From the NCBI RefSeq assembly GCF_030295425.1, contig NZ_AP027081.1, forward strand, positions 1,054,001-1,118,000: a DNA stretch of 64,000 nucleotides. The letters run 5' to 3'. The notes beneath the pieces are model-generated. The model had not been told where the DNA came from and ran no database searches. It saw only the letters and a program-made list of their open reading frames with translations. The position numbers and the translations under genes were made by a program. The DNA comes from Mesoterricola sediminis (GTDB taxonomy: Bacteria > Acidobacteriota > Holophagae > Holophagales > Holophagaceae). Below, piece after piece: positions 1-64,000 of this stretch (the stretch's first letter is position 1; each line of letters begins with the position of its first letter).

Positions 1-1765
1 CGGCGCTGTTGTTCTGGTCGAAGGTCGCGTCCAGGTAGATGGCCATGCCCAGCCGGACCTGGGCCGCGTAGCGGTCGCGCACCGCGGCGTCCAGGAGGGA
101 GGGGCCCGTGGTCAGGACGAGGTTTCGGAGGTTGGCGTACCAGGTGCTCCGATAGAAGTTGTACGTCGCCTCGAACCCGTCCGTGACGGTCATGCCGCCG
201 GCGGCCACGTCCAGGATCCCGTTCAGGAAGTCGGGCATGAGCCCGTAGGGGTGGGTCGGGAAGGCGCTGCTGGCCCAGAACTGGAGGGTCCCGTTGCGCA
301 GCAGGCTCAGGGAGCCGAAGCAGAAGAGATCGCAGCCGGGATAGGCGGTCTGGATGGCCGTCATGAACTGCTGGCCCCGGCGCCGCGCGTTGGCCTGGCA
401 GGCCTGGAAGGTGTGGGCGGAGGCGTCGTAGGCGCGGTAGTCGAAGAAGCTGGTCTGGCCCTGGTTGGGGTAGGCCTCCGGGTCGAAGGCGACCCCCGCC
501 AGGCCGCCGGCCTTCGCCTGCTGGGCGAAGGCCGTCACGTTGGCCAGGGCCGTGGTCCAGTGGGCATCGCTGAAGGGATCGAAGCCCGCGTCCAGGCCGC
601 CCCGCATCAGCAGGTAGTTGGTGGTCAGCTTCGCCGAGTTGATCTGGGGCACGTTCACGGTGTCGGCGGCCAGGGACGACGCGGTGTAGGCCGTAGTGCG
701 GAAGACCACCCGGCCCGCCTTGAGGGCGAAGACGAGGCCATCGAAGGGGGCGGCCTCCAGGTTGGCCCGCTTGGCCAGGACCACGTCCGAGGTGGGCGGG
801 ACGCCCTGGATGAGCAGCAGCCGCTGGGAGGGCGCGGGGGCCGCCGACACCTGGATCTGCAGGGTCGCCTGGGTGGCTCCGTAGGGGTTGGAGGCCGTCA
901 CGGTGTAGGCGGCCAGGGCCGAGGCGGCGGTGGGGGTGCCGGCGAGGACGCCGGTGGCCGCATCGAGGGTGAGGCCCGCCGGCAGCGCCGGCTGGACCGC
1001 GTAGGCCGTCACCGAGCCCGTCACCGTGGGCGCGAGGGGGCTGAGGGCGACGCCCACCGTCGCGGCCACGGGCCCCGCCGCGTAGGCCAGGCCCGAGGGG
1101 GCGGTGCCGGCCGCGGCCACCTGGATGCGCAGGGTGGCCGTGGTGGATCCGTACGCGTTCAGGGCGGTGGCGGTGTAGGCGGCCAGGGCCGAGGGGGCGG
1201 TGGGGGTGCCCGACAGCACGCCGGTCGTCGGGTCCAGGGCCAGACCCGCCGGCGGGTCGGGCGTAAGGGTGAAGCGCGTGACCGTGCCCGACACCGTGGG
1301 GACATCCGGGGCGATGGGCAGGCCGGCCGTGGCGCTGATGAGGGCCGTCGGGTAGGTGAGGGCGCTGGGGGGCGCGTTGGCGGCGGCCACCTGGATCTGC
1401 ACCTGGGTGGAGGTCGCCCCGTGGCTGTTGCGGGCCGTGACGGTGTACGCGGCCAGGGGGGAGGCGGCGGTGGGGGTGCCCGACAGGGTCCCGGTGGCGG
1501 AGGCCAGACTCAGCCCCGCGGGGAGGCTGGGGGAGACGGCGAAGGCGTCCACGGTGCCCTGGACGGTGGGGACGACGGGGGTGATGGCCGTGCCCACCGT
1601 GGCCTGCAGGGTGCCCGATGGATAGGCCAGGCCGCTGGGCGCCGTGCCGCCGGCGTCGCCGGACCCGCAGGCGGCGAGGAAGGCCAGGCCGGCCAGGAGG
1701 AGCGCCCGCCCCCCCTGGCTCAGGCGCCTGCGCAGGTGGCCCCCCCCGAACATGGTTCCTGACAT
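1..1765 (-). CDS. Surface lipoprotein with three Ig-like repeats, C-terminus off window (partial)
   Basis: The frame is open from an ATG at 1765 to the left edge, so the protein (588 residues seen) is truncated by the window. It begins with an Arg-rich segment, a hydrophobic stretch and a lipobox ending LAAC (Cys33), predicting an outer-membrane or surface lipoprotein. Three similar units of about 78 residues follow (roughly residues 48-300). Each has the pattern PAGLxLxxxTGxLSGTPTA...AYTVTAxNxxG, typical of the putative Ig (He_PIG) family. The rest (about 305 onward) is not a known repeat; a GVAFDPEAY stretch recalls a TIM-barrel strand of glycosidase-like folds, which is only a guess. A second ATG at 1753 follows an AGGA and may be the true start. 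Confidence 0.75.
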   Translation of the reverse strand, partial: MSGTMFGGGHLRRRLSQGGRALLLAGLAFLAACGSGDAGGTAPSGLAYPSGTLQATVGTAITPVVPTVQGTVDAFAVSPSLPAGLSLASATGTLSGTPTAASPLAAYTVTARNSHGATSTQVQIQVAAANAPPSALTYPTALISATAGLPIAPDVPTVSGTVTRFTLTPDPPAGLALDPTTGVLSGTPTAPSALAAYTATALNAYGSTTATLRIQVAAAGTAPSGLAYAAGPVAATVGVALSPLAPTVTGSVTAYAVQPALPAGLTLDAATGVLAGTPTAASALAAYTVTASNPYGATQATLQIQVSAAPAPSQRLLLIQGVPPTSDVVLAKRANLEAAPFDGLVFALKAGRVVFRTTAYTASSLAADTVNVPQINSAKLTTNYLLMRGGLDAGFDPFSDAHWTTALANVTAFAQQAKAGGLAGVAFDPEAYPNQGQTSFFDYRAYDASAHTFQACQANARRRGQQFMTAIQTAYPGCDLFCFGSLSLLRNGTLQFWASSAFPTHPYGLMPDFLNGILDVAAGGMTVTDGFEATYNFYRSTWYANLRNLVLTTGPSLLDAAVRDRYAAQVRLGMAIYLDATFDQNNSA

Positions 1766-1878
1766 GGGGCCCCCCAGGTGATGTGCAAGTCTAGCCGCGA
1801 CGGGTGCGTTTCGTGGCTATGATTATGAACATTCCAGCATCCGCGTCCGGGATCTCCGGTCCTTTCCTGGGAGCGCCA

Positions 1879-3297
1879 TTGCGTATCCTGCCGTTTCTAG
1901 CGTGGTTGGCCCTGGTGCCGGCTGTTTGGCTGAGCGCCCAGGCCCCGGACGCCTCCGCGGAGATCCAGCGGCGGGTGGACGCCCTCCCTCCCGGCGGGAC
2001 CCTGGTCCTGGAGGCGGGCAGCCTCCGCTTCCAGGGCATCCGGGTCACCCGGAGCCTGACGGTGCGGGGCGCGGGCATCGACCGGACCCACGTCGCCCGG
2101 GCCGGGGCCCGCCCCTTCTTCGAGGTGGCGGGGGCCGGGGTGGAAGCCGCCTTCGAGGGGCTGGACCTGGACGGCGGCGGCCTTCCCGCCGCGGGCCTCG
2201 AGGCGGTGGGGATCCGGGCCCTGCGCCTGCGGGACGTGCGCGTGGCCGCCTGTGGCGTCCCCCCCACCGGGAGCCTGCCGGACGACAGCCACGGCCAGCC
2301 CGTGGACGGGGTCTACGCCAAGGACGTGGACGAGGCCCGGGTCGAGCGCTGCGTCTTCCTGGCCAACGCCCGGGACGGCTTCATCGGCATTCCCGTGCGC
2401 CGGCTCGTCTTCGCGGGGAACCAAAGCCGCGGGAACGGGCGCATGGGCTGCACCAGCGATGTGGACCCGGAACACCGCGCCGGGGGACCGCTGGAGGCGG
2501 TGTACCTGGACAACCAGGTGGAGGACTGCGGGACCGGCGGTCTCCACGTGGAGTCCGAGCCGGGCCTGCCGCCCGTGGAGGCGCGCTTCGAGCGCAACCG
2601 CGTGGTGGGCTGCGGCAACCGGGACTGGGGCTACTGCTGGGGCCTGACCCTGGGCCTCAACGCCCGCGGGCTCCTGCGGGACAACACCATCGTCGGCACG
2701 GGCCTCCGCTCCAGCCTGGCCGCCTACCGCAATGGCATCCACATCGCCCGCCCCTCCGGCCCTGTGCGCATCGAGGGCAACCGGGTGCTGGATTCGGGCC
2801 GCTGCGGCATCTCCGTGGATGAGAGCCCGGCGCCGGTGCTCCTCCGGGACAACGTGGTCCAGGGGGCCGGGGATTCGGGCATCTCCGCCTACCGGATCCG
2901 GGCGCTCCGCGTGGAGGGCTGCCGGGTGGAGGGGGCCCGGCGGGAGGGGCTCTGGGCCCGCCTGTGCCCGGGGGCCGAGGTGATCCGCTGCCGGTTCCAG
3001 GGGAATTCGGCCGGCGAGCCCCGGGCCCACCCCGCCGTGCGCCTGGAAGCCTGCGGCCGCGCGCGGCTGGAGGGCAATGACTTCGGGGGGGAGCCCCAGG
3101 CCTGGGGTGTGCAGGCGAGCCCCCGCGCCCTGGCCCTGCTCCTCAGCCTGGCCGGGAACCGCTTCGAGGGCCGGGCGGGCCATCCCCGCCTCAGCAACCG
3201 ACCCTCCGGCCTGGTGGCCCTGGGGGCGGCCCTCCTGGGGGGGGTCGCCGGGGCGGCCTGGATCGCCCGGCGGCGCCGCGCCGCCGGCCGACGCTGA
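1879..3297 (+). CDS. Secreted right-handed beta-helix repeat protein with C-terminal membrane anchor
   Basis: The product of about 472 residues has an N-terminal signal peptide. Its body has short repeats around residues 90-430 of the type 'LRDNxVxGxGxxGI' and 'VEGCRVEGARREGL', characteristic of right-handed parallel beta-helix (pectate-lyase-like) proteins. The C-terminus is one hydrophobic segment followed by RRRRAAGRR, a membrane anchor with a cytoplasmic positive tail. I prefer the TTG start at 1879 because GGGAG lies five bases upstream and the signal peptide then begins immediately; a GTG at 1804 and ATGs at 1819 and 1825 are in frame upstream. No catalytic residues can be assigned. It diverges from the lipoprotein gene to its left and may act on or bind polysaccharide. 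Confidence 0.75.
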   Translation: MRILPFLAWLALVPAVWLSAQAPDASAEIQRRVDALPPGGTLVLEAGSLRFQGIRVTRSLTVRGAGIDRTHVARAGARPFFEVAGAGVEAAFEGLDLDGGGLPAAGLEAVGIRALRLRDVRVAACGVPPTGSLPDDSHGQPVDGVYAKDVDEARVERCVFLANARDGFIGIPVRRLVFAGNQSRGNGRMGCTSDVDPEHRAGGPLEAVYLDNQVEDCGTGGLHVESEPGLPPVEARFERNRVVGCGNRDWGYCWGLTLGLNARGLLRDNTIVGTGLRSSLAAYRNGIHIARPSGPVRIEGNRVLDSGRCGISVDESPAPVLLRDNVVQGAGDSGISAYRIRALRVEGCRVEGARREGLWARLCPGAEVIRCRFQGNSAGEPRAHPAVRLEACGRARLEGNDFGGEPQAWGVQASPRALALLLSLAGNRFEGRAGHPRLSNRPSGLVALGAALLGGVAGAAWIARRRRAAGRR

Positions 3298-3428
3298 AGG
3301 CTGGATCAGGGCCCTCCCCGTTCATCCTTCCCATATGCGTCCATCCCCGTTTCCGCAGGGCCAGCCCTTGGTCGGGCAGGTGCGCGCCTGACCTGCACGC
3401 GCCGAGTCCTCGACGGCTGGATCCGGGC

Positions 3429-4574
3429 TCAGGGCACCGGCACGCCCAGGTCCCGGTAGAGGGCCTCGTGGAGGGCCACCAGGTTCGGGACATCGAACTG
3501 GGTCGCCCGGGCGCGGGCGGCCTCGCCCAGGGCCCGCGCGCCGTCGGGATCGGCGGCGAGGCGCTCCAGGGCCGTGCGGAGGGCGGGGGGATCGCCCACG
3601 GGCACCTTCAGCCCGCCGCAGGCGTCCAGGAGGTCGCGGACCCCGCGGGCGTCGGCGCCGATGACGGGCACGCCCAGGGCGAAGGCCTCCATGACGCAGC
3701 GGGAGAGGCCCTCCCGCTCCGAGGGCAGCACGAGGGCCCGGGAGGCGCGGACGACCACGGGGATGTCCTTGCGCTCGCCCAGGAAGTGCACCCGGCCCGC
3801 CAGGCCCCGGGCCTGGCACCAGGCGCGGCAGGTCTCCTGGAGGGGACCCTGGCCGGCGAGGGCCAGGTGGATGCGTGGATCGGGCAGGTCGGCCAGGGCC
3901 TGGAGCAGGTCCCGGTGGCGCTTGCCGGGCTGGAAGCCGGCCACCATGCAGAAGAGGATGTCCTGGGGTCCCAGGCCCAGCGAGGCCCGGAAGGCGGCGA
4001 TGGCCTCGGGGGACACGGCGCCGGGGTCGTACTGGCGCAGGTCCAGGCCGATGCCGGGCATGTAGCGGAGGCGGTCCGCGTCCACGATGCCCCGGCGGAG
4101 GGCCTCGGCCTCGTCCGTGCGGTTGATGACCACGAGGCGATCGGTCCAGGGCCCCGCCAAACGCTCCAGGCCGGCGAAGGCCGCATTGGCCAGGGCGCCC
4201 TGCCGGTCGTGGAAGTGGAAGCCGTGGGCCGTGTAGACCACCCGGGTGCCCGCGGGCCGGAAGCGGCCCCGGAGGGCGAAGCGGGTGAGGAAGGCCGCCA
4301 CCGGGGTGTGCACGTGGACGAGGTCGTAGCCCCCGGCCTCGACCACCCGGCGGATGGCCGCGGGCATGCGGAAGAGGCCCTGGGGGCGCAGGGGGTTGCG
4401 GGACCAGTCGGCTTCGAAGCAGTGGTCGAAGGCCGCCCGGCAGGCTTCGTCCTGGGTCGCCCCCTTGGCGAGGCCGTCCACCTGCCAGCCCAAAGAGCGG
4501 AAGTGGCGGGCGTAGGGGAGCAGGAAGCCCCGCAGGGTGCATTCGATGGTGGTGACGATCAGGAGGCGGGTCAC
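3429..4574 (-). CDS. Glycosyltransferase family 4 (GT-B), exopolysaccharide assembly
   Basis: About 381 residues. The N-terminal half has a Rossmann-like opening (RLLIVTTIECTLRGFLLPYA), an HVHTP motif and a TAHGFHFH segment, as in GT4 glycosyltransferases that build exopolysaccharide repeat units. The C-terminal half has the E-x7-E motif (EGLSRCVME) in a PSEREGLSRCVMEAFALGVP context, which binds the nucleotide-sugar donor. It starts at a GTG (4574) that overlaps the stop of the polymerase gene by four bases (GTGA), so it is translationally coupled and is the last gene of the operon. Sugar specificity cannot be read from the sequence. It converges with the beta-helix gene across a 131-base gap. 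Confidence 0.9.
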   Translation of the reverse strand: MTRLLIVTTIECTLRGFLLPYARHFRSLGWQVDGLAKGATQDEACRAAFDHCFEADWSRNPLRPQGLFRMPAAIRRVVEAGGYDLVHVHTPVAAFLTRFALRGRFRPAGTRVVYTAHGFHFHDRQGALANAAFAGLERLAGPWTDRLVVINRTDEAEALRRGIVDADRLRYMPGIGLDLRQYDPGAVSPEAIAAFRASLGLGPQDILFCMVAGFQPGKRHRDLLQALADLPDPRIHLALAGQGPLQETCRAWCQARGLAGRVHFLGERKDIPVVVRASRALVLPSEREGLSRCVMEAFALGVPVIGADARGVRDLLDACGGLKVPVGDPPALRTALERLAADPDGARALGEAARARATQFDVPNLVALHEALYRDLGVPVP

Positions 4575-5866
4575 GGCAGGTCCTCCTCGGCGGGCTCCCG
4601 CGCCTCCCGTTCCGCCAGGTACACCCCCACCAGGATCCAGAAGGGGTGGGAGGCGGAGTACTGGAAGGGGACGGCGCTGATGCCGTTGATGGCGTAGGCC
4701 AGGGCCGCCGTGGCCAGGGCCCGGGAGGCCCGGCTCCGGCTGCGGAGCTGGGTGATGGCGGCCAGGAACACGGCGAGGAGGGCGGCTTCGTAGTAGAAGC
4801 TGCCCTGCTCCAGGATGGCCACGTACTGATTGTCGGAGGGGCGCTTGATGACCATCTCGGGGGAACCGAGGGACCCGAAGGGGTGGTTGGCCAGGTAGTC
4901 GAAGGCGATGCGCCAGTATTCGGTGCGCTCCTGGAAGTTCTCGTCGGCCTTGGCGCCCTGGCTCAGGATGCGGGCGCCGGAGGTGTAGCGCGCCACCGCG
5001 GGCCCCACGTAGGGCAGGTCCTGGGCCCGGCCCAGGAAGGCGTCGCCGACCCCGGGGAGGAAGGCCACGGCCAGGGGGGCCGCCAGCATCACGGCCAGCA
5101 GGGTGGCCTTCAGGCGTTCCCTGCGGGTGGCGTGGTCCTTCATCCAGATCACGGCGTAGAGGAAGCCACTGGCGAGGAGCGCGGCGAGGGAGCCGCGGGA
5201 CTGGCAGAGGAGCACCGTCAGGGCGGCGGCCACGGTGCCCACGGTGCGGGCGCGGCCCTCCAGGGCGTGGAAGCAGGTCCAGAAGGCCAGCAGGGCCCAG
5301 ATGCCCAGGGAGTTGGGATTCAGGTAGAAGCCCGTGGACCGGCCCATGATCAGGTTGTCGGGCTGGTAGGTGTCCTTGAAGGCCAGATCCCACTCCCGGA
5401 TCCAGCCGAGGAAGCTGGGCAGGGAGCCCAGCTCCCCCAGGCTCTGGATCAGGGCCAGGCCCATCTGGGAGACGACGGCCAGCAGCAGGTAGCGCCGGGC
5501 CCAGGTGGCGACCCGCGCGTCCATGCCCGCCCCGATGTAGCCGAAGGCCAGGTAGGCCATGGGCAGGAGGGCGGTGTACGAGGTGTAGGCGGAGCGGGCC
5601 GGGAAGTGCATGAAGGCCACGCCCAGGAGCGGCAGGAGGAAGGCCAGGAGCAGGAAGGGGAAGAAGGCCCAGAACCGCGTGTTGCGGGCCATCCGGACCA
5701 GTTCCCCGCGGAAGGGCAGGGCCACGGCGAAGAACGCGAACAGCGGCATCAGCAGGTCCATGATCAGCACCATGCCGCGCCCGCCGGTGGCGAGCTTCAG
5801 CACCAGCCGCTCCTGGTAGACGGCGGCGCACACGGCGCTGAGGAGGACGAGGTGGACGCGGATCAT
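4571..5866 (-). CDS. O-antigen ligase/polymerase-like membrane protein (Wzy-type)
   Basis: 431 residues, largely hydrophobic, with about ten predicted membrane segments. A large periplasmic loop (about residues 270-350) contains RTEYWRIAFDYLANHPFGSLG, matching the region before the last helices in Wzy_C/O-antigen ligase proteins. A conserved-looking STGFYLNPNSLGIWALL stretch precedes it, typical of that family. The role is polymerisation of lipid-linked repeat units at the periplasmic face or transfer of finished glycan; lying in a Wzx/Wza/Wzc operon, polymerase is more likely. The start ATG overlaps the upstream glycosyltransferase stop by four bases (ATGA). Confidence 0.85.
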   Translation of the reverse strand: MIRVHLVLLSAVCAAVYQERLVLKLATGGRGMVLIMDLLMPLFAFFAVALPFRGELVRMARNTRFWAFFPFLLLAFLLPLLGVAFMHFPARSAYTSYTALLPMAYLAFGYIGAGMDARVATWARRYLLLAVVSQMGLALIQSLGELGSLPSFLGWIREWDLAFKDTYQPDNLIMGRSTGFYLNPNSLGIWALLAFWTCFHALEGRARTVGTVAAALTVLLCQSRGSLAALLASGFLYAVIWMKDHATRRERLKATLLAVMLAAPLAVAFLPGVGDAFLGRAQDLPYVGPAVARYTSGARILSQGAKADENFQERTEYWRIAFDYLANHPFGSLGSPEMVIKRPSDNQYVAILEQGSFYYEAALLAVFLAAITQLRSRSRASRALATAALAYAINGISAVPFQYSASHPFWILVGVYLAEREAREPAEEDLP

Positions 5867-6975
5867 GCCCGGGACGCCCCCCGGGCCACGCCCTCGAGCA
5901 CCTCCAGGGTGTCCTGGCCGCGCCGGTCCCAGCTGTGCTCCCTGGCGACCAGCTCATGGCCCCGGGCGCCCATGGCCCGGGCCTCGTCGGGGTGCGCGGC
6001 CAGGTGCGCCACGGCGCGGGCGAGGGCCCCCGGATCCCCGGGGGGGAGGACGAGCCCGGCCCGGGCCGCCTCCACCACCTCGAACTGCCCCGGCAGGTCC
6101 GTCACGACGACCGGAATGCCGGTGGCCATCATCTCGTAGAGCTTGAGGGGGCTCCATCCGGTCGCGGCGTGGGTGCCGCCGTCGTCCTTGACGCAGAGGC
6201 CCACCGTCGCGGGGGCCACGAGGCCGCCCAGTTCCCGGTAGGGGAGGACGCCGGCGTAGACGACGCGCCCGTCCTCGCGGGCCGCGGCCTCGACGGCGGG
6301 ACGCTCCGTGCCGTCCCCGGCCAGCACGAGCTTCATCCCCGCGGGCCAGTCCGGATGGCGCACCGCGGCCAGCATGGTGGCGATGCCCTGCCATGGCGAG
6401 AAGGCCCCGAAGAACACCGCGTAGGGGCCCCCGGGGGCCCGGGCGTCGCGGAGGCCGGGCCGGAAGTGGTCCAGGTTGGCGCCGTTGGGGACCACGTGGA
6501 CGTTCTCCGCGCCGCAGTCGTCCTTCACCCACTGGGCCATCTGCGGGGTCACCGTGACGATGGCGTCGGCGATGCGGTGCTGGTGCCGGGTCAGGGCGCG
6601 CAGGAAGCCCCCGAACCGCCGGGTCCAGGGATACATGGTGTAGACGTCCTCGTGGGGTCCGTTCACCTCGATGACCAGGGGGATCCGCAGCACCTTGGCC
6701 GCCCAGATCGCCAGGGCGGCCACGAAGTGGCCGCGGAGGTAGACGGCGTCGTAGTCCGCCAGGCGCGCCACGAGGCGCAGCTGGACCGTCAGGAAGCCCC
6801 AGGCACGGCCCGCGAGGCCCTGGGAGCCCTCCCGGCGCGGCGGCTCGAAGAGGTCCACGGTCACGCCGCGCCGGCGGAGGCCGGCGATGATCTCGTTCAC
6901 GTGGGCGTAGGAGGCCTGCCCCTCGCGGGTGGCCTGCATGCAGAGGTAGGCGAGGCGCCGGATCCTGGGCTTCAT
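5863..6975 (-). CDS. Glycosyltransferase family 4
   Basis: About 370 residues with a GT-B fold layout. The N-terminal domain has YLCMQATREGQASYAHVNEI near the start and VIEVNGPHEDVYTMYPW. The C-terminal donor domain contains YAVFFGAFSPWQGI, VLAGDGTERP and a late PLKLYEMMATGIPVVVTD segment. The last plays the role of the E-x7-E region, with the Glu of KLYEMMA retained. The ATG at 6975 is chosen over an in-frame start 72 bases further upstream because it creates the ATGA overlap with the preceding gene used throughout this operon. The acceptor and donor sugars are unknown. Confidence 0.88.
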   Translation of the reverse strand: MKPRIRRLAYLCMQATREGQASYAHVNEIIAGLRRRGVTVDLFEPPRREGSQGLAGRAWGFLTVQLRLVARLADYDAVYLRGHFVAALAIWAAKVLRIPLVIEVNGPHEDVYTMYPWTRRFGGFLRALTRHQHRIADAIVTVTPQMAQWVKDDCGAENVHVVPNGANLDHFRPGLRDARAPGGPYAVFFGAFSPWQGIATMLAAVRHPDWPAGMKLVLAGDGTERPAVEAAAREDGRVVYAGVLPYRELGGLVAPATVGLCVKDDGGTHAATGWSPLKLYEMMATGIPVVVTDLPGQFEVVEAARAGLVLPPGDPGALARAVAHLAAHPDEARAMGARGHELVAREHSWDRRGQDTLEVLEGVARGASRA

Positions 6976-7955
6976 GGGCGGGTCCCCGCGGCGGCCTGGG
7001 TCCGGCCCAGGAGGTGATCGAGGTCGCGCCGGTAGGCGTCGAGGCACGTCGCCAGGTCGAAGGTGGCCAGGACGTAGGCGTGGCCCTCCGCGTTCGGGGC
7101 GAGCTCCCCGCGCCGGAACCGGTCCCGCAGGGAGGCCAGTTCCGCCGTGAGGGCGGCGGGGTCCTGGAAGGGCACCCGGGTCACGCAGGGCATGGGGTGG
7201 GAGTAGAGCACGATCCGGCCAGCCTGGAGGGCCTCGCGCACCGTGCCGCCCATGCCGTCGTGGCGCACGAGGCGGACCACCACGGTGGCCCGCTCCAGGA
7301 AGGGGCGCACATCCACCTGCCAGCCGTGGAAGCTCAGGTTGGGCGGCGGCTGCTCCACCCAGGTGCCCGTGCCGCCGATGACCTCGAAGCGGACGTCGGG
7401 GAGGGCCCGGGCCGCCTGCAGGAGGGAGGGGCCGTCGTAGAACTCGGCCCGGCCGTCCGGGATGTAGGTCAGGACCGTGAAGGGTTCGGGCAGCCGCTCC
7501 GGGACGGACACGTCCTCCAGGGGCACGGGGAGGGCGATGTAGCGGCTTTCGAGGCCCACCTCCCGCAGCTCGTCCACCAGCCAGGGGGCGTCGGCCCAGT
7601 GGAGGTCCGCCCGGGACCGGGCCAGGGGGCCCTTCCGGAGGGTGCCGGCCCGGAAATCCTCGAGGGTGTTCAGCACATCCGTGCCGATCCAGTAGTGGGC
7701 GGCCCGGGCCCGGGGGTTGAGCCGCCGGAGCAGGGCCCAGAGGGCGTCGAAGGCCCGGCCCCGCCAGGTGGGGGCGCCGGGGCGGTAGCCCATGCGGAGG
7801 AAGACGTCGGCCTGGCGGACCCAGGCCCGCCCTTCCCGGGTGAAGACCTCCCGGGGCGCCAGGAAGCGGGCCTCGGCGCCTCCGGGGATGCGGGCCGCGA
7901 GGGCCGCGAAGCGGTTGGACCAGTAGGGCTGGCCGAGGATGAGGAGGCGGATCAC
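6972..7955 (-). CDS. Glycosyltransferase-like protein of exopolysaccharide operon
   Basis: About 327 residues. The two halves resemble a reduced GT-B enzyme. The C-terminal part has FTVLTYIPDGRAEFYDG, a Gly-rich FEVIGGTGTW turn, LSFHGWQVDVRPFLERA and MGGTVREALQAGRIVLYSHP, matching the donor-binding half of GT4 proteins with Glu of VREALQAG in the usual position. The N-terminal half is more divergent. The start is a GTG overlapping the flippase stop by four bases (GTGA). Being locked between the flippase and another glycosyltransferase, it very likely adds one sugar of the repeat unit. Confidence 0.75.
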   Translation of the reverse strand: MIRLLILGQPYWSNRFAALAARIPGGAEARFLAPREVFTREGRAWVRQADVFLRMGYRPGAPTWRGRAFDALWALLRRLNPRARAAHYWIGTDVLNTLEDFRAGTLRKGPLARSRADLHWADAPWLVDELREVGLESRYIALPVPLEDVSVPERLPEPFTVLTYIPDGRAEFYDGPSLLQAARALPDVRFEVIGGTGTWVEQPPPNLSFHGWQVDVRPFLERATVVVRLVRHDGMGGTVREALQAGRIVLYSHPMPCVTRVPFQDPAALTAELASLRDRFRRGELAPNAEGHAYVLATFDLATCLDAYRRDLDHLLGRTQAAAGTRP

Positions 7956-9367
7956 AGCAGGCCCTCCCGGCGAAGGAAGCGGAACGTGGCGAGGCCCACG
8001 GCGGCGAAGCCGGCCAGCGCGGCCCCCAGGGTGACCAGGGAGGAGCCCGTGCGCGCGGCCACCGCCACCAGCAGGCCGAGGGGCACGCTGAAGGCCGTGA
8101 GGGTGCCGAAGACCCGGAGGACGGGGCCCCACTGCACCCCGGCCGCGTGGAGGAACCGCCCGATGGAGGTGATGGACACCGCGAGGCCGGCCCCCGAGAC
8201 GTAGAGGGCGGTGCGCTCCACCGATCCCGACAGGTGGCCGGCCCAGATGGCCCCCACCGTCGCCGCCAGCTCGAAGACCGTGAAGGCCAGGCTCTCCTTG
8301 AGCCGGTCCCGCACGAGGAGCATCCCGCAGATGGGCCGGGCGAGGCTCCACAGGAGGGTCATGGGGGCCAGGATCTGGGCGAAGCGGCCGGCCTCGCTCC
8401 AGCGGGGACCGAAGACGGCGGGGAAGAGGACGCCGGCGCCGGCGGTGCAGATGATGTAGACGGGCAGGTAGACGGCGGCGAGGAGCAGGAAGATGCGGGA
8501 GGTGAGCCGCCCCAGGTCCTCCCCCTCCCGGGCCCGCTCCGCCGCCTCGCCCAGGAACACCTGGCTGATGGCCGTGCCCACGAAGCTGGCGGGCAGGAAC
8601 AGGGTCCGGTAGGCCAGGAAGTAGTGCCCGGCCATGTCCGCCCCGAAGTAGAGGGGGATCAGGAGGAAGGGCACCTGGATGGCCGCCAGGTTCAGGATGG
8701 AGGCCCCGGCCATGTACTTGGGGTAGCGGTCGAAGTCCTTGGCGGCCTTCCGGACGCCCTGCCAGGGGAAGGGCCCCTGGAACAGGTCCCGCCGGAGGAG
8801 GCGCAGGACGGAGAGGACCCGCCCCGCCAGGTCCCCGGCCACCAGGCCCACCGTGCCGGCCCCCAGGAAGCCTGCGCCCACCTGGACGCCGGACATGCCC
8901 AGCCCCTGGGCGACCCGGGCCTGGGCGAGGGCCCCGAAGCCCTGGCGGCGGATGGCCTGGAAATTGAGGGCTTCGTAGGCGCCCGCGGCGGCCACGGTGA
9001 GGGGGAGCATCCACAGGTGGGGCACGAGGTCCGGCACCTTGACGAGACCGCAGAAGGCCGGGCCCCAGGCCCAGGACGCGCCCGCCAGGAGGACGCTGAA
9101 GCCCCCCACGAGCAGGAAGCAGAGCCAGACCAGGTGCCGGGCCCGGTCCTCGTCCTCGGCCATGGGGATCGCCATCTCGTAGCGCAGCGAGTTGGTGCTG
9201 TTGAGCAGCATGGCCAGGGTGGAGAACACGCTGAAGGCCCCGATCTCGGCGGGCGTGTACAGGCGCGTCACGACGGGGGAGGCCAGCACGGCCACGATCT
9301 GGCCCGCCGCAGCGCCCCCGGCCAGGGAGGCCAGGCTGCGCATGAAGCCGGGGCGGCGGGGCGTCAT
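7952..9367 (-). CDS. Wzx-type polysaccharide flippase (MOP superfamily)
   Basis: 471 residues with about twelve to fourteen hydrophobic segments and no signal peptide. The N-terminus (SLASLAGGAAAGQIVAVLAS followed by PVVTRLYTPAEIGAFSVF) is the classic beginning of Wzx/RfbX polysaccharide transport proteins. These move undecaprenyl-diphosphate-linked repeat units across the inner membrane. It lies 49 bases after the Wzc gene and overlaps the next glycosyltransferase by four bases. With the polymerase homologue downstream and Wza/Wzc upstream it completes a Wzx/Wzy-dependent export route. Confidence 0.88.
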   Translation of the reverse strand: MTPRRPGFMRSLASLAGGAAAGQIVAVLASPVVTRLYTPAEIGAFSVFSTLAMLLNSTNSLRYEMAIPMAEDEDRARHLVWLCFLLVGGFSVLLAGASWAWGPAFCGLVKVPDLVPHLWMLPLTVAAAGAYEALNFQAIRRQGFGALAQARVAQGLGMSGVQVGAGFLGAGTVGLVAGDLAGRVLSVLRLLRRDLFQGPFPWQGVRKAAKDFDRYPKYMAGASILNLAAIQVPFLLIPLYFGADMAGHYFLAYRTLFLPASFVGTAISQVFLGEAAERAREGEDLGRLTSRIFLLLAAVYLPVYIICTAGAGVLFPAVFGPRWSEAGRFAQILAPMTLLWSLARPICGMLLVRDRLKESLAFTVFELAATVGAIWAGHLSGSVERTALYVSGAGLAVSITSIGRFLHAAGVQWGPVLRVFGTLTAFSVPLGLLVAVAARTGSSLVTLGAALAGFAAVGLATFRFLRREGLL

Positions 9368-9416
9368 GGCCGGCCTCCGGGGGCCCTTCGGGAGCGCGTC
9401 CGCATGCCTCGGGTCC

Positions 9417-11609
9417 TCACTTGTACTTGTAGTGGTAGGCGTAGGTGTAGTCCTGGTGGCCGTAGCCCAGGCCCAGCGGCTCGATGTCGTTGAAGATGCA
9501 CCCGGCGACCTTGATCTCGTGGGCCTCCAGGCGCTGCTGGCAGACGGCGAGCTCGTCCAGGGAGGTCTTGCCGAACTTCGCCACCAGGAGGGTGGTCTCC
9601 ATGAAGGCGCCGATGAGGATGGCGTCGGTGACCGGCAGGAGGGGCGGAACGTCGAAGATGACGTAGTCGTAGGCCGCGCCCGCCTCCTCCACGAAGGTCC
9701 TGAACGTCTCGGTGAGGAGCAGCTTGGCGGAATCCCCGGGGATGAGGCCGGTGGGCAGGACGTCGAGGCCCGCGACGGCGGTCTCCTTCACGAGCTCGCG
9801 CCAGGGGGCGCGCCCCGTCAGCACGTCGGAGAGGCCCCCCTGCCGCGTGGGCAGGCCGAAGTAGGCGTGGAGGATGCCGCGCCGGAGATCGGCGTCCACC
9901 AGGAGCACCCGGGTGCCGGTCTGGGTGAGGATCAGGGCGAGGTTCGTGCTCAGGAAGGACTTGCCGACTCCCGGGCTGGGTCCCGTGACCATGAGGGTGC
10001 GGGGATGCTTGTCCCGCAGCATGAAGAGGAGCGAGGTCCGCAGGCTGCGGAGGCTCTCCACCGCGAGGTCGTCGGCGTTCTGGTAGGCGAGGAGGTGCAC
10101 GCCCTTCCGCCGCTGCTCCAGGGACCTGGCGTGGCCCTCCTGGTCCCGGCTGTGGGGCACCGTCACCAGGACCGGGATGCCGAGCTTGGACTCGACGAGC
10201 CGGTGGTCCTTGATGCCGGGGTGCAGGAGGTGGCGGAGGACGGTCAGGGCGATCCCGGCCATGAAGCCGAGGCTGGCGTAGAAGGCGAGCAGGACCGAGC
10301 CCCGGGCGCCGATGGGCTCGGGGTTCACGGCCGCGGGCACGACGATGGCGATGGCCCCCACGTCCGCGGCGCCGGTCACCTGGAGCTGCTGGACGCTGTT
10401 CATCAGCGCGGTGTAGAGCTCCGTGTTGACCTGGACGTCCCGGCTGAGGCGGACCACTTCCTGCTGGGTCGAGGGGAGGCTGCGCATCCGCGCCTGGAAC
10501 CCCGCGGCCTCGGCCTTCAGCTTCTCGATCTGCTTGTTCATCGTCACGACGACGTCCGCGTTCTCCTTGTAGGTGCGCAGCGTCTCCTGCTTCTTCTGCT
10601 CCAGGGCCGTGATCTGGCTGTTGAGGTTGGCCCCCTGGAGGAGGAGGGTCTCGGCCTCCTTGGACAGGTCCACGGAGCCGTACTTGGTCCGGTAGGCGTT
10701 GAGGCGGGCCTCGGCGGCGTCGAGGCTGGCCTTGAGGGGCGCCATCTTGGCCTCCAGCAGCGCCCGGGTCTTGGTGGCGTCCCCGGTCCTCTTGTCGAGC
10801 TTGTACTGGATGTACTGGTTGACGATGGCGTTGAGGATGTTCGCGGTCTTGACCGGATGGGGGCCGCGGAAGGTGAGGGCGAGCACGTTGGTGCCCTTCC
10901 CGCGCTCGGAGGCGTCGAAGCCCCTGCGGAGGTCGGCGATGGCCGCCGGCAGCGGCTTGCGGAAGACCCGGAAGACCTGGCCGGGGCGGGCCGTCATGGC
11001 CTTGACCTTGAGCCGGACCACGTCGCCGTCCACGAGGCCCTGGATCTCCTCGCCGGGGCGCCCGATGGCGAGGGGGGCGCCGGAGGGGGAGGACCACTGG
11101 AAGGCGCCGCCCGGCAGGGCCGTGACCCGGAACACCTTGCCATTGAGGCGCTCGGGCACCTTGAGGGTTTCCAGGTCCAGGATCGGGGCGTCGGCGCGGC
11201 CCCGGATGAGGGGGGCCCCGATGAGGGGCAGGAGCTTGGGCTCGGCCCGCAGGTCCAGGTCCAGGGCCTGGACGGTCCGGCCCAGGATCAGGTCCGTCTT
11301 GAGGATCTCCACTTCGGTGCCCGGCTCGGTGAGCTCCTGGCCCGTGGCGTCCAGCTTCGAGACGGCGGAGGTGTCCTGGCCCGGCCCGGGCTTTTCCTTG
11401 AGCTGCAGGATGCTCTCGGCCTGGAAGATGGGTGTGGCCCGCCAGATGAGGAAGCCTCCGCCCAGGGTGAACACGGCGGTGCAGCCGAGGATGAGCCAGC
11501 GCCCGGACCAGAGGTCGGCGAGCCAGTCGCCCAGGGGCAGGGCTTCAGGTTCCGCGGTGCGGACGGGACGCCGGGGTGGGGGGGTGGACGGACTGGACGT
11601 AGGGCTCAT
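9417..11609 (-). CDS. wzc: Polysaccharide co-polymerase / tyrosine autokinase (Wzc-like BY-kinase)
   Basis: About 730 residues. An N-terminal Wzz domain is bounded by membrane segments near residues 45-65 and 430-450, with a long periplasmic coiled-coil region between. The cytoplasmic kinase domain has Walker A (GPSPGVGKS), Walker A' (LLVDADLRRG) and Walker B (YVIFDVPPLL) motifs. The tail is a tyrosine cluster (YGHQDYTYAYHYKYK), the autophosphorylation site of bacterial tyrosine kinases. The enzyme controls chain length and coordinates polymerisation with export through Wza. I place the start at 11609, where ATG overlaps the phosphatase stop (ATGA) and follows GGAAG; an upstream ATG at 11645 lies inside the phosphatase gene. 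Confidence 0.93.
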   Translation of the reverse strand: MSPTSSPSTPPPRRPVRTAEPEALPLGDWLADLWSGRWLILGCTAVFTLGGGFLIWRATPIFQAESILQLKEKPGPGQDTSAVSKLDATGQELTEPGTEVEILKTDLILGRTVQALDLDLRAEPKLLPLIGAPLIRGRADAPILDLETLKVPERLNGKVFRVTALPGGAFQWSSPSGAPLAIGRPGEEIQGLVDGDVVRLKVKAMTARPGQVFRVFRKPLPAAIADLRRGFDASERGKGTNVLALTFRGPHPVKTANILNAIVNQYIQYKLDKRTGDATKTRALLEAKMAPLKASLDAAEARLNAYRTKYGSVDLSKEAETLLLQGANLNSQITALEQKKQETLRTYKENADVVVTMNKQIEKLKAEAAGFQARMRSLPSTQQEVVRLSRDVQVNTELYTALMNSVQQLQVTGAADVGAIAIVVPAAVNPEPIGARGSVLLAFYASLGFMAGIALTVLRHLLHPGIKDHRLVESKLGIPVLVTVPHSRDQEGHARSLEQRRKGVHLLAYQNADDLAVESLRSLRTSLLFMLRDKHPRTLMVTGPSPGVGKSFLSTNLALILTQTGTRVLLVDADLRRGILHAYFGLPTRQGGLSDVLTGRAPWRELVKETAVAGLDVLPTGLIPGDSAKLLLTETFRTFVEEAGAAYDYVIFDVPPLLPVTDAILIGAFMETTLLVAKFGKTSLDELAVCQQRLEAHEIKVAGCIFNDIEPLGLGYGHQDYTYAYHYKYK

Positions 11610-12073
11610 GGGGCTTCCGGAAGGCGAAGCAGGTGGGTCCGCCAAGCGGCCACAGCATCGACAATGGTTCGATAGACCATGATAAAAACGTCATGGGGCT
11701 TGCGGTAGGGATCTTCGATCTCCTGCCGCGCCGGCTCCAGCCAGTGGCCCAGGAGGTGGATGCGGTCCCGGGCGGAGGGGGCGAGGGAGGCGCACCAGGC
11801 CTGCTGGTCCCGGTCCATGACGAGGATGAGGTCGGCGGCCTCGGCCATGGCCGGCTGGAAGGCCCGGCTGCGGAAGCGGGTCAGGTCGATGTCATGGTTG
11901 CCCATGAACTGCACCACCAGGGGGTGGGGTCCCCAGCCCTCCGTGCAGGCCAGCCCCGCCGAGGCCACCTGCACGCCGGGCAGGGCCTGGCGCAGCAGGC
12001 CCTCGGCGAGGGGGCTCCGGCAATGATTGCCCTCGCAGAGCACGAGGATGCTCGAAGGGCGGCCGGGGAGCAT
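11606..12073 (-). CDS. wzb: Low-molecular-weight protein-tyrosine phosphatase (Wzb-like)
   Basis: 155 residues. The P-loop LVLCEGNHCRSP near the N-terminus carries the catalytic Cys and the Arg of the C-x5-R motif. The general-acid Asp lies in EDPYRK near residue 118, as in all LMW-PTPs. It should dephosphorylate the tyrosine tail of the adjacent Wzc kinase, so the pair cycles to drive polymerisation. The ATG at 12073 shares one base with the Wza stop; a GTG three bases upstream is an equal possibility. The order wza-wzb-wzc matches classical group 1 capsule loci. Confidence 0.93.
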   Translation of the reverse strand: MLPGRPSSILVLCEGNHCRSPLAEGLLRQALPGVQVASAGLACTEGWGPHPLVVQFMGNHDIDLTRFRSRAFQPAMAEAADLILVMDRDQQAWCASLAPSARDRIHLLGHWLEPARQEIEDPYRKPHDVFIMVYRTIVDAVAAWRTHLLRLPEAP

Positions 12074-13188
12074 CACTTGCTGAAGTAGTGGACCGTGGCC
12101 GCGGAGGTGGCCACGTTGGTGACCGCCTGGACCGTGGGCAGGATCAGGTTCATGACGCGGTTGAAGCGCACGGAGGTGCCGGCGTCGACGTAGACGATGT
12201 CCCTCGGGTTCAGGGCGAAGGCGTCGGCCAGCATCATGGCCGTGGGATTGCGGGCGTCCAGGTGCCACACGTCCACGTCCCGGTCGGTGGCGCCCTTGCG
12301 GATCACGTAGATGGACCGGGCGTCCGCGGAGGCCCCGACGATGCCGCCGGCGTCCGAGATGGCCTGGGCCAGGCTGCGCGCGCCGTGCACGAGGGGCAGG
12401 GTGCCGGGCTTCTGCACCTCGCCCATCATGTAGATGGGGCTCTCCACGTTGCTGGCGACCATGAGGGTGTCGCCGTCCTGAAGGAGGACGCGGGAGCCGA
12501 GGCCGCCCTGGGTCATGAGGGCGTGGAAATTGAGGGTCCAGGACCGGGGCCCGCGGGTCAGGGTGAGGCGGCTGTCGTCGGCGGTGGGGGTGAAGCCACC
12601 GGCCCGGTTGATGGCCTCGGCCAGGGTGAAGGGCACGTCGGTGACGTTGTACGAGGCCGGCGTCTTGACCTCGCCGCCCACGAAGACCTTCTGGGAGCGG
12701 AAGGCCAGGACCTTGAGGTCCACCTGGGGATTCTGGAGGACCTTGGCCAGCTCGGCGGTGAGCTTGGCCCGGGCCTGGCCGGTGGTGAGGCCCTTCACGG
12801 AGAGCTGGCCGACGTAGGGGAAGAAGATCCTGCCCTCCTCGTCCACGAGGCTGCCGGTGGCGTTGTCGGTGCGGTACTGGCCGAGGGCCAGGGTGATCTC
12901 GGGGTGATCCCAGACGGTGGCCAGGAGGACGTCCTGGGGGCCGATGCGGTAGGCGGGCGGCGCGTCCACGAGCAGGTCGGACAGGGTCGCGGCGGGGGTG
13001 GGCCGGACCTGGGTCCGGACCGCCTCGGGGTCGAGCCGGCGGAGGGTGACGTTCAGGCCCCCTTCTTCCTGGCGGGTGGGCTTGTCGCCGGGGCGGGCGT
13101 TGAACTTCATGCCCGGTGCCTGGCAGGCGGTGGACAGCAGGAGACCGGCGGCGGCGGCGAAGGCCAGGGGGGTCAGGGCAGGGGACAT
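12073..13188 (-). CDS. wza: Outer-membrane polysaccharide export lipoprotein (Wza-like)
   Basis: 371 residues with a signal peptide and lipobox LSTAC (Cys22). A polysaccharide export (Poly_export) domain begins with AYRIGPQDVLLATVWDHPEI near residue 78. At least two SLBB-type repeats follow, including VFVGGEVKTPASYNV and YMMGEVQKPGTLPLV. Wza proteins form the octameric outer-membrane channel through which polymer leaves. The C-terminal tail is long enough for an outer-membrane helix. It lies 20 bases downstream of the epimerase/dehydratase gene, in the same operon. Confidence 0.93.
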   Translation of the reverse strand: MSPALTPLAFAAAAGLLLSTACQAPGMKFNARPGDKPTRQEEGGLNVTLRRLDPEAVRTQVRPTPAATLSDLLVDAPPAYRIGPQDVLLATVWDHPEITLALGQYRTDNATGSLVDEEGRIFFPYVGQLSVKGLTTGQARAKLTAELAKVLQNPQVDLKVLAFRSQKVFVGGEVKTPASYNVTDVPFTLAEAINRAGGFTPTADDSRLTLTRGPRSWTLNFHALMTQGGLGSRVLLQDGDTLMVASNVESPIYMMGEVQKPGTLPLVHGARSLAQAISDAGGIVGASADARSIYVIRKGATDRDVDVWHLDARNPTAMMLADAFALNPRDIVYVDAGTSVRFNRVMNLILPTVQAVTNVATSAATVHYFSK

Positions 13189-13208
13189 GGCGGCTCCGGG
13201 AAGGTCAC

Positions 13209-15218
13209 TCAGGGTTTGGGAACGGGTTCGATGCGGTGGCGGGCGCGGCGGTCGATGTCCGGCGGCACCTCGAGCGGGGTCGTCCGGCGGTCGCGCACAT
13301 GGCCGCCGTAGCGCCCCACGCCGGTGAGGGAGGGCTTGTAGGTGGGCACCAGCTCCTTCAGGAGTTCCACGATGCGCGGCTGGCGGGCTTCGTGGGGCAG
13401 CTTGATGGCCTGGCGGAAGTGGCTTAGCCCTTCCAGCAGCTTGCTGTCCCCGATGGGGTGGGGCTTGGCCTCCATCAGCTTGGGATGGACATGGGTCTGG
13501 GAACGCTCTTCATCCATGAACAACTCTTCGTGAATCTTCTCACCGGGGCGGAGGCCCACCACATCAATCTGGATGTCCCGGCCGGGAGTGAGGCCCGACA
13601 GACGGGCCATGTCCGTGGCCAGGTCCATGATGCGCACCGGTTCGCCCATGTTCAGGACATACACCTTGCCGGACTCCCCGAAGAGGGCCGCCTGGAGCAC
13701 CAGCTGGCTGGCCTCGGGGATGGTCATGAAGAACCGGGTCATGGCCTCGTGGGTGACGGTGAGGGGCCCGCCGTGCTCGATCTGTTCCCGGAAGATGGGG
13801 ACCACGCTGCCGCGGGAGCCCAGCACGTTGCCGAAGCGGACGCTCATGAAACCGGCGCCGGACTGGGCGCCGGAGGCCACGTGGAGGACGATGCACTCGG
13901 CGATGCGCTTGGTGGCGCCCAGCACGTTGGTGGGGTTGACGGCCTTGTCGGTGGAGATGTTCACCACCTTCCGGGCGCCGAAGTCGCGGGCCGCCTCCAT
14001 CACGTTGAGGGTGCCGAAGATGTTGTTCTCCACGCCCTCCACCGGGTGGGTCTCCAGGAAGGGCACGTGCTTGTGGGCGGCCGCGTGGATGACGATGTCC
14101 GGCCGGTTCCGCTCGAAGATGTCCCGGAGGCCGTCCCGGTTCCGGATGTCCATCAGCTCGAGGGAGAAGGGCTGCTCCGGGAAATGCGCCTGCATGTCCC
14201 GCTGGATGTGCCAGAGGCTGTTTTCCCCCCGGCCCAGCAGCATGAGGTGGCCGCACTTGAGGGCCGCGACCTGACGGGCCAGCTCTCCTCCGATGGAGCC
14301 GCCGGCGCCCGTGATGAGGACCTTCTTTCCGGCCAGCGCCTCCCGCAGGGCCGTGTGATCCAGCTGGACGGGCTCACGGCGGAGCAGGTCCTCGATGGAG
14401 ATCTCCTGGATATCCGGCTTCCAGGTCCGCTCCCCCAGCAGGTTGAAGATGCCGGGCACGGTCTTGACCACGACCCATTGGCGCTGGAACTCGTCGATCA
14501 GCTCGCGGATCTTCCGGCCCGGGGCCGCCGGCAGGGCCAGGACGGCGTGGGTGATGCCGAACTCGGCCGTGACCCGGGGAATGTCGGGGGTGCCGCCCAG
14601 GACGCGGATGCCGTTGATGCGGGAACCCAGCTTCTCCGGATCGTCGTCCAGGAAGCCCAGCACGCGGTAGCCGAGCTCCTTGTGGTTCATCAACTCCTGG
14701 GCCACCAGGACTCCGGCCCGGCCGGCGCCCACCAGCAAGGTGCGGTGGAGGGGACGGCCCGCGGTCGTGTCCTTGATGAGGCGGCGGGCGCGGGATTCGA
14801 AGAGGACCCGGCGGCCGATGCGGAGGGTGACCCAGAACATGCCCGTGAGCAGGGAGGCCCCGAAGGCGACGCTGTGGTCCTGGCCCAGCAGGGCGTTCAG
14901 GGTGGGGATGTACTTCAGGACGAAGGACAGCCCCATGAGGGTCATGATCGCGTAGCCGACCTGGGTCACGTCCGGGATGGTGGTGAGGCGGTAGAGGGGG
15001 CTGCCGATGCGGAACAGGGTGTTGACCAGGCAGCAGAGCACCACCCACACCGCCAGGTTCGTCGGGCGCAGCTCGTTCTGGAACCACAGCCCGCTGGCGA
15101 TGGCCCAGGCCGTCCCGGCCAGGACCCCATCCATGGCCAGCTTGGCCATGGCGCGCAGCAGGGGGAGGGCGGAGCCGAAACCCTGGAGGAAGGTGTCGTA
15201 TTTTTCTGATCGTTCCAT
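13209..15218 (-). CDS. Membrane-bound nucleotide-sugar epimerase/dehydratase (CapD/WbpM/PglF family)
   Basis: 669 residues. Four or five N-terminal membrane helices (about residues 20-130) precede a CoA-binding-like Rossmann domain (TLLVGAGRAGVLVAQELM) and a C-terminal extended SDR domain with the NAD motif VLITGAGGSIGGELA. Catalytic-site residues lie in STDKAVNPTNVLGATKR. The family converts UDP-GlcNAc to a 4-keto-6-deoxy sugar, or epimerises related sugars, as the first committed step of a deoxyamino sugar. It is the first gene of the exopolysaccharide operon. No strong Shine-Dalgarno precedes the ATG at 15218; a GGAG lies about 15 bases upstream. Confidence 0.92.
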   Translation of the reverse strand: MERSEKYDTFLQGFGSALPLLRAMAKLAMDGVLAGTAWAIASGLWFQNELRPTNLAVWVVLCCLVNTLFRIGSPLYRLTTIPDVTQVGYAIMTLMGLSFVLKYIPTLNALLGQDHSVAFGASLLTGMFWVTLRIGRRVLFESRARRLIKDTTAGRPLHRTLLVGAGRAGVLVAQELMNHKELGYRVLGFLDDDPEKLGSRINGIRVLGGTPDIPRVTAEFGITHAVLALPAAPGRKIRELIDEFQRQWVVVKTVPGIFNLLGERTWKPDIQEISIEDLLRREPVQLDHTALREALAGKKVLITGAGGSIGGELARQVAALKCGHLMLLGRGENSLWHIQRDMQAHFPEQPFSLELMDIRNRDGLRDIFERNRPDIVIHAAAHKHVPFLETHPVEGVENNIFGTLNVMEAARDFGARKVVNISTDKAVNPTNVLGATKRIAECIVLHVASGAQSGAGFMSVRFGNVLGSRGSVVPIFREQIEHGGPLTVTHEAMTRFFMTIPEASQLVLQAALFGESGKVYVLNMGEPVRIMDLATDMARLSGLTPGRDIQIDVVGLRPGEKIHEELFMDEERSQTHVHPKLMEAKPHPIGDSKLLEGLSHFRQAIKLPHEARQPRIVELLKELVPTYKPSLTGVGRYGGHVRDRRTTPLEVPPDIDRRARHRIEPVPKP

Positions 15219-15309
15219 TGTGGGGACGGGGCTCCGGCGCGAAAAGGTGGACCAACCATAGCACGCTCGTTCGGAGGAGACGGGAGAAAATAATATGAAT
15301 TTCCCACAG

Positions 15310-15325
15310 ATTTCAGGTCTGAAAT
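15310..15325. promoter_or_regulatory. Palindromic operator candidate, copy 1
   Basis: ATTTCAGGTCTGAAAT has seven-base perfect arms (ATTTCAG / CTGAAAT) with a two-base centre. It shares ATTTCA-N4-TGAAAT with a second palindrome 141 bases away. On the minus strand its centre falls near -35 of a possible start site set by the TATTAT at 15295-15290, so a bound regulator would control the exopolysaccharide operon. The identity of the regulator is unknown. Confidence 0.5.
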
Positions 15326-15449
15326 GCCCAAGTAAATAGAAGAATCAACTTACTTTCTATTGGGTCTCGCTGATGACCTTCGTTCATTTATATAAAACAG
15401 TCAAATTGTTGGCTGGACGGCACGTTCCGCGCCTTGGCTGACACGTTTG

Positions 15450-15467
15450 GATTTCAAAATTGAAATC
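15450..15467. promoter_or_regulatory. Palindromic operator candidate, copy 2
   Basis: GATTTCAAAATTGAAATC has eight-base perfect arms around AA. It matches the first palindrome in the ATTTCA-N4-TGAAAT frame, and a further half site (ATTTCA) follows at 15472. Two matching palindromes in one gap argue for a dimeric regulator serving one or both divergent operons. Confidence 0.5.
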
Positions 15468-15671
15468 GAGAATTTCATATCGAAGGACTGCCTCCGTCGC
15501 CGGTGGGGGAGGGTCCCGGTCGGGGGGACGGCGCGCCCTGCGACGGCGTCGCGCCGGGGGCGGGAAGGCTGTCTTCCAGCTCGAATGATTGGATCACTTA
15601 GGGGGCCCAGGTCGGCCTGGCCGTCCAGAATGGAACGGAATTTTCTTAGGCCCTATCCGGTAAATACGGTC

Positions 15672-15699
15672 TTGCGGGGCGTCCGATGATTGCTAGAAT
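15672..15699 (+). promoter_or_regulatory. Possible sigma-70-type promoter for 15755 gene
   Basis: TTGCGG (15672-15677), a 16-base spacer and TAGAAT (15694-15699, five of six matches to TATAAT) would place transcription start about 50 bases before the ATG at 15755. The -35 match is weak, so this is tentative. Confidence 0.3.
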
Positions 15700-15754
15700 C
15701 AAGACCTCTTACCTTGAGAAAACGTTCATTTCCCCCCGCCTCTGGAGGTCCCGC

Positions 15755-16297
15755 ATGAAACGGCGATTCCACACTCTTCGACCCCTCGGCCTCGCCGCCG
15801 TGGGTGCGGCGGCCCTGGGCATCCTGGGCTGTTCCGGGGCCTCCGGGAGCGGGGAGACTCCGCGCCTGGGCTACACCAATCCGGCGAGCAGCGGGTACCA
15901 GCTCGTGGCCGATCCCTCCAGCACGGCCACCCACGTGGTGCTCAACCTCGTCGGCCCCGCCGGCGCGCAGCTCCAGGGCGGCACCTTCGCCCTCACCGCG
16001 GACGCCAGCAAGGTGACCTGGTCCACCACGGTCGCCGAGGGCGGGGCCCTCGACCTGGGCTCCGGCGTGAAGCTCATGAAGAGCAAAGTGGACGCGGAAT
16101 CCCTGCAGGTGGCCATCTACCAGAAGGGCACGACGGCCGCCACCCTGGCCGCGAAGCCCCTCTTCTCCGTCGCCCTGGACCTGAAGGCCGGCGCCAAGGG
16201 CGCCGTCGCCCTGAACGCGTCCTCCGCCAAGATCCTCGACGCCTCCGGCGCCACCGTGACGGTGCCCGTGGCCGTCGGCACCCTGACCGCCCAGTAG
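15755..16297 (+). CDS. Cohesin-like lipoprotein of unknown function
   Basis: 180 residues starting at an ATG preceded by GGAGG (15744-15748). An in-frame ATG at 15686 lacks a ribosome site. The signal peptide ends in a lipobox (GILGC, Cys26), so the mature protein is a lipoprotein. The remaining ~150 residues are one beta-rich domain with no catalytic motif. Its end (LFSVALDLKAGAKGAVAL, SSAKILDASGATVTVPV) has the cadence of a cohesin domain, the module that binds dockerins. This is a weak, by-eye resemblance, but the next gene ends in a dockerin-type calcium loop, which makes it worth testing. It lies 25 bases before that gene, in the same direction. Confidence 0.7.
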   Translation: MKRRFHTLRPLGLAAVGAAALGILGCSGASGSGETPRLGYTNPASSGYQLVADPSSTATHVVLNLVGPAGAQLQGGTFALTADASKVTWSTTVAEGGALDLGSGVKLMKSKVDAESLQVAIYQKGTTAATLAAKPLFSVALDLKAGAKGAVALNASSAKILDASGATVTVPVAVGTLTAQ

Positions 16298-16322
16298 ACC
16301 GGACCGGATGAGGAGACACGAC

Positions 16323-17930
16323 ATGACGCTCACTTGCTTCCAGTCCTCCAAACGGATCCTCCGGGCCGCGGCCGCCCTCGCGGCGCTCCTGGCGGCGCGG
16401 CCGGCCCTGGCCACCGACTACATCTACTGGACCAACTACCTGAACGGCACCATCAGCCGGGCCGTCCTGCCCGCCGGGCCCGTGGATGATCCCTGGATCA
16501 AGCCCGCGGTCCTGGGGAACCCCGCGGCCATCGTCACCGACGGCGTGAACGTTTACTGGGTGGACAACGCCGGCGGCAGCCCGCGCATCGGCACGGCTCC
16601 CCTCAGCACCCCCGTGGACACCACGGGCACCAATCCCTACGTCCTGTCCGGGGTGAGCTTCAGCACCCAGCTCCGGGGCCTCAGCATCGACACGGACGGG
16701 ACCGACATCTTCCTCTTCGTGGCCGACTACGGCGGCAAGAAGCTCACGGCCGTGAACCTCACGTCCAAGGCGACGACCACGCTGCTGGACACCTCCACCA
16801 TCGGCACGGGCATCGATCCGGCCGGCATGCTCCCCGGCGCCTGCCGCATCGATTCCAGCGCCTCCCCCAAGGTCATCTACTGGGGCACGCACACGGGCCA
16901 GATCTACAGCACCACCTTCACCTACACCGGGGGCGTCCCGGGGGCCGGCACCACGACCCAGCTCGCGACCGGGTTCCCGGCGGATTCCATCTGGGACCTC
17001 TCCTACACCGGCGGGAACCTCTACGCCATGATCTTCGCCAACTTCGGGGATCCCAACAGCGGCATCAACCTGATCAGCGGGGGCATCGGGACGGTGGTCG
17101 GCAACGGCGGGCAGGGGTACTCCCAGGGCAACGGCCTCCGCGCGTGGAACGGCAACTTCTACTATTACGATGCCTTCGGCCTTCAGGTCATGCCGGTGGG
17201 CGGCGCCTCGCCGACGGTCATCCTCACCCCCGCGGACACCATGGTGGGCGGCATCACCACCGTGACCCCCAACGCCACGGTCGTGTCCCTGACGAGCCTC
17301 ACGGCCAAGGCTGCCAACGGCAAGGTCACCGTCAGCTGGACCACCGGCTCCGAGGTGGCGACCACGGGCTTCAATGTCCACCGGGCCACCACCCTCGCCG
17401 GTCCCTACACCCGGGTCAACGCCGCCCTCATCCCCGCCACCGGCACGAATGTGAGCGGCGCCTCGTACGCCTGGACCGACGCCCAGGTCGCCGCCGGCAC
17501 CACCTACTTCTACAAGCTGGAGGACGTGGACGCCAAGGGCCAGAGCACCTTCCACGGCCCGGTCTCCGCGCTGGCCGCGAACTCGGCCATCGCCGCCTTC
17601 CAGGCCACCCCCGCCAGCATCTTCCTCGGCGGCGGCTCCCTGCTGGCCTGGACCGTGAACGGCGCCAGCGCCCTCCTGGACGGCACGGCCGTGACGGGCG
17701 CCAGCCAGTGGGTCGCCCCCACCGCCACCCGGAGTTACACCCTCACCGCCGGCGCCGATTCCGCCGTGACCACGGTGACCGTCAAGGCCTTCGGCCTGGA
17801 CGACATCGCCGGGCTGGCCAAGGCCTGGGGCCACAAGCGGGGTGAGGCCGCCTACGATCCCTCGTACGACTTGAATGGTGACGGCCAGGTGGACGACACC
17901 GACGCCGCGCTCTGCTTCAAGGGCCTGTAG
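16323..17930 (+). CDS. Secreted YWTN/propeller protein with Fn3-like domain and dockerin-type C-terminus
   Basis: 535 residues from the ATG at 16323, which follows AGGAG by seven bases; an ATG at 16308 is less well placed. A signal peptide ends near residue 30 (ARPALA). Residues 32-320 have blade-like repeats (YIYWTNYLNGTISRAVL, VNVYWVDNAGG, KVIYWGTHTGQIYS) resembling YWTD-type beta-propellers. Residues about 335-430 look like a fibronectin type III domain (GKVTVSWTTGSEVATTGFNVHR), followed by another Ig-like segment. The last 40 residues hold a helix (LDDIAGLAKAWG) and a canonical dockerin F-hand loop, DLNGDGQVDDTD (residues 516-527), with D1, N3, D5 and D12 present. Only one complete loop exists, unlike classical two-repeat dockerins. 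The protein may assemble on the cohesin-like lipoprotein encoded just upstream. Confidence 0.8.
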   Translation: MTLTCFQSSKRILRAAAALAALLAARPALATDYIYWTNYLNGTISRAVLPAGPVDDPWIKPAVLGNPAAIVTDGVNVYWVDNAGGSPRIGTAPLSTPVDTTGTNPYVLSGVSFSTQLRGLSIDTDGTDIFLFVADYGGKKLTAVNLTSKATTTLLDTSTIGTGIDPAGMLPGACRIDSSASPKVIYWGTHTGQIYSTTFTYTGGVPGAGTTTQLATGFPADSIWDLSYTGGNLYAMIFANFGDPNSGINLISGGIGTVVGNGGQGYSQGNGLRAWNGNFYYYDAFGLQVMPVGGASPTVILTPADTMVGGITTVTPNATVVSLTSLTAKAANGKVTVSWTTGSEVATTGFNVHRATTLAGPYTRVNAALIPATGTNVSGASYAWTDAQVAAGTTYFYKLEDVDAKGQSTFHGPVSALAANSAIAAFQATPASIFLGGGSLLAWTVNGASALLDGTAVTGASQWVAPTATRSYTLTAGADSAVTTVTVKAFGLDDIAGLAKAWGHKRGEAAYDPSYDLNGDGQVDDTDAALCFKGL

Positions 17931-17978
17931 GCCCGGTCCCCCCTCCCCAACCCTCGAGTCCACGTGTAGGAACCATTC

Positions 17979-18143
17979 ATGAAAAACTCAAACGTTGAGA
18001 AAAATGGACTTTCCAACGATGCGGTCCTTCCGGCCTACGTGCCGCCGACCGTCACCGTCTACACCAGCCAGGAGATCATCGAGCAGGTGGGCCCGGCCCT
18101 GACTTGCAGCCTCCTGCCCTGTCCCGCCGATGCCGCCGGGTGA
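17979..18143 (+). CDS. Putative RiPP precursor peptide (54 residues)
   Basis: ATG at 17979 with an AGGAA six bases upstream; TGA at 18141-18143. The first 14 codons are unusually A/T-rich for this genome, typical of a strongly translated small gene. The peptide has a polar N-terminus, then Y20-V-P-P-T-V, resembling the Y-x-x-P leader motif bound by PqqD-like recognition domains. An amphipathic helix follows with EIIEQVGPA (32-40), and a short tail carries Cys43 and Cys48 (TCSLLPCP). The next gene encodes a radical SAM/SPASM enzyme with a fused PqqD domain, so this is most simply its substrate, with GPA near the leader/core border. It is short enough to be missed by gene finders. No homologue search was possible; the product structure is unknown. 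Confidence 0.75.
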   Translation: MKNSNVEKNGLSNDAVLPAYVPPTVTVYTSQEIIEQVGPALTCSLLPCPADAAG

Positions 18144-18165
18144 TCGGAGGCTCCCCCTCGCCCCT

Positions 18166-18197
18166 CAGGGCACCCTCGCGGGTGCCCTGTCTTTTTT
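18166..18197 (+). terminator. Intrinsic terminator/attenuator after precursor peptide
   Basis: A perfect ten-base stem (CAGGGCACCC / GGGTGCCCTG, loop TCGC, 18166-18189) is followed at once by TCTTTTTT. It lies between the precursor gene and the modification enzymes. Partial read-through would yield much more precursor than enzyme, a common RiPP arrangement. Confidence 0.88.
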
Positions 18198-18300
18198 GCG
18201 GACCTCAACATCTCTTTTTTACCAGGGAGGGGGTGTCGTCCGCCCCCTTTCCCGGGGCTCCCGGGCCCGGTTGCCCGGCCTTTTCCGATAGGATGCTTGC

Positions 18301-19689
18301 ATGGATCAAACGACGGTGGAAGCCACGTACAAGCCCGTCCAGGGCACGCCGGCGGGCGCCTTCCTCGCCTATGTGCCCGAAGGGGCGGACGGGGACGCGA
18401 TCCTCCTCCACCCCCGCGCGCCCAAGTGGGTCCGGGTGAACCGGACCGCGCGCCGGATCATCACCCGCATGACCGAGCCGGGCGGCAGCGCGGAGGCCGC
18501 GGCCCAGGACCTGGCCGCCGCCTACGGCCTCGCGCCGGAAGCGGCCCGCCGGGACGTGGCCGCCGTGGAGGCCGACCTGGTCCGCCACGGCTTCCTGGGG
18601 AACAGCGAGGACATGGAGGACAAGCCCCGCTTCGGCTCCCTCTTCCTCATCCTCACCGAGCGCTGCAACCTGGCCTGCGCCCACTGCTACGGGGGCTACC
18701 CGGACCGGGAGGAGATGCCCGTGGCCCGGGTGCTGGAGCTCATCGACGAGCTGGTGGCCGGGGGGGGCACCTCCATCACCTTCAGCGGCGGCGAGCCCCT
18801 CCTCTACCCGGGTCTGGAGCAGGCGCTGGAACGGGCCGATCCCCACCTGCGCATCCAGCTCTGCACCAACGGCATCCTGATGGACGCGCGTTGGGCGGCG
18901 CGCTTGGCCCGCCTGCGGGATCCCCTCATCCAGGTGAGCCTGGACGGGCCCACCTGCGAGATCCACGACGCCGTGCGGGGCCCCCACGCCTTCGACGGGG
19001 CCCTGCGGGGCATCCGCCGCCTCCAGGAGGCGGGCCTGGCGGACAAGATCGTCCTGGCCGCCACCATCCAGGCCATCAACAAGGATCACCTCATGGAGAT
19101 GGTGCACCTGGCCGCGGGCATGGGCGTCTCCAAGCTCCGCTTCCTGCCCCTGCGGCCGGAGGGGACGGCCAAGACCACGTGGGACACCACGGGCGACGGC
19201 ATGGACACCGCCACGTACGAGCGCATCTTCGACCAGTTCCTCAACGGCACCGAGCGCCTTCCCCGGGGGCTGGAGGTGAGCTGCGGCCTCAGCGGGTTCA
19301 CCCTGAACCAGGCCGGCGGCAGCGCCGCGGGCGGCCTGGTCTGCTCCGTGGGCCGCAACCTCTGCGTGGAGGCTTCGGGGGAGGCCTATCCCTGCGCCGC
19401 CCTGAACCGGGAGAGCATGCGCCTCGGCAACGCCCGCACCGAGTCCCTCGCCGCCATCATCCACGGGGAGGCCCACGCCCGGGTGCACGGCATCAAGCAG
19501 CGCCGGATGCACGAGATCGAGGCCTGCTCCCGCTGCCTGTGGCGGCACTTCTGCCAGTCCGGTTGCATGGCCATCGCGGAGAACGAATCGGGCACCGTGT
19601 GGGCCCGGGAATCCATCTGCGAGTACCGCCAGCGGGCCTACGCCCGGGCCTTCTCCTCCATCCTCGCGGTGCCGGGACCGGAGGCCTGA
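18301..19689 (+). CDS. PqqD-fused radical SAM/SPASM peptide maturase
   Basis: 462 residues. Residues about 20-105 form a PqqD-like winged-helix recognition domain (KWVRVNRTARRIITRM, then RRDVAAVEADLVRHGFL). The radical SAM core begins at 115 with C122-x3-C126-x2-C129 and Y130, and the SAM-binding FSGGEPLLYP follows. The C-terminal SPASM domain supplies auxiliary Fe-S ligands: C348, C355, C365, C409, C412, C418, C422 and C440. Such enzymes form thioether or C-C bonds, or epimerise residues, in small peptides held by the PqqD domain; Cys43 and Cys48 of the upstream peptide are obvious acceptors for thioethers. AGGA lies seven bases before the ATG. The stop shares one base with the next start (TGATG). 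Confidence 0.92.
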   Translation: MDQTTVEATYKPVQGTPAGAFLAYVPEGADGDAILLHPRAPKWVRVNRTARRIITRMTEPGGSAEAAAQDLAAAYGLAPEAARRDVAAVEADLVRHGFLGNSEDMEDKPRFGSLFLILTERCNLACAHCYGGYPDREEMPVARVLELIDELVAGGGTSITFSGGEPLLYPGLEQALERADPHLRIQLCTNGILMDARWAARLARLRDPLIQVSLDGPTCEIHDAVRGPHAFDGALRGIRRLQEAGLADKIVLAATIQAINKDHLMEMVHLAAGMGVSKLRFLPLRPEGTAKTTWDTTGDGMDTATYERIFDQFLNGTERLPRGLEVSCGLSGFTLNQAGGSAAGGLVCSVGRNLCVEASGEAYPCAALNRESMRLGNARTESLAAIIHGEAHARVHGIKQRRMHEIEACSRCLWRHFCQSGCMAIAENESGTVWARESICEYRQRAYARAFSSILAVPGPEA

Positions 19690-20723
19690 TGGGGGTGGCG
19701 CACTACCAGGTCCTGGATGTGGGGCTCCGCCTGGAGAGCGCCGACGCCGCCTTCCTGGAGGCCTTCCGGGAGGACTACGCCCGGTTCGCCGTGGAGGCCG
19801 TCCCGGAGCCCGCGCTGCGCGTGCGCTTCGAGGACGGCCCCGGGGCCTTCCTGGACGTGGACGGGACCCGCACCGACCTGTCGGCCCACCCCACCCCCGC
19901 GGGCCAGGCGGCCCTGGACCTGGCCCAGCTGCTCATGGACCGGAACACCGCCTTCACCGTCCTCCACGCGGGCGTGGTGGGCGCCCCGGGCGGCGCCATG
20001 GCCGTGTCGGGCCCCTCCGGGGCCGGGAAGACCACCCTGACCCTGGCCCTCCTGGACAGCGGCTGCGCCTACCTGTCGGACGACTTCTGCCCCGTGCACC
20101 GGGCGACGGGCCTGGTCCATCCCTTCCCCCGCAGCCTCTGGGTGCGCGCGAAGCCGGGCCAGGCCTCCAGCAACCGGCGCCGCGGCAAGCTCCTCCATCC
20201 CCTGGACGGGTCCGCCTTTCCCGTGGAGACCCGGCCCCGGCCCTTGCGCTGGCTGCTCTGCCTCGAGGCCCAGGGCCTGGACGCGGCGCCCAACCGGCTG
20301 CGCCTGGCCCCCAAGGCGGGGCAGGGGGAGGCCCTGCTGGCGGAGCTGCGGGCCCTGCCGGGGGTGCGGCTGGCGCCCACCCGGGGCCCGGAGTGGCAGG
20401 TGACCTACGGACGGCAGGAAGGCCTCACGGCCGCCGTGACGGCGGTCCTGGAACGCCACGCGGGGGCCGTCTGGCACGCCTACGCCCAGGCGGCGGCGGA
20501 GCCGGACTTCGCCCGGGAGGCAGTGCTGGAGCCCCTGACGGCCGCCGAGGCGGCCTTCTTCGTGCTGCGGGAGCTGAAGCACCGCCCCGGCGGCGCCCGC
20601 CCGGGAGCCCTCCTCGGCCATCTGATCGAACTCCTGGCAGGCACAGCCTGCTATCGTTTGACCCCAGGACCCCTCGAACGGCGCCTCGCCCTGGCGCGGG
20701 GACTCCTGGAGGAAGGCGCATGA
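19689..20723 (+). CDS. HPr-kinase/phosphorylase-like kinase of RiPP operon
   Basis: 344 residues. The centre resembles the HprK fold: LHAGVVGAPGGAMAVSG followed by the P-loop GPSGAGKTT (Lys114) and a DSGCAYLSDDFCPV segment with acidic residues suited to magnesium binding. HprK-type kinases near PqqD and radical SAM genes are known in modified-peptide loci, and in some lasso peptide clusters they phosphorylate a serine of the precursor. This peptide has Ser and Thr in its tail (T42, S44), so that role is a reasonable guess. The C-terminal 120 residues are of unknown function. The ATG overlaps the previous stop by one base and its own stop overlaps the protease gene by four. Confidence 0.82.
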   Translation: MGVAHYQVLDVGLRLESADAAFLEAFREDYARFAVEAVPEPALRVRFEDGPGAFLDVDGTRTDLSAHPTPAGQAALDLAQLLMDRNTAFTVLHAGVVGAPGGAMAVSGPSGAGKTTLTLALLDSGCAYLSDDFCPVHRATGLVHPFPRSLWVRAKPGQASSNRRRGKLLHPLDGSAFPVETRPRPLRWLLCLEAQGLDAAPNRLRLAPKAGQGEALLAELRALPGVRLAPTRGPEWQVTYGRQEGLTAAVTAVLERHAGAVWHAYAQAAAEPDFAREAVLEPLTAAEAAFFVLRELKHRPGGARPGALLGHLIELLAGTACYRLTPGPLERRLALARGLLEEGA

Positions 20724-22912
20724 TCCATTCCCGGTCCTGGATCGCCCGAACCGCGTGCGCGCTGGCGCCGCTGGCCCTGACCCTGGCCTGCGGAGGCGGC
20801 GGCGGAGGCGGCGGGCAGCAGGAGACGCCGGGCACCCTCCGCACCACGCGCCTGGAGGTGACCGCGGGGGGCCTCGTGCGGCTGCCCTACGCCACCCTGG
20901 CCGCCGCTGGCCTGGCCGAAGGAAGCCTGCGGGTCGCGGGGCTGCGCCTGACCGCCCAGGGCCGGACCCTGCCCCTGGCCACCAGCCACGGGGATGGGGC
21001 CACGTTCGCGGCCGGCGACGCCCTGGAATTCCACGCGCCGGTCATGGACACGGCCTACACCGGCACCAACGTCTTCTGGCTCTCCCAGGCCGCGGGCGCC
21101 GCCCAGGCCACCCGCGGCGCCGCCCCGGGAACGGGCGCGGCCGCCACCGTCCTGGAGGACGTCCTCCACGTGGAGGAGAACCACACCCTGTGGGGCCTGA
21201 CGCCGGGCATCCCGGACGCCGATCCCTGGTTCTGGGCCAAGCTTACGGCCCCGGCCGCCAAGGACATCCCCTTCACCCTGCCGGGCCTGGACGAGTCGTC
21301 CATCCCCTCCCGGCTCACGGTGCGCATCGCCGGCAAGAGCGCCACGGGCCTCTCCCCCGATCACCACGTGCAGGTGACCCTCAACGGGACCCGGGTCGGG
21401 GACCTGACCTGGACGGGCACCGCCGTCTCCGCCCAGGAGCTGGCCGTGCCCGCCGGGGTCCTGGCGGCGGGGACCAACACCCTGAGCCTGGTCCTGCCCG
21501 GGGATACCGGCGCCTCCGTGGACCAGGTGCTCCTGGACGCCTTCGAGGTGCGGTACGGCCGGCCCCTGGCGGCCGTGGGCGGGCGCCTCGCCTTCACCCT
21601 GCCGGCGGGCGCCTCCGGACCCGTCCGCATCACCGGATTCCCCTCCGCGGACCTGCGCCTGCTGGACGTGACCGACCCCGCGGCCCCCGTCGCCCTGACG
21701 GGCTTCACCAAGGTGCAGGACGGCGCCACCTGGACCCTCACCTTCCAGGACGCCTCCGCCGCCACCGCCCGCGCCTGCCTCGCCGTGGCGGCCACCTCGG
21801 CCCTGGCGCCGGCCAAGGTGGAGGGGCGAACCCTGGGGGCCCTGCGGGCCGCCACCAACGGCGCGGACTGGATCCTGGTGACGCCCCGGGCCTTCCTGGC
21901 CGCCGCGGAGCCGCTGCGGGCCTTCCGCCAGGCCCAGGGCCTCCGGGCCGTCACCGTGGCCGTGGAGGACATCTACGACGAGTTCGGGGCGGGCCTCCCC
22001 ACCCCCGAGGCCATCAAGGCCTTCCTGGCCTTCGCCCGCACCGGCTGGGTCCAGCCCGCGCCGGCCTACGTGCTCCTGCTGGGGGACGCCACCTACGACT
22101 ACCGGGACCGCATGGGCACCGGCAAGGCCAGCCAGGTGCCCTGCCACCTGTCAGTCACCGCCCAGCTGGGCCTGACCCCGGACGACAACTGGTACGCCGC
22201 CCTGGACGGCGCCTCCGAACTCCCCGTGATGCGCATCGGGCGCCTGCCCGCAGCCTCCGCGGCCCAGGCCGCCCAGATCGTGGCCAAGCTCCTCGCCTAC
22301 GAGCAGGGCGCCGCGCCCCCCGCCCGGGCCCTCCTGGTCGCGGACAACCTGGACCTGGCCTTCGAGGCGATGGCGGGCCAGGCGATGAACCTGATCCCCG
22401 GGACCGTGACGAAGCAGCGCATCGACCTCGACACCTACGCCGACTACGGCCTGGCCAGCGCCGACCTGGTCGCGGCCTTCAACCAGGGCCTCTGCCTCAC
22501 CTACTATTCCGGGCACGGTGACGTCGCGGACTGGGCCGGGGAGATGGTCCTCAACAACGCCAAGGTGCCCCTCCTCACGAACGCGGGCCAGCTGCCCTTC
22601 TCGGTGATGCTGAACTGCCTCAACGGCTGGTTCGCCATGCCCGGCTCGTACAGCCTGGCCGAGACCCTGGTGGCCTCCCCCGCCGGGGGCTCCGTGGGCG
22701 CCTTCGCGTCCAGCGGGCTGAGCTACACCTGGGAGCAGGCCCTCCTCCAGGGCCGGCTCCTGCCCCTCCTGTTCCGCGCGGACCGCCCCACCCTGGGCGA
22801 GGCCTGCACCCTGGCGCGCATCCAGGCCTACCAGGACGGGGCCAGCCTGGACCTGGTGCGGACCTTCACCCTCATCGGGGATCCCGCCCTGCGCCCGAAG
22901 CTGCCCCAATGA
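20720..22912 (+). CDS. Gingipain-type cysteine protease lipoprotein (peptidase family C25)
   Basis: 730 residues with a signal peptide and lipobox (LTLAC), followed by a poly-Gly spacer, so it is exported and lipid-anchored. Residues about 40-390 are beta-rich N-terminal domains (CBM-like segment GLSPDHHVQVTLNGTRVGDL). The caspase-like C25 domain occupies about 390-725. It has the catalytic His in YYSGHGD (His599) and the catalytic Cys in MLNCLNGWF (Cys633), and ends with FTLIGDPALRPK, a common C25 tail. A secreted protease inside the RiPP operon could remove the leader or process target proteins. The start overlaps the kinase stop (ATGA) and its stop overlaps the S26 gene (ATGA). Confidence 0.9.
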   Translation: MIHSRSWIARTACALAPLALTLACGGGGGGGGQQETPGTLRTTRLEVTAGGLVRLPYATLAAAGLAEGSLRVAGLRLTAQGRTLPLATSHGDGATFAAGDALEFHAPVMDTAYTGTNVFWLSQAAGAAQATRGAAPGTGAAATVLEDVLHVEENHTLWGLTPGIPDADPWFWAKLTAPAAKDIPFTLPGLDESSIPSRLTVRIAGKSATGLSPDHHVQVTLNGTRVGDLTWTGTAVSAQELAVPAGVLAAGTNTLSLVLPGDTGASVDQVLLDAFEVRYGRPLAAVGGRLAFTLPAGASGPVRITGFPSADLRLLDVTDPAAPVALTGFTKVQDGATWTLTFQDASAATARACLAVAATSALAPAKVEGRTLGALRAATNGADWILVTPRAFLAAAEPLRAFRQAQGLRAVTVAVEDIYDEFGAGLPTPEAIKAFLAFARTGWVQPAPAYVLLLGDATYDYRDRMGTGKASQVPCHLSVTAQLGLTPDDNWYAALDGASELPVMRIGRLPAASAAQAAQIVAKLLAYEQGAAPPARALLVADNLDLAFEAMAGQAMNLIPGTVTKQRIDLDTYADYGLASADLVAAFNQGLCLTYYSGHGDVADWAGEMVLNNAKVPLLTNAGQLPFSVMLNCLNGWFAMPGSYSLAETLVASPAGGSVGAFASSGLSYTWEQALLQGRLLPLLFRADRPTLGEACTLARIQAYQDGASLDLVRTFTLIGDPALRPKLPQ

Positions 22913-23358
22913 GGCGCGACGAGGCGCTCCGGGCCCTCCGGAGCCTGCTGGACGCCGGCCGCCCCTGCACCGTGGACGTGCGGGGGGTGAGCATGGAGCC
23001 CTTCCTGCGCGCGGGGGACCGCGTGCGGGTGGAGCGCGCCGACCCGGGCCGGCTGGCCCTGGGGGATCTGGTGGCCTTCGAGGAGGACGGCAACCTGATC
23101 GTGCACCGGTTCGCGGGCTGGACCGGGGCCCGCGGAGGCCGCTGGTTCCGCCAGACCGGCGACAACATGATCGGCTTCGGCCTCGTGCCCTCCGAGGCAC
23201 TCCTGGGCCGGGTGACGGCCCTGGAGACGGGGAGCGGCGTCCGGCGGCTGGACCGGGGCTGGGCCGGCGCGGCCTGCCGCCTGCGGGGCCTGCGGGTCCT
23301 CGCCGCCCGGGGGCTGCGGGCGGGCCTGGGCCGGGCCCTGGCCTGGAGGCGCCGGTGA
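22909..23358 (+). CDS. S24/S26 signal-peptidase-like protease with Ser/His dyad
   Basis: 149 residues. The S26 box GVSMEPFLRAGDRV contains the nucleophile Ser28. The second box reads GNLIVHRF with His66 where the bacterial signal peptidase I family has Lys, so it resembles the archaeal/ER/SipW type (S26B). The third box is FRQTGDNM. No clear membrane anchor is visible, unlike typical signal peptidases, so it may act in the cytoplasm or peripherally on the modified peptide. S24/S26-like genes occur in several peptide-maturation loci. It is tightly coupled on both sides (ATGA before, GTGA after). Confidence 0.82.
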   Translation: MRRDEALRALRSLLDAGRPCTVDVRGVSMEPFLRAGDRVRVERADPGRLALGDLVAFEEDGNLIVHRFAGWTGARGGRWFRQTGDNMIGFGLVPSEALLGRVTALETGSGVRRLDRGWAGAACRLRGLRVLAARGLRAGLGRALAWRRR

Positions 23359-24122
23359 GCGGCGACTGGGGCATCCGCTGCGAGGGCCTCGGCCGGCGCT
23401 TCGGGGCCGCGGAGGCCTTGCGCCGGGTGGACCTGGGCGTGCGCCGGGGGAGCCTGGTGGCCCTGGTGGGCAGCAATGGGGCCGGGAAGACCACCCTCAT
23501 GAAGATCCTGGCCACCCTCCTCCTCCCTTCCGAGGGGCGGGCCGAGATCCTGGGCCTGGACGTCGCGTCCGCCTCCATGGCCTGCCGCCGGGCCATCGGG
23601 TACGCCCCCGCCGAGGAGCGCAGCTTCCACGGTCGTCTCACCGTGGCCCAGAACCTGGCGTTCTTCGCGGACCTCCGGGGCGTGGACCCCGCCGTCCAGC
23701 GCCGCCGCGCCCCCGCGCTCCTCGAGGCCATGGGCCTGGACCCCGCGGGGCGGGCGCGGTTCTCCGACCTGAGTTCGGGCATGAAGCAGTCCCTGTCCCT
23801 CGTGCGGGCCCTCCTCCACGAACCGCCGGTGCTCCTCCTGGACGAGCCCACCCGCAGCCTCAGCCCCGACCTGGCCCGGCGCGTGGGGGACCTGCTCCGC
23901 CACGAGGCCCGGAGCCGGGGGCGGACCATCCTCCTCGCCACCCACAACCTGGGCGAGGCCGACGCCGTGGCCGACGAGGTGGCGGTGCTCCACCGGGGCG
24001 TCCTGCGCGTCCAGGGCGAGCCCCGGGCCCTCTGCGCGGAACTGGGCCTCCCGGGCGCGTCGGGGGCGGAGGCGGTCTTCATGCACGCGACCGGCGAGGC
24101 CCCCGTGGCGGAGGCGCCGTGA
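23355..24122 (+). CDS. ABC transporter ATP-binding protein of RiPP operon
   Basis: 255 residues from a GTG that overlaps the peptidase stop. All ABC motifs are present: Walker A (GSNGAGKTT), the signature SSGMKQSL, Walker B with LLLDEPT and the switch His in LATHNLGE. The closest architecture is the CcmA/ABC-2 exporter type, not peptidase-containing exporters. It pairs with the permease encoded by the next gene, whose start overlaps its stop by four bases, and should export the matured peptide or supply a self-protection function. Confidence 0.92.
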   Translation: MSGDWGIRCEGLGRRFGAAEALRRVDLGVRRGSLVALVGSNGAGKTTLMKILATLLLPSEGRAEILGLDVASASMACRRAIGYAPAEERSFHGRLTVAQNLAFFADLRGVDPAVQRRRAPALLEAMGLDPAGRARFSDLSSGMKQSLSLVRALLHEPPVLLLDEPTRSLSPDLARRVGDLLRHEARSRGRTILLATHNLGEADAVADEVAVLHRGVLRVQGEPRALCAELGLPGASGAEAVFMHATGEAPVAEAP

Positions 24123-24925
24123 TCCGCATCCTGCGCGCCCTGGTCCTGCGCGACCTCCGCCACGAGGCGAGCTACCGCCTCCCCTTCGTCCTGACCTTCG
24201 TCGGGAACCTCCACATCTTCCTGGTCTTCCTCTTCATCTCCCGGCTCTTCGGGGGCCTGGAGCCCGCGGGACTGGCCGCGTTCAAGGGCGGCTTCTTCCC
24301 CTACGTCCTCACGGGCATCGCCATCCAGCAGTACCTGCACCTGGCCCTGAGCACCTACGCCGGCCAGATCCGCGAATCCCAGCTCATGGGGACCTTCGAG
24401 GCCGTCCTGGCATGCCCCGTCCCGCTCCCGGCCTACCTCGCGGGCTCGGCCCTCTACGCCTTCGGGCTCAACACCGTCCACGCCCTCCTCTACCTGGTCC
24501 TGGGCGTCCTCCTGGGCGGCCTGAGCTTCCCCTGGAGCCAGGTGCCCCTCCTCCTGCTGGTGCTGGCCGCGACGGCGGCGGCCTTCTCCGTCATCGGCAT
24601 CCTTTCGGCCAGCTACTGCGTGCTCTTCAAGAAGGGGAACCCCCTCACCCTGGTGGCCGTCCTGGCCTCCTCGCTGCTGGGCGGGGTCTACTTCCCCGCC
24701 CATGTCCTGCCCGCCTGGATCCGGGGCGTCTGCGCCTGGGTGCCCATGACCCACGCCCTCGACGCCCTCCGGGGCGTCCTCCTCCAGGGGCGGGGCCTGG
24801 CCGGCATCGCCGGCTCCCTCCTGATCCTGGCCGCCTGGGCCGTCCTGGGCCTGCCCCTGGCCTGCTGGATCTTCAGCCGGGCGGTGGCCCGGGGCCGTTC
24901 GACGGGAAGCCTGGGCCAGTACTGA
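24119..24925 (+). CDS. ABC-2 type permease of RiPP operon
   Basis: 268 residues from a GTG, with about six membrane segments and the ABC-2 layout. A cytoplasmic start leads to a first helix (LPFVLTFVGNLHIFLVFLFI), then an amphipathic region (ESQLMGTFEAVLACPVPLPA) that in ABC-2 permeases contacts the ATPase. The late GGVYFPAHVLPAWIRGV segment is also typical of the family. It is the last gene of the coupled series starting at 18301. The substrate is inferred from context as the modified peptide. Confidence 0.9.
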   Translation: MIRILRALVLRDLRHEASYRLPFVLTFVGNLHIFLVFLFISRLFGGLEPAGLAAFKGGFFPYVLTGIAIQQYLHLALSTYAGQIRESQLMGTFEAVLACPVPLPAYLAGSALYAFGLNTVHALLYLVLGVLLGGLSFPWSQVPLLLLVLAATAAAFSVIGILSASYCVLFKKGNPLTLVAVLASSLLGGVYFPAHVLPAWIRGVCAWVPMTHALDALRGVLLQGRGLAGIAGSLLILAAWAVLGLPLACWIFSRAVARGRSTGSLGQY

Positions 24926-24977
24926 ACCCCGGCGGATATGATGGTTAAACAGTCTTTGCGCCGGCGGGTCTAAACCT

Positions 24978-25032
24978 GGGAAGGCCGCGGCGCGAAACAT
25001 GATGGTCAAGGCCTTCCCGTTTCGGCATCATG
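24978..25032. repeat. Nested inverted repeats before MacB-type ATPase
   Basis: GGGAAGGCC (24978-24986) pairs with GGCCTTCCC (25010-25018), CGAAAC with GTTTCG, and CATGATG with CATCATG. No T-run follows, so a terminator is doubtful. The overlapping hairpins could be an alternative-structure leader of the following gene, or simply the processed end of the RiPP operon. Confidence 0.35.
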
Positions 25033-25061
25033 ACACGAGGCTCGAGCCCTCCGAGGATCCC

Positions 25062-25793
25062 ATGGCAGATTCCCCCCTCATCCGTTTGCAGGACATCAAG
25101 AAGTATTACCAGATGGGGGACATGGAAGTCCGGGCCCTGGACGGGGTCTCCGTGGACATCCACCGGGGCGAGTACGTGGCGATCATGGGCCCCTCCGGCT
25201 CCGGCAAGTCCACGATGATGAACGTCATCGGCTGTCTCGACACCCCCACCTCGGGTCATTACGAACTTAATGGAAAGATGGCCTCGTCCATGTCGGACGA
25301 CGAGCTGGCCAAGATCCGCAACGAGGAGATCGGCTTCGTCTTCCAGACCTTCAACCTCCTGGCCCGCACCACGGCGGCCCAGAACGTGGAGCTGCCCCTC
25401 ATCTACGCCGGCATGAAGGCCACCAACCGCAAGGAGCTGGCCATGAAGGCCCTCGAGGCGGTGGGCCTGGGCCTCCGCGCCGACCACATGCCCAACCAGC
25501 TCTCCGGCGGCCAGCGCCAGCGCGTGGCCATCGCCCGGGCCCTGGTGAACAACCCCTCCATCCTCCTCGCCGACGAGCCCACCGGCGCCCTCGACACCCG
25601 CACGAGCGTGGAGATCATGGCCCTCTTCGAGGAGCTCTACCAGAAGGGGAACACCATCATCCTCGTCACCCACGAGGAGGACATCGCCCGGCACGCCCAC
25701 CGCATCATCAAGCTCCTGGACGGCCAGGTCATCCACGACGAGCCCAACGACCCCATCACCAGCGCCCAGCACCTGGCGCACCTGCGCATCTGA
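25062..25793 (+). CDS. MacB/LolD-family ABC ATPase without adjacent permease
   Basis: 243 residues starting at an ATG preceded by GAGGA; an ATG 63 bases upstream lies within hairpins. Walker A is GPSGSGKST, the signature is LSGGQRQR, and Walker B is [12 protein letters not shown], the last two being diagnostic for the MacB/LolD/FtsE branch. That branch works with periplasmic-domain permeases that extrude or shuttle molecules across the envelope. No such permease is nearby; the neighbours are the RiPP operon upstream and a TonB receptor 83 bases downstream. Codon use is less extreme than the neighbours, with some AT-ending codons. Confidence 0.9.
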
Positions 25794-25876
25794 TCACACG
25801 GCCGTGACCCGGCCCCGCGGCGGGGCGGGCAGAATGGACGGTCCGGGCCGCCGGCGGCCCCCCGTTCCGGTGGTCC

Positions 25877-27679
25877 ATGCGCGCTTGCCCGTTCATCCTC
25901 CCTCTGGTCGCCTCCCTGGCTTTGGGGGCCGTCGGCGTTGACGACGTCCCGGCCACCACGGTCGTGGTCTCGGCCACCCTGGCCCCCGGCACCCTGGCGG
26001 AGATCAACCGGGAGGTCCTGGTCCTGGACGCGGAGACGATCCGGGCCATGCCGGTCCGGACCCTGGCGGACGCCCTGGCCCTGGCGGCCACGGTGGACCT
26101 GCAGTCCCGGGTGCCCGGAGGCCTGTTCGGGGATCTGCGCATGCGGGGCACCTCCTTCGCCGGCGTCCTCGTCTGCGTGGACGGCGTCCGCTGGAACGAC
26201 CCCCAGACGGCCCACTTCAACCTGGAGATCCCGGTCCCCCTGGAGCTGGTGGAGCGCATCGAGGTCATGACGGGCAGCCAGTGCACGTTCTTCGGGGCCG
26301 ACGCGGTGGGCGGGGTCGTGAACATCATCACCCGCAGGCCGGATGGACGCGCCTCGGCCCGGGTGGAGGGGGGCAGCTTCGGCAGCCACGCCGCCTCGGC
26401 CCTGGTGGAGGGCCGCCAGGGACCCTGGCGGGGCCGGGCCTGGGCCGGGTACGGCCATTCGGACGGGTTCGCCCCGGACCGGGACGGCAGCCTCGTCCAG
26501 GCCGGCCTCGAGGCGGAGCGGGAGCTCCCCCAGGGCCGGGCCCGGGCCCTCTACGCCTACCAGGACAGCCGCTTCGGGGCGCAGGGCTTCTACGGGGCCT
26601 ACCCCTCCTGGGAATCCACGGCCAGCCACGCCCTCCTGCTCTCGGCCGTGCTGGACCAGGGGGGCTTCGCGGAGCACGCGACCCGGGTGGACGCGGCCTG
26701 GCGCCGCCACGACGACAACTTCGTCCTCTACCGGGACCGGCCCGCCCTCTACCAGAACCTGCACCGGGACGACACCTGGCAGGTGAAGGCGGTCTCGGTG
26801 CTGCACCGGGGCGGGGGGGCCACCTTCACCGCCGCCCTGGAGGCGGGCCGGGACACCCTGGCCAGCGCCCGCCTCGGCCACCACCAGGTGGACCGCGGGG
26901 CCGCGGGGCTGGAGTGGCTCCAGGACCTGGGCGCGGGCCTCACCTTCCAGGCGGGGCTCCGGGGGGACCACAGCTCCGCCTGGGGCGGGGTCCTCACGCC
27001 CACCGCGGGCCTCGCCTGGAACGCCACCCGGGACCTCAAGCTGCGGGCCGCCTGGGGCAAGGCCTTCCGGGCCCCCTCCTTCACGGAGCTGTACTACGCC
27101 TCCCCCGCCCAGGTGGGGAACCAGGACCTGCGCCCCGAGCGCGCCGAGTCGGTGGAGGCCGGCGCGGACTGGTACGGCCCCGGCGGCACGACCCTGGGCC
27201 TCACCCTCTTCCACCGGCGGGACCGGGCGCAGATCGACTGGGTCCGCGCCACCGCCGCGGAACCCTGGCGGGCCGACAACATCGGCACGGTCACGGTGCG
27301 GGGCCTCTCCGCCAGCGCCGCCGCGCGCCCCTGGCCCTGGCTGCGCTGCACGGCCGGGATGACCCTCCTGGACGAGAGCCTGCCGCCGGCCTCGTACGCC
27401 TCCCGCTACGCCCCCGACTGGGTCCGCCTCCAGGCCAGCCTCACAGCGGACGCCGATCTGGGATCCGCGACGCGCCTGGCCCTGGCCTGGGTCCACAAGC
27501 GCCCCGGCCAGGGTGGCCCGCAGCCCAGCCTCCTGGCCCTCCGCCTCACCCGCCGCCTCGGCCCCCTCGAGGTCCAGCTGCGGGCCGAGAACCTGCTGGA
27601 CCGGCGCGTCCAGGAGATCCCCGGCGTGGACGTCCCCGGCCGCGCCGCCTACCTCGCCCTCGCGTGGCGCCGGAACTGA
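25877..27679 (+). CDS. TonB-dependent outer-membrane receptor (BtuB-like size)
   Basis: 600 residues. After a signal peptide, a likely TonB box (TTVVVSAT, residues 27-34) leads into a plug domain with FGDLRMRGTSFAGVLVCVDG and FFGADAVGGVVNIIT. A 22-strand barrel follows, ending in YLALAWRRN. Length and plug sequence resemble BtuB-type receptors for cobalamin or similar chelates, but no cobalamin riboswitch precedes it and the substrate cannot be assigned. It may be co-transcribed with the MacB-type ATPase. Its 3' end is 19 bases from the left end of an IS element. Confidence 0.92.
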   Translation: MRACPFILPLVASLALGAVGVDDVPATTVVVSATLAPGTLAEINREVLVLDAETIRAMPVRTLADALALAATVDLQSRVPGGLFGDLRMRGTSFAGVLVCVDGVRWNDPQTAHFNLEIPVPLELVERIEVMTGSQCTFFGADAVGGVVNIITRRPDGRASARVEGGSFGSHAASALVEGRQGPWRGRAWAGYGHSDGFAPDRDGSLVQAGLEAERELPQGRARALYAYQDSRFGAQGFYGAYPSWESTASHALLLSAVLDQGGFAEHATRVDAAWRRHDDNFVLYRDRPALYQNLHRDDTWQVKAVSVLHRGGGATFTAALEAGRDTLASARLGHHQVDRGAAGLEWLQDLGAGLTFQAGLRGDHSSAWGGVLTPTAGLAWNATRDLKLRAAWGKAFRAPSFTELYYASPAQVGNQDLRPERAESVEAGADWYGPGGTTLGLTLFHRRDRAQIDWVRATAAEPWRADNIGTVTVRGLSASAAARPWPWLRCTAGMTLLDESLPPASYASRYAPDWVRLQASLTADADLGSATRLALAWVHKRPGQGGPQPSLLALRLTRRLGPLEVQLRAENLLDRRVQEIPGVDVPGRAAYLALAWRRN

Positions 27680-27790
27680 AGCGGCCAACGCAGGATGTCT
27701 AGGCTGTGTTCGGAATCTATAGATTAGATAAATAGTTAACTTGTACTCATACGTAAAGGCTCGTACACCACGAATTTTCCTGGGGTAACG

Positions 27791-28545
27791 ATGCCGAGAC
27801 GTTTCCTGACCGATGCCATGTGGGCAAAGCTTGAACCGCTCCTTCCGCCAGAGCGTGGAGGGATGGGGCGATCCCGTCACCCCAACCGTCCCATGGTGGA
27901 GGCGATCCTGTGGAGGCACAGGACTGGGGCGCCGTGGAGGGACCTGCCGGAGGAATTTGGACCTTGGACAAGCGTGTACACGCGATTTGAGGCCTGGACC
28001 AAGCGCGGCGTGTGGCAAAGGATCCTGGAGTTCCTGCGCAAGGAAGCCGACCTGGAGTGGGTCATGCCGGATGGCACCATCCTTCGCGCTCATCAACCTT
28101 CAGCAGGCAAAAGGGGGGGCTCTGGAACCAGGCGCTCGGACGATCTCGGGGTGGATGCTCGACCAAGATCCATTTGATCTGCGATGCCCACGGTAATCCT
28201 TTGGATTTCCTGGTCACTCCGGGGCAAGCCCATGAAAGCCGGTCTGCTGAAGGATTGCTGTGCGGTTGGCAGGCAGAGTACGTGTTCGGAGATCGGGCCT
28301 ACGATGGGAACCCGGTAAGGAAGGCGATCGAGGCCATGGGTGCGACAGCCGTCATCCCACCTCATCCCCGGCGCAAGAATCCGGCGGCCTGGGACTCACA
28401 CCTATACAAGGCCCGCCATGCCATCGAGCATGGGTTCGCCAAGCTCAAACAGTTCAGGGCGCTGGCCACCAGGTTCGACAAAACGGCGCGAAGTTTCTCA
28501 GCCCAGGTGGCTTTGGCCTGCATCGTGATCTGGCTGAGGCTATGA
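27791..28545 (+). CDS. IS5-family transposase, two frames joined by -1 frameshift (copy 1)
   Basis: Frame A (27791-28177) begins MPRRFLTDAMWAKLEPLLPP, the usual IS5/IS427-group start, and carries the first catalytic Asp in MPDGTILRAHQ. Frame B continues to 28545 with the second Asp in VFGDRAYDGNP and the Glu in HAIEHGFAKLKQFRALATRF. The frames join by a -1 slip at AAAAGGGGGGG (28109-28119), giving a 251-residue DDE transposase. Because the same slippery run is kept in both copies, this is programmed frameshifting rather than decay. The element may be active. Confidence 0.9.
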
Positions 28546-28851
28546 GCGGAGGGTGACAAGCGTTCCGGATCCTCATTGATCCTATGAAACGCGGAGGCGC
28601 GGAGGATCTCGCAGAGGGTCGCGGAGGAAAGCGCTCCTGGAACCTGCCCCTGGATATCGAGTGGAGGGGGCTTGTGGGCTTGATCCTTTCTCCGCGAGCC
28701 TCAGCGAGATCCTCCGCGCCTCCGCGTTCCAATAGGATGCTGCGAATGCGCGGCGCCATCAGGCACTGCAGCACAGACTCACTATTCCAGCTCCTCCATG
28801 CTCCGGCACGGATGGGTATTAGCCATTACTATCCTAGATTACGAACACACC
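28546..28851. other. IS tail with degenerate inverted-repeat cassette (copy 1)
   Basis: No gene is present. Two arms of about 45 bases, 28581-28629 and 28685-28736, are imperfect inverted repeats built on GCGGAGGCGCGGAGGATCTC. In copy 2 a broken GxxExxY gene lies between the arms; here 125 bases have been lost between 28677 and 28678. Confidence 0.75.
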
Positions 28852-30699
28852 CTAGCGGGGCGGGAGGTCCAGGACGGGCAGGCTGAGCCAGGTGGCGAGG
28901 CCGGGGCAGCGGTGCACGGTCATGTCCGCGGGGCGGAAGGCTTCCGGCGGGGCCGTGGGAATGGGGACGAAGGTCTGGGGGTTGCGGTCCACGAGGGGGA
29001 ACCAGGAGCCCTGCACCTGCACGACGAGGCGGTGGCCGCGCCGGAAGGTGTGGCAGACGTCGTTGAGGCTGAATTCGAAGGTCTCGGGCCGGCCCGGGAC
29101 GAAGGGCTCGGGAGTCGAGGCGCCGCGGCGGTAGCGGCCGCGGAGGACGTCGCCGCGCACGAGCTGGAGGCAACCCCCGAGCTCGTTGGGCTCGGGCTCC
29201 CAGGGGTCCCCGCCCGGGGCCGGGGCGGCGTAGTCGTCGGGGTAGCCGTCGATGAGCTTGATCACCCAGTCCCCGTCCGTGCCCGTGGTGGAGACGGCCA
29301 GGTGGACCCGGACGGGCCCGGCCACGGTGAGATCGGCCTCCAGGGGCGGGGTGGCGTAGGTGAGCACGTCCGGCCGCCACGCGGCGAAGCGCTGGTCCGC
29401 GGCCATGTAGGCCGGGTCCACGTCCAGCTCCGTCGCGGCGGTGTGGGGGACGGGCCGGGCGGGGTCGCTGGTGAAGGTGTCGGCCCCCGGCGTGCCGGGC
29501 GGGTCGAAGGCGAGGCCGCCGGCCTCCCGCAGGTAGAGGCGGCGCTCCCGGGCGGCGGGGGGCGGCCAGGCCTCGAAGGCGCGCCAGGCATTGCGCCCGG
29601 TCTCGAAGACCCAGGCCCGGGGGAGCCCGGGGTCCGCCTCGCCCTTGAGGTGGTGGAGGAAGAACGGGGCTTCGACGCGGGCCTGGAAGGTGCGGGCCGT
29701 GTCGGACCCGAAATCCAGCTTCCCGAAGCGGCGCCCCGGTGTCCGGTGCCAGCCCCCGTGGGACCAGGGGCCCATGACGAGGGTCCGCGCGCCGGCGCCG
29801 AGGCGGGGGTCCAGGTGCAGGGGCCCGAAGAGGTCCTCCGCGTCGAACCAGCCCCCCACCGTCAGCACGGCCGGGGCGGGGGCGTGGATGCGGGGCCGGA
29901 GGTCCCGGGAGGTCCAGTAGGCGTCCTTGTCGGGGTGGTCCAGGAGGTCCCGCCAGGAGGGGACCTCGCCGCCCAGGAAGGCCGCGTCCGCGCGGGCCAG
30001 GGGCCCCAGCTCCAGGAAGAACCGGTAGCCGTCGCCGTGGGCGGGGCGCAGGTCGGGCCCGCCCTCGAACAGCGTGGTGGGCCCGGGGCGGGGCCGGCCG
30101 AACCCGGTGTGGAACCAGAAGGCCTGGGCCAGGAAGAGGGCCCCGTTGTGGTGATCGTCGTCCCCCTCCCAGAGGTCGACCATGGGGGCCTGGGGGGAGA
30201 CCGCCTTCACCGCGGGATGGGGCGCGGCCAGGGCGCAGGCGGCGTAGAAGGCGGGGTACGAGATGCCCCAGAGTCCCACCCGGCCGTTGTTCCGGGGCAC
30301 GTGGCGGATGAGCCAGTCCACGGTGTCGTAGGCGTCGGTGGCCTCGTCGACGCCGGGGCCGTCCGCGAGGGGCCGGGCCTCCACGAAGGCGCCTCCGCTC
30401 ATCATGCGGCCCCGCACGTCCTGGCGCACGAAGATGAAGCCGCTGCGGGCGAGGGTCTCGGAGGGGCCGAGGGCCTCGGGCCAGGTGTCGGGGCCGTAGG
30501 GGTGGCAGCCGTAGGGCGTGCGCTCCAGGAGGATGGGGAAGGGGCCCTTCCCCGCCCGGGGGGCGTAGATGACCGTGTGGAGCTCGGTGCCGTCCCGCAT
30601 GGGCACGCGGGCCTCCGTCTTGCGGTAGGCGCTCCGGAGCCAGGCCGAGCCCTGGCCGTGCAGGGCCGCGGCCGCCAGGAGGAGGGCGAGGGCCCTCAC
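28852..30699 (-). CDS. Secreted CocE/NonD-type serine hydrolase (peptidase S15-like)
   Basis: 615 residues from a GTG at 30699 that overlaps the upstream homologue's stop by four bases. A signal peptide (RALALLLAAAALHGQG) is followed by an alpha/beta hydrolase domain. Its nucleophile lies in GLWGISYPAFY (Ser147), its acid in the GGWFDAEDLFG region and a His in GPWSHGGW. A C-terminal jelly-roll domain (PepX_C) contains NDVCHTFRRGHRLVVQVQ. The family includes alpha-amino-acid ester hydrolases, cocaine esterase and X-Pro dipeptidyl peptidases; the substrate is unknown. The TAG stop is inside the CTAG at the IS edge, so the insertion left the protein essentially complete. Confidence 0.9.
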   Translation of the reverse strand: MRALALLLAAAALHGQGSAWLRSAYRKTEARVPMRDGTELHTVIYAPRAGKGPFPILLERTPYGCHPYGPDTWPEALGPSETLARSGFIFVRQDVRGRMMSGGAFVEARPLADGPGVDEATDAYDTVDWLIRHVPRNNGRVGLWGISYPAFYAACALAAPHPAVKAVSPQAPMVDLWEGDDDHHNGALFLAQAFWFHTGFGRPRPGPTTLFEGGPDLRPAHGDGYRFFLELGPLARADAAFLGGEVPSWRDLLDHPDKDAYWTSRDLRPRIHAPAPAVLTVGGWFDAEDLFGPLHLDPRLGAGARTLVMGPWSHGGWHRTPGRRFGKLDFGSDTARTFQARVEAPFFLHHLKGEADPGLPRAWVFETGRNAWRAFEAWPPPAARERRLYLREAGGLAFDPPGTPGADTFTSDPARPVPHTAATELDVDPAYMAADQRFAAWRPDVLTYATPPLEADLTVAGPVRVHLAVSTTGTDGDWVIKLIDGYPDDYAAPAPGGDPWEPEPNELGGCLQLVRGDVLRGRYRRGASTPEPFVPGRPETFEFSLNDVCHTFRRGHRLVVQVQGSWFPLVDRNPQTFVPIPTAPPEAFRPADMTVHRCPGLATWLSLPVLDLPPR

Positions 30700-32531
30700 G
30701 GAAGCACCGGCAGCACCAGCCGCGACGGGAAGCCTGGGCCCACGTGCACCCGCAGCTCCGCGGGCCTGAAGTCGCCGGGGACGGCCTTGTAGATGTCGGT
30801 GAAGACCTGGGGATTGCGGTCCATGAGGGGGAACCAGGAGCCCTGCACCTGGACCATGATGCGGTGGCCCTTCCGGAAGGTGTGGCACACGTCGTTGAGG
30901 GCGAAGGCCACCTCGGTGGGCTTGCCGGGCCGGAAGGGCTCGGGGCGCTCCAGGCTGTTCCTGAACTTGCCCCGCATGACCTCGCCGCGCAGGAGCTGCT
31001 GGTAGCCGCCCAGGTTGCGGCCCGCGGGGCGCCCCGCATCGTCGGGCCACACGTCGATCACCTTCACCACCCAGTCGGCGTCGGTGCCCGTCGTACTCAC
31101 GAAGAGCTCCGCCCGGAGGGGGCCCGCCAGGGCCAGGTCCCGCTCCAGGGGCGCCGTGCACCACACGGCCACGTCGGGGCGGCGGGCGGCGAACCGCTGG
31201 TCGGCGGTCATGTAGTCCGCGGCCATGCCGAGGGTGATGCCGTTGTAGTAGGGGACGGGATGGGCCGGATCGCTCCGCCAGGCCACGGTCCCGGCCTCCG
31301 CGGGGGCGGCGAAGCCGAGCCGGCCCCCGGGCTGGAACCACAGTGCCGTGGGGCGGACCTCCGCGGGCGGCCACCGGTCGAAGGCGAGCCAGCGGTTGGT
31401 CCCGGTCTGGAAGACGGTGGCCCGGGGCAGGGCCGGGTCCGGAGCGCCCTTGAGGTGGTGGAGGAAGAAGGGGAGCTCGATGCGGGCCTGGAAGTGCCGG
31501 GAGGTGGCCGAGCCGAAGGGGATGTCGCCCAGGCGGTCCCCGGGGGTGCGGGCCCAGCCCCCGTGGATCCAGGGGCCCATCACCAGGCGATGGTCCGTGG
31601 CGGGGCTCTGGCGCTCCAGGGCCCGGTCCACCTGGAGGCTGCCGAAGAGGTTCTCCGCGTCGAACCAGCCGCCCACCACGAGGACCGCGGGGCGCACGTT
31701 CCGCAGGTGGGGGCGCAGGTCCCGGGCCTTCCAGTAGGCGTCCCGGGTCCCGTGGGCCATGACCTCCTCCCAGAAGGGGATTTCCCCCTTCAGGTACTTG
31801 GCGTCGGCCTGGGGGAGGGGGCCCATGGCCAGGAAGAAGCCGTAGCCGTCCCCGGTCCCGTGCTGGAAGGGCTCGGGCCAGCGGGTCGTGGGACCGGGCC
31901 GGGGCCGGCCGAAGTTGACGATGAAATTGAACAGGTGCGGGAGCCAGAGGGCGCCGTTGCGGTGGAAGTCGTCCCCCTCGAACCAGTCGGCGATGGGCGC
32001 CTGGGGGCTGACGGCGACCATGGCCGGGTGGGCCTGGGCGAGGGCCGCCGCCGCGTAGAAGGCGGGGTAGCTGATGCCCCACTGGCCGACGCGGCCGTTG
32101 TGGCCCTCCACGTGGTCCAGGAGCCAGGCCACCGTGTCCCAGGTGTCGGTGGCCTCGTCGATGCCCGGGGCCCCGTCCAGGCAGGGCGTCAGGTCCACGA
32201 AGGTCCCTTCGCTCATCATCCGGCCGCGCACGTCCTGGTGCACGAAGATGAAGCCCTCCTGGTCGAAGAGCTCGGACGGGCCGAGGACATCGGGGTAGCC
32301 CTCCGGGCCGTACGGCCCCACCCCGTAGGGGGTGCGCTCCAGGAGGATGGGCAGGGGCCCCCGGGCCTCGACCGGGGTGTAGATGGCGGTGAAGAGGCGC
32401 CGGCCGTCGCGCATGGGCACGAGGACCTCGCGCTTGCGGTAGTGCTCCCGGTTCCAGGCCGCGCCCTGGGCGCCGGCGACGACGGCGGCCAGGGCCAGGA
32501 TGGGCGCCCATGCGCGCCGGAGCCGTGTCAT
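30696..32531 (-). CDS. Secreted CocE/NonD-type serine hydrolase (tandem paralogue)
   Basis: 611 residues from an ATG preceded by GGAGG; a longer in-frame start at 32603 lacks a ribosome site. It has a signal peptide ending near VAGAQG, a hydrolase domain with GQWGISYPAFYA (Ser154), GGWFDAENLFG and GPWIHGGW, and a PepX_C-like domain with NDVCHTFRKGHRIMVQVQ. It is a clear paralogue of the downstream gene, with shared motifs along its full length, indicating tandem duplication. The two are translationally coupled. They may have diverged in substrate preference for peptides, amino-acid esters or beta-lactams. Confidence 0.9.
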   Translation of the reverse strand: MTRLRRAWAPILALAAVVAGAQGAAWNREHYRKREVLVPMRDGRRLFTAIYTPVEARGPLPILLERTPYGVGPYGPEGYPDVLGPSELFDQEGFIFVHQDVRGRMMSEGTFVDLTPCLDGAPGIDEATDTWDTVAWLLDHVEGHNGRVGQWGISYPAFYAAAALAQAHPAMVAVSPQAPIADWFEGDDFHRNGALWLPHLFNFIVNFGRPRPGPTTRWPEPFQHGTGDGYGFFLAMGPLPQADAKYLKGEIPFWEEVMAHGTRDAYWKARDLRPHLRNVRPAVLVVGGWFDAENLFGSLQVDRALERQSPATDHRLVMGPWIHGGWARTPGDRLGDIPFGSATSRHFQARIELPFFLHHLKGAPDPALPRATVFQTGTNRWLAFDRWPPAEVRPTALWFQPGGRLGFAAPAEAGTVAWRSDPAHPVPYYNGITLGMAADYMTADQRFAARRPDVAVWCTAPLERDLALAGPLRAELFVSTTGTDADWVVKVIDVWPDDAGRPAGRNLGGYQQLLRGEVMRGKFRNSLERPEPFRPGKPTEVAFALNDVCHTFRKGHRIMVQVQGSWFPLMDRNPQVFTDIYKAVPGDFRPAELRVHVGPGFPSRLVLPVLP

Positions 32532-32631
32532 GTCGATCCTCCCCCCGGGCCCCGCCACGGGGCGCCTGGTTTCGATGGAACCACCGCCCCCCGGCGCGCG
32601 CAACCCGGGGAGCGGCGATCCGGACGCGGGC

Positions 32632-33516
32632 TCAGCCCTTGGGGGCGGGCTCCTCCTTGGGCGGCACGGGCACCGTGCCCAGGTCCACCTTGGCCCAGAG
32701 GCCCATCACCTGCGGGAGTTCGGGGGCCTCGACCTTGGCGGGATCCCAGCTCCGGTCGACCTTCAGGACGAAGGGATCCTGGGCGGTGGACATCCAGGTG
32801 GGGTCGTCCACGACCACGTAGACGACGTTGGCCATGTCCGCCGGGTTCGTGTAGGTCACCTCGGGGTTGCCGGTGGGGATGACGTTCTGGAGCATGCCGG
32901 GGCCCAGCTGCCCCCAGCGGTTGACCATGGCCAGGCGGAACCAGCCCTCGTTGGGGTGGTGCAGCCGCACGTGGAGCTTCTCCCGGGGCGGCACGACGAA
33001 GGCGTAGGCGCGCCAGCCCGCGGGGTAGAAGGCCACGCCCTGGATCTCGGGGGCCAGGCCGCCGCTGGTGACGGGGATGAACCCGCGCCGGGCCATGGCC
33101 TGGATCTCCCGTCCGAGGTCCCGGCTCCGCCAGTAGGCCGCGTCGGGGTAGTGGGGCCCCCGGACGGTGGCGCGGGGGATGAACACCTCGTAGCTCCGGG
33201 GGTTCGGGACGGTCAGGGGGCGGGATTCCTTGAAGAACCGGTCGGGAACCGGACGTGCGTCCGGAGGGACTGTTCCCAGGCGGCGGAGGGGGCGGGGTCC
33301 GATCCGGTCCGTGGGGCCCGGCCGGGCGGAAGGGGGCGCCGGCCGCGCCGGTCCGGGCTGGATCGCCGGCGGCGGGGGCGGGGCCTGGGAAGGGGTGGCC
33401 GGGCCGCGGTCCCGGCCGGGGTCGCCGCCCCGGGGGTTGTTGCCGGGCGGCACCGGGGCCGCCAGGAGGGCTCCGGCGGCGAAGAGGGCGGTGAGGGTCA
33501 GGGTGGGGTTGGGCAT
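32632..33516 (-). CDS. Secreted protein with Pro-rich linker, function unknown
   Basis: 294 residues; the ATG follows GGGAGG. A signal peptide (LTALFAAGALLAAP) is followed by about 60 residues rich in Pro, Gly and Arg (roughly 22-85), probably a disordered or wall-spanning linker. A folded domain of about 200 residues then contains YWRSRDLGREIQAMARRG and VAFYPAGWRAYAFVVPPREK. I do not recognise the domain. It lies 100 bases upstream of the tandem hydrolase genes in the same direction and may be exported with them. Confidence 0.75.
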   Translation of the reverse strand: MPNPTLTLTALFAAGALLAAPVPPGNNPRGGDPGRDRGPATPSQAPPPPPAIQPGPARPAPPSARPGPTDRIGPRPLRRLGTVPPDARPVPDRFFKESRPLTVPNPRSYEVFIPRATVRGPHYPDAAYWRSRDLGREIQAMARRGFIPVTSGGLAPEIQGVAFYPAGWRAYAFVVPPREKLHVRLHHPNEGWFRLAMVNRWGQLGPGMLQNVIPTGNPEVTYTNPADMANVVYVVVDDPTWMSTAQDPFVLKVDRSWDPAKVEAPELPQVMGLWAKVDLGTVPVPPKEEPAPKG

Positions 33517-33644
33517 GGGAACCTCCCTTCACGTTCGGCCCAGGCTTGGGTTATTACCGGCTTGGCCCCATAGATGGCCTCGGCGGGCTGATGGTTGAGG
33601 CCCGCTTGGCGGTATCCTGGGTTTTCGCAGCGTGGAGCCGACTC

Positions 33645-35009
33645 GTGTTTGGAAAGATCCAGCATATCCATTTCGTGGGCATCGGGGGCATCGGGATGTC
33701 CGGCATCGCCGAGGTCCTCGTGAACCTGGGCTACCGGGTGAGCGGGTCCGATCTCCGCGAGAGCGCCGTCACCCAGCGCCTGGAGGGCATGGGGGTCCAG
33801 GTGACCCTCGGGCATGATGCGAAATGCATCGAGCATGCCCAGGTTGTGGTGATTTCCAGCGCCGTGAAGGGGGACAACCCCGAGGTCGCCGCCGCCCGGG
33901 CGGCCAAGATCCCCGTCATCCCCCGGGGCGAGATGCTGGCCGAGCTGATGCGCATGAAGTACGGCATCGCGGTGGCCGGCTCCCACGGGAAGACCACCAC
34001 CACGAGCATGATCGCCCAGGTCCTCAGCCAGGGCGGCATCGACCCCACCATCGTGATCGGCGGCAAGCTGGGGGCCATCGGCAGCAACGCCAAGCTGGGC
34101 CGCGGGCCCTTCCTCGTGGCCGAGGCCGACGAGAGCGACGGCAGCTTCCTTCTCCTGAGCCCGACCATCGGGGTCATCACCAACGTGGACCGGGAGCACC
34201 TGGACCACTACCGGGACCTGGGCGAGATCATGGACGCCTTCGCGGCCTTCGGGAACAAGATCCCCTTCTACGGCTCCGTCTACGTGTGCATGGACGACCC
34301 CAACGTGGCCGCCCTCCGGCCCCGCCTGAAGCGCCAGGTGCGCACCTACGGCACCAACCCCCAGGTGGACCTGCGGGCCACGGACATCCGCATGGACGGC
34401 TGGCGCGCCCACTTCCGCGTGCGGGCCCTGGGCGAGGACCTGGGCGAGTTCTCCATCGGCGTGCCCGGCCACCACATGGTGCTGAACGCCCTGGCCACCA
34501 TCGGCGTGGCCCTGGAGCTGGGCGTCGAGCGCGAGGTGGTGCGGGCCAGCCTGGCCAGCTTCACCGGCGCGGACCGCCGTTTCCAGAAGAAGGGCGAGCG
34601 CGACGGCATCCTCGTCATCGACGACTACGGCCACCACCCCACCGAGATCGCCGCCACCCTGGCCGCGGCCCGGAAGGGCTTCCCCGACCGGCGCATCCTG
34701 GTGGCCTTCCAGCCCCACCGCTACACCCGGACCCAGGCCCTCCTGGAGGAGTTCGGCCGGGCCTTCTTCGACGCGGACGCGGTGCTGGTCACGGACATCT
34801 ACGCCGCCAGCGAGCCCCCGATCCCCGGCCTCACTGGCCGTTCGGTCGTTGACGCCATCCTGGCCCACGGCCAGCGCGAGGCCCGCTACGTGCCGCGGGT
34901 GGAGGACCTGCCCGAGGTCCTCGCCAGCCTGGCCAAGGCGGGCGACCTGATCGTGACCATGGGCGCCGGCACGATCACCACCGTGGGCCCCGCCTTCCTG
35001 TCCAAGTGA
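33645..35009 (+). CDS. murC: UDP-N-acetylmuramate--L-alanine ligase
   Basis: 454 residues from a GTG with GGAG seven bases upstream, which yields the standard MurC start (FGKIQHIHFVGIGGIGMSGI). Earlier in-frame starts at 33546 and 33591 add sequence not seen in the family. The ATP loop is AGSHGKTTTTSM, the ligase centre includes EADESDGSFL and TNVDREHLDHY, and the C-terminal domain has DDYGHHPTEIAATL and FQPHRYTRT. It adds L-Ala to UDP-MurNAc in the cytoplasm, the first step of the peptidoglycan stem peptide. Unusually it is not next to other mur or fts genes in this window. Confidence 0.96.
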   Translation: MFGKIQHIHFVGIGGIGMSGIAEVLVNLGYRVSGSDLRESAVTQRLEGMGVQVTLGHDAKCIEHAQVVVISSAVKGDNPEVAAARAAKIPVIPRGEMLAELMRMKYGIAVAGSHGKTTTTSMIAQVLSQGGIDPTIVIGGKLGAIGSNAKLGRGPFLVAEADESDGSFLLLSPTIGVITNVDREHLDHYRDLGEIMDAFAAFGNKIPFYGSVYVCMDDPNVAALRPRLKRQVRTYGTNPQVDLRATDIRMDGWRAHFRVRALGEDLGEFSIGVPGHHMVLNALATIGVALELGVEREVVRASLASFTGADRRFQKKGERDGILVIDDYGHHPTEIAATLAAARKGFPDRRILVAFQPHRYTRTQALLEEFGRAFFDADAVLVTDIYAASEPPIPGLTGRSVVDAILAHGQREARYVPRVEDLPEVLASLAKAGDLIVTMGAGTITTVGPAFLSK

Positions 35010-35010
35010 A

Positions 35011-35034
35011 AGGGCCCGGCCGGAGCCGGGCCCT
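35011..35034. terminator. Strong hairpin between convergent murC and cytochrome genes
   Basis: AGGGCCCGGC and GCCGGGCCCT are perfect ten-base arms around CGGA, starting two bases after the murC stop. There is no long T-run downstream on the plus strand; on the minus strand TTT follows. Probably a bidirectional terminator. Confidence 0.7.
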
Positions 35035-35052
35035 CCCTTCCGCGGGGGCGGA

Positions 35053-35289
35053 CTACTTCTTGATGTGGGCGGCCACGGCCTGGAAGTCGGGCTCGCCGTT
35101 CTTCATGTGGGCCTTGGAGAAGGTGCCGACCTCGTTGAGGTCCTTCTTGCCCATGGCGGTGTGGCAGGTGGTGCACTTGGCGTCGGCCACGCCGGCGGCC
35201 TTCAGCTTGCCGAGCCAGGGGGCCTTGGCGGACGCGGGGATGGCGGCGACGAACGCGGCGGCGGCGAGGATGAGGAAGGAACGGCGCAT
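35053..35289 (-). CDS. Small periplasmic monoheme c-type cytochrome
   Basis: 78 residues with a signal peptide cut near ASA (residue 21). The mature protein of about 57 residues carries one heme site, CTTCH (AKCTTCHTAMGKKDLN). A Met after the heme site (HTAMG) or in AHMKNG could be the sixth ligand. Such minimal cytochromes shuttle electrons between the inner membrane and outer-membrane or periplasmic reductases in metal-reducing and anaerobic bacteria. The gene stands alone, converging on murC. Confidence 0.88.
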   Translation of the reverse strand: MRRSFLILAAAAFVAAIPASAKAPWLGKLKAAGVADAKCTTCHTAMGKKDLNEVGTFSKAHMKNGEPDFQAVAAHIKK

Positions 35290-35436
35290 GGTGCCTCCGA
35301 TGGAAACGCCCCGAAGGGCGGGGGGTGGGGACCCGAGGGTTCAAGGATAGACACATCCGGGAGGGAGGTATCTGCCTTTCGGGTTATCAACATTGATGCC
35401 AATTTCCCGCAGGGTTCCGGACCGCGTCAATCCGAA

Positions 35437-35480
35437 AATAAAATTTTCCAAATTTTGACTAATATGAATAAAATTTTCCA
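35437..35480. promoter_or_regulatory. Tandem 14-bp direct repeats upstream of YfcC-type carrier
   Basis: AATAAAATTTTCCA occurs at 35437-35450 and again at 35467-35480, exactly 30 bases apart, close to three helical turns, in an A/T-rich patch. Each contains the palindrome AAAATTTT. The arrangement suits two protein dimers bound on the same DNA face, controlling the transporter/carboxypeptidase operon that starts 51 bases downstream. Confidence 0.5.
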
Positions 35481-35530
35481 TTCCTTCCACGCGGGATACT
35501 GCTCCTACCCCTCAAGCCACGGGAGAACCC

Positions 35531-36946
35531 ATGCACGGCGGCTGGCTCACCAAGCTCAAGAACGTCAAGATGCCCCATACCCTCGTGGTGGTGGAGGCCC
35601 TCGTCCTGCTGGTCCTGGTCGCGTCCTGGATCATCCCCTCCGGCCAGTTCGACCGGGTTCCCCTGAACGGGCGTCTGGTCCCTGACCCGGCCACCTACCA
35701 CGTGGTCCAGAAGATCCGGCTCAGCCCGGCCATGCTCGTGCTGGCCCCCCTCCGTGGCTTCCTGGACGGCGGGATGCTCATCGCCTTCCTCCTGGTGATC
35801 GGCGGGGCCTTCAACGTGCTCAACGAGACGGGCGCGGTGGAGGTGGGCATCAAACGGTTGACCCGGGCCATCTCCGCCCGGCCGACCTTGGAATGCCTCA
35901 TGATCCCCGTCCTCATGACCGTGTTCTCGCTCGCTGGCAGCATCTTCGGCCTGGGCGAGGAATTGATCCCCTTCGTGGTGATCTTCATCCCCCTGGCCCG
36001 CAGCCTGGGCTACGACTCCATCGTCGGCGTCTGCATCCCCTTCCTCGGCGCGGCCGCGGGCTTCGCGGCGGCCTTCCTCAACCCCTTCACCGTGGGGGTC
36101 GCCCAGAAGATCGCCGGGCTCCCCATCAACTCGGGCCTGGGCTACCGCGTCTTCACCTGGGCGGTGGGCACCGCCGTCATGGTGGCCTACGTGATGGTCT
36201 ACGCCCGCAGGATCAAGCGGGACCCCTCCCTCAGCCCCGTGCGGGACCTCGACGAGGCCCGCGGCCCCGTGGACCGGAACCCCGGCGAGGAGGGCGCGTG
36301 GACGCCCCGCCTCGTGCTGGTGCTCGCGCTCTTCGCGGCCTTCCTCGTCCTCCTCGTCTACGGGATCATGGCCCTCGGCTGGGACATGGACGCCATGGGG
36401 GCGCTGTTCCTGGCCATGGGGATCGCCCTGGGCCTCGCCTCGGGCATGGGGGGAAGCCGCATCGCCCAGTCCTTCGTGGCCGGCGCCAAGGACATGGTGG
36501 GGGTGGTGTTCATCGTGGCCTGCGCCCGCGCCCTCCTCGTGATCGCCAACGACGCGAAGATCCTCGACACCGTGCTCTTCCACAGCAAGAACCTGATGGG
36601 CGTGCTGCCCCGGGCGGTCATCCCCCAGACCATGTTCCTCATCCAGACCGTGATCAACTTCTTCATCCATTCGGGCACGGCCCAGGCGGCCCTCACCATG
36701 CCCATCATGGCGCCCCTGGGGGACCTCGTCGGCGTGACCCGCCAGACCTCCGTCTACGCCTTCCAGCTTTGCGAGTTCGTGAACCCCATCCTGCCGACCT
36801 CGGCGGTGACCATGGGCGTCCTGGGCGCCGCCAAGCTGCCCTGGGAGCGCTGGGCGGCCTGGTTCCTGCCCCTCATGGGCATCCTGATCCTGCTGGCCTT
36901 CCTGCTGCTGATCCCCCCCGTGCTCTTCCACTACGGACCCTTCTGA
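35531..36946 (+). CDS. YfcC/DcuC-family carrier (C4-dicarboxylate or amino-acid type)
   Basis: 471 residues with about twelve membrane helices. It shows the YfcC/ArcD-like DcuC pattern: PHTLVVVEALVLLVLVASWI at the start, SLAGSIFGLGEELIPF in the first half, and VINFFIHSGTAQAALTMPIM in the second half, the latter two forming the paired re-entrant motifs of the family. GGGAG precedes the ATG. The secreted carboxypeptidase encoded ten bases downstream makes uptake of released amino acids or short peptides the likeliest role. Dicarboxylate transport is the main alternative. Confidence 0.88.
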   Translation: MHGGWLTKLKNVKMPHTLVVVEALVLLVLVASWIIPSGQFDRVPLNGRLVPDPATYHVVQKIRLSPAMLVLAPLRGFLDGGMLIAFLLVIGGAFNVLNETGAVEVGIKRLTRAISARPTLECLMIPVLMTVFSLAGSIFGLGEELIPFVVIFIPLARSLGYDSIVGVCIPFLGAAAGFAAAFLNPFTVGVAQKIAGLPINSGLGYRVFTWAVGTAVMVAYVMVYARRIKRDPSLSPVRDLDEARGPVDRNPGEEGAWTPRLVLVLALFAAFLVLLVYGIMALGWDMDAMGALFLAMGIALGLASGMGGSRIAQSFVAGAKDMVGVVFIVACARALLVIANDAKILDTVLFHSKNLMGVLPRAVIPQTMFLIQTVINFFIHSGTAQAALTMPIMAPLGDLVGVTRQTSVYAFQLCEFVNPILPTSAVTMGVLGAAKLPWERWAAWFLPLMGILILLAFLLLIPPVLFHYGPF

Positions 36947-36956
36947 GGAGCCGCCC

Positions 36957-39551
36957 ATGCGCCCTGCCGCCTTTCTGGTCGCCCTGCCGCTGGCGGCCCA
37001 GCCGATGCTTCCGGGGCGGATCTACCGGGTCGAGGTGCCCCGGCCCCAGGTGGGCGCCGCCTACACCTCGGACGCCGCCCTCGCCGCCGCCCTGGCGGGG
37101 ATCCAGGGCGCCCGGGACCGGGTCCGGGCCTTCACCTACCACGTGACCGAGGAGGGGCGGCCCCAGGTGCTCCTGGCCATCTCCAGCCCCGCCCGCATCG
37201 CGCGCCTGGACGCGCTCCAGGCGGCCAATGCCCGCCTCGCCGATCCCCGGGGCCTGGACCCCGCCGCCCGGCAGGCCCTCCTGGCCGATCACCCGGCCTT
37301 CGTGTGGCTGGGCTTCTCCGTGCACGGCAACGAGGCCGCGGGCACGGAAGCGGCCCTCGCCGTGGCCTGGCACTTCGCCGCCTGCCAGGATCCCGAGGTC
37401 CTGGCCCAGCTGGACGCGACGGTGCTGCTCCTGGACGTGACCCAGAACCCGGATGGCCGGGCCCGCCACCTCCAGGCGGTGGCCGAGGCCACCCAGGGCC
37501 TCAACCCGCCCGATCCCCAGGACGCCCAGAACGCGCCGCGGTGGCCCTCCGGGCGCTTCAATCACCGGCTCTTCGACCTGAACCGGGACTGGGCCTGGCA
37601 GACCCAGGGGGAGACCCGGGCCAAGGTCGCCCAGTTCCTCGCCTGGAACCCCCAGGTCCTGGCGGACTTCCACGAGATGAAGCCCGAGAACAACTACTTC
37701 TTCCCGCCCGGCATGGACCCCGTCCACCAGGCGCTGCCCCCGGCCTTCGGGGGTGGGTGGCAGAAGGCCTTCGGGACCGCCCTCGGCGAGGCCTTCGACC
37801 GGGCCGGATGGCGCCACTTCAGCCGGGAGGTCTTCGACCTCTTCTACCCCAGCTACGGCGATTCCTGGAGCTGCTTCCAGGGGGCCGTGGGCATGACCTA
37901 CGAGTGCCCCAACCCCGGGGGCCTCGCCTACCTGCGCAAGGACGGCGAGCTGCTGACGCTGGACAGCCGGGTCCGGCGCCACGTCACCGCCGCCCTGGCC
38001 ACCGTCTCCCTCGCCGCCGCCCGGCGCAAGGACCTGCTCCAGGACTGGGTGCGGGCCCGCCTGGACCGGGCCGCGAAGGGCGACCGGGCCGGGGCCTTCC
38101 TCCTGGCGCCGGGGCCGGATCCCGGCCGGGCCCGGGCCCTGGTCGACCTGCTGCGCCGCAACGGCATCGAGGTGCTCCGCACGACGGCGGCCGTGGATAC
38201 GGCGGGCCTGGAGCCCGTGCTGCCGGGCGCCCGGGGGCCGGCGCCGGCGGGCAGCTGGCTGGTGCCCCTGGACCAGCCCCGGGGCGCCCTCGCGGCCGCC
38301 CTCCTGGAGCGCCGCGCCGCCTTCGGCCCCAAGCCGAGCTACGACGCCACGGCCTGGAGCCTGCCCCTCACCTTCCATGTGCCGGCCTGGCACGCTCCGG
38401 TCCGGCCCCGGGTGGGCACGGCCCCCCTCGCCGCGGTCGCGCCGGAGTCCGTGCCCGCCGCGGCCTACGGCTACGCCGTCCTGTCCAACCAGGAGGGCCG
38501 CGACCGCGTGCTGGCGGCCCTGCTGCTGGAGGGCTTCCGGGGCGCGGCCCTGCCCGCCCCGGCCCAGGCCGCCGGCCGCGCCCTGCCCGCGGGCACCGTG
38601 GTCTTCCCCTTCGGCCGCAACGACCGGGCCCGGCTCGAGGCCCGGATCCGCGACCTCGCGGCCCAGGCCCCGGGCTGCGTGGCGGCCCTGGACGCCGGCG
38701 GCGCCGAGGCCGGCCCGGACCCGGGCTCGCCCCGGGCCCTGGCCCTGCGGGCGCCCCGGGTGGCCGTGGTCATGGACGCCCCCGCCGATCCCACCGCCGT
38801 GGGCGCGGTCCTGCACACCCTGCGGGAGGCGGGCCTGCCCTTCACCCAGCTCCGGGCCTCCCGCCTGGGGAACGCGGACCTGCGCCGCTACACCCACCTG
38901 GTGCTGGCGGACGACAACGCCCTGGGGCGGGGGTGGCAGGCCGTCCTGGGCCCGGCGGGGACGGCGCGGCTCAGGGCCTTCTCCGCCGAGGGGGGCGTCC
39001 TGGTCGCCTTCCAGGGGGGCAGCGCCTTCGCCTCGAAGGCCGGCCTCGCCGACGCGGGGATCTCCTTCCTCGCGCGCCGGGACGAGGAGGCCCGCCTGAA
39101 GGAGAAGGACCCCAAGCGGGAGGCCCCCGCGCCACCCGCCGAGGCCCGCCTCGTTCCCTGGGGCGCCCGGGAGGACCAGGCCCTCCAGGAGACCATCCCC
39201 GGCGCCCTGCTGGAGGCCGAGGTGGATCCCACCCACCCCCTGGCCTGGGGCCTCAACGCCACCGAGGGCGCCGTGCTCGACACCAGCGACCCCATCCTCG
39301 AGCTGAGCCCCTCGGGCGAGAGCCCCCTCCGCTACGGCGAGGGCGACCTGGCCCTGTCCGGGCTCCTGCCGGAGGCCCTGGCGTCCCGCCTGCGCCGCAC
39401 CGCCTACGCCGTGCGGGAGCGCAAGGGCAGGGGGGCCGTGATCCTCTTCGCCGGCGACCCCGTCCACCGGGGCTGCGCGCCCTTCACGGGCCGGGCCTTC
39501 CTCAACGCCCTTTTCTTCGGCGCCTACGCGGCGATGGACGACGATGAATGA
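36957..39551 (+). CDS. Secreted M14-family zinc carboxypeptidase
   Basis: 864 residues. A short signal peptide (FLVALPLAAQP) precedes the M14 domain. Zinc ligands are H123-x2-E126 in SVHGNEAAGT and H239 in DFHEMKPEN; NPDGR (164-168) and DLNRDW (207-212) supply the substrate-binding Arg and Asn. About 480 further residues include a class I glutamine amidotransferase-like segment (VLADDNALGRGW, FSAEGGVLVAFQGGSAF), often fused to this group of M14 proteins. Large M14 members cleave C-terminal residues from peptides or peptidoglycan. It forms a likely operon with the carrier upstream. Confidence 0.9.
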   Translation: MRPAAFLVALPLAAQPMLPGRIYRVEVPRPQVGAAYTSDAALAAALAGIQGARDRVRAFTYHVTEEGRPQVLLAISSPARIARLDALQAANARLADPRGLDPAARQALLADHPAFVWLGFSVHGNEAAGTEAALAVAWHFAACQDPEVLAQLDATVLLLDVTQNPDGRARHLQAVAEATQGLNPPDPQDAQNAPRWPSGRFNHRLFDLNRDWAWQTQGETRAKVAQFLAWNPQVLADFHEMKPENNYFFPPGMDPVHQALPPAFGGGWQKAFGTALGEAFDRAGWRHFSREVFDLFYPSYGDSWSCFQGAVGMTYECPNPGGLAYLRKDGELLTLDSRVRRHVTAALATVSLAAARRKDLLQDWVRARLDRAAKGDRAGAFLLAPGPDPGRARALVDLLRRNGIEVLRTTAAVDTAGLEPVLPGARGPAPAGSWLVPLDQPRGALAAALLERRAAFGPKPSYDATAWSLPLTFHVPAWHAPVRPRVGTAPLAAVAPESVPAAAYGYAVLSNQEGRDRVLAALLLEGFRGAALPAPAQAAGRALPAGTVVFPFGRNDRARLEARIRDLAAQAPGCVAALDAGGAEAGPDPGSPRALALRAPRVAVVMDAPADPTAVGAVLHTLREAGLPFTQLRASRLGNADLRRYTHLVLADDNALGRGWQAVLGPAGTARLRAFSAEGGVLVAFQGGSAFASKAGLADAGISFLARRDEEARLKEKDPKREAPAPPAEARLVPWGAREDQALQETIPGALLEAEVDPTHPLAWGLNATEGAVLDTSDPILELSPSGESPLRYGEGDLALSGLLPEALASRLRRTAYAVRERKGRGAVILFAGDPVHRGCAPFTGRAFLNALFFGAYAAMDDDE

Positions 39552-39614
39552 ACGCGGCGCCCTGAGGCGTTAAGGTGGAAGGTGCGGCAGGTGCCGCGGA
39601 TTGTCCAGGCAGCC

Positions 39615-40190
39615 ATGGAATCGAAGCACATCGTCCTCGCCATCACCGGCGCGACGGGAGCCGGGTTCGGCGCGGCGGTGGCCCGCCGCCTCGCGGCCAG
39701 CCCCGCCGTGGGCCGCGTCTCCCTCCTGCTGTCGCCCACGGGGCGGCGCTGCCTTCACGACGAGTGCGGGCTGCGGGCCGACGACCTCGCCGCCCTCTCG
39801 CCCAAGGTGCGGATCCTGGACGAGCGCAACGTGGGGGCCGACATCTCCAGCGGAAGCCACCTCCATGACGGCATGGCCGTGGTGCCGTGCAGCGCGGGCA
39901 CCCTGGGCCGCATCGCCGCGGGCACCAGCGAGGGCCTCGTGAGCCGGGCCGCCGACGTCTGCCTCAAGGAGCGCCGGACCCTGGTGCTCTGCGTGCGGGA
40001 GACGCCCCTCAACCGGATCCACCTGGAGAACATGCTGCGGGTCCACGACGCGGGCGCCGTGGTGATGCCCCTCATGCCCGGCTACTACCACCATCCCGAG
40101 ACCCTGGAGGACCTCCAGGAGGCCTTCGCCACCCGGGTCTTGGACCAGCTGGGCCTGCGCGAGCCGGACGCCCGGCGATGGAGGGGCTGA
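39615..40190 (+). CDS. ubiX: Flavin prenyltransferase (UbiX-like)
   Basis: 191 residues from the ATG at 39615 (a GTG at 39582 is possible and has a better AGGTGG site). The N-terminus has the FMN-binding ITGATGAGFG, and the body has VVPCSAGTLGRIAAGTSEGL, CLKERRTLVLCVRETPLN and VVMPLMPGYYHHP, all hallmarks of UbiX. The enzyme attaches dimethylallyl phosphate to FMN to make the prenylated cofactor of UbiD decarboxylases. No ubiD is present in this window. It overlaps the next gene by one base (TGATG). Confidence 0.95.
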   Translation: MESKHIVLAITGATGAGFGAAVARRLAASPAVGRVSLLLSPTGRRCLHDECGLRADDLAALSPKVRILDERNVGADISSGSHLHDGMAVVPCSAGTLGRIAAGTSEGLVSRAADVCLKERRTLVLCVRETPLNRIHLENMLRVHDAGAVVMPLMPGYYHHPETLEDLQEAFATRVLDQLGLREPDARRWRG

Positions 40191-41137
40191 TGCGTCCCGC
40201 GCCCCCCGCCGAGCCCTGCCTCCCGCCCCTGTGGGCGCGGGGCGGCCACCTGCAGACCCTGGCGGCCCAGTACCTGCCGACGCCCCACGTGGAGCTGCCC
40301 TGGGAGCGCTTCCGCCTCATCCTCGAGGACGGGGACGCCCTGGCCATCCAGGCCCTCCGCGGCCGCTCCGGGGTGGTGGTGAGCCTCTTCCACGGCCTGG
40401 GGGGCAGCGTGGAGGGCCACTACATGCGGCGCGCCGCCGCCCTGTGCCACGCCGCGGGCCACACCGTCGTGGCCGTGAACCACCGCGGGGCCGGCGCGGG
40501 CCGGGGACTGGCCCGCGGCATCTACCACAGCGGCGCCACCTCCGACATGGCCGCCGTCCTGGGCATGTGCCGGCAGCGGTACCCCGGCGAGCGCCTCCTG
40601 ACGGTGGGCTTCTCCATCAGCGCCAACATCCTCCTGCTCCTCGCGGGGCGGGACCGCCACCTGGCCCTGCCCGACGCGGGCCTCGCGGTGAACCCCCCGG
40701 CCGACCTGGAGGCCTGCTCCCGCCGGCTCCTGCGCGGGTTCTCCCGGGCCTACGACCAGTACTTCCTGCGGCGCCTGGGACGCGAGGTGGCGGGGCGCCC
40801 CGGGGGCGACTCCCTGGGCCGGCCCAGGACCCTGCGGGACTTCGACGAGGCCTACACGGCGCGGCAGGCGGGGTTCCCCTCCCGGGCCGAGTACTATGCG
40901 GCCTGCTCCTGCGGCCCGCACCTGGCCGGGGTGGACATCCCCATGGTGATCCTCACCTCGGAGGACGACCCCTTCGCGCCGGGCTCGGACGTGGCGGCCT
41001 TCCCCCGCTCCGGCTCCGTGCACCTCCACCTGGAGCGCACCGGGGGCCACATGGGCTACATCGCCCGGAACATCCCCGGCCATCGCTGGCTGGATTACGC
41101 CCTCGCCCACTACGTGGGCGAACTGTCCCGGGCCTGA
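40190..41137 (+). CDS. YheT-type alpha/beta hydrolase
   Basis: 315 residues; GGAGG stands five bases before the ATG. The N-terminus PPLWARGGHLQTLAAQYLP is the typical YheT/ABHD opening. The oxyanion region is SLFHGLGGSVEGHYMR and the nucleophile lies in VGFSISANILL. The acid is in TSEDDPFAPG and the His in RTGGHMGYI. YheT-like enzymes are putative esterases with unclear physiological substrates. One-base overlap with ubiX suggests co-translation. Confidence 0.9.
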   Translation: MRPAPPAEPCLPPLWARGGHLQTLAAQYLPTPHVELPWERFRLILEDGDALAIQALRGRSGVVVSLFHGLGGSVEGHYMRRAAALCHAAGHTVVAVNHRGAGAGRGLARGIYHSGATSDMAAVLGMCRQRYPGERLLTVGFSISANILLLLAGRDRHLALPDAGLAVNPPADLEACSRRLLRGFSRAYDQYFLRRLGREVAGRPGGDSLGRPRTLRDFDEAYTARQAGFPSRAEYYAACSCGPHLAGVDIPMVILTSEDDPFAPGSDVAAFPRSGSVHLHLERTGGHMGYIARNIPGHRWLDYALAHYVGELSRA

Positions 41138-41252
41138 ACGCGGGCGGACGCCTTCCTGGCCACCCCCTCCTAGGTAATCCGCCGTATTAACGCCGGGCCT
41201 CCGGAGGCGGATCCTGGAGTCCGGGGCCCTTCGGCCCCTCGGAGGGGGCAGC

Positions 41253-41960
41253 ATGGTCCGGGACGAGCGGCGGCGCCAGCAGGCTGTGGGGCGCCTGACG
41301 GTGGGCATCGCCCACGAGCTCAGCACGTCGGTGCAGTGCCTCGGGTCCAACCTCCGCTTCCTCCAGGGTTTCCAGGCCGAGATGGGCCGGATCCTGGCCT
41401 TCGCCCGAACCCACCGCGGGGGGCTCCCCCGCGACGCGGCCCCCGCGGAGATCGCCTGGATGGAGGAGGAGGCCCCCCGGGCCCTGGCCGAATCCCAGGA
41501 GAACCTCGAGCACATCATCGCCATCACCCAGGCCATGAGAAGCTTCAGCCGCCCCGAGGCCCCGGAGCCGGGCCCCGTGGACGTCAACGCCTGCCTGGAG
41601 GCCGCGGTGCTCCTCGCGCGCAATGAATGGAAATACACGCATCGGATCCGGGTGGTCCCCGATCCGGACCTGCCGTCCATCGAGGCCTTCCCGGGGGCCC
41701 TGGGCCTGCTGCTCCTCGACCTGGTGCTGGGGGCGGTGCAGGCGCGGCGCGTCCATCGCGCGGCGCCGGGCGCCTTCGCGGACCTGCGGATCAGCGTCGC
41801 CGCCCGGGAGGGGGGCGTGGAGGTGCGGTTCGAGGGGCCGGACCTGGTGCCCGGGCGCATCTGCTCCCCCGTGACCGCGTCCGCCGCGCAGCGCCTGGGC
41901 GCCATCGTCCGCGTCGAGGGCGGGACCTTCGCCCTGCGGCTGCCGCCTCGGGCCTGCTGA
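41253..41960 (+). CDS. Degenerate histidine-kinase-like protein
   Basis: 235 residues. The H-box is well formed: VGRLTVGIAHELSTSVQ with the phospho-acceptor His21, followed by a helical dimerisation hairpin. The ATP-binding half is poor: the N-box region reads LLLLDLVLGAVQA without its Asn, and the Gly-rich G1/G2 boxes are absent (EGPDLVPGRICSPVTA instead). There is no sensor domain or membrane segment. It could be a dead kinase used as a phosphotransfer or scaffold partner, or a decaying gene. No response regulator is adjacent. GGAGG precedes the ATG. Confidence 0.7.
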   Translation: MVRDERRRQQAVGRLTVGIAHELSTSVQCLGSNLRFLQGFQAEMGRILAFARTHRGGLPRDAAPAEIAWMEEEAPRALAESQENLEHIIAITQAMRSFSRPEAPEPGPVDVNACLEAAVLLARNEWKYTHRIRVVPDPDLPSIEAFPGALGLLLLDLVLGAVQARRVHRAAPGAFADLRISVAAREGGVEVRFEGPDLVPGRICSPVTASAAQRLGAIVRVEGGTFALRLPPRAC

Positions 41961-41977
41961 CCCCGGGCCGGACGCGA

Positions 41978-42022
41978 CTTCGCCCCGTGCCCAGCCGGCG
42001 CGCGGCGGGACCCGGGGCGAAG
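41978..42022. terminator. Hairpin between convergent kinase-like and sod genes
   Basis: CTTCGCCCCG (41978-41987) pairs perfectly with CGGGGCGAAG (42013-42022), with further GC pairing possible in the 25-base loop. It sits between converging genes and probably ends transcription from both. Confidence 0.55.
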
Positions 42023-42037
42023 GGCGCAGCCAGGCTT

Positions 42038-42613
42038 CTAGGCGAAGCGCTTGCTGACCTCGGACCACTTGATGTTGTCCGCGAAGACGTCCACGTAGGC
42101 GGCGCGCTTGATGCCGTAGTCCACCATGAAGGCGTGCTCCCAGCTGTCGAGGACGCAGAGGATGTCCTGGTCGATGGGCAGGCCCAGGTGGTGCTCGGCG
42201 AAGAAGTAGGTGTGGAGCTTGTTGTCGCGGCGGTTGCGGGTGAGGATCGCCCAGCCGGGACCGCAGAGGGCGGCGGCCTTCAGGTCGGCGACGATCCTGT
42301 CCTTGCCGCCCTGGGCGTCGAGGGCGGCCTGGAGCTTGGGCGAGATGCCGTTGTCCGCGCCGAGGTTCTCGAAGTAGAGCTCGTGCAGGAAGGAGCCGTT
42401 GAAGGCGACGGCCTCGCGGCGCTTCAGCTCGCTGTACTCGTTGAAGGAGTAGTTGGGCTTGGTGTTGTCGGCCTCGGCGAGCTTCGCCTCGATCTCGTTG
42501 AGCTTGGCGACGTAGCCCTTGTAGAGGGTGAAGTGCTGGTCGAGCTGGCTGTCGCTGAGTCCCTTCAGGGCGCCGCCCTTGAGGTGATCGTAGTTCTTCG
42601 GTTCATGAGCCAT
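42038..42613 (-). CDS. sod: Fe/Mn superoxide dismutase
   Basis: 191 residues from an ATG preceded by GGAGG; an in-frame extension to 42661 is unlikely. Metal ligands are visible: His27 (LDQHFTLYKGYV), His77 (NGSFLHELYFEN) and the Asp/His pair in LDSWEHAFMVDYG. NEYSELKRREAVAFNGSFLH is typical of the cambialistic Fe/Mn group. There is no signal peptide, so it detoxifies superoxide in the cytoplasm, consistent with oxygen exposure of an anaerobic-leaning organism. Confidence 0.93.
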   Translation of the reverse strand: MAHEPKNYDHLKGGALKGLSDSQLDQHFTLYKGYVAKLNEIEAKLAEADNTKPNYSFNEYSELKRREAVAFNGSFLHELYFENLGADNGISPKLQAALDAQGGKDRIVADLKAAALCGPGWAILTRNRRDNKLHTYFFAEHHLGLPIDQDILCVLDSWEHAFMVDYGIKRAAYVDVFADNIKWSEVSKRFA

Positions 42614-42686
42614 GGGGTACCTCCACGGATGCGCAAGGCGCGTTGGACCAAATCCTACCAAAACGGTCGGGAAAGGGAAGGGGAAT

Positions 42687-43232
42687 TCAATTCCGGAAGG
42701 GGCCCGGCGGCTCCTTTTCCCAGGCGCCGCCGAGGACCTGCGTCGTCACGGGGACGTCGGGGGTGCGGGCGCCGCGATGGGACATGCAGGTGTGGATGGC
42801 CACCAGCTTCACCCCCCAGGCCGCGGGGCGGAGCCGGGTCTCCAGGGCCGAGGCGATCTCGTGGGTGAGCCGCTCCTGGACCTGCAGCCGGTTGGCGAAG
42901 CCGTGGACCACCTTCACGAGCTTGGAGAGCCCCACGGTCCCGCCCACCCCGGGCAGGTAGCCGATGGTCGCGTAGCCCTCGAAAGGCGCCAGGTGGTGCT
43001 CGCAGGTGCTGACGAAAGGCACCCGCTCGAGGATCACGGGGCAGGAGGCCAGGTCCCCGGGGAGGGGGACCAGCTCGAGGGAGGGATCCGCCTCCGTCCC
43101 CGCGAGCCGTTCCGCCCAGAACTCCGCGACGCGCCGGGGCGTGTCGCGGAGTTCCGGGCTGTCCGGATCGGCCCCGAAGCTGAGGAGCAGATCACGCACG
43201 GCCGCGGCCGCGCCTGGGGCATCAAAGGACAT
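42687..43232 (-). CDS. folE: GTP cyclohydrolase I
   Basis: 181 residues from an ATG with GGAGG five bases upstream (a GTG two codons earlier is in frame). Zinc-site residues lie in STCEHHLAPFEG and IHTCMSHRGAR; GLSKLVKVVHGFANRLQVQE is the signature region. The final TTQVLGGAW is close to the usual GCH-I end. It converts GTP to dihydroneopterin triphosphate, the first step of folate (or queuosine and pterin) synthesis. It lies in the same direction as sod, with a gap of about 70 bases. Confidence 0.95.
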   Translation of the reverse strand: MSFDAPGAAAAVRDLLLSFGADPDSPELRDTPRRVAEFWAERLAGTEADPSLELVPLPGDLASCPVILERVPFVSTCEHHLAPFEGYATIGYLPGVGGTVGLSKLVKVVHGFANRLQVQERLTHEIASALETRLRPAAWGVKLVAIHTCMSHRGARTPDVPVTTQVLGGAWEKEPPGPFRN

Positions 43233-43299
43233 GGGCACCTCCGGAGACCAGGGTGCCAGGAATCGGGCCGGAGCGGGGGACCCGCTTCGCGCGTCCGCC

Positions 43300-43800
43300 T
43301 CAGGCCAGGAGCGTGAAGGTGTTGCCCAGGGAGGCGGCCACGGCCTGCAGGGCCAGGGTGGCCGGGGAGGACGTGGTGTCCGCGGCCGCCTGGGCCGCCT
43401 GGGTCAGGGTGCCGGAGCCGTAGGCCTTGCGGGCCTCCGCGCCCGCCGCGGCGAGGCTGGCGCCTCCCAGCAGGGAGGCGTCGAAGCCCTGGAGGGCGGA
43501 GGCGCTGTCGGAGGTGAGGCCGGACAGGAGGGACGCGGCGGAGCCGGAGTCCAGTCCCCCGACGGTGAGGGCGGAGAGGTTCTGGATGGAGCCGGCGGAA
43601 CCGCTCTGGGTGTAGATGGCGGAGGCCAGGGTCCCGAGGTAGCCCTGCCCCGCGACCGCCTCGAGGCTGCCGTCCTGGGCCGCGGAGGCCTTGGTGTAGG
43701 CGGAGGCCAGCGTCCCCAGGACCGCGCTCGAGGCGCCGCTCGACGTGAGGGCGCTCAGGTAGGAGAAGGAACTCAGGGCTGTGGCGGCGGCGGTGGTCAT
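43300..43800 (-). CDS. Ala/Ser-rich hypothetical protein
   Basis: 166 residues composed largely of Ala, Ser, Gly, Leu and Thr, with no signal peptide, Cys or charged clusters. A short internal echo (LGTLASAYTKASAA and LGTLASAIYTQSG) suggests a repeat of about 27 residues. Composition recalls gas-vesicle-like, phasin-like or flagellin-like helical proteins, but no family is recognisable. The ribosome site is weak. It lies between folE and the divergent purM; the frame could be fortuitous in high-GC DNA, so confidence is moderate. Confidence 0.5.
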   Translation of the reverse strand: MTTAAATALSSFSYLSALTSSGASSAVLGTLASAYTKASAAQDGSLEAVAGQGYLGTLASAIYTQSGSAGSIQNLSALTVGGLDSGSAASLLSGLTSDSASALQGFDASLLGGASLAAAGAEARKAYGSGTLTQAAQAAADTTSSPATLALQAVAASLGNTFTLLA

Positions 43801-43882
43801 GGGTCACCCGTTCGACTTATCGGCCACGGGGCCGGTTTTCTTGAGACCCGCCCCATGGGATCATCTTGCCTGGAGTGGACCC

Positions 43883-44920
43883 ATGACGGAACCCAAGCTC
43901 ACGTACGCCGCCTCCGGGGTGGACATCAACCGCCAGGACGACGCCCTGGCCCGGATCAAGCCCCTGGTGAAGGCCACCCGGACCCCTGGCGTGCGCAGCG
44001 ACATCGGCCTCTTCGGGGGCCTCTACTCGGCCAGGTTCGAGGAGAAGGCCCCCATTCTCGTCAGTTCCATGGACGGGGTGGGCACCAAGATGAAGGTCGC
44101 TCGTCTGGCTGATAGGTGGAACACCGTGGGCGCCGACCTGGTGAACCACTGCATCAATGACATCCTCGTGCAGGGCGCCCGCCCCCTCTTCTTCCTGGAT
44201 TACGTGGCCGCCCAGCGCCTGGAACCCGCGGTCATCGAGCAGATCATCCAGGGCATGGCCGGCGCCTGCCAGGAGGGCGGCTTGGCCCTCATCGGCGGGG
44301 AAATGGCGGAGATGCCCGGCGTCTACGCCGAGGGTGAGGTGGATGTGGCCGGCACCATCGTCGGCGTGGTGGACGAGCCCGACCTCCTGCCCCGCCTCGA
44401 GGCCATGGCCGCCGGCGACGTGCTGATCGGCCTGCCCAGCACCGGCCTGCACACCAACGGCTATTCCCTCGCCCGCAAGGTCTGCTTCGACCTGGCCGGC
44501 CTGGGGGTCGGCGACCTCCTCCCCGGCACGGACCAGACCGTGGGCGAGGCCCTCCTGGCCGTGCACCGCAGCTACCTGAAGCCGGTCCTCCCCCTGGTCA
44601 AGGCCCACCGCCTGCTGGGCATGGCCCACATCACGGGCGGCGGCCTGACCGACAACCTGCCGCGGGTCCTGCCCGGTCACCTGGATGCCGCCATCGTCAC
44701 CGGCAGCTGGCAGGTCCCCCCCCTCTTCCAGTTCCTCATCGAGAAGGCGGCCCTCCCGGTCGAGGACGCCCGCCGGTCCTTCAACCTGGGCGTTGGCCTC
44801 GTCCTCATCGCCGCGCGGGCGGAGGTGCCGGGGCTCCTCAAGGACCTGGTCGCGGCCGGCGAGCGCCCCTGGGTCCTGGGGGAGCTGGTCCCTGGGACCG
44901 GGCAGGTGACCTATCGCTGA
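43883..44920 (+). CDS. purM: Phosphoribosylformylglycinamidine cyclo-ligase (AIR synthetase)
   Basis: 345 residues from an ATG with GGAG eight bases upstream; an in-frame ATG at 43781 would overlap the divergent gene. Family hallmarks are LTYAASGVDINRQDDAL at the N-terminus, SSMDGVGTKMKVA (nucleotide loop), NTVGADLVNHCINDILVQGA and ALIGGEMAEMPGVY. It closes the imidazole ring to form AIR in purine synthesis, in the cytoplasm. Confidence 0.96.
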   Translation: MTEPKLTYAASGVDINRQDDALARIKPLVKATRTPGVRSDIGLFGGLYSARFEEKAPILVSSMDGVGTKMKVARLADRWNTVGADLVNHCINDILVQGARPLFFLDYVAAQRLEPAVIEQIIQGMAGACQEGGLALIGGEMAEMPGVYAEGEVDVAGTIVGVVDEPDLLPRLEAMAAGDVLIGLPSTGLHTNGYSLARKVCFDLAGLGVGDLLPGTDQTVGEALLAVHRSYLKPVLPLVKAHRLLGMAHITGGGLTDNLPRVLPGHLDAAIVTGSWQVPPLFQFLIEKAALPVEDARRSFNLGVGLVLIAARAEVPGLLKDLVAAGERPWVLGELVPGTGQVTYR

Positions 44921-44978
44921 ACCGGCGCCGGGCTCCGCGGGCCAGCGGGTCGATTCCCTGGACATCTTCCGGGGCTTC

Positions 44979-45992
44979 ATGGCGTTCGCCGTGGCCCTGT
45001 ACCACTTCGGCTACTGGTTCCCGATCCTCCGCCAGGGCGAATTCGCGGCCGACACCGCCAAGAAGATCGGCGTGTACGGGGTGGAGGGCTTCTTCGTCGT
45101 CAGCGGCTTCTGCTTCTTCCACCTGTACGGGGCCGGGCTGCTGACCGGCCGGGGCGCCCGGGTCTTCTTCACCAAGCGGTTCTTCCGCATCGCCCCCCTG
45201 TTCTACCTGGCCATCGCCCTCAACGCCGCCTTCGGCTTCACGGGCGGGGGGGTGCCCTACTCGGGCCGCATGCTCCTGGAGAACGCCACCCTCACCTTCG
45301 GCCTCTTCCACCCCAACCACGCCCTGGTGCTGGGCGGCTGGTCCGTGGGGCTGGAGTTCGTCTTCTACTTCGCCCTGCCGTTCCTGGCCTGGGCCGCGGT
45401 CCGGTGGCGGCCCTTCCTGACCCTGGCCACCCTGGTCCTCCTGGCGCTCTCCCTGCCCTGGACGTACCGCTGGGTCCCCCAGGCCCCCATGGCGGGGGAT
45501 ATGAAGTTCCACACCTACGTGGCCGTGGCCAACCACGGCTTCCTGTTCCTGGCCGGCGGCCTCATCGCCCAGGCCCGGGCCCGTTGGCCCATTCGCCTGC
45601 CCAGGTGGGCCTTCCTGCTGCTGGCCGGGGGCCTGGCCGCGGTCTTCCTCCTGAAGCACCGCCACTTCTACGACGACTTCACCATCATGGTGGGGACCAC
45701 CCGGTATCTCTTCTGCCTGCTCTCCGTGGCGGCCGTGGCCGTGGCCGCCTTCTACGAGGCCCCGGACTCCCCGGTCAAGACCGTGGGCCGGTACCTGGGC
45801 GATATCAGCTACTCCGTCTACATCCTCCACCCCCTGGTGCGGGAGGGCATGGAGCGGCTGCATCCTGGCGGCTGGGCCCCCTGGCCGGGCTTCCTCCTGG
45901 CCGTGGCCCTCACCCTTGGCCTCTCCACCCTCACGTACCGGTTCCTGGAACGCCCCCTGATGGCCCTCGGCAAGCGCTGGTCCGCCGCCTAG
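44979..45992 (+). CDS. Membrane acyltransferase (acyltransferase 3 family), start uncertain
   Basis: At least 337 residues with about ten membrane helices. LYHFGYWF supplies the conserved His, GVEGFFVVSGFCFF and KRFFRIAPLFYLAIAL follow, and ISYSVYILHPLV is the late family motif. Such proteins O-acetylate or acylate surface polysaccharide. The first ATG (44979) cuts into the conserved opening: the frame upstream reads QRVDSLDIFRGF, the usual first motif, back to a TGA at 44907-44909. It contains no ATG, GTG or TTG, only CTG at 44958 and ATC at 44913. The true start may be non-canonical and coupled to the purM stop. Confidence 0.88.
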   Translation: MAFAVALYHFGYWFPILRQGEFAADTAKKIGVYGVEGFFVVSGFCFFHLYGAGLLTGRGARVFFTKRFFRIAPLFYLAIALNAAFGFTGGGVPYSGRMLLENATLTFGLFHPNHALVLGGWSVGLEFVFYFALPFLAWAAVRWRPFLTLATLVLLALSLPWTYRWVPQAPMAGDMKFHTYVAVANHGFLFLAGGLIAQARARWPIRLPRWAFLLLAGGLAAVFLLKHRHFYDDFTIMVGTTRYLFCLLSVAAVAVAAFYEAPDSPVKTVGRYLGDISYSVYILHPLVREGMERLHPGGWAPWPGFLLAVALTLGLSTLTYRFLERPLMALGKRWSAA

Positions 45993-46001
45993 ACATCCTG
46001 T

Positions 46002-46030
46002 ATTGGCCCCTCATTCATTGCGGGGCCAAT
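46002..46030. terminator. Bidirectional hairpin after acyltransferase gene
   Basis: ATTGGCCCC (46002-46010) and GGGGCCAAT (46022-46030) pair perfectly around an 11-base loop. Without the IS element it would sit between the convergent acyltransferase and DUF4037 genes and serve both; the IS now separates it from the latter. Confidence 0.7.
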
Positions 46031-46126
46031 GCATCTAGGCTGTGTTCGGAATCTATAGATTGGGTAAATAGTTAACTTGTACTCATACGTAAAGGCTCGT
46101 ACACCACGAATTTTCCTGGGGTAACG

Positions 46127-46881
46127 ATGCCGAGACGTTTCCTGACCGATGCCATGTGGGCAAAGCTTGAACCGCTCCTTCCGCCAGAGCGTGGAGGGAG
46201 GGGGCGATCCCGTCACCCCAACCGTCCCATGGTGGAGGCGATCCTGTGGAGGCACAGGACTGGGGCGCCGTGGAGGGACCTGCCGGAGGAATTTGGACCT
46301 TGGACAAGCGTGTACACGCGATTTGAGGCCTGGACCAAGCGCGGCGTGTGGCAAAGGATCCTGGAGTTCCTGCGCAAGGAAGCCGACCTGGAGTGGGTCA
46401 TGCTGGATGGCACCATCATTCGCGCTCATCAACCTTCAGCAGGCAAAAGGGGGGGCTCTGGAACCAGGCGCTCGGACGATCTCGGGGTGGATGCTCGACC
46501 AAGATCCATTTGATCTGCGATGCCCACGGTAATCCTTTGGATTTCCTGGTCACTCCGGGGCAAGCCCATGAAAGCCGGTCTGCTGAAGGATTGCTGTGCG
46601 GTTGGCAGGCAGAGTACGTGTTCGGAGATCGGGCCTACGATGGGAACCCGGTATGGAAGGCGATCGAGGCCATGGGTGCGACAGCCGTCATCCCACCTCA
46701 TCCCCGGCGCAAGAATCCGGCGGCCTGGGACTCACACCTATACAAGGCCCGCCATGCCATCGAGCATGGGTTCGCCAGGCTCAAACAGTTCAGGGCGCTG
46801 GCCACCAGGTTCGACAAAACGGCGCGAAGTTTCTCAGCCCAGGTGGCTTTGGCCTGCATCGTGATCTGGCTGAGGCTATGA
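46127..46881 (+). CDS. IS5-family transposase, two frames joined by -1 frameshift (copy 2)
   Basis: Identical architecture to copy 1: frame A 46127-46513 with the first Asp in MLDGTIIRAHQ, slippery AAAAGGGGGGG at 46445-46455, and frame B to 46881 with VFGDRAYDGNP and the catalytic Glu in HAIEHGFARLKQ. A few substitutions distinguish the copies (for example MLDGTII here against MPDGTIL in copy 1). LDGT is nearer the family consensus, so this copy may be the more competent one. Confidence 0.9.
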
Positions 46882-47312
46882 GCGGAGGGTGACAAGCGTT
46901 CCGGATCCTCATTGATCCTATGAAACGCGGAGGCGCGGAGGATCTCGCAGAGGGTCGCGGAGGAAAGCGCTCCTGGAACCTGCCCCTGGATATCGAGTGG
47001 AGGGGGCTTGTGGTTGAGCGGGCCTACCGGCTGGATTTGCTGGTTGACGACCTCGTGGTCGTGGAGGCTAAGGCGGTCCTCAATTTCCGTCAGTGGCCTT
47101 TCAAAGACGGTGGAATCAAGCGGGTGATACATACAAGGGCTTGATCCTTTCTCCGCGAGCCTCAGCGAGATCCTCCGCGCCTCCGCGTTCCAATAGGATG
47201 CTGCGAATGCGCGGCGCCATCAGGCACTGCAGCACAGACTCACTATTCCAGCTCCTCCATGCTCCGGCACGGATGGGTATTAGCCATTACTATCCTAGAT
47301 TACGAACACACC
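46882..47312. other. IS tail with inverted-repeat cassette and gene remnant (copy 2)
   Basis: Imperfect inverted arms at 46917-46965 and 47146-47197, built on GCGGAGGCGCGGAGGATCTC, flank about 180 bases that include the GxxExxY remnant. Apart from the remnant no gene is seen. Confidence 0.75.
47014..47144 (+). pseudogene. GxxExxY-family gene remnant inside IS element
   Basis: One frame reads VERAYRLDLLVDDLVVVEAK, closely matching the core of GxxExxY proteins (YRxDLLVDxxVVVExKAV). It then jumps to FKDGGIKRVIHT, which resembles the family's C-terminus (LKDGIKRxV). The N-terminal GxxExxY motif and the middle (the H-x-A-Q-L-L-x-Y-L-K stretch) are missing, so the gene is broken. It lies between inverted repeats inside the IS. 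Confidence 0.65.
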
Positions 47313-48230
47313 CTAGTCGATGCGGGGGTGCAGGGCCAGGATGTGGGGATCGTCGATGCTCTCCCGGATGCGGTGGGCGTGGTCCAGGAGGAAGAGGCCC
47401 TGGCCCGCGGGGAGCCCGTCCCGGACGAGGCCGCCCGCGAGCAGGGCCGCCGCGGCCTCCACGCGCCGGTCGGTTTCCCGGGCCGTCGTGGCCCGGGCCA
47501 GGTCGGTCAGGCACCGGGCCAGTTCGGGCCAGGGGGCCGGCAGTTCGGTGAGGGCCCGGTGGGTCCACTTGGAGAAGGGCGGGTAGCGGCGGGCCAGCAG
47601 GAACGCCGCCGCCATGGCATGGCGCAGGAAGGCCGCCAGGGCCAGGGTCGCGGCCACCCGGTCGGAGCGCTGGAGGGCCCGGGGCAGGTTGTACTGGCCG
47701 CCCTGGGCCGCCGCCTCCAGGTGGGCCGCCAGCCGAAGACGCCGGACGGGCTCCGGGTAGTGGGCGAGCAGGGCCTCCCGGTGGGCCGAGAAGGCCCCGG
47801 GCCCGTCGGCGAAGACCGCGCCGTTGGTGCAGGCCGCCAGGGCGTACCCCGGGCAGGCCAGCCACTCCTCCGGGGTCGCCGGGGGCCGCTCCAGGCCCGT
47901 GAACCGCCGGTAGAACCCCTCCACCTCCAGGAGGCCGGTGCGGTGGACCGCCTCCAGCGAGGGGCGCCGCACCCGGTGACCGTGGAAGGAGGAGGGCAGG
48001 TGGGCCAGGGCGGCCCGGATGGGCACGGCCGCGTCCCGATCCGCCCGCCTCAGCCAGAGGCAGACCGCGGGACCCCAATCGTGGTCCCGGGAGAGGGTGT
48101 CATCGAATCCGAAGCATTCGGAGCCCTCGCCCACCAGGCCCGCCGCCACGACCCGGCCCAGCGGGCCGAGGCGGGGCGCCACCTCCTCGGCCCAGAAGTC
48201 CCGGGCGAGGTCCAGGCCTACTGGGCACAC
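47313..48230 (-). CDS. DUF4037 protein (nucleotidyltransferase-like)
   Basis: 305 residues from a GTG at 48230 that overlaps the preceding gene by 13 bases. The N-terminal part has AGLVGEGSECFGFDDTLSRD and DHDWGPAVCLWL, the signature of DUF4037 proteins, whose G-S-x-x-x-G-FDD...DHD pattern resembles nucleotidyltransferase active sites. A helical domain follows. Cellular role is unknown. The TAG stop coincides with the IS edge CTAG, so the protein probably keeps its natural end. Confidence 0.85.
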   Translation of the reverse strand: MCPVGLDLARDFWAEEVAPRLGPLGRVVAAGLVGEGSECFGFDDTLSRDHDWGPAVCLWLRRADRDAAVPIRAALAHLPSSFHGHRVRRPSLEAVHRTGLLEVEGFYRRFTGLERPPATPEEWLACPGYALAACTNGAVFADGPGAFSAHREALLAHYPEPVRRLRLAAHLEAAAQGGQYNLPRALQRSDRVAATLALAAFLRHAMAAAFLLARRYPPFSKWTHRALTELPAPWPELARCLTDLARATTARETDRRVEAAAALLAGGLVRDGLPAGQGLFLLDHAHRIRESIDDPHILALHPRID

Positions 48231-48790
48231 CGGAACATCCCCAGGCGGGTCCGGTGCTCCCGGGCCTCCAGGTCCGGATCGCCCAGGCGCCGGAAGAGGT
48301 TCGTGTACCGCGCCTCCACCAGGTTGGCGCCGGTGGCCTGGGCCGTGCCGACCTCCGCCGCGTAGCGCTCCAGGGCGTCCTCCGGCCACGTCTCCAACTC
48401 GGCGGCGAGGTAGGCGCCGAAGCGCTCGCCGGTGCCCGGGAAGGTGAGGGGATACCGGCGGCCCAGGTCGGCCATCCAGGCGGTTTCGGCCGCGAGGATG
48501 TAGGGGATGAGGGGGCTCGTGCGCAGGGGGGGGATCAGGTCCTCCATCCGGGCGTACTTCTCGGTCATCAGGTTGCGGCCCGCCGTCGTGGCGGTCTCCA
48601 GGTGGCTGGCCAGCATGTCCAGGAGCAGGTCGGAGTAGACGGAATGGCTCATCCAGCGCATGAGCCGGAAGGTGCCTTCCTCCTCCTGGCAGGCGGCGGG
48701 TTCGCGGGCTTTCACCGTGCTGAACATCTTCCATTCCAGATCCACGATCCGGTGGATGATCCGTTCGCGCGGTGAGTCAGGCGGGTTCAT
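48218..48790 (-). CDS. DUF4125 family protein
   Basis: 190 residues; the ATG follows GAGGAG. It starts with an ERIIHRIVDLEWKMFSTVKA helix and has CQEEEGTFRLMRWMSHSVYS and TEKYARMEDLIPPL, features of the DUF4125 family, which frequently sits beside or fused to DUF4037. There is no signal peptide or membrane segment. Its start overlaps the TPR gene by 14 bases and its end overlaps the DUF4037 gene by 13, so the three are co-translated. The function is not established. Confidence 0.85.
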   Translation of the reverse strand: MNPPDSPRERIIHRIVDLEWKMFSTVKAREPAACQEEEGTFRLMRWMSHSVYSDLLLDMLASHLETATTAGRNLMTEKYARMEDLIPPLRTSPLIPYILAAETAWMADLGRRYPLTFPGTGERFGAYLAAELETWPEDALERYAAEVGTAQATGANLVEARYTNLFRRLGDPDLEAREHRTRLGMFRCAQ

Positions 48791-49466
48791 GGGGGGACTC
48801 CTCTTGCATGAGTTGATCCAGGCGACTGGCATAGCTGGGCGCCAGGGAGCGCAGGCAGGCCGCCTGCGCCCGGGCCTCGGCCGCGTCGCCGGCGGCCCAG
48901 GCCAGGACGCCCAGGTGGAAATGGGGCGGGGGGAAGCCGGGGTCCAGGGCGATGGCCTGGCGCAGCGCGGCCATGCCCTCGGCGAAGCGGCCCTCCATGC
49001 CCAGGGCGAGGCCCAGGCCCCAGTGCGCGGGGACATGGCCGGGATCCAGGGCCAGGGCGCCCGCGTAGGCCGCGATGGCCTCCGGCACGCGGTCCAGGCT
49101 CCGGAGGGTGGTGGCCAGGTGGGCGCGGATGGCCGCCGAGGCCGGCAGCCTCCGGGCGGCCTCCTCCAGGAGGGCGAGGCAGCCCGGGAGGTCCTTCTGT
49201 TCGCCCCGGGCCAGGGCCAGCTTGATCAGGCCGTCCTCCCGGGTCTCCAGGGCGGCGCTGGCCCGCAGCTGGGCTTCGGCCTCCCGGTAGCGGCCCTTCT
49301 TGAAATGAAGCAGGCCCAGGAGGTAGCGGGGATGACCCTCTCCCGGCCGCTCCCGGGCGGCCCGCAGGAAGCAGGCCGCGGCGCCTTCGGCGTCCCCGGC
49401 CTGGAACCGGGCCACCCCCTCCGCACAGGGATCACCGCCGTGGGATGGGGGGAGGGGACCGGCCAT
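48777..49466 (-). CDS. TPR-repeat protein, partner of DUF4125/DUF4037
   Basis: 229 residues made of about six tetratricopeptide units from residue 15 to 220, for example HPRYLLGLLHFKKGRYREAE and VPAHWGLGLALGMEGRFAEG. There is no signal peptide, so it is cytoplasmic. TPR proteins are scaffolds; here it is the first gene of the three-gene operon. The leader region upstream is shared with the divergent decarboxylase operon. Confidence 0.85.
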   Translation of the reverse strand: MAGPLPPSHGGDPCAEGVARFQAGDAEGAAACFLRAARERPGEGHPRYLLGLLHFKKGRYREAEAQLRASAALETREDGLIKLALARGEQKDLPGCLALLEEAARRLPASAAIRAHLATTLRSLDRVPEAIAAYAGALALDPGHVPAHWGLGLALGMEGRFAEGMAALRQAIALDPGFPPPHFHLGVLAWAAGDAAEARAQAACLRSLAPSYASRLDQLMQEESPHEPA

Positions 49467-49585
49467 GCTGACCTCGGGATCGCCTTCTATTCAACTCCCT
49501 AAGGCTGGATTTTCATGTGTAATAATTCCTGACACTCGCGTCATGGTAAGTTACGCTTCTCGAAGAATGATGGGAAAAGTCATCA

Positions 49586-49619
49586 TTAAAAAAAGTTATC
49601 ATATGATTTAAAAAAAGTT
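49586..49619. promoter_or_regulatory. A-tract direct repeats flanking a palindrome (enhancer candidate)
   Basis: TTAAAAAAAGTT occurs at 49586-49597 and 49608-49619, a 22-base period (two helical turns), with the palindrome ATCATATGAT exactly between them. It lies about 180 bases upstream of the sigma-54 promoter, the usual place for an activator's upstream sites. It may bind the regulator at 56.8 kb or a bending protein. Confidence 0.45.
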
Positions 49620-49740
49620 GGCCCAGGTCCGAATTGGCTCCCACTTCCAGAAGTGAACCTGCATTTGATAACCATTCGTTACACTTTTGGGGCGCGAGGG
49701 GTTGAAAGGGGTGGACGGCCCCGGTCGCTATGGATTCAAG

Positions 49741-49758
49741 TCTATTGATTACAATAGA
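49741..49758. promoter_or_regulatory. Palindrome next to the sigma-54 promoter
   Basis: TCTATTG-ATTA-CAATAGA has perfect seven-base arms and ends 21 bases before the -24 element. It could be a repressor or activator site, or part of an IHF-type bend site. Confidence 0.45.
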
Positions 49759-49779
49759 TTAGGACTGATTACCTACGTG

Positions 49780-49795
49780 TGGCACGCGGCTTGCA
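49780..49795 (+). promoter_or_regulatory. Sigma-54 promoter of the decarboxylase operon
   Basis: TGGCACGCGGCTTGCA matches the consensus TGGCACG-N4-TTGCA, with GG and GC in the required spacing. Transcription should start near 49805, giving a leader of about 60 bases before the GRE start at 49868. A sigma-54 activator gene closes the same locus. Confidence 0.93.
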
Positions 49796-49867
49796 AAGTG
49801 AAGGGCCTCACCCTGTTCACTCCCGGCGGACGCGCCGGTCAACCTCCATCCATCCAAGGAGACCCGC

Positions 49868-52582
49868 ATGCCCAAGAAACTCAAAGAGGTGCTGGTTGAG
49901 GCCGGCATTCCCATGGACTTCGAGTCCGGTGGCCACTCCCCGGCCAACATGACCGACCGCGAGGTCAACCGCGAGCCCCACGCCCGCGTGAAGAAGCTCA
50001 AGGACATCTTCATGCAGACGCTGTCCTCGGCGAACAACGAGTTCCCGTACTGGTACACCCGCGAATACGCCCTCCACGACACCGAGATCCCCGTGGTGCG
50101 CCGCGCCATGGCCCTGAAGGCCGGCTTCAGCCACCTGACCCCGGTCATCTACCCCGGCGAACTGCTGGTCATGCACAAGGCCCAGTTCTTCCGCGGTTCC
50201 TTCCCCATGCCCTGGCTGTCCGAAGGCTACTACATGGCCAAGGAGGACGAGCTCTACCAGGATGCCCTGAAGCGCGGCTCCGCCTCCGCGGACGAGCACT
50301 CCAAGTTCGGCACCGGCGGCGGCAACGTCACCAAGAGCTTCGGCAAGGTCGTCTCCATCGCCGGGAAGTTCGGCATGCGGCAGGAAGAGGTCCCCGGCCT
50401 CCTCAAGCTGGCGAAGGCCTGGGTCGGCAAGTCCGTGGACGACCTCGGCCACAAGTACGAGCAGATGGTCCCCGACTACGAGATCAAGGAAGCCCTCATG
50501 CGGAACATCGTCTGCATGTTCGATTCCGGCTACACCCTGCCCCAGGGCCGGGAAGTGATCAACTACTACTACATGCTCGAGTACGGCATCGACGGCCTCA
50601 TCGCCATCGCCCGCGAGATGAAGGACAAGGTCGCCGGCCGCGCCGACGGCGACGGCCTCAAGGGCACGAACCGCCTCTTCAACTACGAAGCCGTCATCCT
50701 GGCCCTGGAAGGCCTCAAGATCTGGATCTCCAACTACGCCAAGGAGGCCCGCCGCCTCGAGGGCCTGGAGAAGGACCCCGCCCAGAAGCGCGAGTACGCC
50801 CAGATCGCCGAGCGCCTCGAGTGGCTCAGCGCCAACAAGGCCCGCGACTTCCGCGACGCCATCCAGATGATCCTCACCACCCACCTCGCCGTGGTGAACG
50901 AGGACGCCATCTCCGGCATGTCCCCCGGCCGCATCGGCCAGGTGCTCTACCCCTACTTCGAGCAGGACATCGCCTCCGGCCGCATCTCCGAGGACGAGGT
51001 CCTGGAGCTGCTGGAGTGCTACCGCCTCAGCATCTCCTCCATCGACTGCTTCGCCTCCGCGGGCGTCGTCGGCGGCGTGCTCTCCGGCAACACCTTCAAC
51101 ACCGTCAGCATCGGCGGCCTCACCAAGGACGGCCGGTCCGCGGCGAACCGCCTCGAGTACCTGCTGCTCGAAGCCGGCATGACCAACCAGATGCCCCAGC
51201 CCACCCTCGCCCTCCTCTACGACGAGAAGCTGCCCGAGGACTTCCTCCTCCTGGCCATGGAGTGCATCAAGACCGGCGCCGGCTACCCGGCCTTCATGAA
51301 CAACCAGAACGCCCTGACCTTCATGATGAACCAGTACGGCCCCGAGGGCATGACCCCCGAAGAGGCCCGCGCCTGGGCCATCGGCGGCTGCCTCGAGTCC
51401 TCCCCCTGCGCCTGGAAGCCCCTGCACCTGAACGGCAAGGAATACTGGATCCCCGGCGGCGCCGGCCAGCCCACCTCCGTCGGCGTGCACTTCCTCTCCA
51501 TGCCCAAGATCCTCGAGCACGTGCTCTGGAACGGCGTGGACCAGCGCACCGGTGAGCAGGTCTTCCCGCCCCACAACCGCAGCCTGGCCACCTACGACGA
51601 GCTGTGGGACCAGTTCAAGCTCTACTGGCAGAAGGCCGTGGACATCCTCGCCCTCACCAACAACATCCAGCACGACATCTGGCGCAAGAACAACATGGCG
51701 GTCATCAACAGCATGCTGAAGCCCGACTGCCTCGACCGCGGCCACCTGATCGACGAGCTGGGCTACCGCTTCAACGCGACCTACAACGTCGAGTCCGCCG
51801 GCACCATCACGGCCGTGAACTCCCTCGCCGCCATCAAGAAGCTGGTGTACGAGGACAAGGCCGTCACCCTCGAGGACCTGAAGAAGGCCATCAAGGACAA
51901 CTTCGGCTTCAAGACCGCCAAGGAGGTCAACTCCTTCAGCCTCTCCGACCAGGAGAAGCGCAACGACGGCCCCGGCATGTGGGACAAGCTCCACTTCATG
52001 TGCCTCCAGGCGCCCAAGTACGGCAACGACGACGCCTTCGCGGACGAGATCCTCCTGGACTGGGAGAACTTCTTCTGCCCCGACTGCCGCAACTACGAGT
52101 CGCTCTACGCCCACCCGATGTACTCCTGCCAGATCTCCGTGTCCACGCACGGGGCCATGGGTTCGGCCACCATCGCGACCCCCGACGGCCGCCTCGCCGG
52201 CACGACCTTCGCCGACGCGTCCCTCTCCGCCTTCCCCGGCACCGACCGGAACGGCGTCTACGCGCTGCTGAACTCGGCCGCGATCTGGGACCACACCATG
52301 TCCCAGAACTCGCAGCTGAACGTCAAGATCCACCCCAGCGCCATCCAGGGCGGCGCGGGCAGCCGCAAGCTCCTCGACCTGATCCAGGCCTACATGCGCA
52401 AGGGCGGATTCCACATCCAGTTCAACGTGGTCGACACCAAGGTCCTCAAGGACGCCCAGGCCAACCCGCAGAACTACCGCGACCTGATGGTGCGCGTGGC
52501 CGGCTTCACCCAGTACTGGGTCGAGATCGGCAAGCCCGTCCAGGATGAACTCATCGCCCGCACCGAATACGAAGGGATCTGA
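49868..52582 (+). CDS. hpdB: 4-Hydroxyphenylacetate decarboxylase, glycyl-radical large subunit
   Basis: 904 residues, the length of known HpdB; AAGGAG precedes the ATG. The thiyl Cys and catalytic Glu lie in GGCLESSPC (Cys508, Glu510). The glycyl radical lies in RVAGFTQYW (Gly879) near the C-terminus. His541 (VGVH), Glu642 (YNVE), Ser349 and Phe410 fall at the spacing of the active-site residues I recall for the clostridial enzyme (C503, E505, H536, E637, S344, F405). The enzyme decarboxylates 4-hydroxyphenylacetate to p-cresol in the cytoplasm, without oxygen. The adjacent HpdC-like subunit separates it from phenylacetate and indoleacetate decarboxylases. Codon use is strongly biased, suggesting high expression. 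Confidence 0.95.
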
Positions 52583-52584
52583 CC

Positions 52585-52857
52585 ATGACGACCAAGCTCA
52601 ACCACCGCGACTGCGCGAACTTCGCCCCGATCGACGTCACCAAGGGCATCTGCCACCTGACCAAGGACATCGTCCTGGCCGACACGGAGCAGTGCGCCGA
52701 CTTCGCCCGTCTCCCCAAGTGCGCGAACTGCAAGGAATTCGCCTGCACCCCCGGCACGAGCCACATGGGCCACTGCAACGCCTCCGCGCACGAGCCGAAG
52801 TTCTTCGCCTATCCTGACATGGCGGCCGTGACCTGCGACCGCTACGCCGCGCTGTGA
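52585..52857 (+). CDS. hpdC: 4-Hydroxyphenylacetate decarboxylase small Fe-S subunit
   Basis: 90 residues, two bases after the hpdB stop. It is Cys-rich with the HpdC pattern: His7-x2-Cys10, Cys23, Cys37 for the N-terminal cluster and Cys46-x2-Cys49, Cys64, Cys84 for the C-terminal one; Cys54 is extra. Known HpdC proteins hold two [4Fe-4S] clusters with one His ligand and tune activity and radical stability of the large subunit. The presence of this gene is the best evidence that the GRE is a hydroxyarylacetate decarboxylase. Confidence 0.94.
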   Translation: MTTKLNHRDCANFAPIDVTKGICHLTKDIVLADTEQCADFARLPKCANCKEFACTPGTSHMGHCNASAHEPKFFAYPDMAAVTCDRYAAL

Positions 52858-52884
52858 AGCCTCGGGCCTGACAACGCCCACCCC

Positions 52885-52929
52885 GGCCTTCCTGGCGTCC
52901 CCGGCCCTGCCGTGGAAGCCGGGAAGGCC
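52885..52929 (+). repeat. Intercistronic hairpin between hpdC and the MFS gene
   Basis: GGCCTTCC (52885-52892) and GGAAGGCC (52922-52929) pair, with extra GC pairing inside the 29-base loop and no T-run. It may protect the upstream mRNA or reduce read-through, giving more hpdBC than transporter message. Confidence 0.45.
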
Positions 52930-52980
52930 TGCGGATGGGGGACCATTCGATACCTGTTCCGTCATGATCGGGAGTTCCCA

Positions 52981-54402
52981 ATGGAAGATGCCAAAGCCAG
53001 AACCTACGGCTGGTCCGTGGTCTTCGCCTCCTGGTTGGCCGTGTTCTGCCTCTTCGGCTACCGCGCCACCTTCGCCATCCTCAAAGGCCCCATGGCCGTG
53101 ACCCTGGGCTGGACCACCGCCCAGGTGACCCTCGGCTACAGCCTGATGATGGTCTTCTACGCCGTCGCCGCCTATTTCAGCGGCCTCATGCTCGACAAGT
53201 GGGGAACCAAGCCCGTCTACACCGTGGCCGCCGTCTTCGGCGCCCTGGGCTTCGTGCTCACCGCCCGCATCGACTCGCACCTGACCTACCTCTTCACCTT
53301 CGGCCTGCTGGGCGGCATCGCCACCGGCATGCTGTGGGTGACCTCCACGGTCTCGGTCCGCAAGTGGTACATCGGAAAGACCTACGCGACAATGTGGGGC
53401 TTCGCCTTCGCGGGCGGCCCCATGGCCCAGTTCGTGCTGGCCCAGGTCGTCAAGCCCACCCTGAGCGCGAGCCAGGCGAAGCTGGACGGCGCCATCAAGC
53501 CTCTGATCGAGAACGCTGCGGCCCTGGCCCCCAAGGAGCTCGCCGTGGCCATCGCCGGCAAGCTCAAGGACCCCGCGGTCCTGGCGATGCCCGACGTCCA
53601 GTCCGCGATCCACGGCCTCGACCACGCCTGGCGGACCCAGATGACCATCCTGGGCGTGATCGTGTTCTTCGCCCTCGTCGTTGCTGTCCTCGTGGCCAAG
53701 CAGTCCCCCGAGCGCTACGGCATGAAGCCCTTCGGCGCCATGCCGCCCGCCCCCGGCAACGCCGCCGCTCCCGCCGAGATCGACTGGAGCATCGGCGAGG
53801 CCTTCGGGAAGTACGCCATCTGGGGCGCCATCCTCACCTTCCTCACCAGCATGATGGGCGAGTTCCTCATCTGGACCCAGGTCGTCAGCTACTGGACCGC
53901 GGACGTGGGCTACACCCTGAAGAAGGCCACGAACATCTACGCCCTCATTGGTCTTGTCGGCATCTTCTCCATGCCCATCATGGGCAAGATCTCCGACAAG
54001 GTGGTGCAGGCCGTGGGCCTGGAATCCAAGGGCCGCAAGATCATGCTCCTGATCGGACCCGCCACCGGCGTCGTCGCCTGTCTCCTCCTCCTGGAGAGCC
54101 CCCGCGCCGACCTGTTCGCCTACGTGGCCTGCGTGATCTTCGCCATCTACTGGGCCATCGTGCCCGGCGGCGTGGTGGGCTACACCGGCGCCATCTACGG
54201 CCGCAAGACCCTCGGCAAGATCTGGGGCCTGGCCACGATGATCGTGATGGGCATCGGACCCTTCCTGGGTTCCTACGTGGGCGGCTGGCTCAAGGACATC
54301 TCCGGCAAGTACACCTACTCGGTCTACTTCGCCCTGGCCTCCTTCGCCGTCTCCATCCTGCTGGCGGCCTCCCTGCCGCTCAAGGCCGACTACAAGAAGT
54401 GA
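52981..54402 (+). CDS. MFS transporter (OFA-like) of the decarboxylase operon
   Basis: 473 residues with twelve membrane helices; the ATG at 52981 follows GGGAG, whereas an upstream in-frame ATG at 52912 lies in the hairpin region. The loop 2-3 motif reads GLMLDKWGTKPVY (MFS signature A-like), and FGYRATFAILKGPM opens the protein as in oxalate:formate-type carriers. A large central cytoplasmic loop occupies about residues 180-260. Lying between hpdC and the activase gene, it probably imports 4-hydroxyphenylacetate or exports p-cresol, possibly as an exchange. Confidence 0.9.
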   Translation: MEDAKARTYGWSVVFASWLAVFCLFGYRATFAILKGPMAVTLGWTTAQVTLGYSLMMVFYAVAAYFSGLMLDKWGTKPVYTVAAVFGALGFVLTARIDSHLTYLFTFGLLGGIATGMLWVTSTVSVRKWYIGKTYATMWGFAFAGGPMAQFVLAQVVKPTLSASQAKLDGAIKPLIENAAALAPKELAVAIAGKLKDPAVLAMPDVQSAIHGLDHAWRTQMTILGVIVFFALVVAVLVAKQSPERYGMKPFGAMPPAPGNAAAPAEIDWSIGEAFGKYAIWGAILTFLTSMMGEFLIWTQVVSYWTADVGYTLKKATNIYALIGLVGIFSMPIMGKISDKVVQAVGLESKGRKIMLLIGPATGVVACLLLLESPRADLFAYVACVIFAIYWAIVPGGVVGYTGAIYGRKTLGKIWGLATMIVMGIGPFLGSYVGGWLKDISGKYTYSVYFALASFAVSILLAASLPLKADYKK

Positions 54403-54414
54403 ACGGATACTGAA

Positions 54415-55368
54415 ATGCTTCCAGCGCACCCTTCCACGGAGCAGCCCACGGGGCTCATCTTCGACATCCAGGCCCACTCGGTCCACGACGGGCCCGGAAC
54501 CCGCACCACCGTGTTCCTCAACGGCTGTCCCTTCTCCTGCGAATGGTGCTGCAATCCTGAAGGCCTGCACCGCCGGCCCGTCGTGATGCACCGGGAGCAG
54601 CGCTGCGTCCACTGCGGCGGCTGCGCCCGCGCCTGCCCCCGGGGAGCCATCTCCCTGGGGGCCGACGGCCTCGAGACCTTCGACCGGAGCCTCTGCGCCG
54701 ACTGCGCCACCTACGACTGCGTCTCGGCCTGCTACCACGAGGGCAACGTCCTCAGCGGGAAGCGCTACACCGTCGACCAGCTGATGGACATCTTCCGCCG
54801 GGACCGCCAGTTCTGGGGCCGGGGCGGGGGCGTCACCTTCTCGGGCGGCGAGCCCCTCCTCCAGCGGGACTTCATGCTGCCCCTCCTCCGGCGCTGCCGG
54901 GAGGCGCGCATCCACACCTGCGTGGAGACCACGGCCTGCCTGCCCACCGACTACTTCATGGAGGCGGCGGCCCTCCTCGACTTCCTCTTCATCGACATCA
55001 AGAACATGGATCCCGTCGCGCACCGCGCACGGACCCGCGCCGACAACGCCCAGACCCTCCGCAACGTGAAGACGCTGGGCGCCTCGGACCTGGACTGCTT
55101 CGTGGTGATCCGGATCCCGGTCATCCCCGGCTGGAACGACGGGGAGGAGAACATCCGGAAGACCGCCCGGTTCGTCCGCGAATGCGGCCTGGAAGTCATC
55201 AACCTCCTGCCTTTCCACCGCCTCAGCGAATCCAAGTGGCGCCAGGTGGGCGAGCCCTACGCCTTCGCGGACCTCCCCGGCCTGTCCCGGGAGGAGCTGG
55301 CCCCCCACGCCCAGTGGGTCCGCGAGGAGGGCATCACCTGCTACACCGGCTGGGAGACCCCCTTCTGA
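54415..55368 (+). CDS. hpdA: Glycyl-radical-enzyme activase for HpdB
   Basis: 317 residues. The radical SAM motif is C38-x3-C42-x2-C45 (GCPFSCEWCC), and VTFSGGEPLLQ is the SAM-binding GGE motif. An insert of about 45 residues after the first motif holds two ferredoxin-like sets, Cys64/67/70/74 and Cys94/97/102/106, as in HpdA and other larger GRE activases. It abstracts a hydrogen from Gly879 of HpdB to create the glycyl radical, using reduced flavodoxin or ferredoxin. It follows the MFS gene by 12 bases. Confidence 0.95.
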   Translation: MLPAHPSTEQPTGLIFDIQAHSVHDGPGTRTTVFLNGCPFSCEWCCNPEGLHRRPVVMHREQRCVHCGGCARACPRGAISLGADGLETFDRSLCADCATYDCVSACYHEGNVLSGKRYTVDQLMDIFRRDRQFWGRGGGVTFSGGEPLLQRDFMLPLLRRCREARIHTCVETTACLPTDYFMEAAALLDFLFIDIKNMDPVAHRARTRADNAQTLRNVKTLGASDLDCFVVIRIPVIPGWNDGEENIRKTARFVRECGLEVINLLPFHRLSESKWRQVGEPYAFADLPGLSREELAPHAQWVREEGITCYTGWETPF

Positions 55369-55390
55369 TTCCGCAATCCCTGGAGAAGAC

Positions 55391-56743
55391 ATGAACAACC
55401 GATTCAGGCAGCTCCTGACGCCCCTGGCGGCGGGCCTCGCCCTGGCCGCCCTCGGGGCGCCCCGGGCCGCGGCCCAGTCCGTGGGCCTCGAGTACGGCTT
55501 CGAGGAGCGGGTCCGCTCCGAGGGCTGGAACAACATCACCGACTACACCGACGCCCTCAACGACGGGCACCTCCACTACCGCATGCGCACCCGGGTCTGG
55601 GGCCAGCTGAACGTCGGCCAGGACTGGGAGTTCGCGGCCGGGATCGCCAACGAGAACCGCAAGGTGGTGCGTCCCGACGCCGCCTACAACGGGCGGGAGA
55701 TCTTCTTCGAGACCCTCAGCGCCACCTGGCGCTTCGCCCCGGGCTGGTCGGTCAAGGTGGGCCGGCAGGACATCATGCGGGGCGAGGGCTTCATCTTCAT
55801 GGACGGCAGCGCCCTGGACGGGTCGCGCTGCGCCTACGTGAACGCCGTGGACCTGGCCCTGAAGGTCGGCCAGGCCTCCAAGGTGGAGTTCATCGCCATT
55901 TCCGACCCCCGCCAGGACAAGTACCTGCCCCGGGTCAACGACCCCGACGCCTGGAACCTGGTGCAGCGGCTCACGGAGTGGGACGAGCAGGCGTTGGCCC
56001 TGTACTACACCGGACGTGAGGCCAAGGATACGGCCATCGACGCCTACGCCGTCTACAAGGCCGAGACCCACGACTACCGGGCCCCATCCAACGCCCTGTT
56101 CCAGCCCGACCGCCACTTCGCCACGGTGGGCGCCCGGGTCGAGCGCACCTTCGTCGGCGGCTGGACCGCCAACGCCGAGGGCGCCTGGCAGTTCGGAACC
56201 CAGGCCGCCAACCCGGTCCGGGGCCTCGCCAGCAAGGACATCGGCGCCTGGGCGGGCTACGCCCACGTGAAGAAGGCCTTCGACGCCCCCTGGAAGCCCC
56301 GCGTCTCCCTGGGCTACATCGCCCTCTCGGGCTCCGATCCCGCCTCCGACAAGATCGGCGGCTGGAACCCGGTCTTCAGCCGCTGGCCCAAGTGGAGCGA
56401 ACTCTACATCTACTCCCAGCCCCCCGAAAAGGGCGTCGGCTACTGGACCAACACCGGCCTCTGGGAGGCCGAAGCGCGGGTGAGCCCCGCGCGGTTCCTG
56501 GACCTGCGCGCCACCTACTACAGGATGTCGGCCTTCCAGGCCCCCGCCGCTGCCACGGCCTATTTCGGCAAGGGCAAGGACCGGGGCGACCTCTGGCAGG
56601 TGCGGGTGGACCTCAAGCTCAACGACAGCCTCAAGGGGCACGCCCTGTACGAACACATGGCTCCCGGCGACTTCTACGCCGGCAAGGATCCCGGTTATTT
56701 CCTGCGCTTCGAGGTGACCTACACCTTCAAGGGCCGGATCTGA
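55391..56743 (+). CDS. Outer-membrane porin of the alginate-export type
   Basis: 450 residues with a signal peptide cut near AAAQS (residue 29). The mature protein is a beta-barrel with alternating strands, for example [16 protein letters not shown] and [17 protein letters not shown], the latter characteristic of the alginate_exp (AlgE-like) family. It ends in an aromatic/hydrophobic strand ([14 protein letters not shown]). Such porins often pass aromatic acids or phenols. Its place at the end of the operon makes it the likely outer-membrane entry for 4-hydroxyphenylacetate or exit for p-cresol. Confidence 0.88.
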
Positions 56744-56769
56744 CCATGGCGTCCGCCGCGCGGTGCAGC

Positions 56770-56798
56770 TTGAAACGGGCCGGGGGGGCCGGGATACT
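56770..56798 (+). promoter_or_regulatory. Possible sigma-70 promoter of the activator gene (leaderless?)
   Basis: TTGAAA (56770-56775), a 17-base spacer and GATACT (56793-56798) would start transcription at about the ATG at 56806. That would give a leaderless message and independent, constitutive expression of the regulator. The -10 match is four of six. Confidence 0.35.
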
Positions 56799-56805
56799 GG
56801 TTCCC

Positions 56806-58767
56806 ATGCTGAACCTTTCCCCCTCCGGGGAAGCCGCGCCCCTGGTGCCGGGCACCACGCCGGTGGGTCAGGTCGTGGAGGCCCTCCTCGCCTCGGGCCG
56901 CGCCACCCTCCAGGTGGCCGGCCCGGGCGGCGAGGTCGCCGGCACCTTCGATCTGGTGGACTACCTGCGCCGCAAGGGACCGGTGGAGGCCCCGCACGAG
57001 CCCGTCCAGCTCCACCTCCAGGACCCCCTTGACGAGGCCCCGGCCCAGCCGCCGCTCGCCGACGGCCGGCTCTGGCGGGAGCTGCTCCACGCCCTCCTCT
57101 CCAGTCCGGACAAGCCCATGGCCGCCCTGGTGGACCCGGACGAGCGGATCCTCTTCTCCAACACCCAGCTCCGGCAGGCCTTCCCCGACGCCTTCGACGG
57201 GCGTCCCCTGCGCATCCGCGACCTCCTGCCGGGCCATCCCCAGCGAAGGGACGGGGACGCCTCCCCGATCTCCTTCTGGTACGTCCAGAACCGGGAGCGG
57301 TGCTTCATGGTGCTCAAGACCCGCGCCTGCGCCGACGGCGTCGGGGCCCTCGTGCTCTTCGAGCTCACCGCCCAGCTGGCCCAGGGCCACAAGGCGGCCC
57401 TCGACGAGGTGGACCTGCTGAAGCGCGTCCTGGACATCTCCGTCGAAGGGCTGCAGGTCGTGGACGCCCGCGGCGTCATCACCCTCGTCAACGAGAGCTT
57501 CCTGCAGATCCACAAGCTGAGCCGGGAGGAGTCGGAGGGCCACCTGGTCACCGACGTGATCGAGAACACCCGGATGCACATCGTGGCGCGGACCGGCGTG
57601 CCCGAGGTCGACGAGTTCCAGACCATCAGCGGCCACGCCTACGTGGTGAGCCGCATCCCCATCTTCAAGGACGGCAAGTGCCTCGGCGCCGTCGGCAAGA
57701 TCGTCTTCCAGGACTTCCGCGAGATCCAGCGCCTCGCCGAGAAGGTCAAGCGCCTGCAGATGGAACTGGAGGCCCTGCGCAAGAGCCAGGGCAAGCAGCA
57801 CCGCGACACGCGTTTCACCTTCGACGACATCGTCGCCGTCAGCGACTCCAGCGTCCTCGCCAAGGAGCGCGCCATGATGGGCGCCCCCACCAGCTCCACG
57901 ATCCTGCTGCTCGGCGAGAGCGGCGTCGGCAAGGAGGTCTACGCGCAGGCCATCCACAACCTGAGCCCCCGCCACGACCGCCCCTTCGTGAGGGTGAACT
58001 GCTCGGCCATCACCGAGACCCTCATCGAGTCGGAGCTCTTCGGCTACGCCGAGGGCGCGTTCACCGGCGCCAAGAAGGGGGGGCGGGCCGGGAAGTTCGA
58101 GCAGGCCAACACCGGTACCATCTTCCTGGACGAGATCGGCGACATGCCCCTGGAGGCCCAGGCGAAGCTGCTGCGGGTGCTGCAGGAACGCGAGATCGAC
58201 CGCGTCGGCGGGGAGGGCACCATGCCCGTCGACATCCGCGTGATCGCCGCCACCAACCAGGACCTGTGGGCCCTGGTCGAGCAGAAGAAGTTCAGGCGGG
58301 ACCTGTTCTTCCGTCTCAACGTCATCCCCATCGTCATTCCGCCCCTGCGGGAGCGCCCCGCGGACATCCCGGCCCTGGGCACCCTCTTCTGGGCGGACCT
58401 GCAGAAGACCCACGGCGTGGCCGCCAAGGTCCTGACCGAGAAGGCCAAGCGCCTCCTGGCCGAGTACACGTGGCCCGGCAACATCCGGGAGCTGCGCAAC
58501 GTGCTGGAGCGCACCTTCACCATCGTCCGGGACGACCGCATCAGCGAGGACCAGGTCCGCATGATCCTGCTGGGCGTCGGGTCAACCGGCGGCCGCCTCA
58601 ATGAGCAGGACGAGAGCACCCTGGACCGCACCGTGGAGAAGGCCGAGCGGCGCGCCATCGGCTTCGCCCTGGCCCGGACGAACAACAACAAGGCCCAGGC
58701 GGCGAAGCTGCTCGGCATCTCGCGGCCGCTGCTCTACCGCAAGATGAGCCAGTACGACATCAGCTGA
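56806..58767 (+). CDS. Sigma-54-dependent transcriptional activator of the decarboxylase operon
   Basis: 653 residues from the ATG at 56806; an ATG at 56746 is in frame and equally lacks a good ribosome site. The N-terminal 190 residues are an unassigned sensory region. A PAS domain follows (about 205-310, [18 protein letters not shown]), then a short coiled coil. The AAA+ domain has Walker A GESGVGKE (Lys376), the sigma-54 contact loop GAFTGA (about 417-422) and [19 protein letters not shown] Fis-type HTH ends the protein ([20 protein letters not shown]). It should sense an aromatic acid and open the promoter at 49780. It converges on the hydrolase gene with only two bases between them. Confidence 0.92.
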
Positions 58768-58769
58768 AT

Positions 58770-59561
58770 TCAGGGCTTCTCGGCCGCGGGCTGGGGGACT
58801 TCCGTCGCGGGCTTGGCGGCGACGCGGGCGGGACGGCGGAGGACCTCCGCGAGCCAGCCGGCCATGGTGTCCCGGTTGCCGGGGAGGTAGTCGAAGCCGT
58901 GCTCCCGGCCCGGCACCACGCGCGCGTAGACGCCGAAGACGGGCTTGAGGGCGGTGGCGTTGGCGAAGGCGTCCGGGTCCTCCTCGGAGGCCCACACGTA
59001 GACGGCGGCGCGGGCCTTGTGCGCGGCGGCCACGAGGCGTTCGGCGGGCTTGTCGCCCCAGCCCCCGGCCGGGCTCAGGGCCAGGACGGCCACGGGCCGG
59101 ATGGACGGCGCGGCCGCGAGGGCGGTGTAGGCGCCGATGGAGCTGCCCGCCAGGGCCAGGCGGCGGCCGTCGACGCCGTGCTGCTTGCGCACCCACAGGG
59201 CCGCCAGGTGGAGGTCGGCCGGGATCTCGGCGAACCCCACCAGCTGGCTGGAGGCGGCGAAATCGCCGGTCACGGCCACCGTCTTGCCGTCCCTGGACGT
59301 GCTCTGGCCGTGGCCGCGCAGGTCCAGGGCGAAGGTGGCGATGCCCCGGGCGTTCAGGTCGTCCGCGAGCGGCTTCCACGCGGAGCGGTCGGCGCGGAAC
59401 TGGTGGGCGAGGATGACGACGGGGCGGGGTCCCTTCTGGGCGGGCATCACGAAGGTGCCCTTGAGGACGTAGCCGTCGGCGGCGGTGAGGGTGACGTCCT
59501 TCACGGCGGGCTGGGCCGCGCCGAGGATGGCCGGAAGGAGGAACAGGGTGGCTTTGCGCAT
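58770..59561 (-). CDS. Secreted alpha/beta hydrolase (dienelactone-hydrolase-like)
   Basis: 263 residues with an N-terminal signal peptide ([15 protein letters not shown]). The hydrolase fold has [15 protein letters not shown] (oxyanion region), the nucleophile in [12 protein letters not shown], an acid in ASEEDPDAF and a His in [10 protein letters not shown] Pro/Ala-rich tail ends the protein. The substrate is unknown. It is transcribed away from dnaJ, 38 bases after that gene's end, and could be read-through from the heat-shock operon. Confidence 0.85.
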
Positions 59562-59599
59562 GGAAGCTCCTTTCCCTAGCGATGCTCTATTCTGCTTGC

Positions 59600-60766
59600 C
59601 TACCGCTTCTTTTTCTTCTTCTTGCCCTTGTCCGAACCGAAGACCTTGGCCAGGAACCCTTCCTCCTCGCCGCCCTCCTCGGAGACGGCGGCGCCCTCCA
59701 GCAGCTGCCGGACGAGCGCCTCCTCCTGGCTGGAGAGCCGGGTGGGGACCGCCACCCGCAGGTGGAGGTAGAGGTCGCCGCGTCCCGCGGCCCGCAGGCG
59801 GGGGACGCCGGCGTTGGGGATCTTGACGACCTTGTCGGAAGGCGTGCCCTTGGCGATCCGCACGGATTCCTTGCCGTAGGGGGTCTCGACGGGGAAGTCG
59901 CCGCCCAGGACGAGGAGGGCCCAGGGCACCTCCAGCCGGCGGTGCAGGTCCAGGCCGTCCCGCTCGTAGTCGGGATCGTCCTCCACGTCGAAGGCGATGA
60001 AGAGGTCGCCGGGAGGCCCGCCCATGATGCCGGCCTCGCCCTCGTTCTGGAGGCGCAGGCGCTGCCCGCGGTCCACGCCGGCGGGGATGCGGAACTTCAC
60101 CTTGGTCCGGCGGCTGATGCGGCCCGCGCCCCGGCAGGAGGAGCAGGGGCTGGGGATGATCTGGCCGCGGCCCTCGCAGCGGGGGCAGGTGACGGCCATC
60201 TGGAGGAAGCCCTGGCGGACCGCGACCTGGCCGTTGCCGTGGCAGTTGGGGCAGACCTGCGGGCTGGTGCCCGGGGCGCAGCCGGACCCGCGGCAGGTGT
60301 CGCAGGCGTCCTGCCTGGGGATGTCGATCTCCTTGGAGTCCACCCCGAAGAGCGCCTCCTTGAAGGAGATCCGGAGGTTGTACTGCAGGTCCGAGCCCCG
60401 CTCCCCGCCGCCGGAGCGGCGGCGGGCGCCGCCCCCGCCGAAGAGGTCGGCGAAGATCCCGCCCCCGAAGAACGAGCCCAGGATGTCCTCGAAGCCCGCG
60501 AACTGGCTCGGGTCGAACTGGAACTGGGTCCCGCCCCCGGAGCCCTGGGCGCCCTGGAAGCCGAACTGGTCATAGCGCCTGCGCTTGTCCGCGTCGGAAA
60601 GGATGGCGTAGGCCTCGGCCGCCTCCTTGAACTTCTCCTCCGCTTCCTTGTTGCCCGGATTCTGGTCCGGGTGGAACTGCATGGCCAGGCGCCGATAGGC
60701 CTTCTTGATTTCGTCGAGGGTCGCTTCCTTGCCTACCCCCAGGACCTCGTAGTAGTCACGCTTCAT
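59600..60766 (-). CDS. dnaJ: Chaperone DnaJ
   Basis: 388 residues. The J domain (1-70) has YYEVLGVGKEATLDEIKKAY and the essential HPD in MQFHPDQNPG. A Gly/Phe-rich linker (75-125) follows, then four zinc-binding CxxCxGxG-like repeats (CDTCRGSG, CPNCHGNG, CPRCEGRG, CSSCRGAG) and the C-terminal substrate-binding domain. The tail is very basic (KGKKKKKKR), which is unusual. It stimulates DnaK ATP hydrolysis and delivers unfolded clients. It lies 50 bases after dnaK. Confidence 0.97.
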   Translation of the reverse strand: MKRDYYEVLGVGKEATLDEIKKAYRRLAMQFHPDQNPGNKEAEEKFKEAAEAYAILSDADKRRRYDQFGFQGAQGSGGGTQFQFDPSQFAGFEDILGSFFGGGIFADLFGGGGARRRSGGGERGSDLQYNLRISFKEALFGVDSKEIDIPRQDACDTCRGSGCAPGTSPQVCPNCHGNGQVAVRQGFLQMAVTCPRCEGRGQIIPSPCSSCRGAGRISRRTKVKFRIPAGVDRGQRLRLQNEGEAGIMGGPPGDLFIAFDVEDDPDYERDGLDLHRRLEVPWALLVLGGDFPVETPYGKESVRIAKGTPSDKVVKIPNAGVPRLRAAGRGDLYLHLRVAVPTRLSSQEEALVRQLLEGAAVSEEGGEEEGFLAKVFGSDKGKKKKKKR

Positions 60767-60816
60767 GCCGACAGATTACCATCCTTGGCGGCCAATCCGG
60801 CCGATTCCCGGGCCCC

Positions 60817-62667
<1,851 letters not shown>

Positions 62668-62706
62668 GGGTTGGTACTCCCGCAGGTGGGGAAAGGGGGA
62701 TTCGGC

Positions 62707-63405
62707 CTAGGAGGCGGTGGCGTCCGGGTCGGGGTGGTTGTTGACGACGACCCGCGCGGGCCGGAGGAGCTGGTCCCGGTGCGTGTAGCCGCGCTCGAAG
62801 ATCGCGGCCACGCTGCCGTCGGGCAGGGAGGGCTGGGCGGTGGTGGTGAGGGCCTCGGCGTGCTGGGCGTCGAAAGGATCGCCCACCTGCAGTTCCACCG
62901 GCTCCACGCCGGCCTTTCGGAGGGCCTCCTGCATCTGGCGGTGGATGAGCACCACGCCGTTGTGGAAGTCCTCCACGCTGGCGTAGGTGGCCGCGACGCA
63001 CCGCTCGAAGCTGTCCATGACGGGGAGGATCTCCAGGAGGAGCTTCCGTTCGGCCAGGGTGACCGCCAGCTGGGTTTCGCGGCCCACGCGGTTGCGGTGA
63101 TTGGCGAAATCCGCGAGGAGGCGATGATGTTTGTCCTTGTGTTCGTTTTCAGCCCGTTCCAGGGCCTCGACCCGGGCTTTCAAGCGGACGATTTCGGCGT
63201 CCACGTCCCCGGAACCCTGGCCGCCCGCGGGGGCCGCCTTGGCGGTCGACGCCGCCTCCAGGCCATCCGCGGCTTCATCGGCAAGGGCCTGGAGATCCTG
63301 GCCCTCCCCGAATTCCTCCAGGTTGAGTTCCATGGTGAGGTCATTCTCGGGAGGGACGGTCCCGGGAGAGAGGTCCTGAGAGGGATTGGGTTTCTGGTCT
63401 GCCAT
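62707..63405 (-). CDS. grpE: Nucleotide exchange factor GrpE
   Basis: 232 residues from the ATG at 63405 (a TTG two codons upstream is less likely). The N-terminus is acidic and disordered. A long coiled coil (about 68-130, VDAEIVRLKARVEALERAEN) leads to the conserved DFANHRNRVGRE and EILPVMDSFERC, and the C-terminal beta domain has VGDPFDAQHAEAL and YTHRDQLLRPARVVV. It releases ADP from DnaK. Confidence 0.96.
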   Translation of the reverse strand: MADQKPNPSQDLSPGTVPPENDLTMELNLEEFGEGQDLQALADEAADGLEAASTAKAAPAGGQGSGDVDAEIVRLKARVEALERAENEHKDKHHRLLADFANHRNRVGRETQLAVTLAERKLLLEILPVMDSFERCVAATYASVEDFHNGVVLIHRQMQEALRKAGVEPVELQVGDPFDAQHAEALTTTAQPSLPDGSVAAIFERGYTHRDQLLRPARVVVNNHPDPDATAS

Positions 63406-63440
63406 GATCAACTCGATAATGAAATGTTAAGCGCAGAGGG

Positions 63441-64000
63441 TCAAACGTTGCCGGAATTTCCCCGGCCGAGGGGGGCGGGCCATCCCGCCAGGCCGCCCGC
63501 GACCTTCCGGTAGTCCAGCCGCAGCGGGCCCATGAGGGCGAAGGTGACCTGGGGTCCGCCCCGGACGGTCACGGTGCGCAGGGCGGTGGCCAGGGGCAGG
63601 TCGGGGAGGAAGGGGTTCTCCGAGCCCAGCAGCAGCTGCACCTCCTGGGTGGCGGCCTCCGCGAAGGCGTTCAGGAGGTGGGCGAGCCGCTCGTGCTGCT
63701 CGAAGATCTCCACCAGGCCGCGGAACCGGCCGGGATCCAGGAATTCGGGGAACTTGCCCAGCTCGCCCAGGCCGGCGACCACCAGGGAACCCTCCGGCTG
63801 GGGGGACATGCAGGAGGCCAGGTCGTTCAGGCGGCGGGCGAGCATTTCGGCGTCCGTGGCCTTCCCTTCCAGATCGGTGATGAGGCGGGCCTTGAGTTCG
63901 GGGAGGGTCAGCCCATGGAAGTGGGCGGTGGCGAAGTTGCCCAGCTCGATGAGGGTCTCGGCGCGCAGGCCCCAGGGGTTCGCGAGGAGCTGGTGCTCCA
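63441..64000 (-). CDS. hrcA: Heat-inducible transcription repressor HrcA (partial, N-terminus off window)
   Basis: The frame is open to the right edge, so only the C-terminal 186 residues are seen. Readable blocks include NPWGLRAETLIELGNFATAH, GLGELGKFPEFLDP and VTFALMGPLRLDYRKVAGGL, matching HrcA (the last to its conserved GPxRMdY end). HrcA represses heat-shock operons by binding CIRCE. Being first in hrcA-grpE-dnaK-dnaJ, its promoter and any CIRCE site lie beyond the window. The gap to grpE is 35 bases. Confidence 0.93.
   Translation of the reverse strand, partial: EHQLLANPWGLRAETLIELGNFATAHFHGLTLPELKARLITDLEGKATDAEMLARRLNDLASCMSPQPEGSLVVAGLGELGKFPEFLDPGRFRGLVEIFEQHERLAHLLNAFAEAATQEVQLLLGSENPFLPDLPLATALRTVTVRGGPQVTFALMGPLRLDYRKVAGGLAGWPAPLGRGNSGNV

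Follow-up and report, generated by a model that had tools for sequence, protein, structure and literature searches.

A conserved, probable RiPP operon in Mesoterricola sediminis combining a PqqD-radical SAM enzyme, an HprK-like protein and a C25 protease

In a stretch of 64,000 nucleotides from Mesoterricola sediminis (contig NZ_AP027081.1, positions 1,054,001 to 1,118,000), here called the window, a small peptide gene is followed by genes for a radical SAM (rSAM) enzyme, an HprK-like protein, two proteases of different families and an ABC exporter, which raises the question whether these genes form one RiPP pathway and which step a gingipain-family protease could take in it. We regard the operon as a real, conserved and apparently undescribed RiPP subtype, and from the gene set, its conservation, the catalytic residues, the folds and the leader motif we infer its chemistry, the order of the steps, the role and substrate of the C25 protease and the final product. 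It is rather probable that the pathway comprises modification by the rSAM enzyme, phosphorylation, leader removal by an S26 peptidase, export by an ABC-2 transporter and a C25 protease acting outside.

Gene order and conservation

All features described here lie on the forward (+) strand and are given in window coordinates. The gene for the precursor peptide of 54 amino acids (MKNSNVEKNGLSNDAVLPAYVPPTVTVYTSQEIIEQVGPALTCSLLPCPADAAG; 17979..18143) carries an AGGA (17968-17971) 7 nt 5' of its ATG in the window sequence. Downstream lie the genes for a PqqD(RRE)-rSAM-SPASM fusion protein (18301..19689), an HprK/PEPCK-fold kinase-like protein with a Walker A motif (19689..20723), a PorU-like C25 protease with a signal- or lipoprotein-like N-terminus (20720..22912), an S26 peptidase of the SipW/archaeal type (22909..23358), a DrrA-like ABC transporter ATPase (23355..24122; ABC_tran, E 3e-28) and a DrrB-like ABC-2 permease (24119..24925; ABC2_membrane, E 5e-17), and the successive overlaps in this run of six genes are 1, 4, 4, 4 and 4 bases. 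The open reading frames and the sequence confirm the coordinates and the gene order of a preliminary description of the locus, a peptide gene and then six overlapping genes, and profile searches back each of the protein families named there, that of HprK weakly by sequence and also by the predicted fold. Between the precursor gene and the rSAM gene there are 157 bp with a terminator-like hairpin, consisting of a 10-bp stem and a T6 run (18166..18197). As a hairpin is found at the equivalent position in the loci L037, L038 and L040 as well, it is likely an attenuator. A promoter search by consensus found none, and a search against Rfam gave no match.

With the rSAM protein and its alignment as queries, eight loci in seven genomes were found, namely the window, L037, L039+L040, L038, L041, L042, L052 and L062. 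One genome contains both L037 and L039+L040, the latter copy being split over two contigs, and L042, L052 and L062 come from three further families of the phylum, so that four families are represented overall. The peptide, the PqqD-rSAM protein, the HprK-like protein and the C25 protease occur in identical order at all eight loci. All five loci of the window's family have the S26 peptidase, which was not seen at L042, where the contig ends in the C25 gene, or at L052; at L062 neither S26 nor a nucleotidyltransferase (NTase) nor an ABC pair was seen. The ABC pair is conserved in L038, L039 and L041 and lies on the opposite strand at L052, and in L037 the contig ends before it. The reading as a RiPP-type system in the preliminary description is supported, with the core set conserved at eight loci and the peptide at 8/8, and neither a lack of peptide conservation nor unrelated genes between the parts, which that description had named as refuting conditions, were found. 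The distribution is patchy, with the system in 4/77 genomes of the window's family and in 2/94 of one other order. Pairwise identities of the rSAM, HprK and C25 proteins covary (Mantel r 0.88-0.90; 0.90 for rSAM/C25 and for rSAM/HprK), and those of the peptide follow the enzymes with Mantel r 0.60-0.67 (permutation p 0.002-0.02), which, as correlations uncorrected for species history, fits a gene set travelling together.

For the notion that the peptide ORF is coincidental and that the genes form a secretion or processing operon for another substrate no support was found. We consider it extremely improbable, as the peptide is conserved in frame at 8/8 loci, with synonymous changes in a codon comparison made without L038, and a profile search gave one match per locus (E 2e-25 to 6e-18) and none elsewhere in the same genomes. 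A second peptide match in L038 (1926-1867) was dismissed as a chance match, because it falls within the nucleotidyltransferase (NTase) gene, in a different frame.

Precursor peptide and its predicted modifications

In the alignment of the precursor peptides Y20, Y28, G38, P39, A40 and C43 are invariant (8/8), and the eight sequences follow the pattern YxPPx[I/V]xxYxxEEILExxGPAxxC, after which come another 6 to 43 residues. The motif YxxPx[I/V] at Y20-V25 (18036..18053) is the one bound by the recognition domains of lasso peptide and LPP systems (LPP: PMC13381572) and is the predicted PqqD/RRE binding site. In the form YxxPx[I/V/L] it is present at 7/8 loci, including L052 with a Leu at the I/V position; the exception is L042, where Ala replaces P23. 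The invariant G38-P39-A40 (18090..18098) is the predicted boundary between leader and core, and recurs in a relative outside the eight loci (L113:9178-9396), which keeps YVAPEIVTYTPEDFLALLGPAQ up to GPA and then continues with an unrelated, Cys-less tail. This relative adjoins a PqqD-like ORF and an NTase, with no rSAM gene in view. Because it retains the former part with an unrelated tail, the comparison suggests that everything up to GPA is the leader and that the Cys tail is the core, predicted here as LTCSLLPCPADAAG (18099..18140) with an approximate cut site. The core contains C43 (18105-18107), which is the only invariant Cys of the eight precursors and therefore a plausible site of modification. 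A conserved crosslink partner downstream of Cys43 was not found in the eight-locus alignment, and the neighbouring Ser44 is replaced by Thr at one locus and by Ala at a second one. Two other readings of the Cys region were rejected: PALTC is probably no lipobox, since no hydrophobic signal precedes it and it departs from the consensus, and the ranthipeptide pattern CX3D/E is no class trait, since it occurs in 3/8 peptides only.

A single rSAM protein carries the domains PqqD (E 1e-9), Radical_SAM (4e-27) and SPASM (1e-8) in the profile search, and the cysteines of its CX3CX2C motif and seven SPASM cysteines are invariant (C122, C126, C129, C348, C365, C409, C412, C418, C422, C440). The best solved match of its PqqD part is TfuB1, a lasso recognition protein (RRE) with solved structure. 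Thus, both partners of leader recognition are present, a PqqD domain and a matching YxxPx[I/V/L] leader, and the PqqD/RRE domain is predicted to bind the precursor through its YxPPx[I/V] leader. The rSAM-SPASM part would then modify the short Cys tail after GPA, most likely by a thioether or another crosslink at Cys43. With the SPASM maturases of sactipeptides and ranthipeptides (SkfB, PapB) the enzyme shares CX3CX2C, the full set of SPASM cysteines and a Cys in the core of its putative substrate, but it differs in that its scores with the NCBIfam maturase models are all far below the cut-offs and that the peptides have one invariant Cys and no consistent CX3D/E. A scan of genome contigs with the single rSAM protein returned remote rSAM matches only (26-29%). 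The rSAM matches in G320, G332 and G358 were set aside as other PqqD-rSAM proteins, with C25 and HprK not in view.

By score, the mycofactocin maturase comes closest among the rSAM families (132 bits), which would be in line with a conserved redox or structural cofactor, such as PQQ or mycofactocin, in place of a secreted effector. Still, this score lies far below the cut-off of 265, the strongest conservation is found in the leader, which L113 has in common with another core, the tail after C43 varies between 6 and 43 residues, and the occurrence in 4/77 genomes of the family is as patchy as in LPP, so that a cofactor appears quite improbable.

For the HprK-like protein the assignment by sequence is weak (HprK_rel_A, E 1e-10; Pfam Hpr_kinase_C, 0.07), and therefore a structure was modelled on the basis of eight orthologues (pLDDT 84). 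The model resembles PEPCK (Z 15) and, less closely, HPr kinase/phosphatase (Z 12), two families that share this fold. Fold and Walker A motif point to a kinase, with the reservations that a shared fold is no proof of kinase activity and that the protein, being very divergent, may be something other than a kinase. HprK homologues phosphorylate Ser of RiPP precursors in the paeninodin system (PMC8498205) and, as LppK, in LPP (PMC13381572). By this precedent phosphorylation of the precursor at Ser or Thr is plausible, most likely at Ser44 beside Cys43. A nucleotidyltransferase has been linked to the addition of sugar to the precursor phosphate (PMC8498205), and an NTase of the family PF14907 follows S26 in L037, L038, L039 and L041; in L052 it precedes the peptide. 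None is found in the window cluster; the one copy of this genome is found about 32 kb 5' of the precursor gene (G000:C1, about 1,039,288-1,040,490) and is 42-44% identical to the NTases inside the clusters of L037, L038 and L039. It may elaborate the phosphate.

Relation to LPP, leader removal and export

The closest described system is that of the linear polyphosphorylated peptides (LPP; lppAKBSDN, Nat Commun 2026), which has been reported as restricted to Bacillota (PMC13381572). Both have a YxxPx[V/I] leader with a PqqD-type RRE, an HprK-like kinase, a leader peptidase of the SipW-type S26 family with Ser, His and Asp, an exporter, a patchy distribution and a nucleotidyltransferase, the last here in most relatives and, for the window, outside the cluster. 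However, the RRE is discrete in LPP and fused to the rSAM-SPASM enzyme here, the exporter is MsbA-like there and of the ABC-2 DrrAB type here, and the rSAM enzyme, the C25 protease and the core Cys of the window operon stand against a system with no rSAM and no C25. Moreover, the precursors here do not follow the LPP leader consensus YxxPxVLxHQxIxFETxxS, and only YxxPx[I/V] is common to both. Due to the discrete RRE, the MsbA-like exporter and the long leader consensus of LPP the window operon is not a member of that class. By analogy, it may work like LPP with an rSAM enzyme and a C25 protease added. The preliminary description had regarded the whole combination as undescribed, which stands for rSAM with C25, whereas S26, HprK, nucleotidyltransferase and YxxP leader are together those of LPP.

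Two further systems resemble parts of the operon. The phosphorylated lasso peptides paeninodin and pseudomycoidin (PMC8498205) share the YxxP or WxxP leader, the HprK kinase and the nucleotidyltransferase, but their B2 cysteine leader peptidase and lasso cyclase were not recognised at the loci studied here, which have an rSAM enzyme instead. The SynChlorMet cassette (ScmA-F, NCBIfam) likewise contains rSAM-SPASM, PqqD-like and HprK-like (ScmC) proteins; it differs by its paired rSAM proteins ScmE/ScmF, compared to the one here, and model scores stay low (ScmF 117.6 vs a cut-off of 400; ScmC about 18 vs 125, the latter in relatives only).

The S26 peptidase matches the S24/S26 profile with E 7e-5, and S28, H66 and D85 are invariant in the five loci that have it. 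They correspond to S29, H68 and D93 of LppS, with D85 equated to D93 by position and the GDN context. For the SipW-like LppS it was shown that Ser, His and Asp are essential for leader cleavage and that cleavage needs the recognition domain, both in a cell-free assay and in cells (PMC13381572). Since the most hydrophobic stretch of 19 residues in S26 reaches a mean of at most 1.32 (Kyte-Doolittle), a membrane helix is unlikely. Lacking a transmembrane segment and having the Ser/His/Asp set of LppS, the soluble S26 peptidase most likely cuts off the leader, as LppS does, while the precursor is still in the cytosol. The trimming outside the inner membrane that the preliminary description had assigned to S26 finds no support in these properties. 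The peptide would then be exported by the ABC-2 pair.

One could instead take C25 as the true leader peptidase or activating protease, which cuts at GPA once the modified precursor has been exported in full length, with S26 having another task or another protein as its substrate. Indeed, C25 and the GPA site are found together at 8/8 loci, whereas no S26 was seen at three of them (L042, L052 and L062). On the other hand, the L042 contig ends in C25, and S26, where present, has an intact triad and no transmembrane helix, like LppS. We consider this assignment a possible but clearly minor one.

The C25 protease and its surroundings

The C25 protein of the window is a short form of 730 aa with a strong match to Peptidase_C25 (E 2e-74), and its catalytic dyad H599 and C633 is invariant in seven aligned sequences. 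Its profile matches the gingipains over the catalytic domain and PorU, the type IX secretion sortase (PDB 6za2), over nearly the full length (E 7e-33). Besides the C25 domain with the His/Cys dyad it shares the PorU-like N-terminal region, but it differs from PorU by its short length, its lipoprotein-like N-terminus, its place in a RiPP operon and an NCBIfam PorU score below the curated cut-off (215 vs 420 bits). A lipoprotein-like signal is found on C25 at the window, L037, L038 and L039, in the window as TLA-C24, which departs from a strict lipobox; in L041, L042, L052 and L062 the N-terminal region is longer and has no lipoprotein-type Cys. The lipid anchor of the preliminary description is therefore supported in 4/8 loci and fails in the other four as a trait of the class.

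C25 proteins of this kind are widespread among the genomes of the phylum (65/396 at E 1e-100), frequently without this rSAM protein, and therefore co-occurrence with C25 alone is weak evidence; the window's own genome has one copy. That C25 is no passenger is indicated by the sister loci L111 (HprK, PqqD, rSAM-SPASM, a peptide with YEKPMI, C25) and L114 (PqqD, rSAM, a peptide with YRKPVI, HprK, S26, C25), where it is paired with HprK, PqqD, rSAM and unrelated YxxP peptides. L110 has HprK, C25 and an S26-nucleotidyltransferase fusion, and L109 has C25, S26 and an ABC pair. These four loci, whose gene orders differ and whose peptides are unrelated, were picked from the highest-scoring C25 proteins beyond the eight loci, so that they represent an enrichment after selection with no background rate.

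Since S26 is placed in the cytosol and C25 has a signal sequence, C25 would be the protease outside the inner membrane, where it could make the last cut, activate the peptide, process the target of the peptide or act on a neighbouring surface protein. With modest confidence we favour final processing of the exported peptide over other roles. In the full-text literature searched, which covered few subscription journals, no protease of the C25/gingipain family in RiPP biosynthesis was found, and C25 is absent from a review of RiPP leader proteases. If confirmed, the operon would add a protease family to RiPP maturation and join rSAM chemistry with the phospho-peptide logic of LPP outside Bacillota, and it offers a small testable operon that can be compared with seven natural variants and two sister types.

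Two neighbouring genes, whose association with the system is uncertain, lie upstream of the peptide: a cohesin-fold lipoprotein (15686..16297; AF2 pLDDT 84), for which all top Foldseek matches are cohesins (E 6e-6), and a secreted protein with an FnIII-like part and a dockerin-like repeat at its C-terminus (16308..17930). The same pair lies directly upstream of the peptide in L038 and L040, and in L110 the genes upstream of HprK-C25 encode a dockerin protein and a lipoprotein that matches cohesins weakly. Together with the nearly full-length match to PorU and a dockerin domain at the end of the L109 C25 (E 1e-7), this would suit a PorU-like surface sortase or maturase for the adjacent dockerin protein; the peptide would then be a ligand or regulator of this surface complex or a decoration attached to it. 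However, cohesin/dockerin pairs occur at four other sites of the genome without the single-copy C25, none was seen at L042 or L062, and the PorU score stays under its cut-off, for which reasons such a role seems unlikely to us. The genes are no obligate parts, being widespread in the family without the system, and the pair is unspecific to it, because the cohesin family has five copies in the genome, beside other dockerin-bearing proteins; a link to the system is nevertheless conceivable, because the L109 protease carries a dockerin. More speculatively still, and with little probability, the PorU-like C25 might, once the peptide has been crosslinked, phosphorylated and exported, attach it to a protein that the neighbouring cohesin/dockerin pair keeps at the cell surface. 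As such a transferase or sortase it would make the RiPP a covalent decoration of a cell-surface complex and not a released compound.

Hairpin downstream of the peptide gene

Beyond the stop codon of the peptide gene, window 18166-18197 forms a strong hairpin (CAGGGCACC..GGTGCCCTG) that is terminator-like and separate from the radical SAM (rSAM) gene. In three relatives' loci with the same operon type (L037, L038 and L040) a hairpin also follows just after the peptide gene, where it falls in the coding sequence near the 5' end of rSAM (QGT..GAL), and in L038 it carries a paired change. Read in another frame, the window hairpin also encodes QGTLAGAL, and it looks as if it were derived from a duplicated rSAM start.

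PF14907 nucleotidyltransferases and a further YxxP-rSAM type

The sole PF14907 nucleotidyltransferase of the window genome (L081:8789-9991) lies where a polysaccharide-type gene cluster begins, and the genes for linear polyphosphorylated peptides (LPP) in Bacilli likewise lie at such a cluster. At L110, an HprK-C25 locus outside the eight core loci, an S26 peptidase and a PF14907 nucleotidyltransferase are fused in a single protein (L110:2171-3847) adjoining HprK and C25; neither an rSAM nor a recognised peptide was found around this fusion. Another YxxP-rSAM type is present in genome G320 (locus L053), where a YEPP-containing peptide of 52 aa (L053:10853-11011, minus strand) is encoded upstream of the gene for a PqqD-rSAM protein different from that of the window, followed by an ABC transporter; no HprK or C25 is in view at this locus.

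Cohesin-dockerin pairs, C25 proteins and an apparent insertion element

The window genome contains about five places at which a cohesin-fold lipoprotein is accompanied by a secreted protein with a C-terminal dockerin-like repeat (window 15686-17930, L075, L076, L077 and L078), possibly an outer-membrane cohesin-dockerin anchoring device. The lipoprotein family is present in most relatives. Elsewhere in the phylum, genome G097 has 17 C25 matches, several of which share an ORF with an FnIII-like domain related to that of the window's dockerin protein. Finally, two groups of transposase-like ORFs that match in length (128, 127 and 177 aa in each; window ~27791-28545 and ~46127-46881) are apparently one insertion element in two copies.
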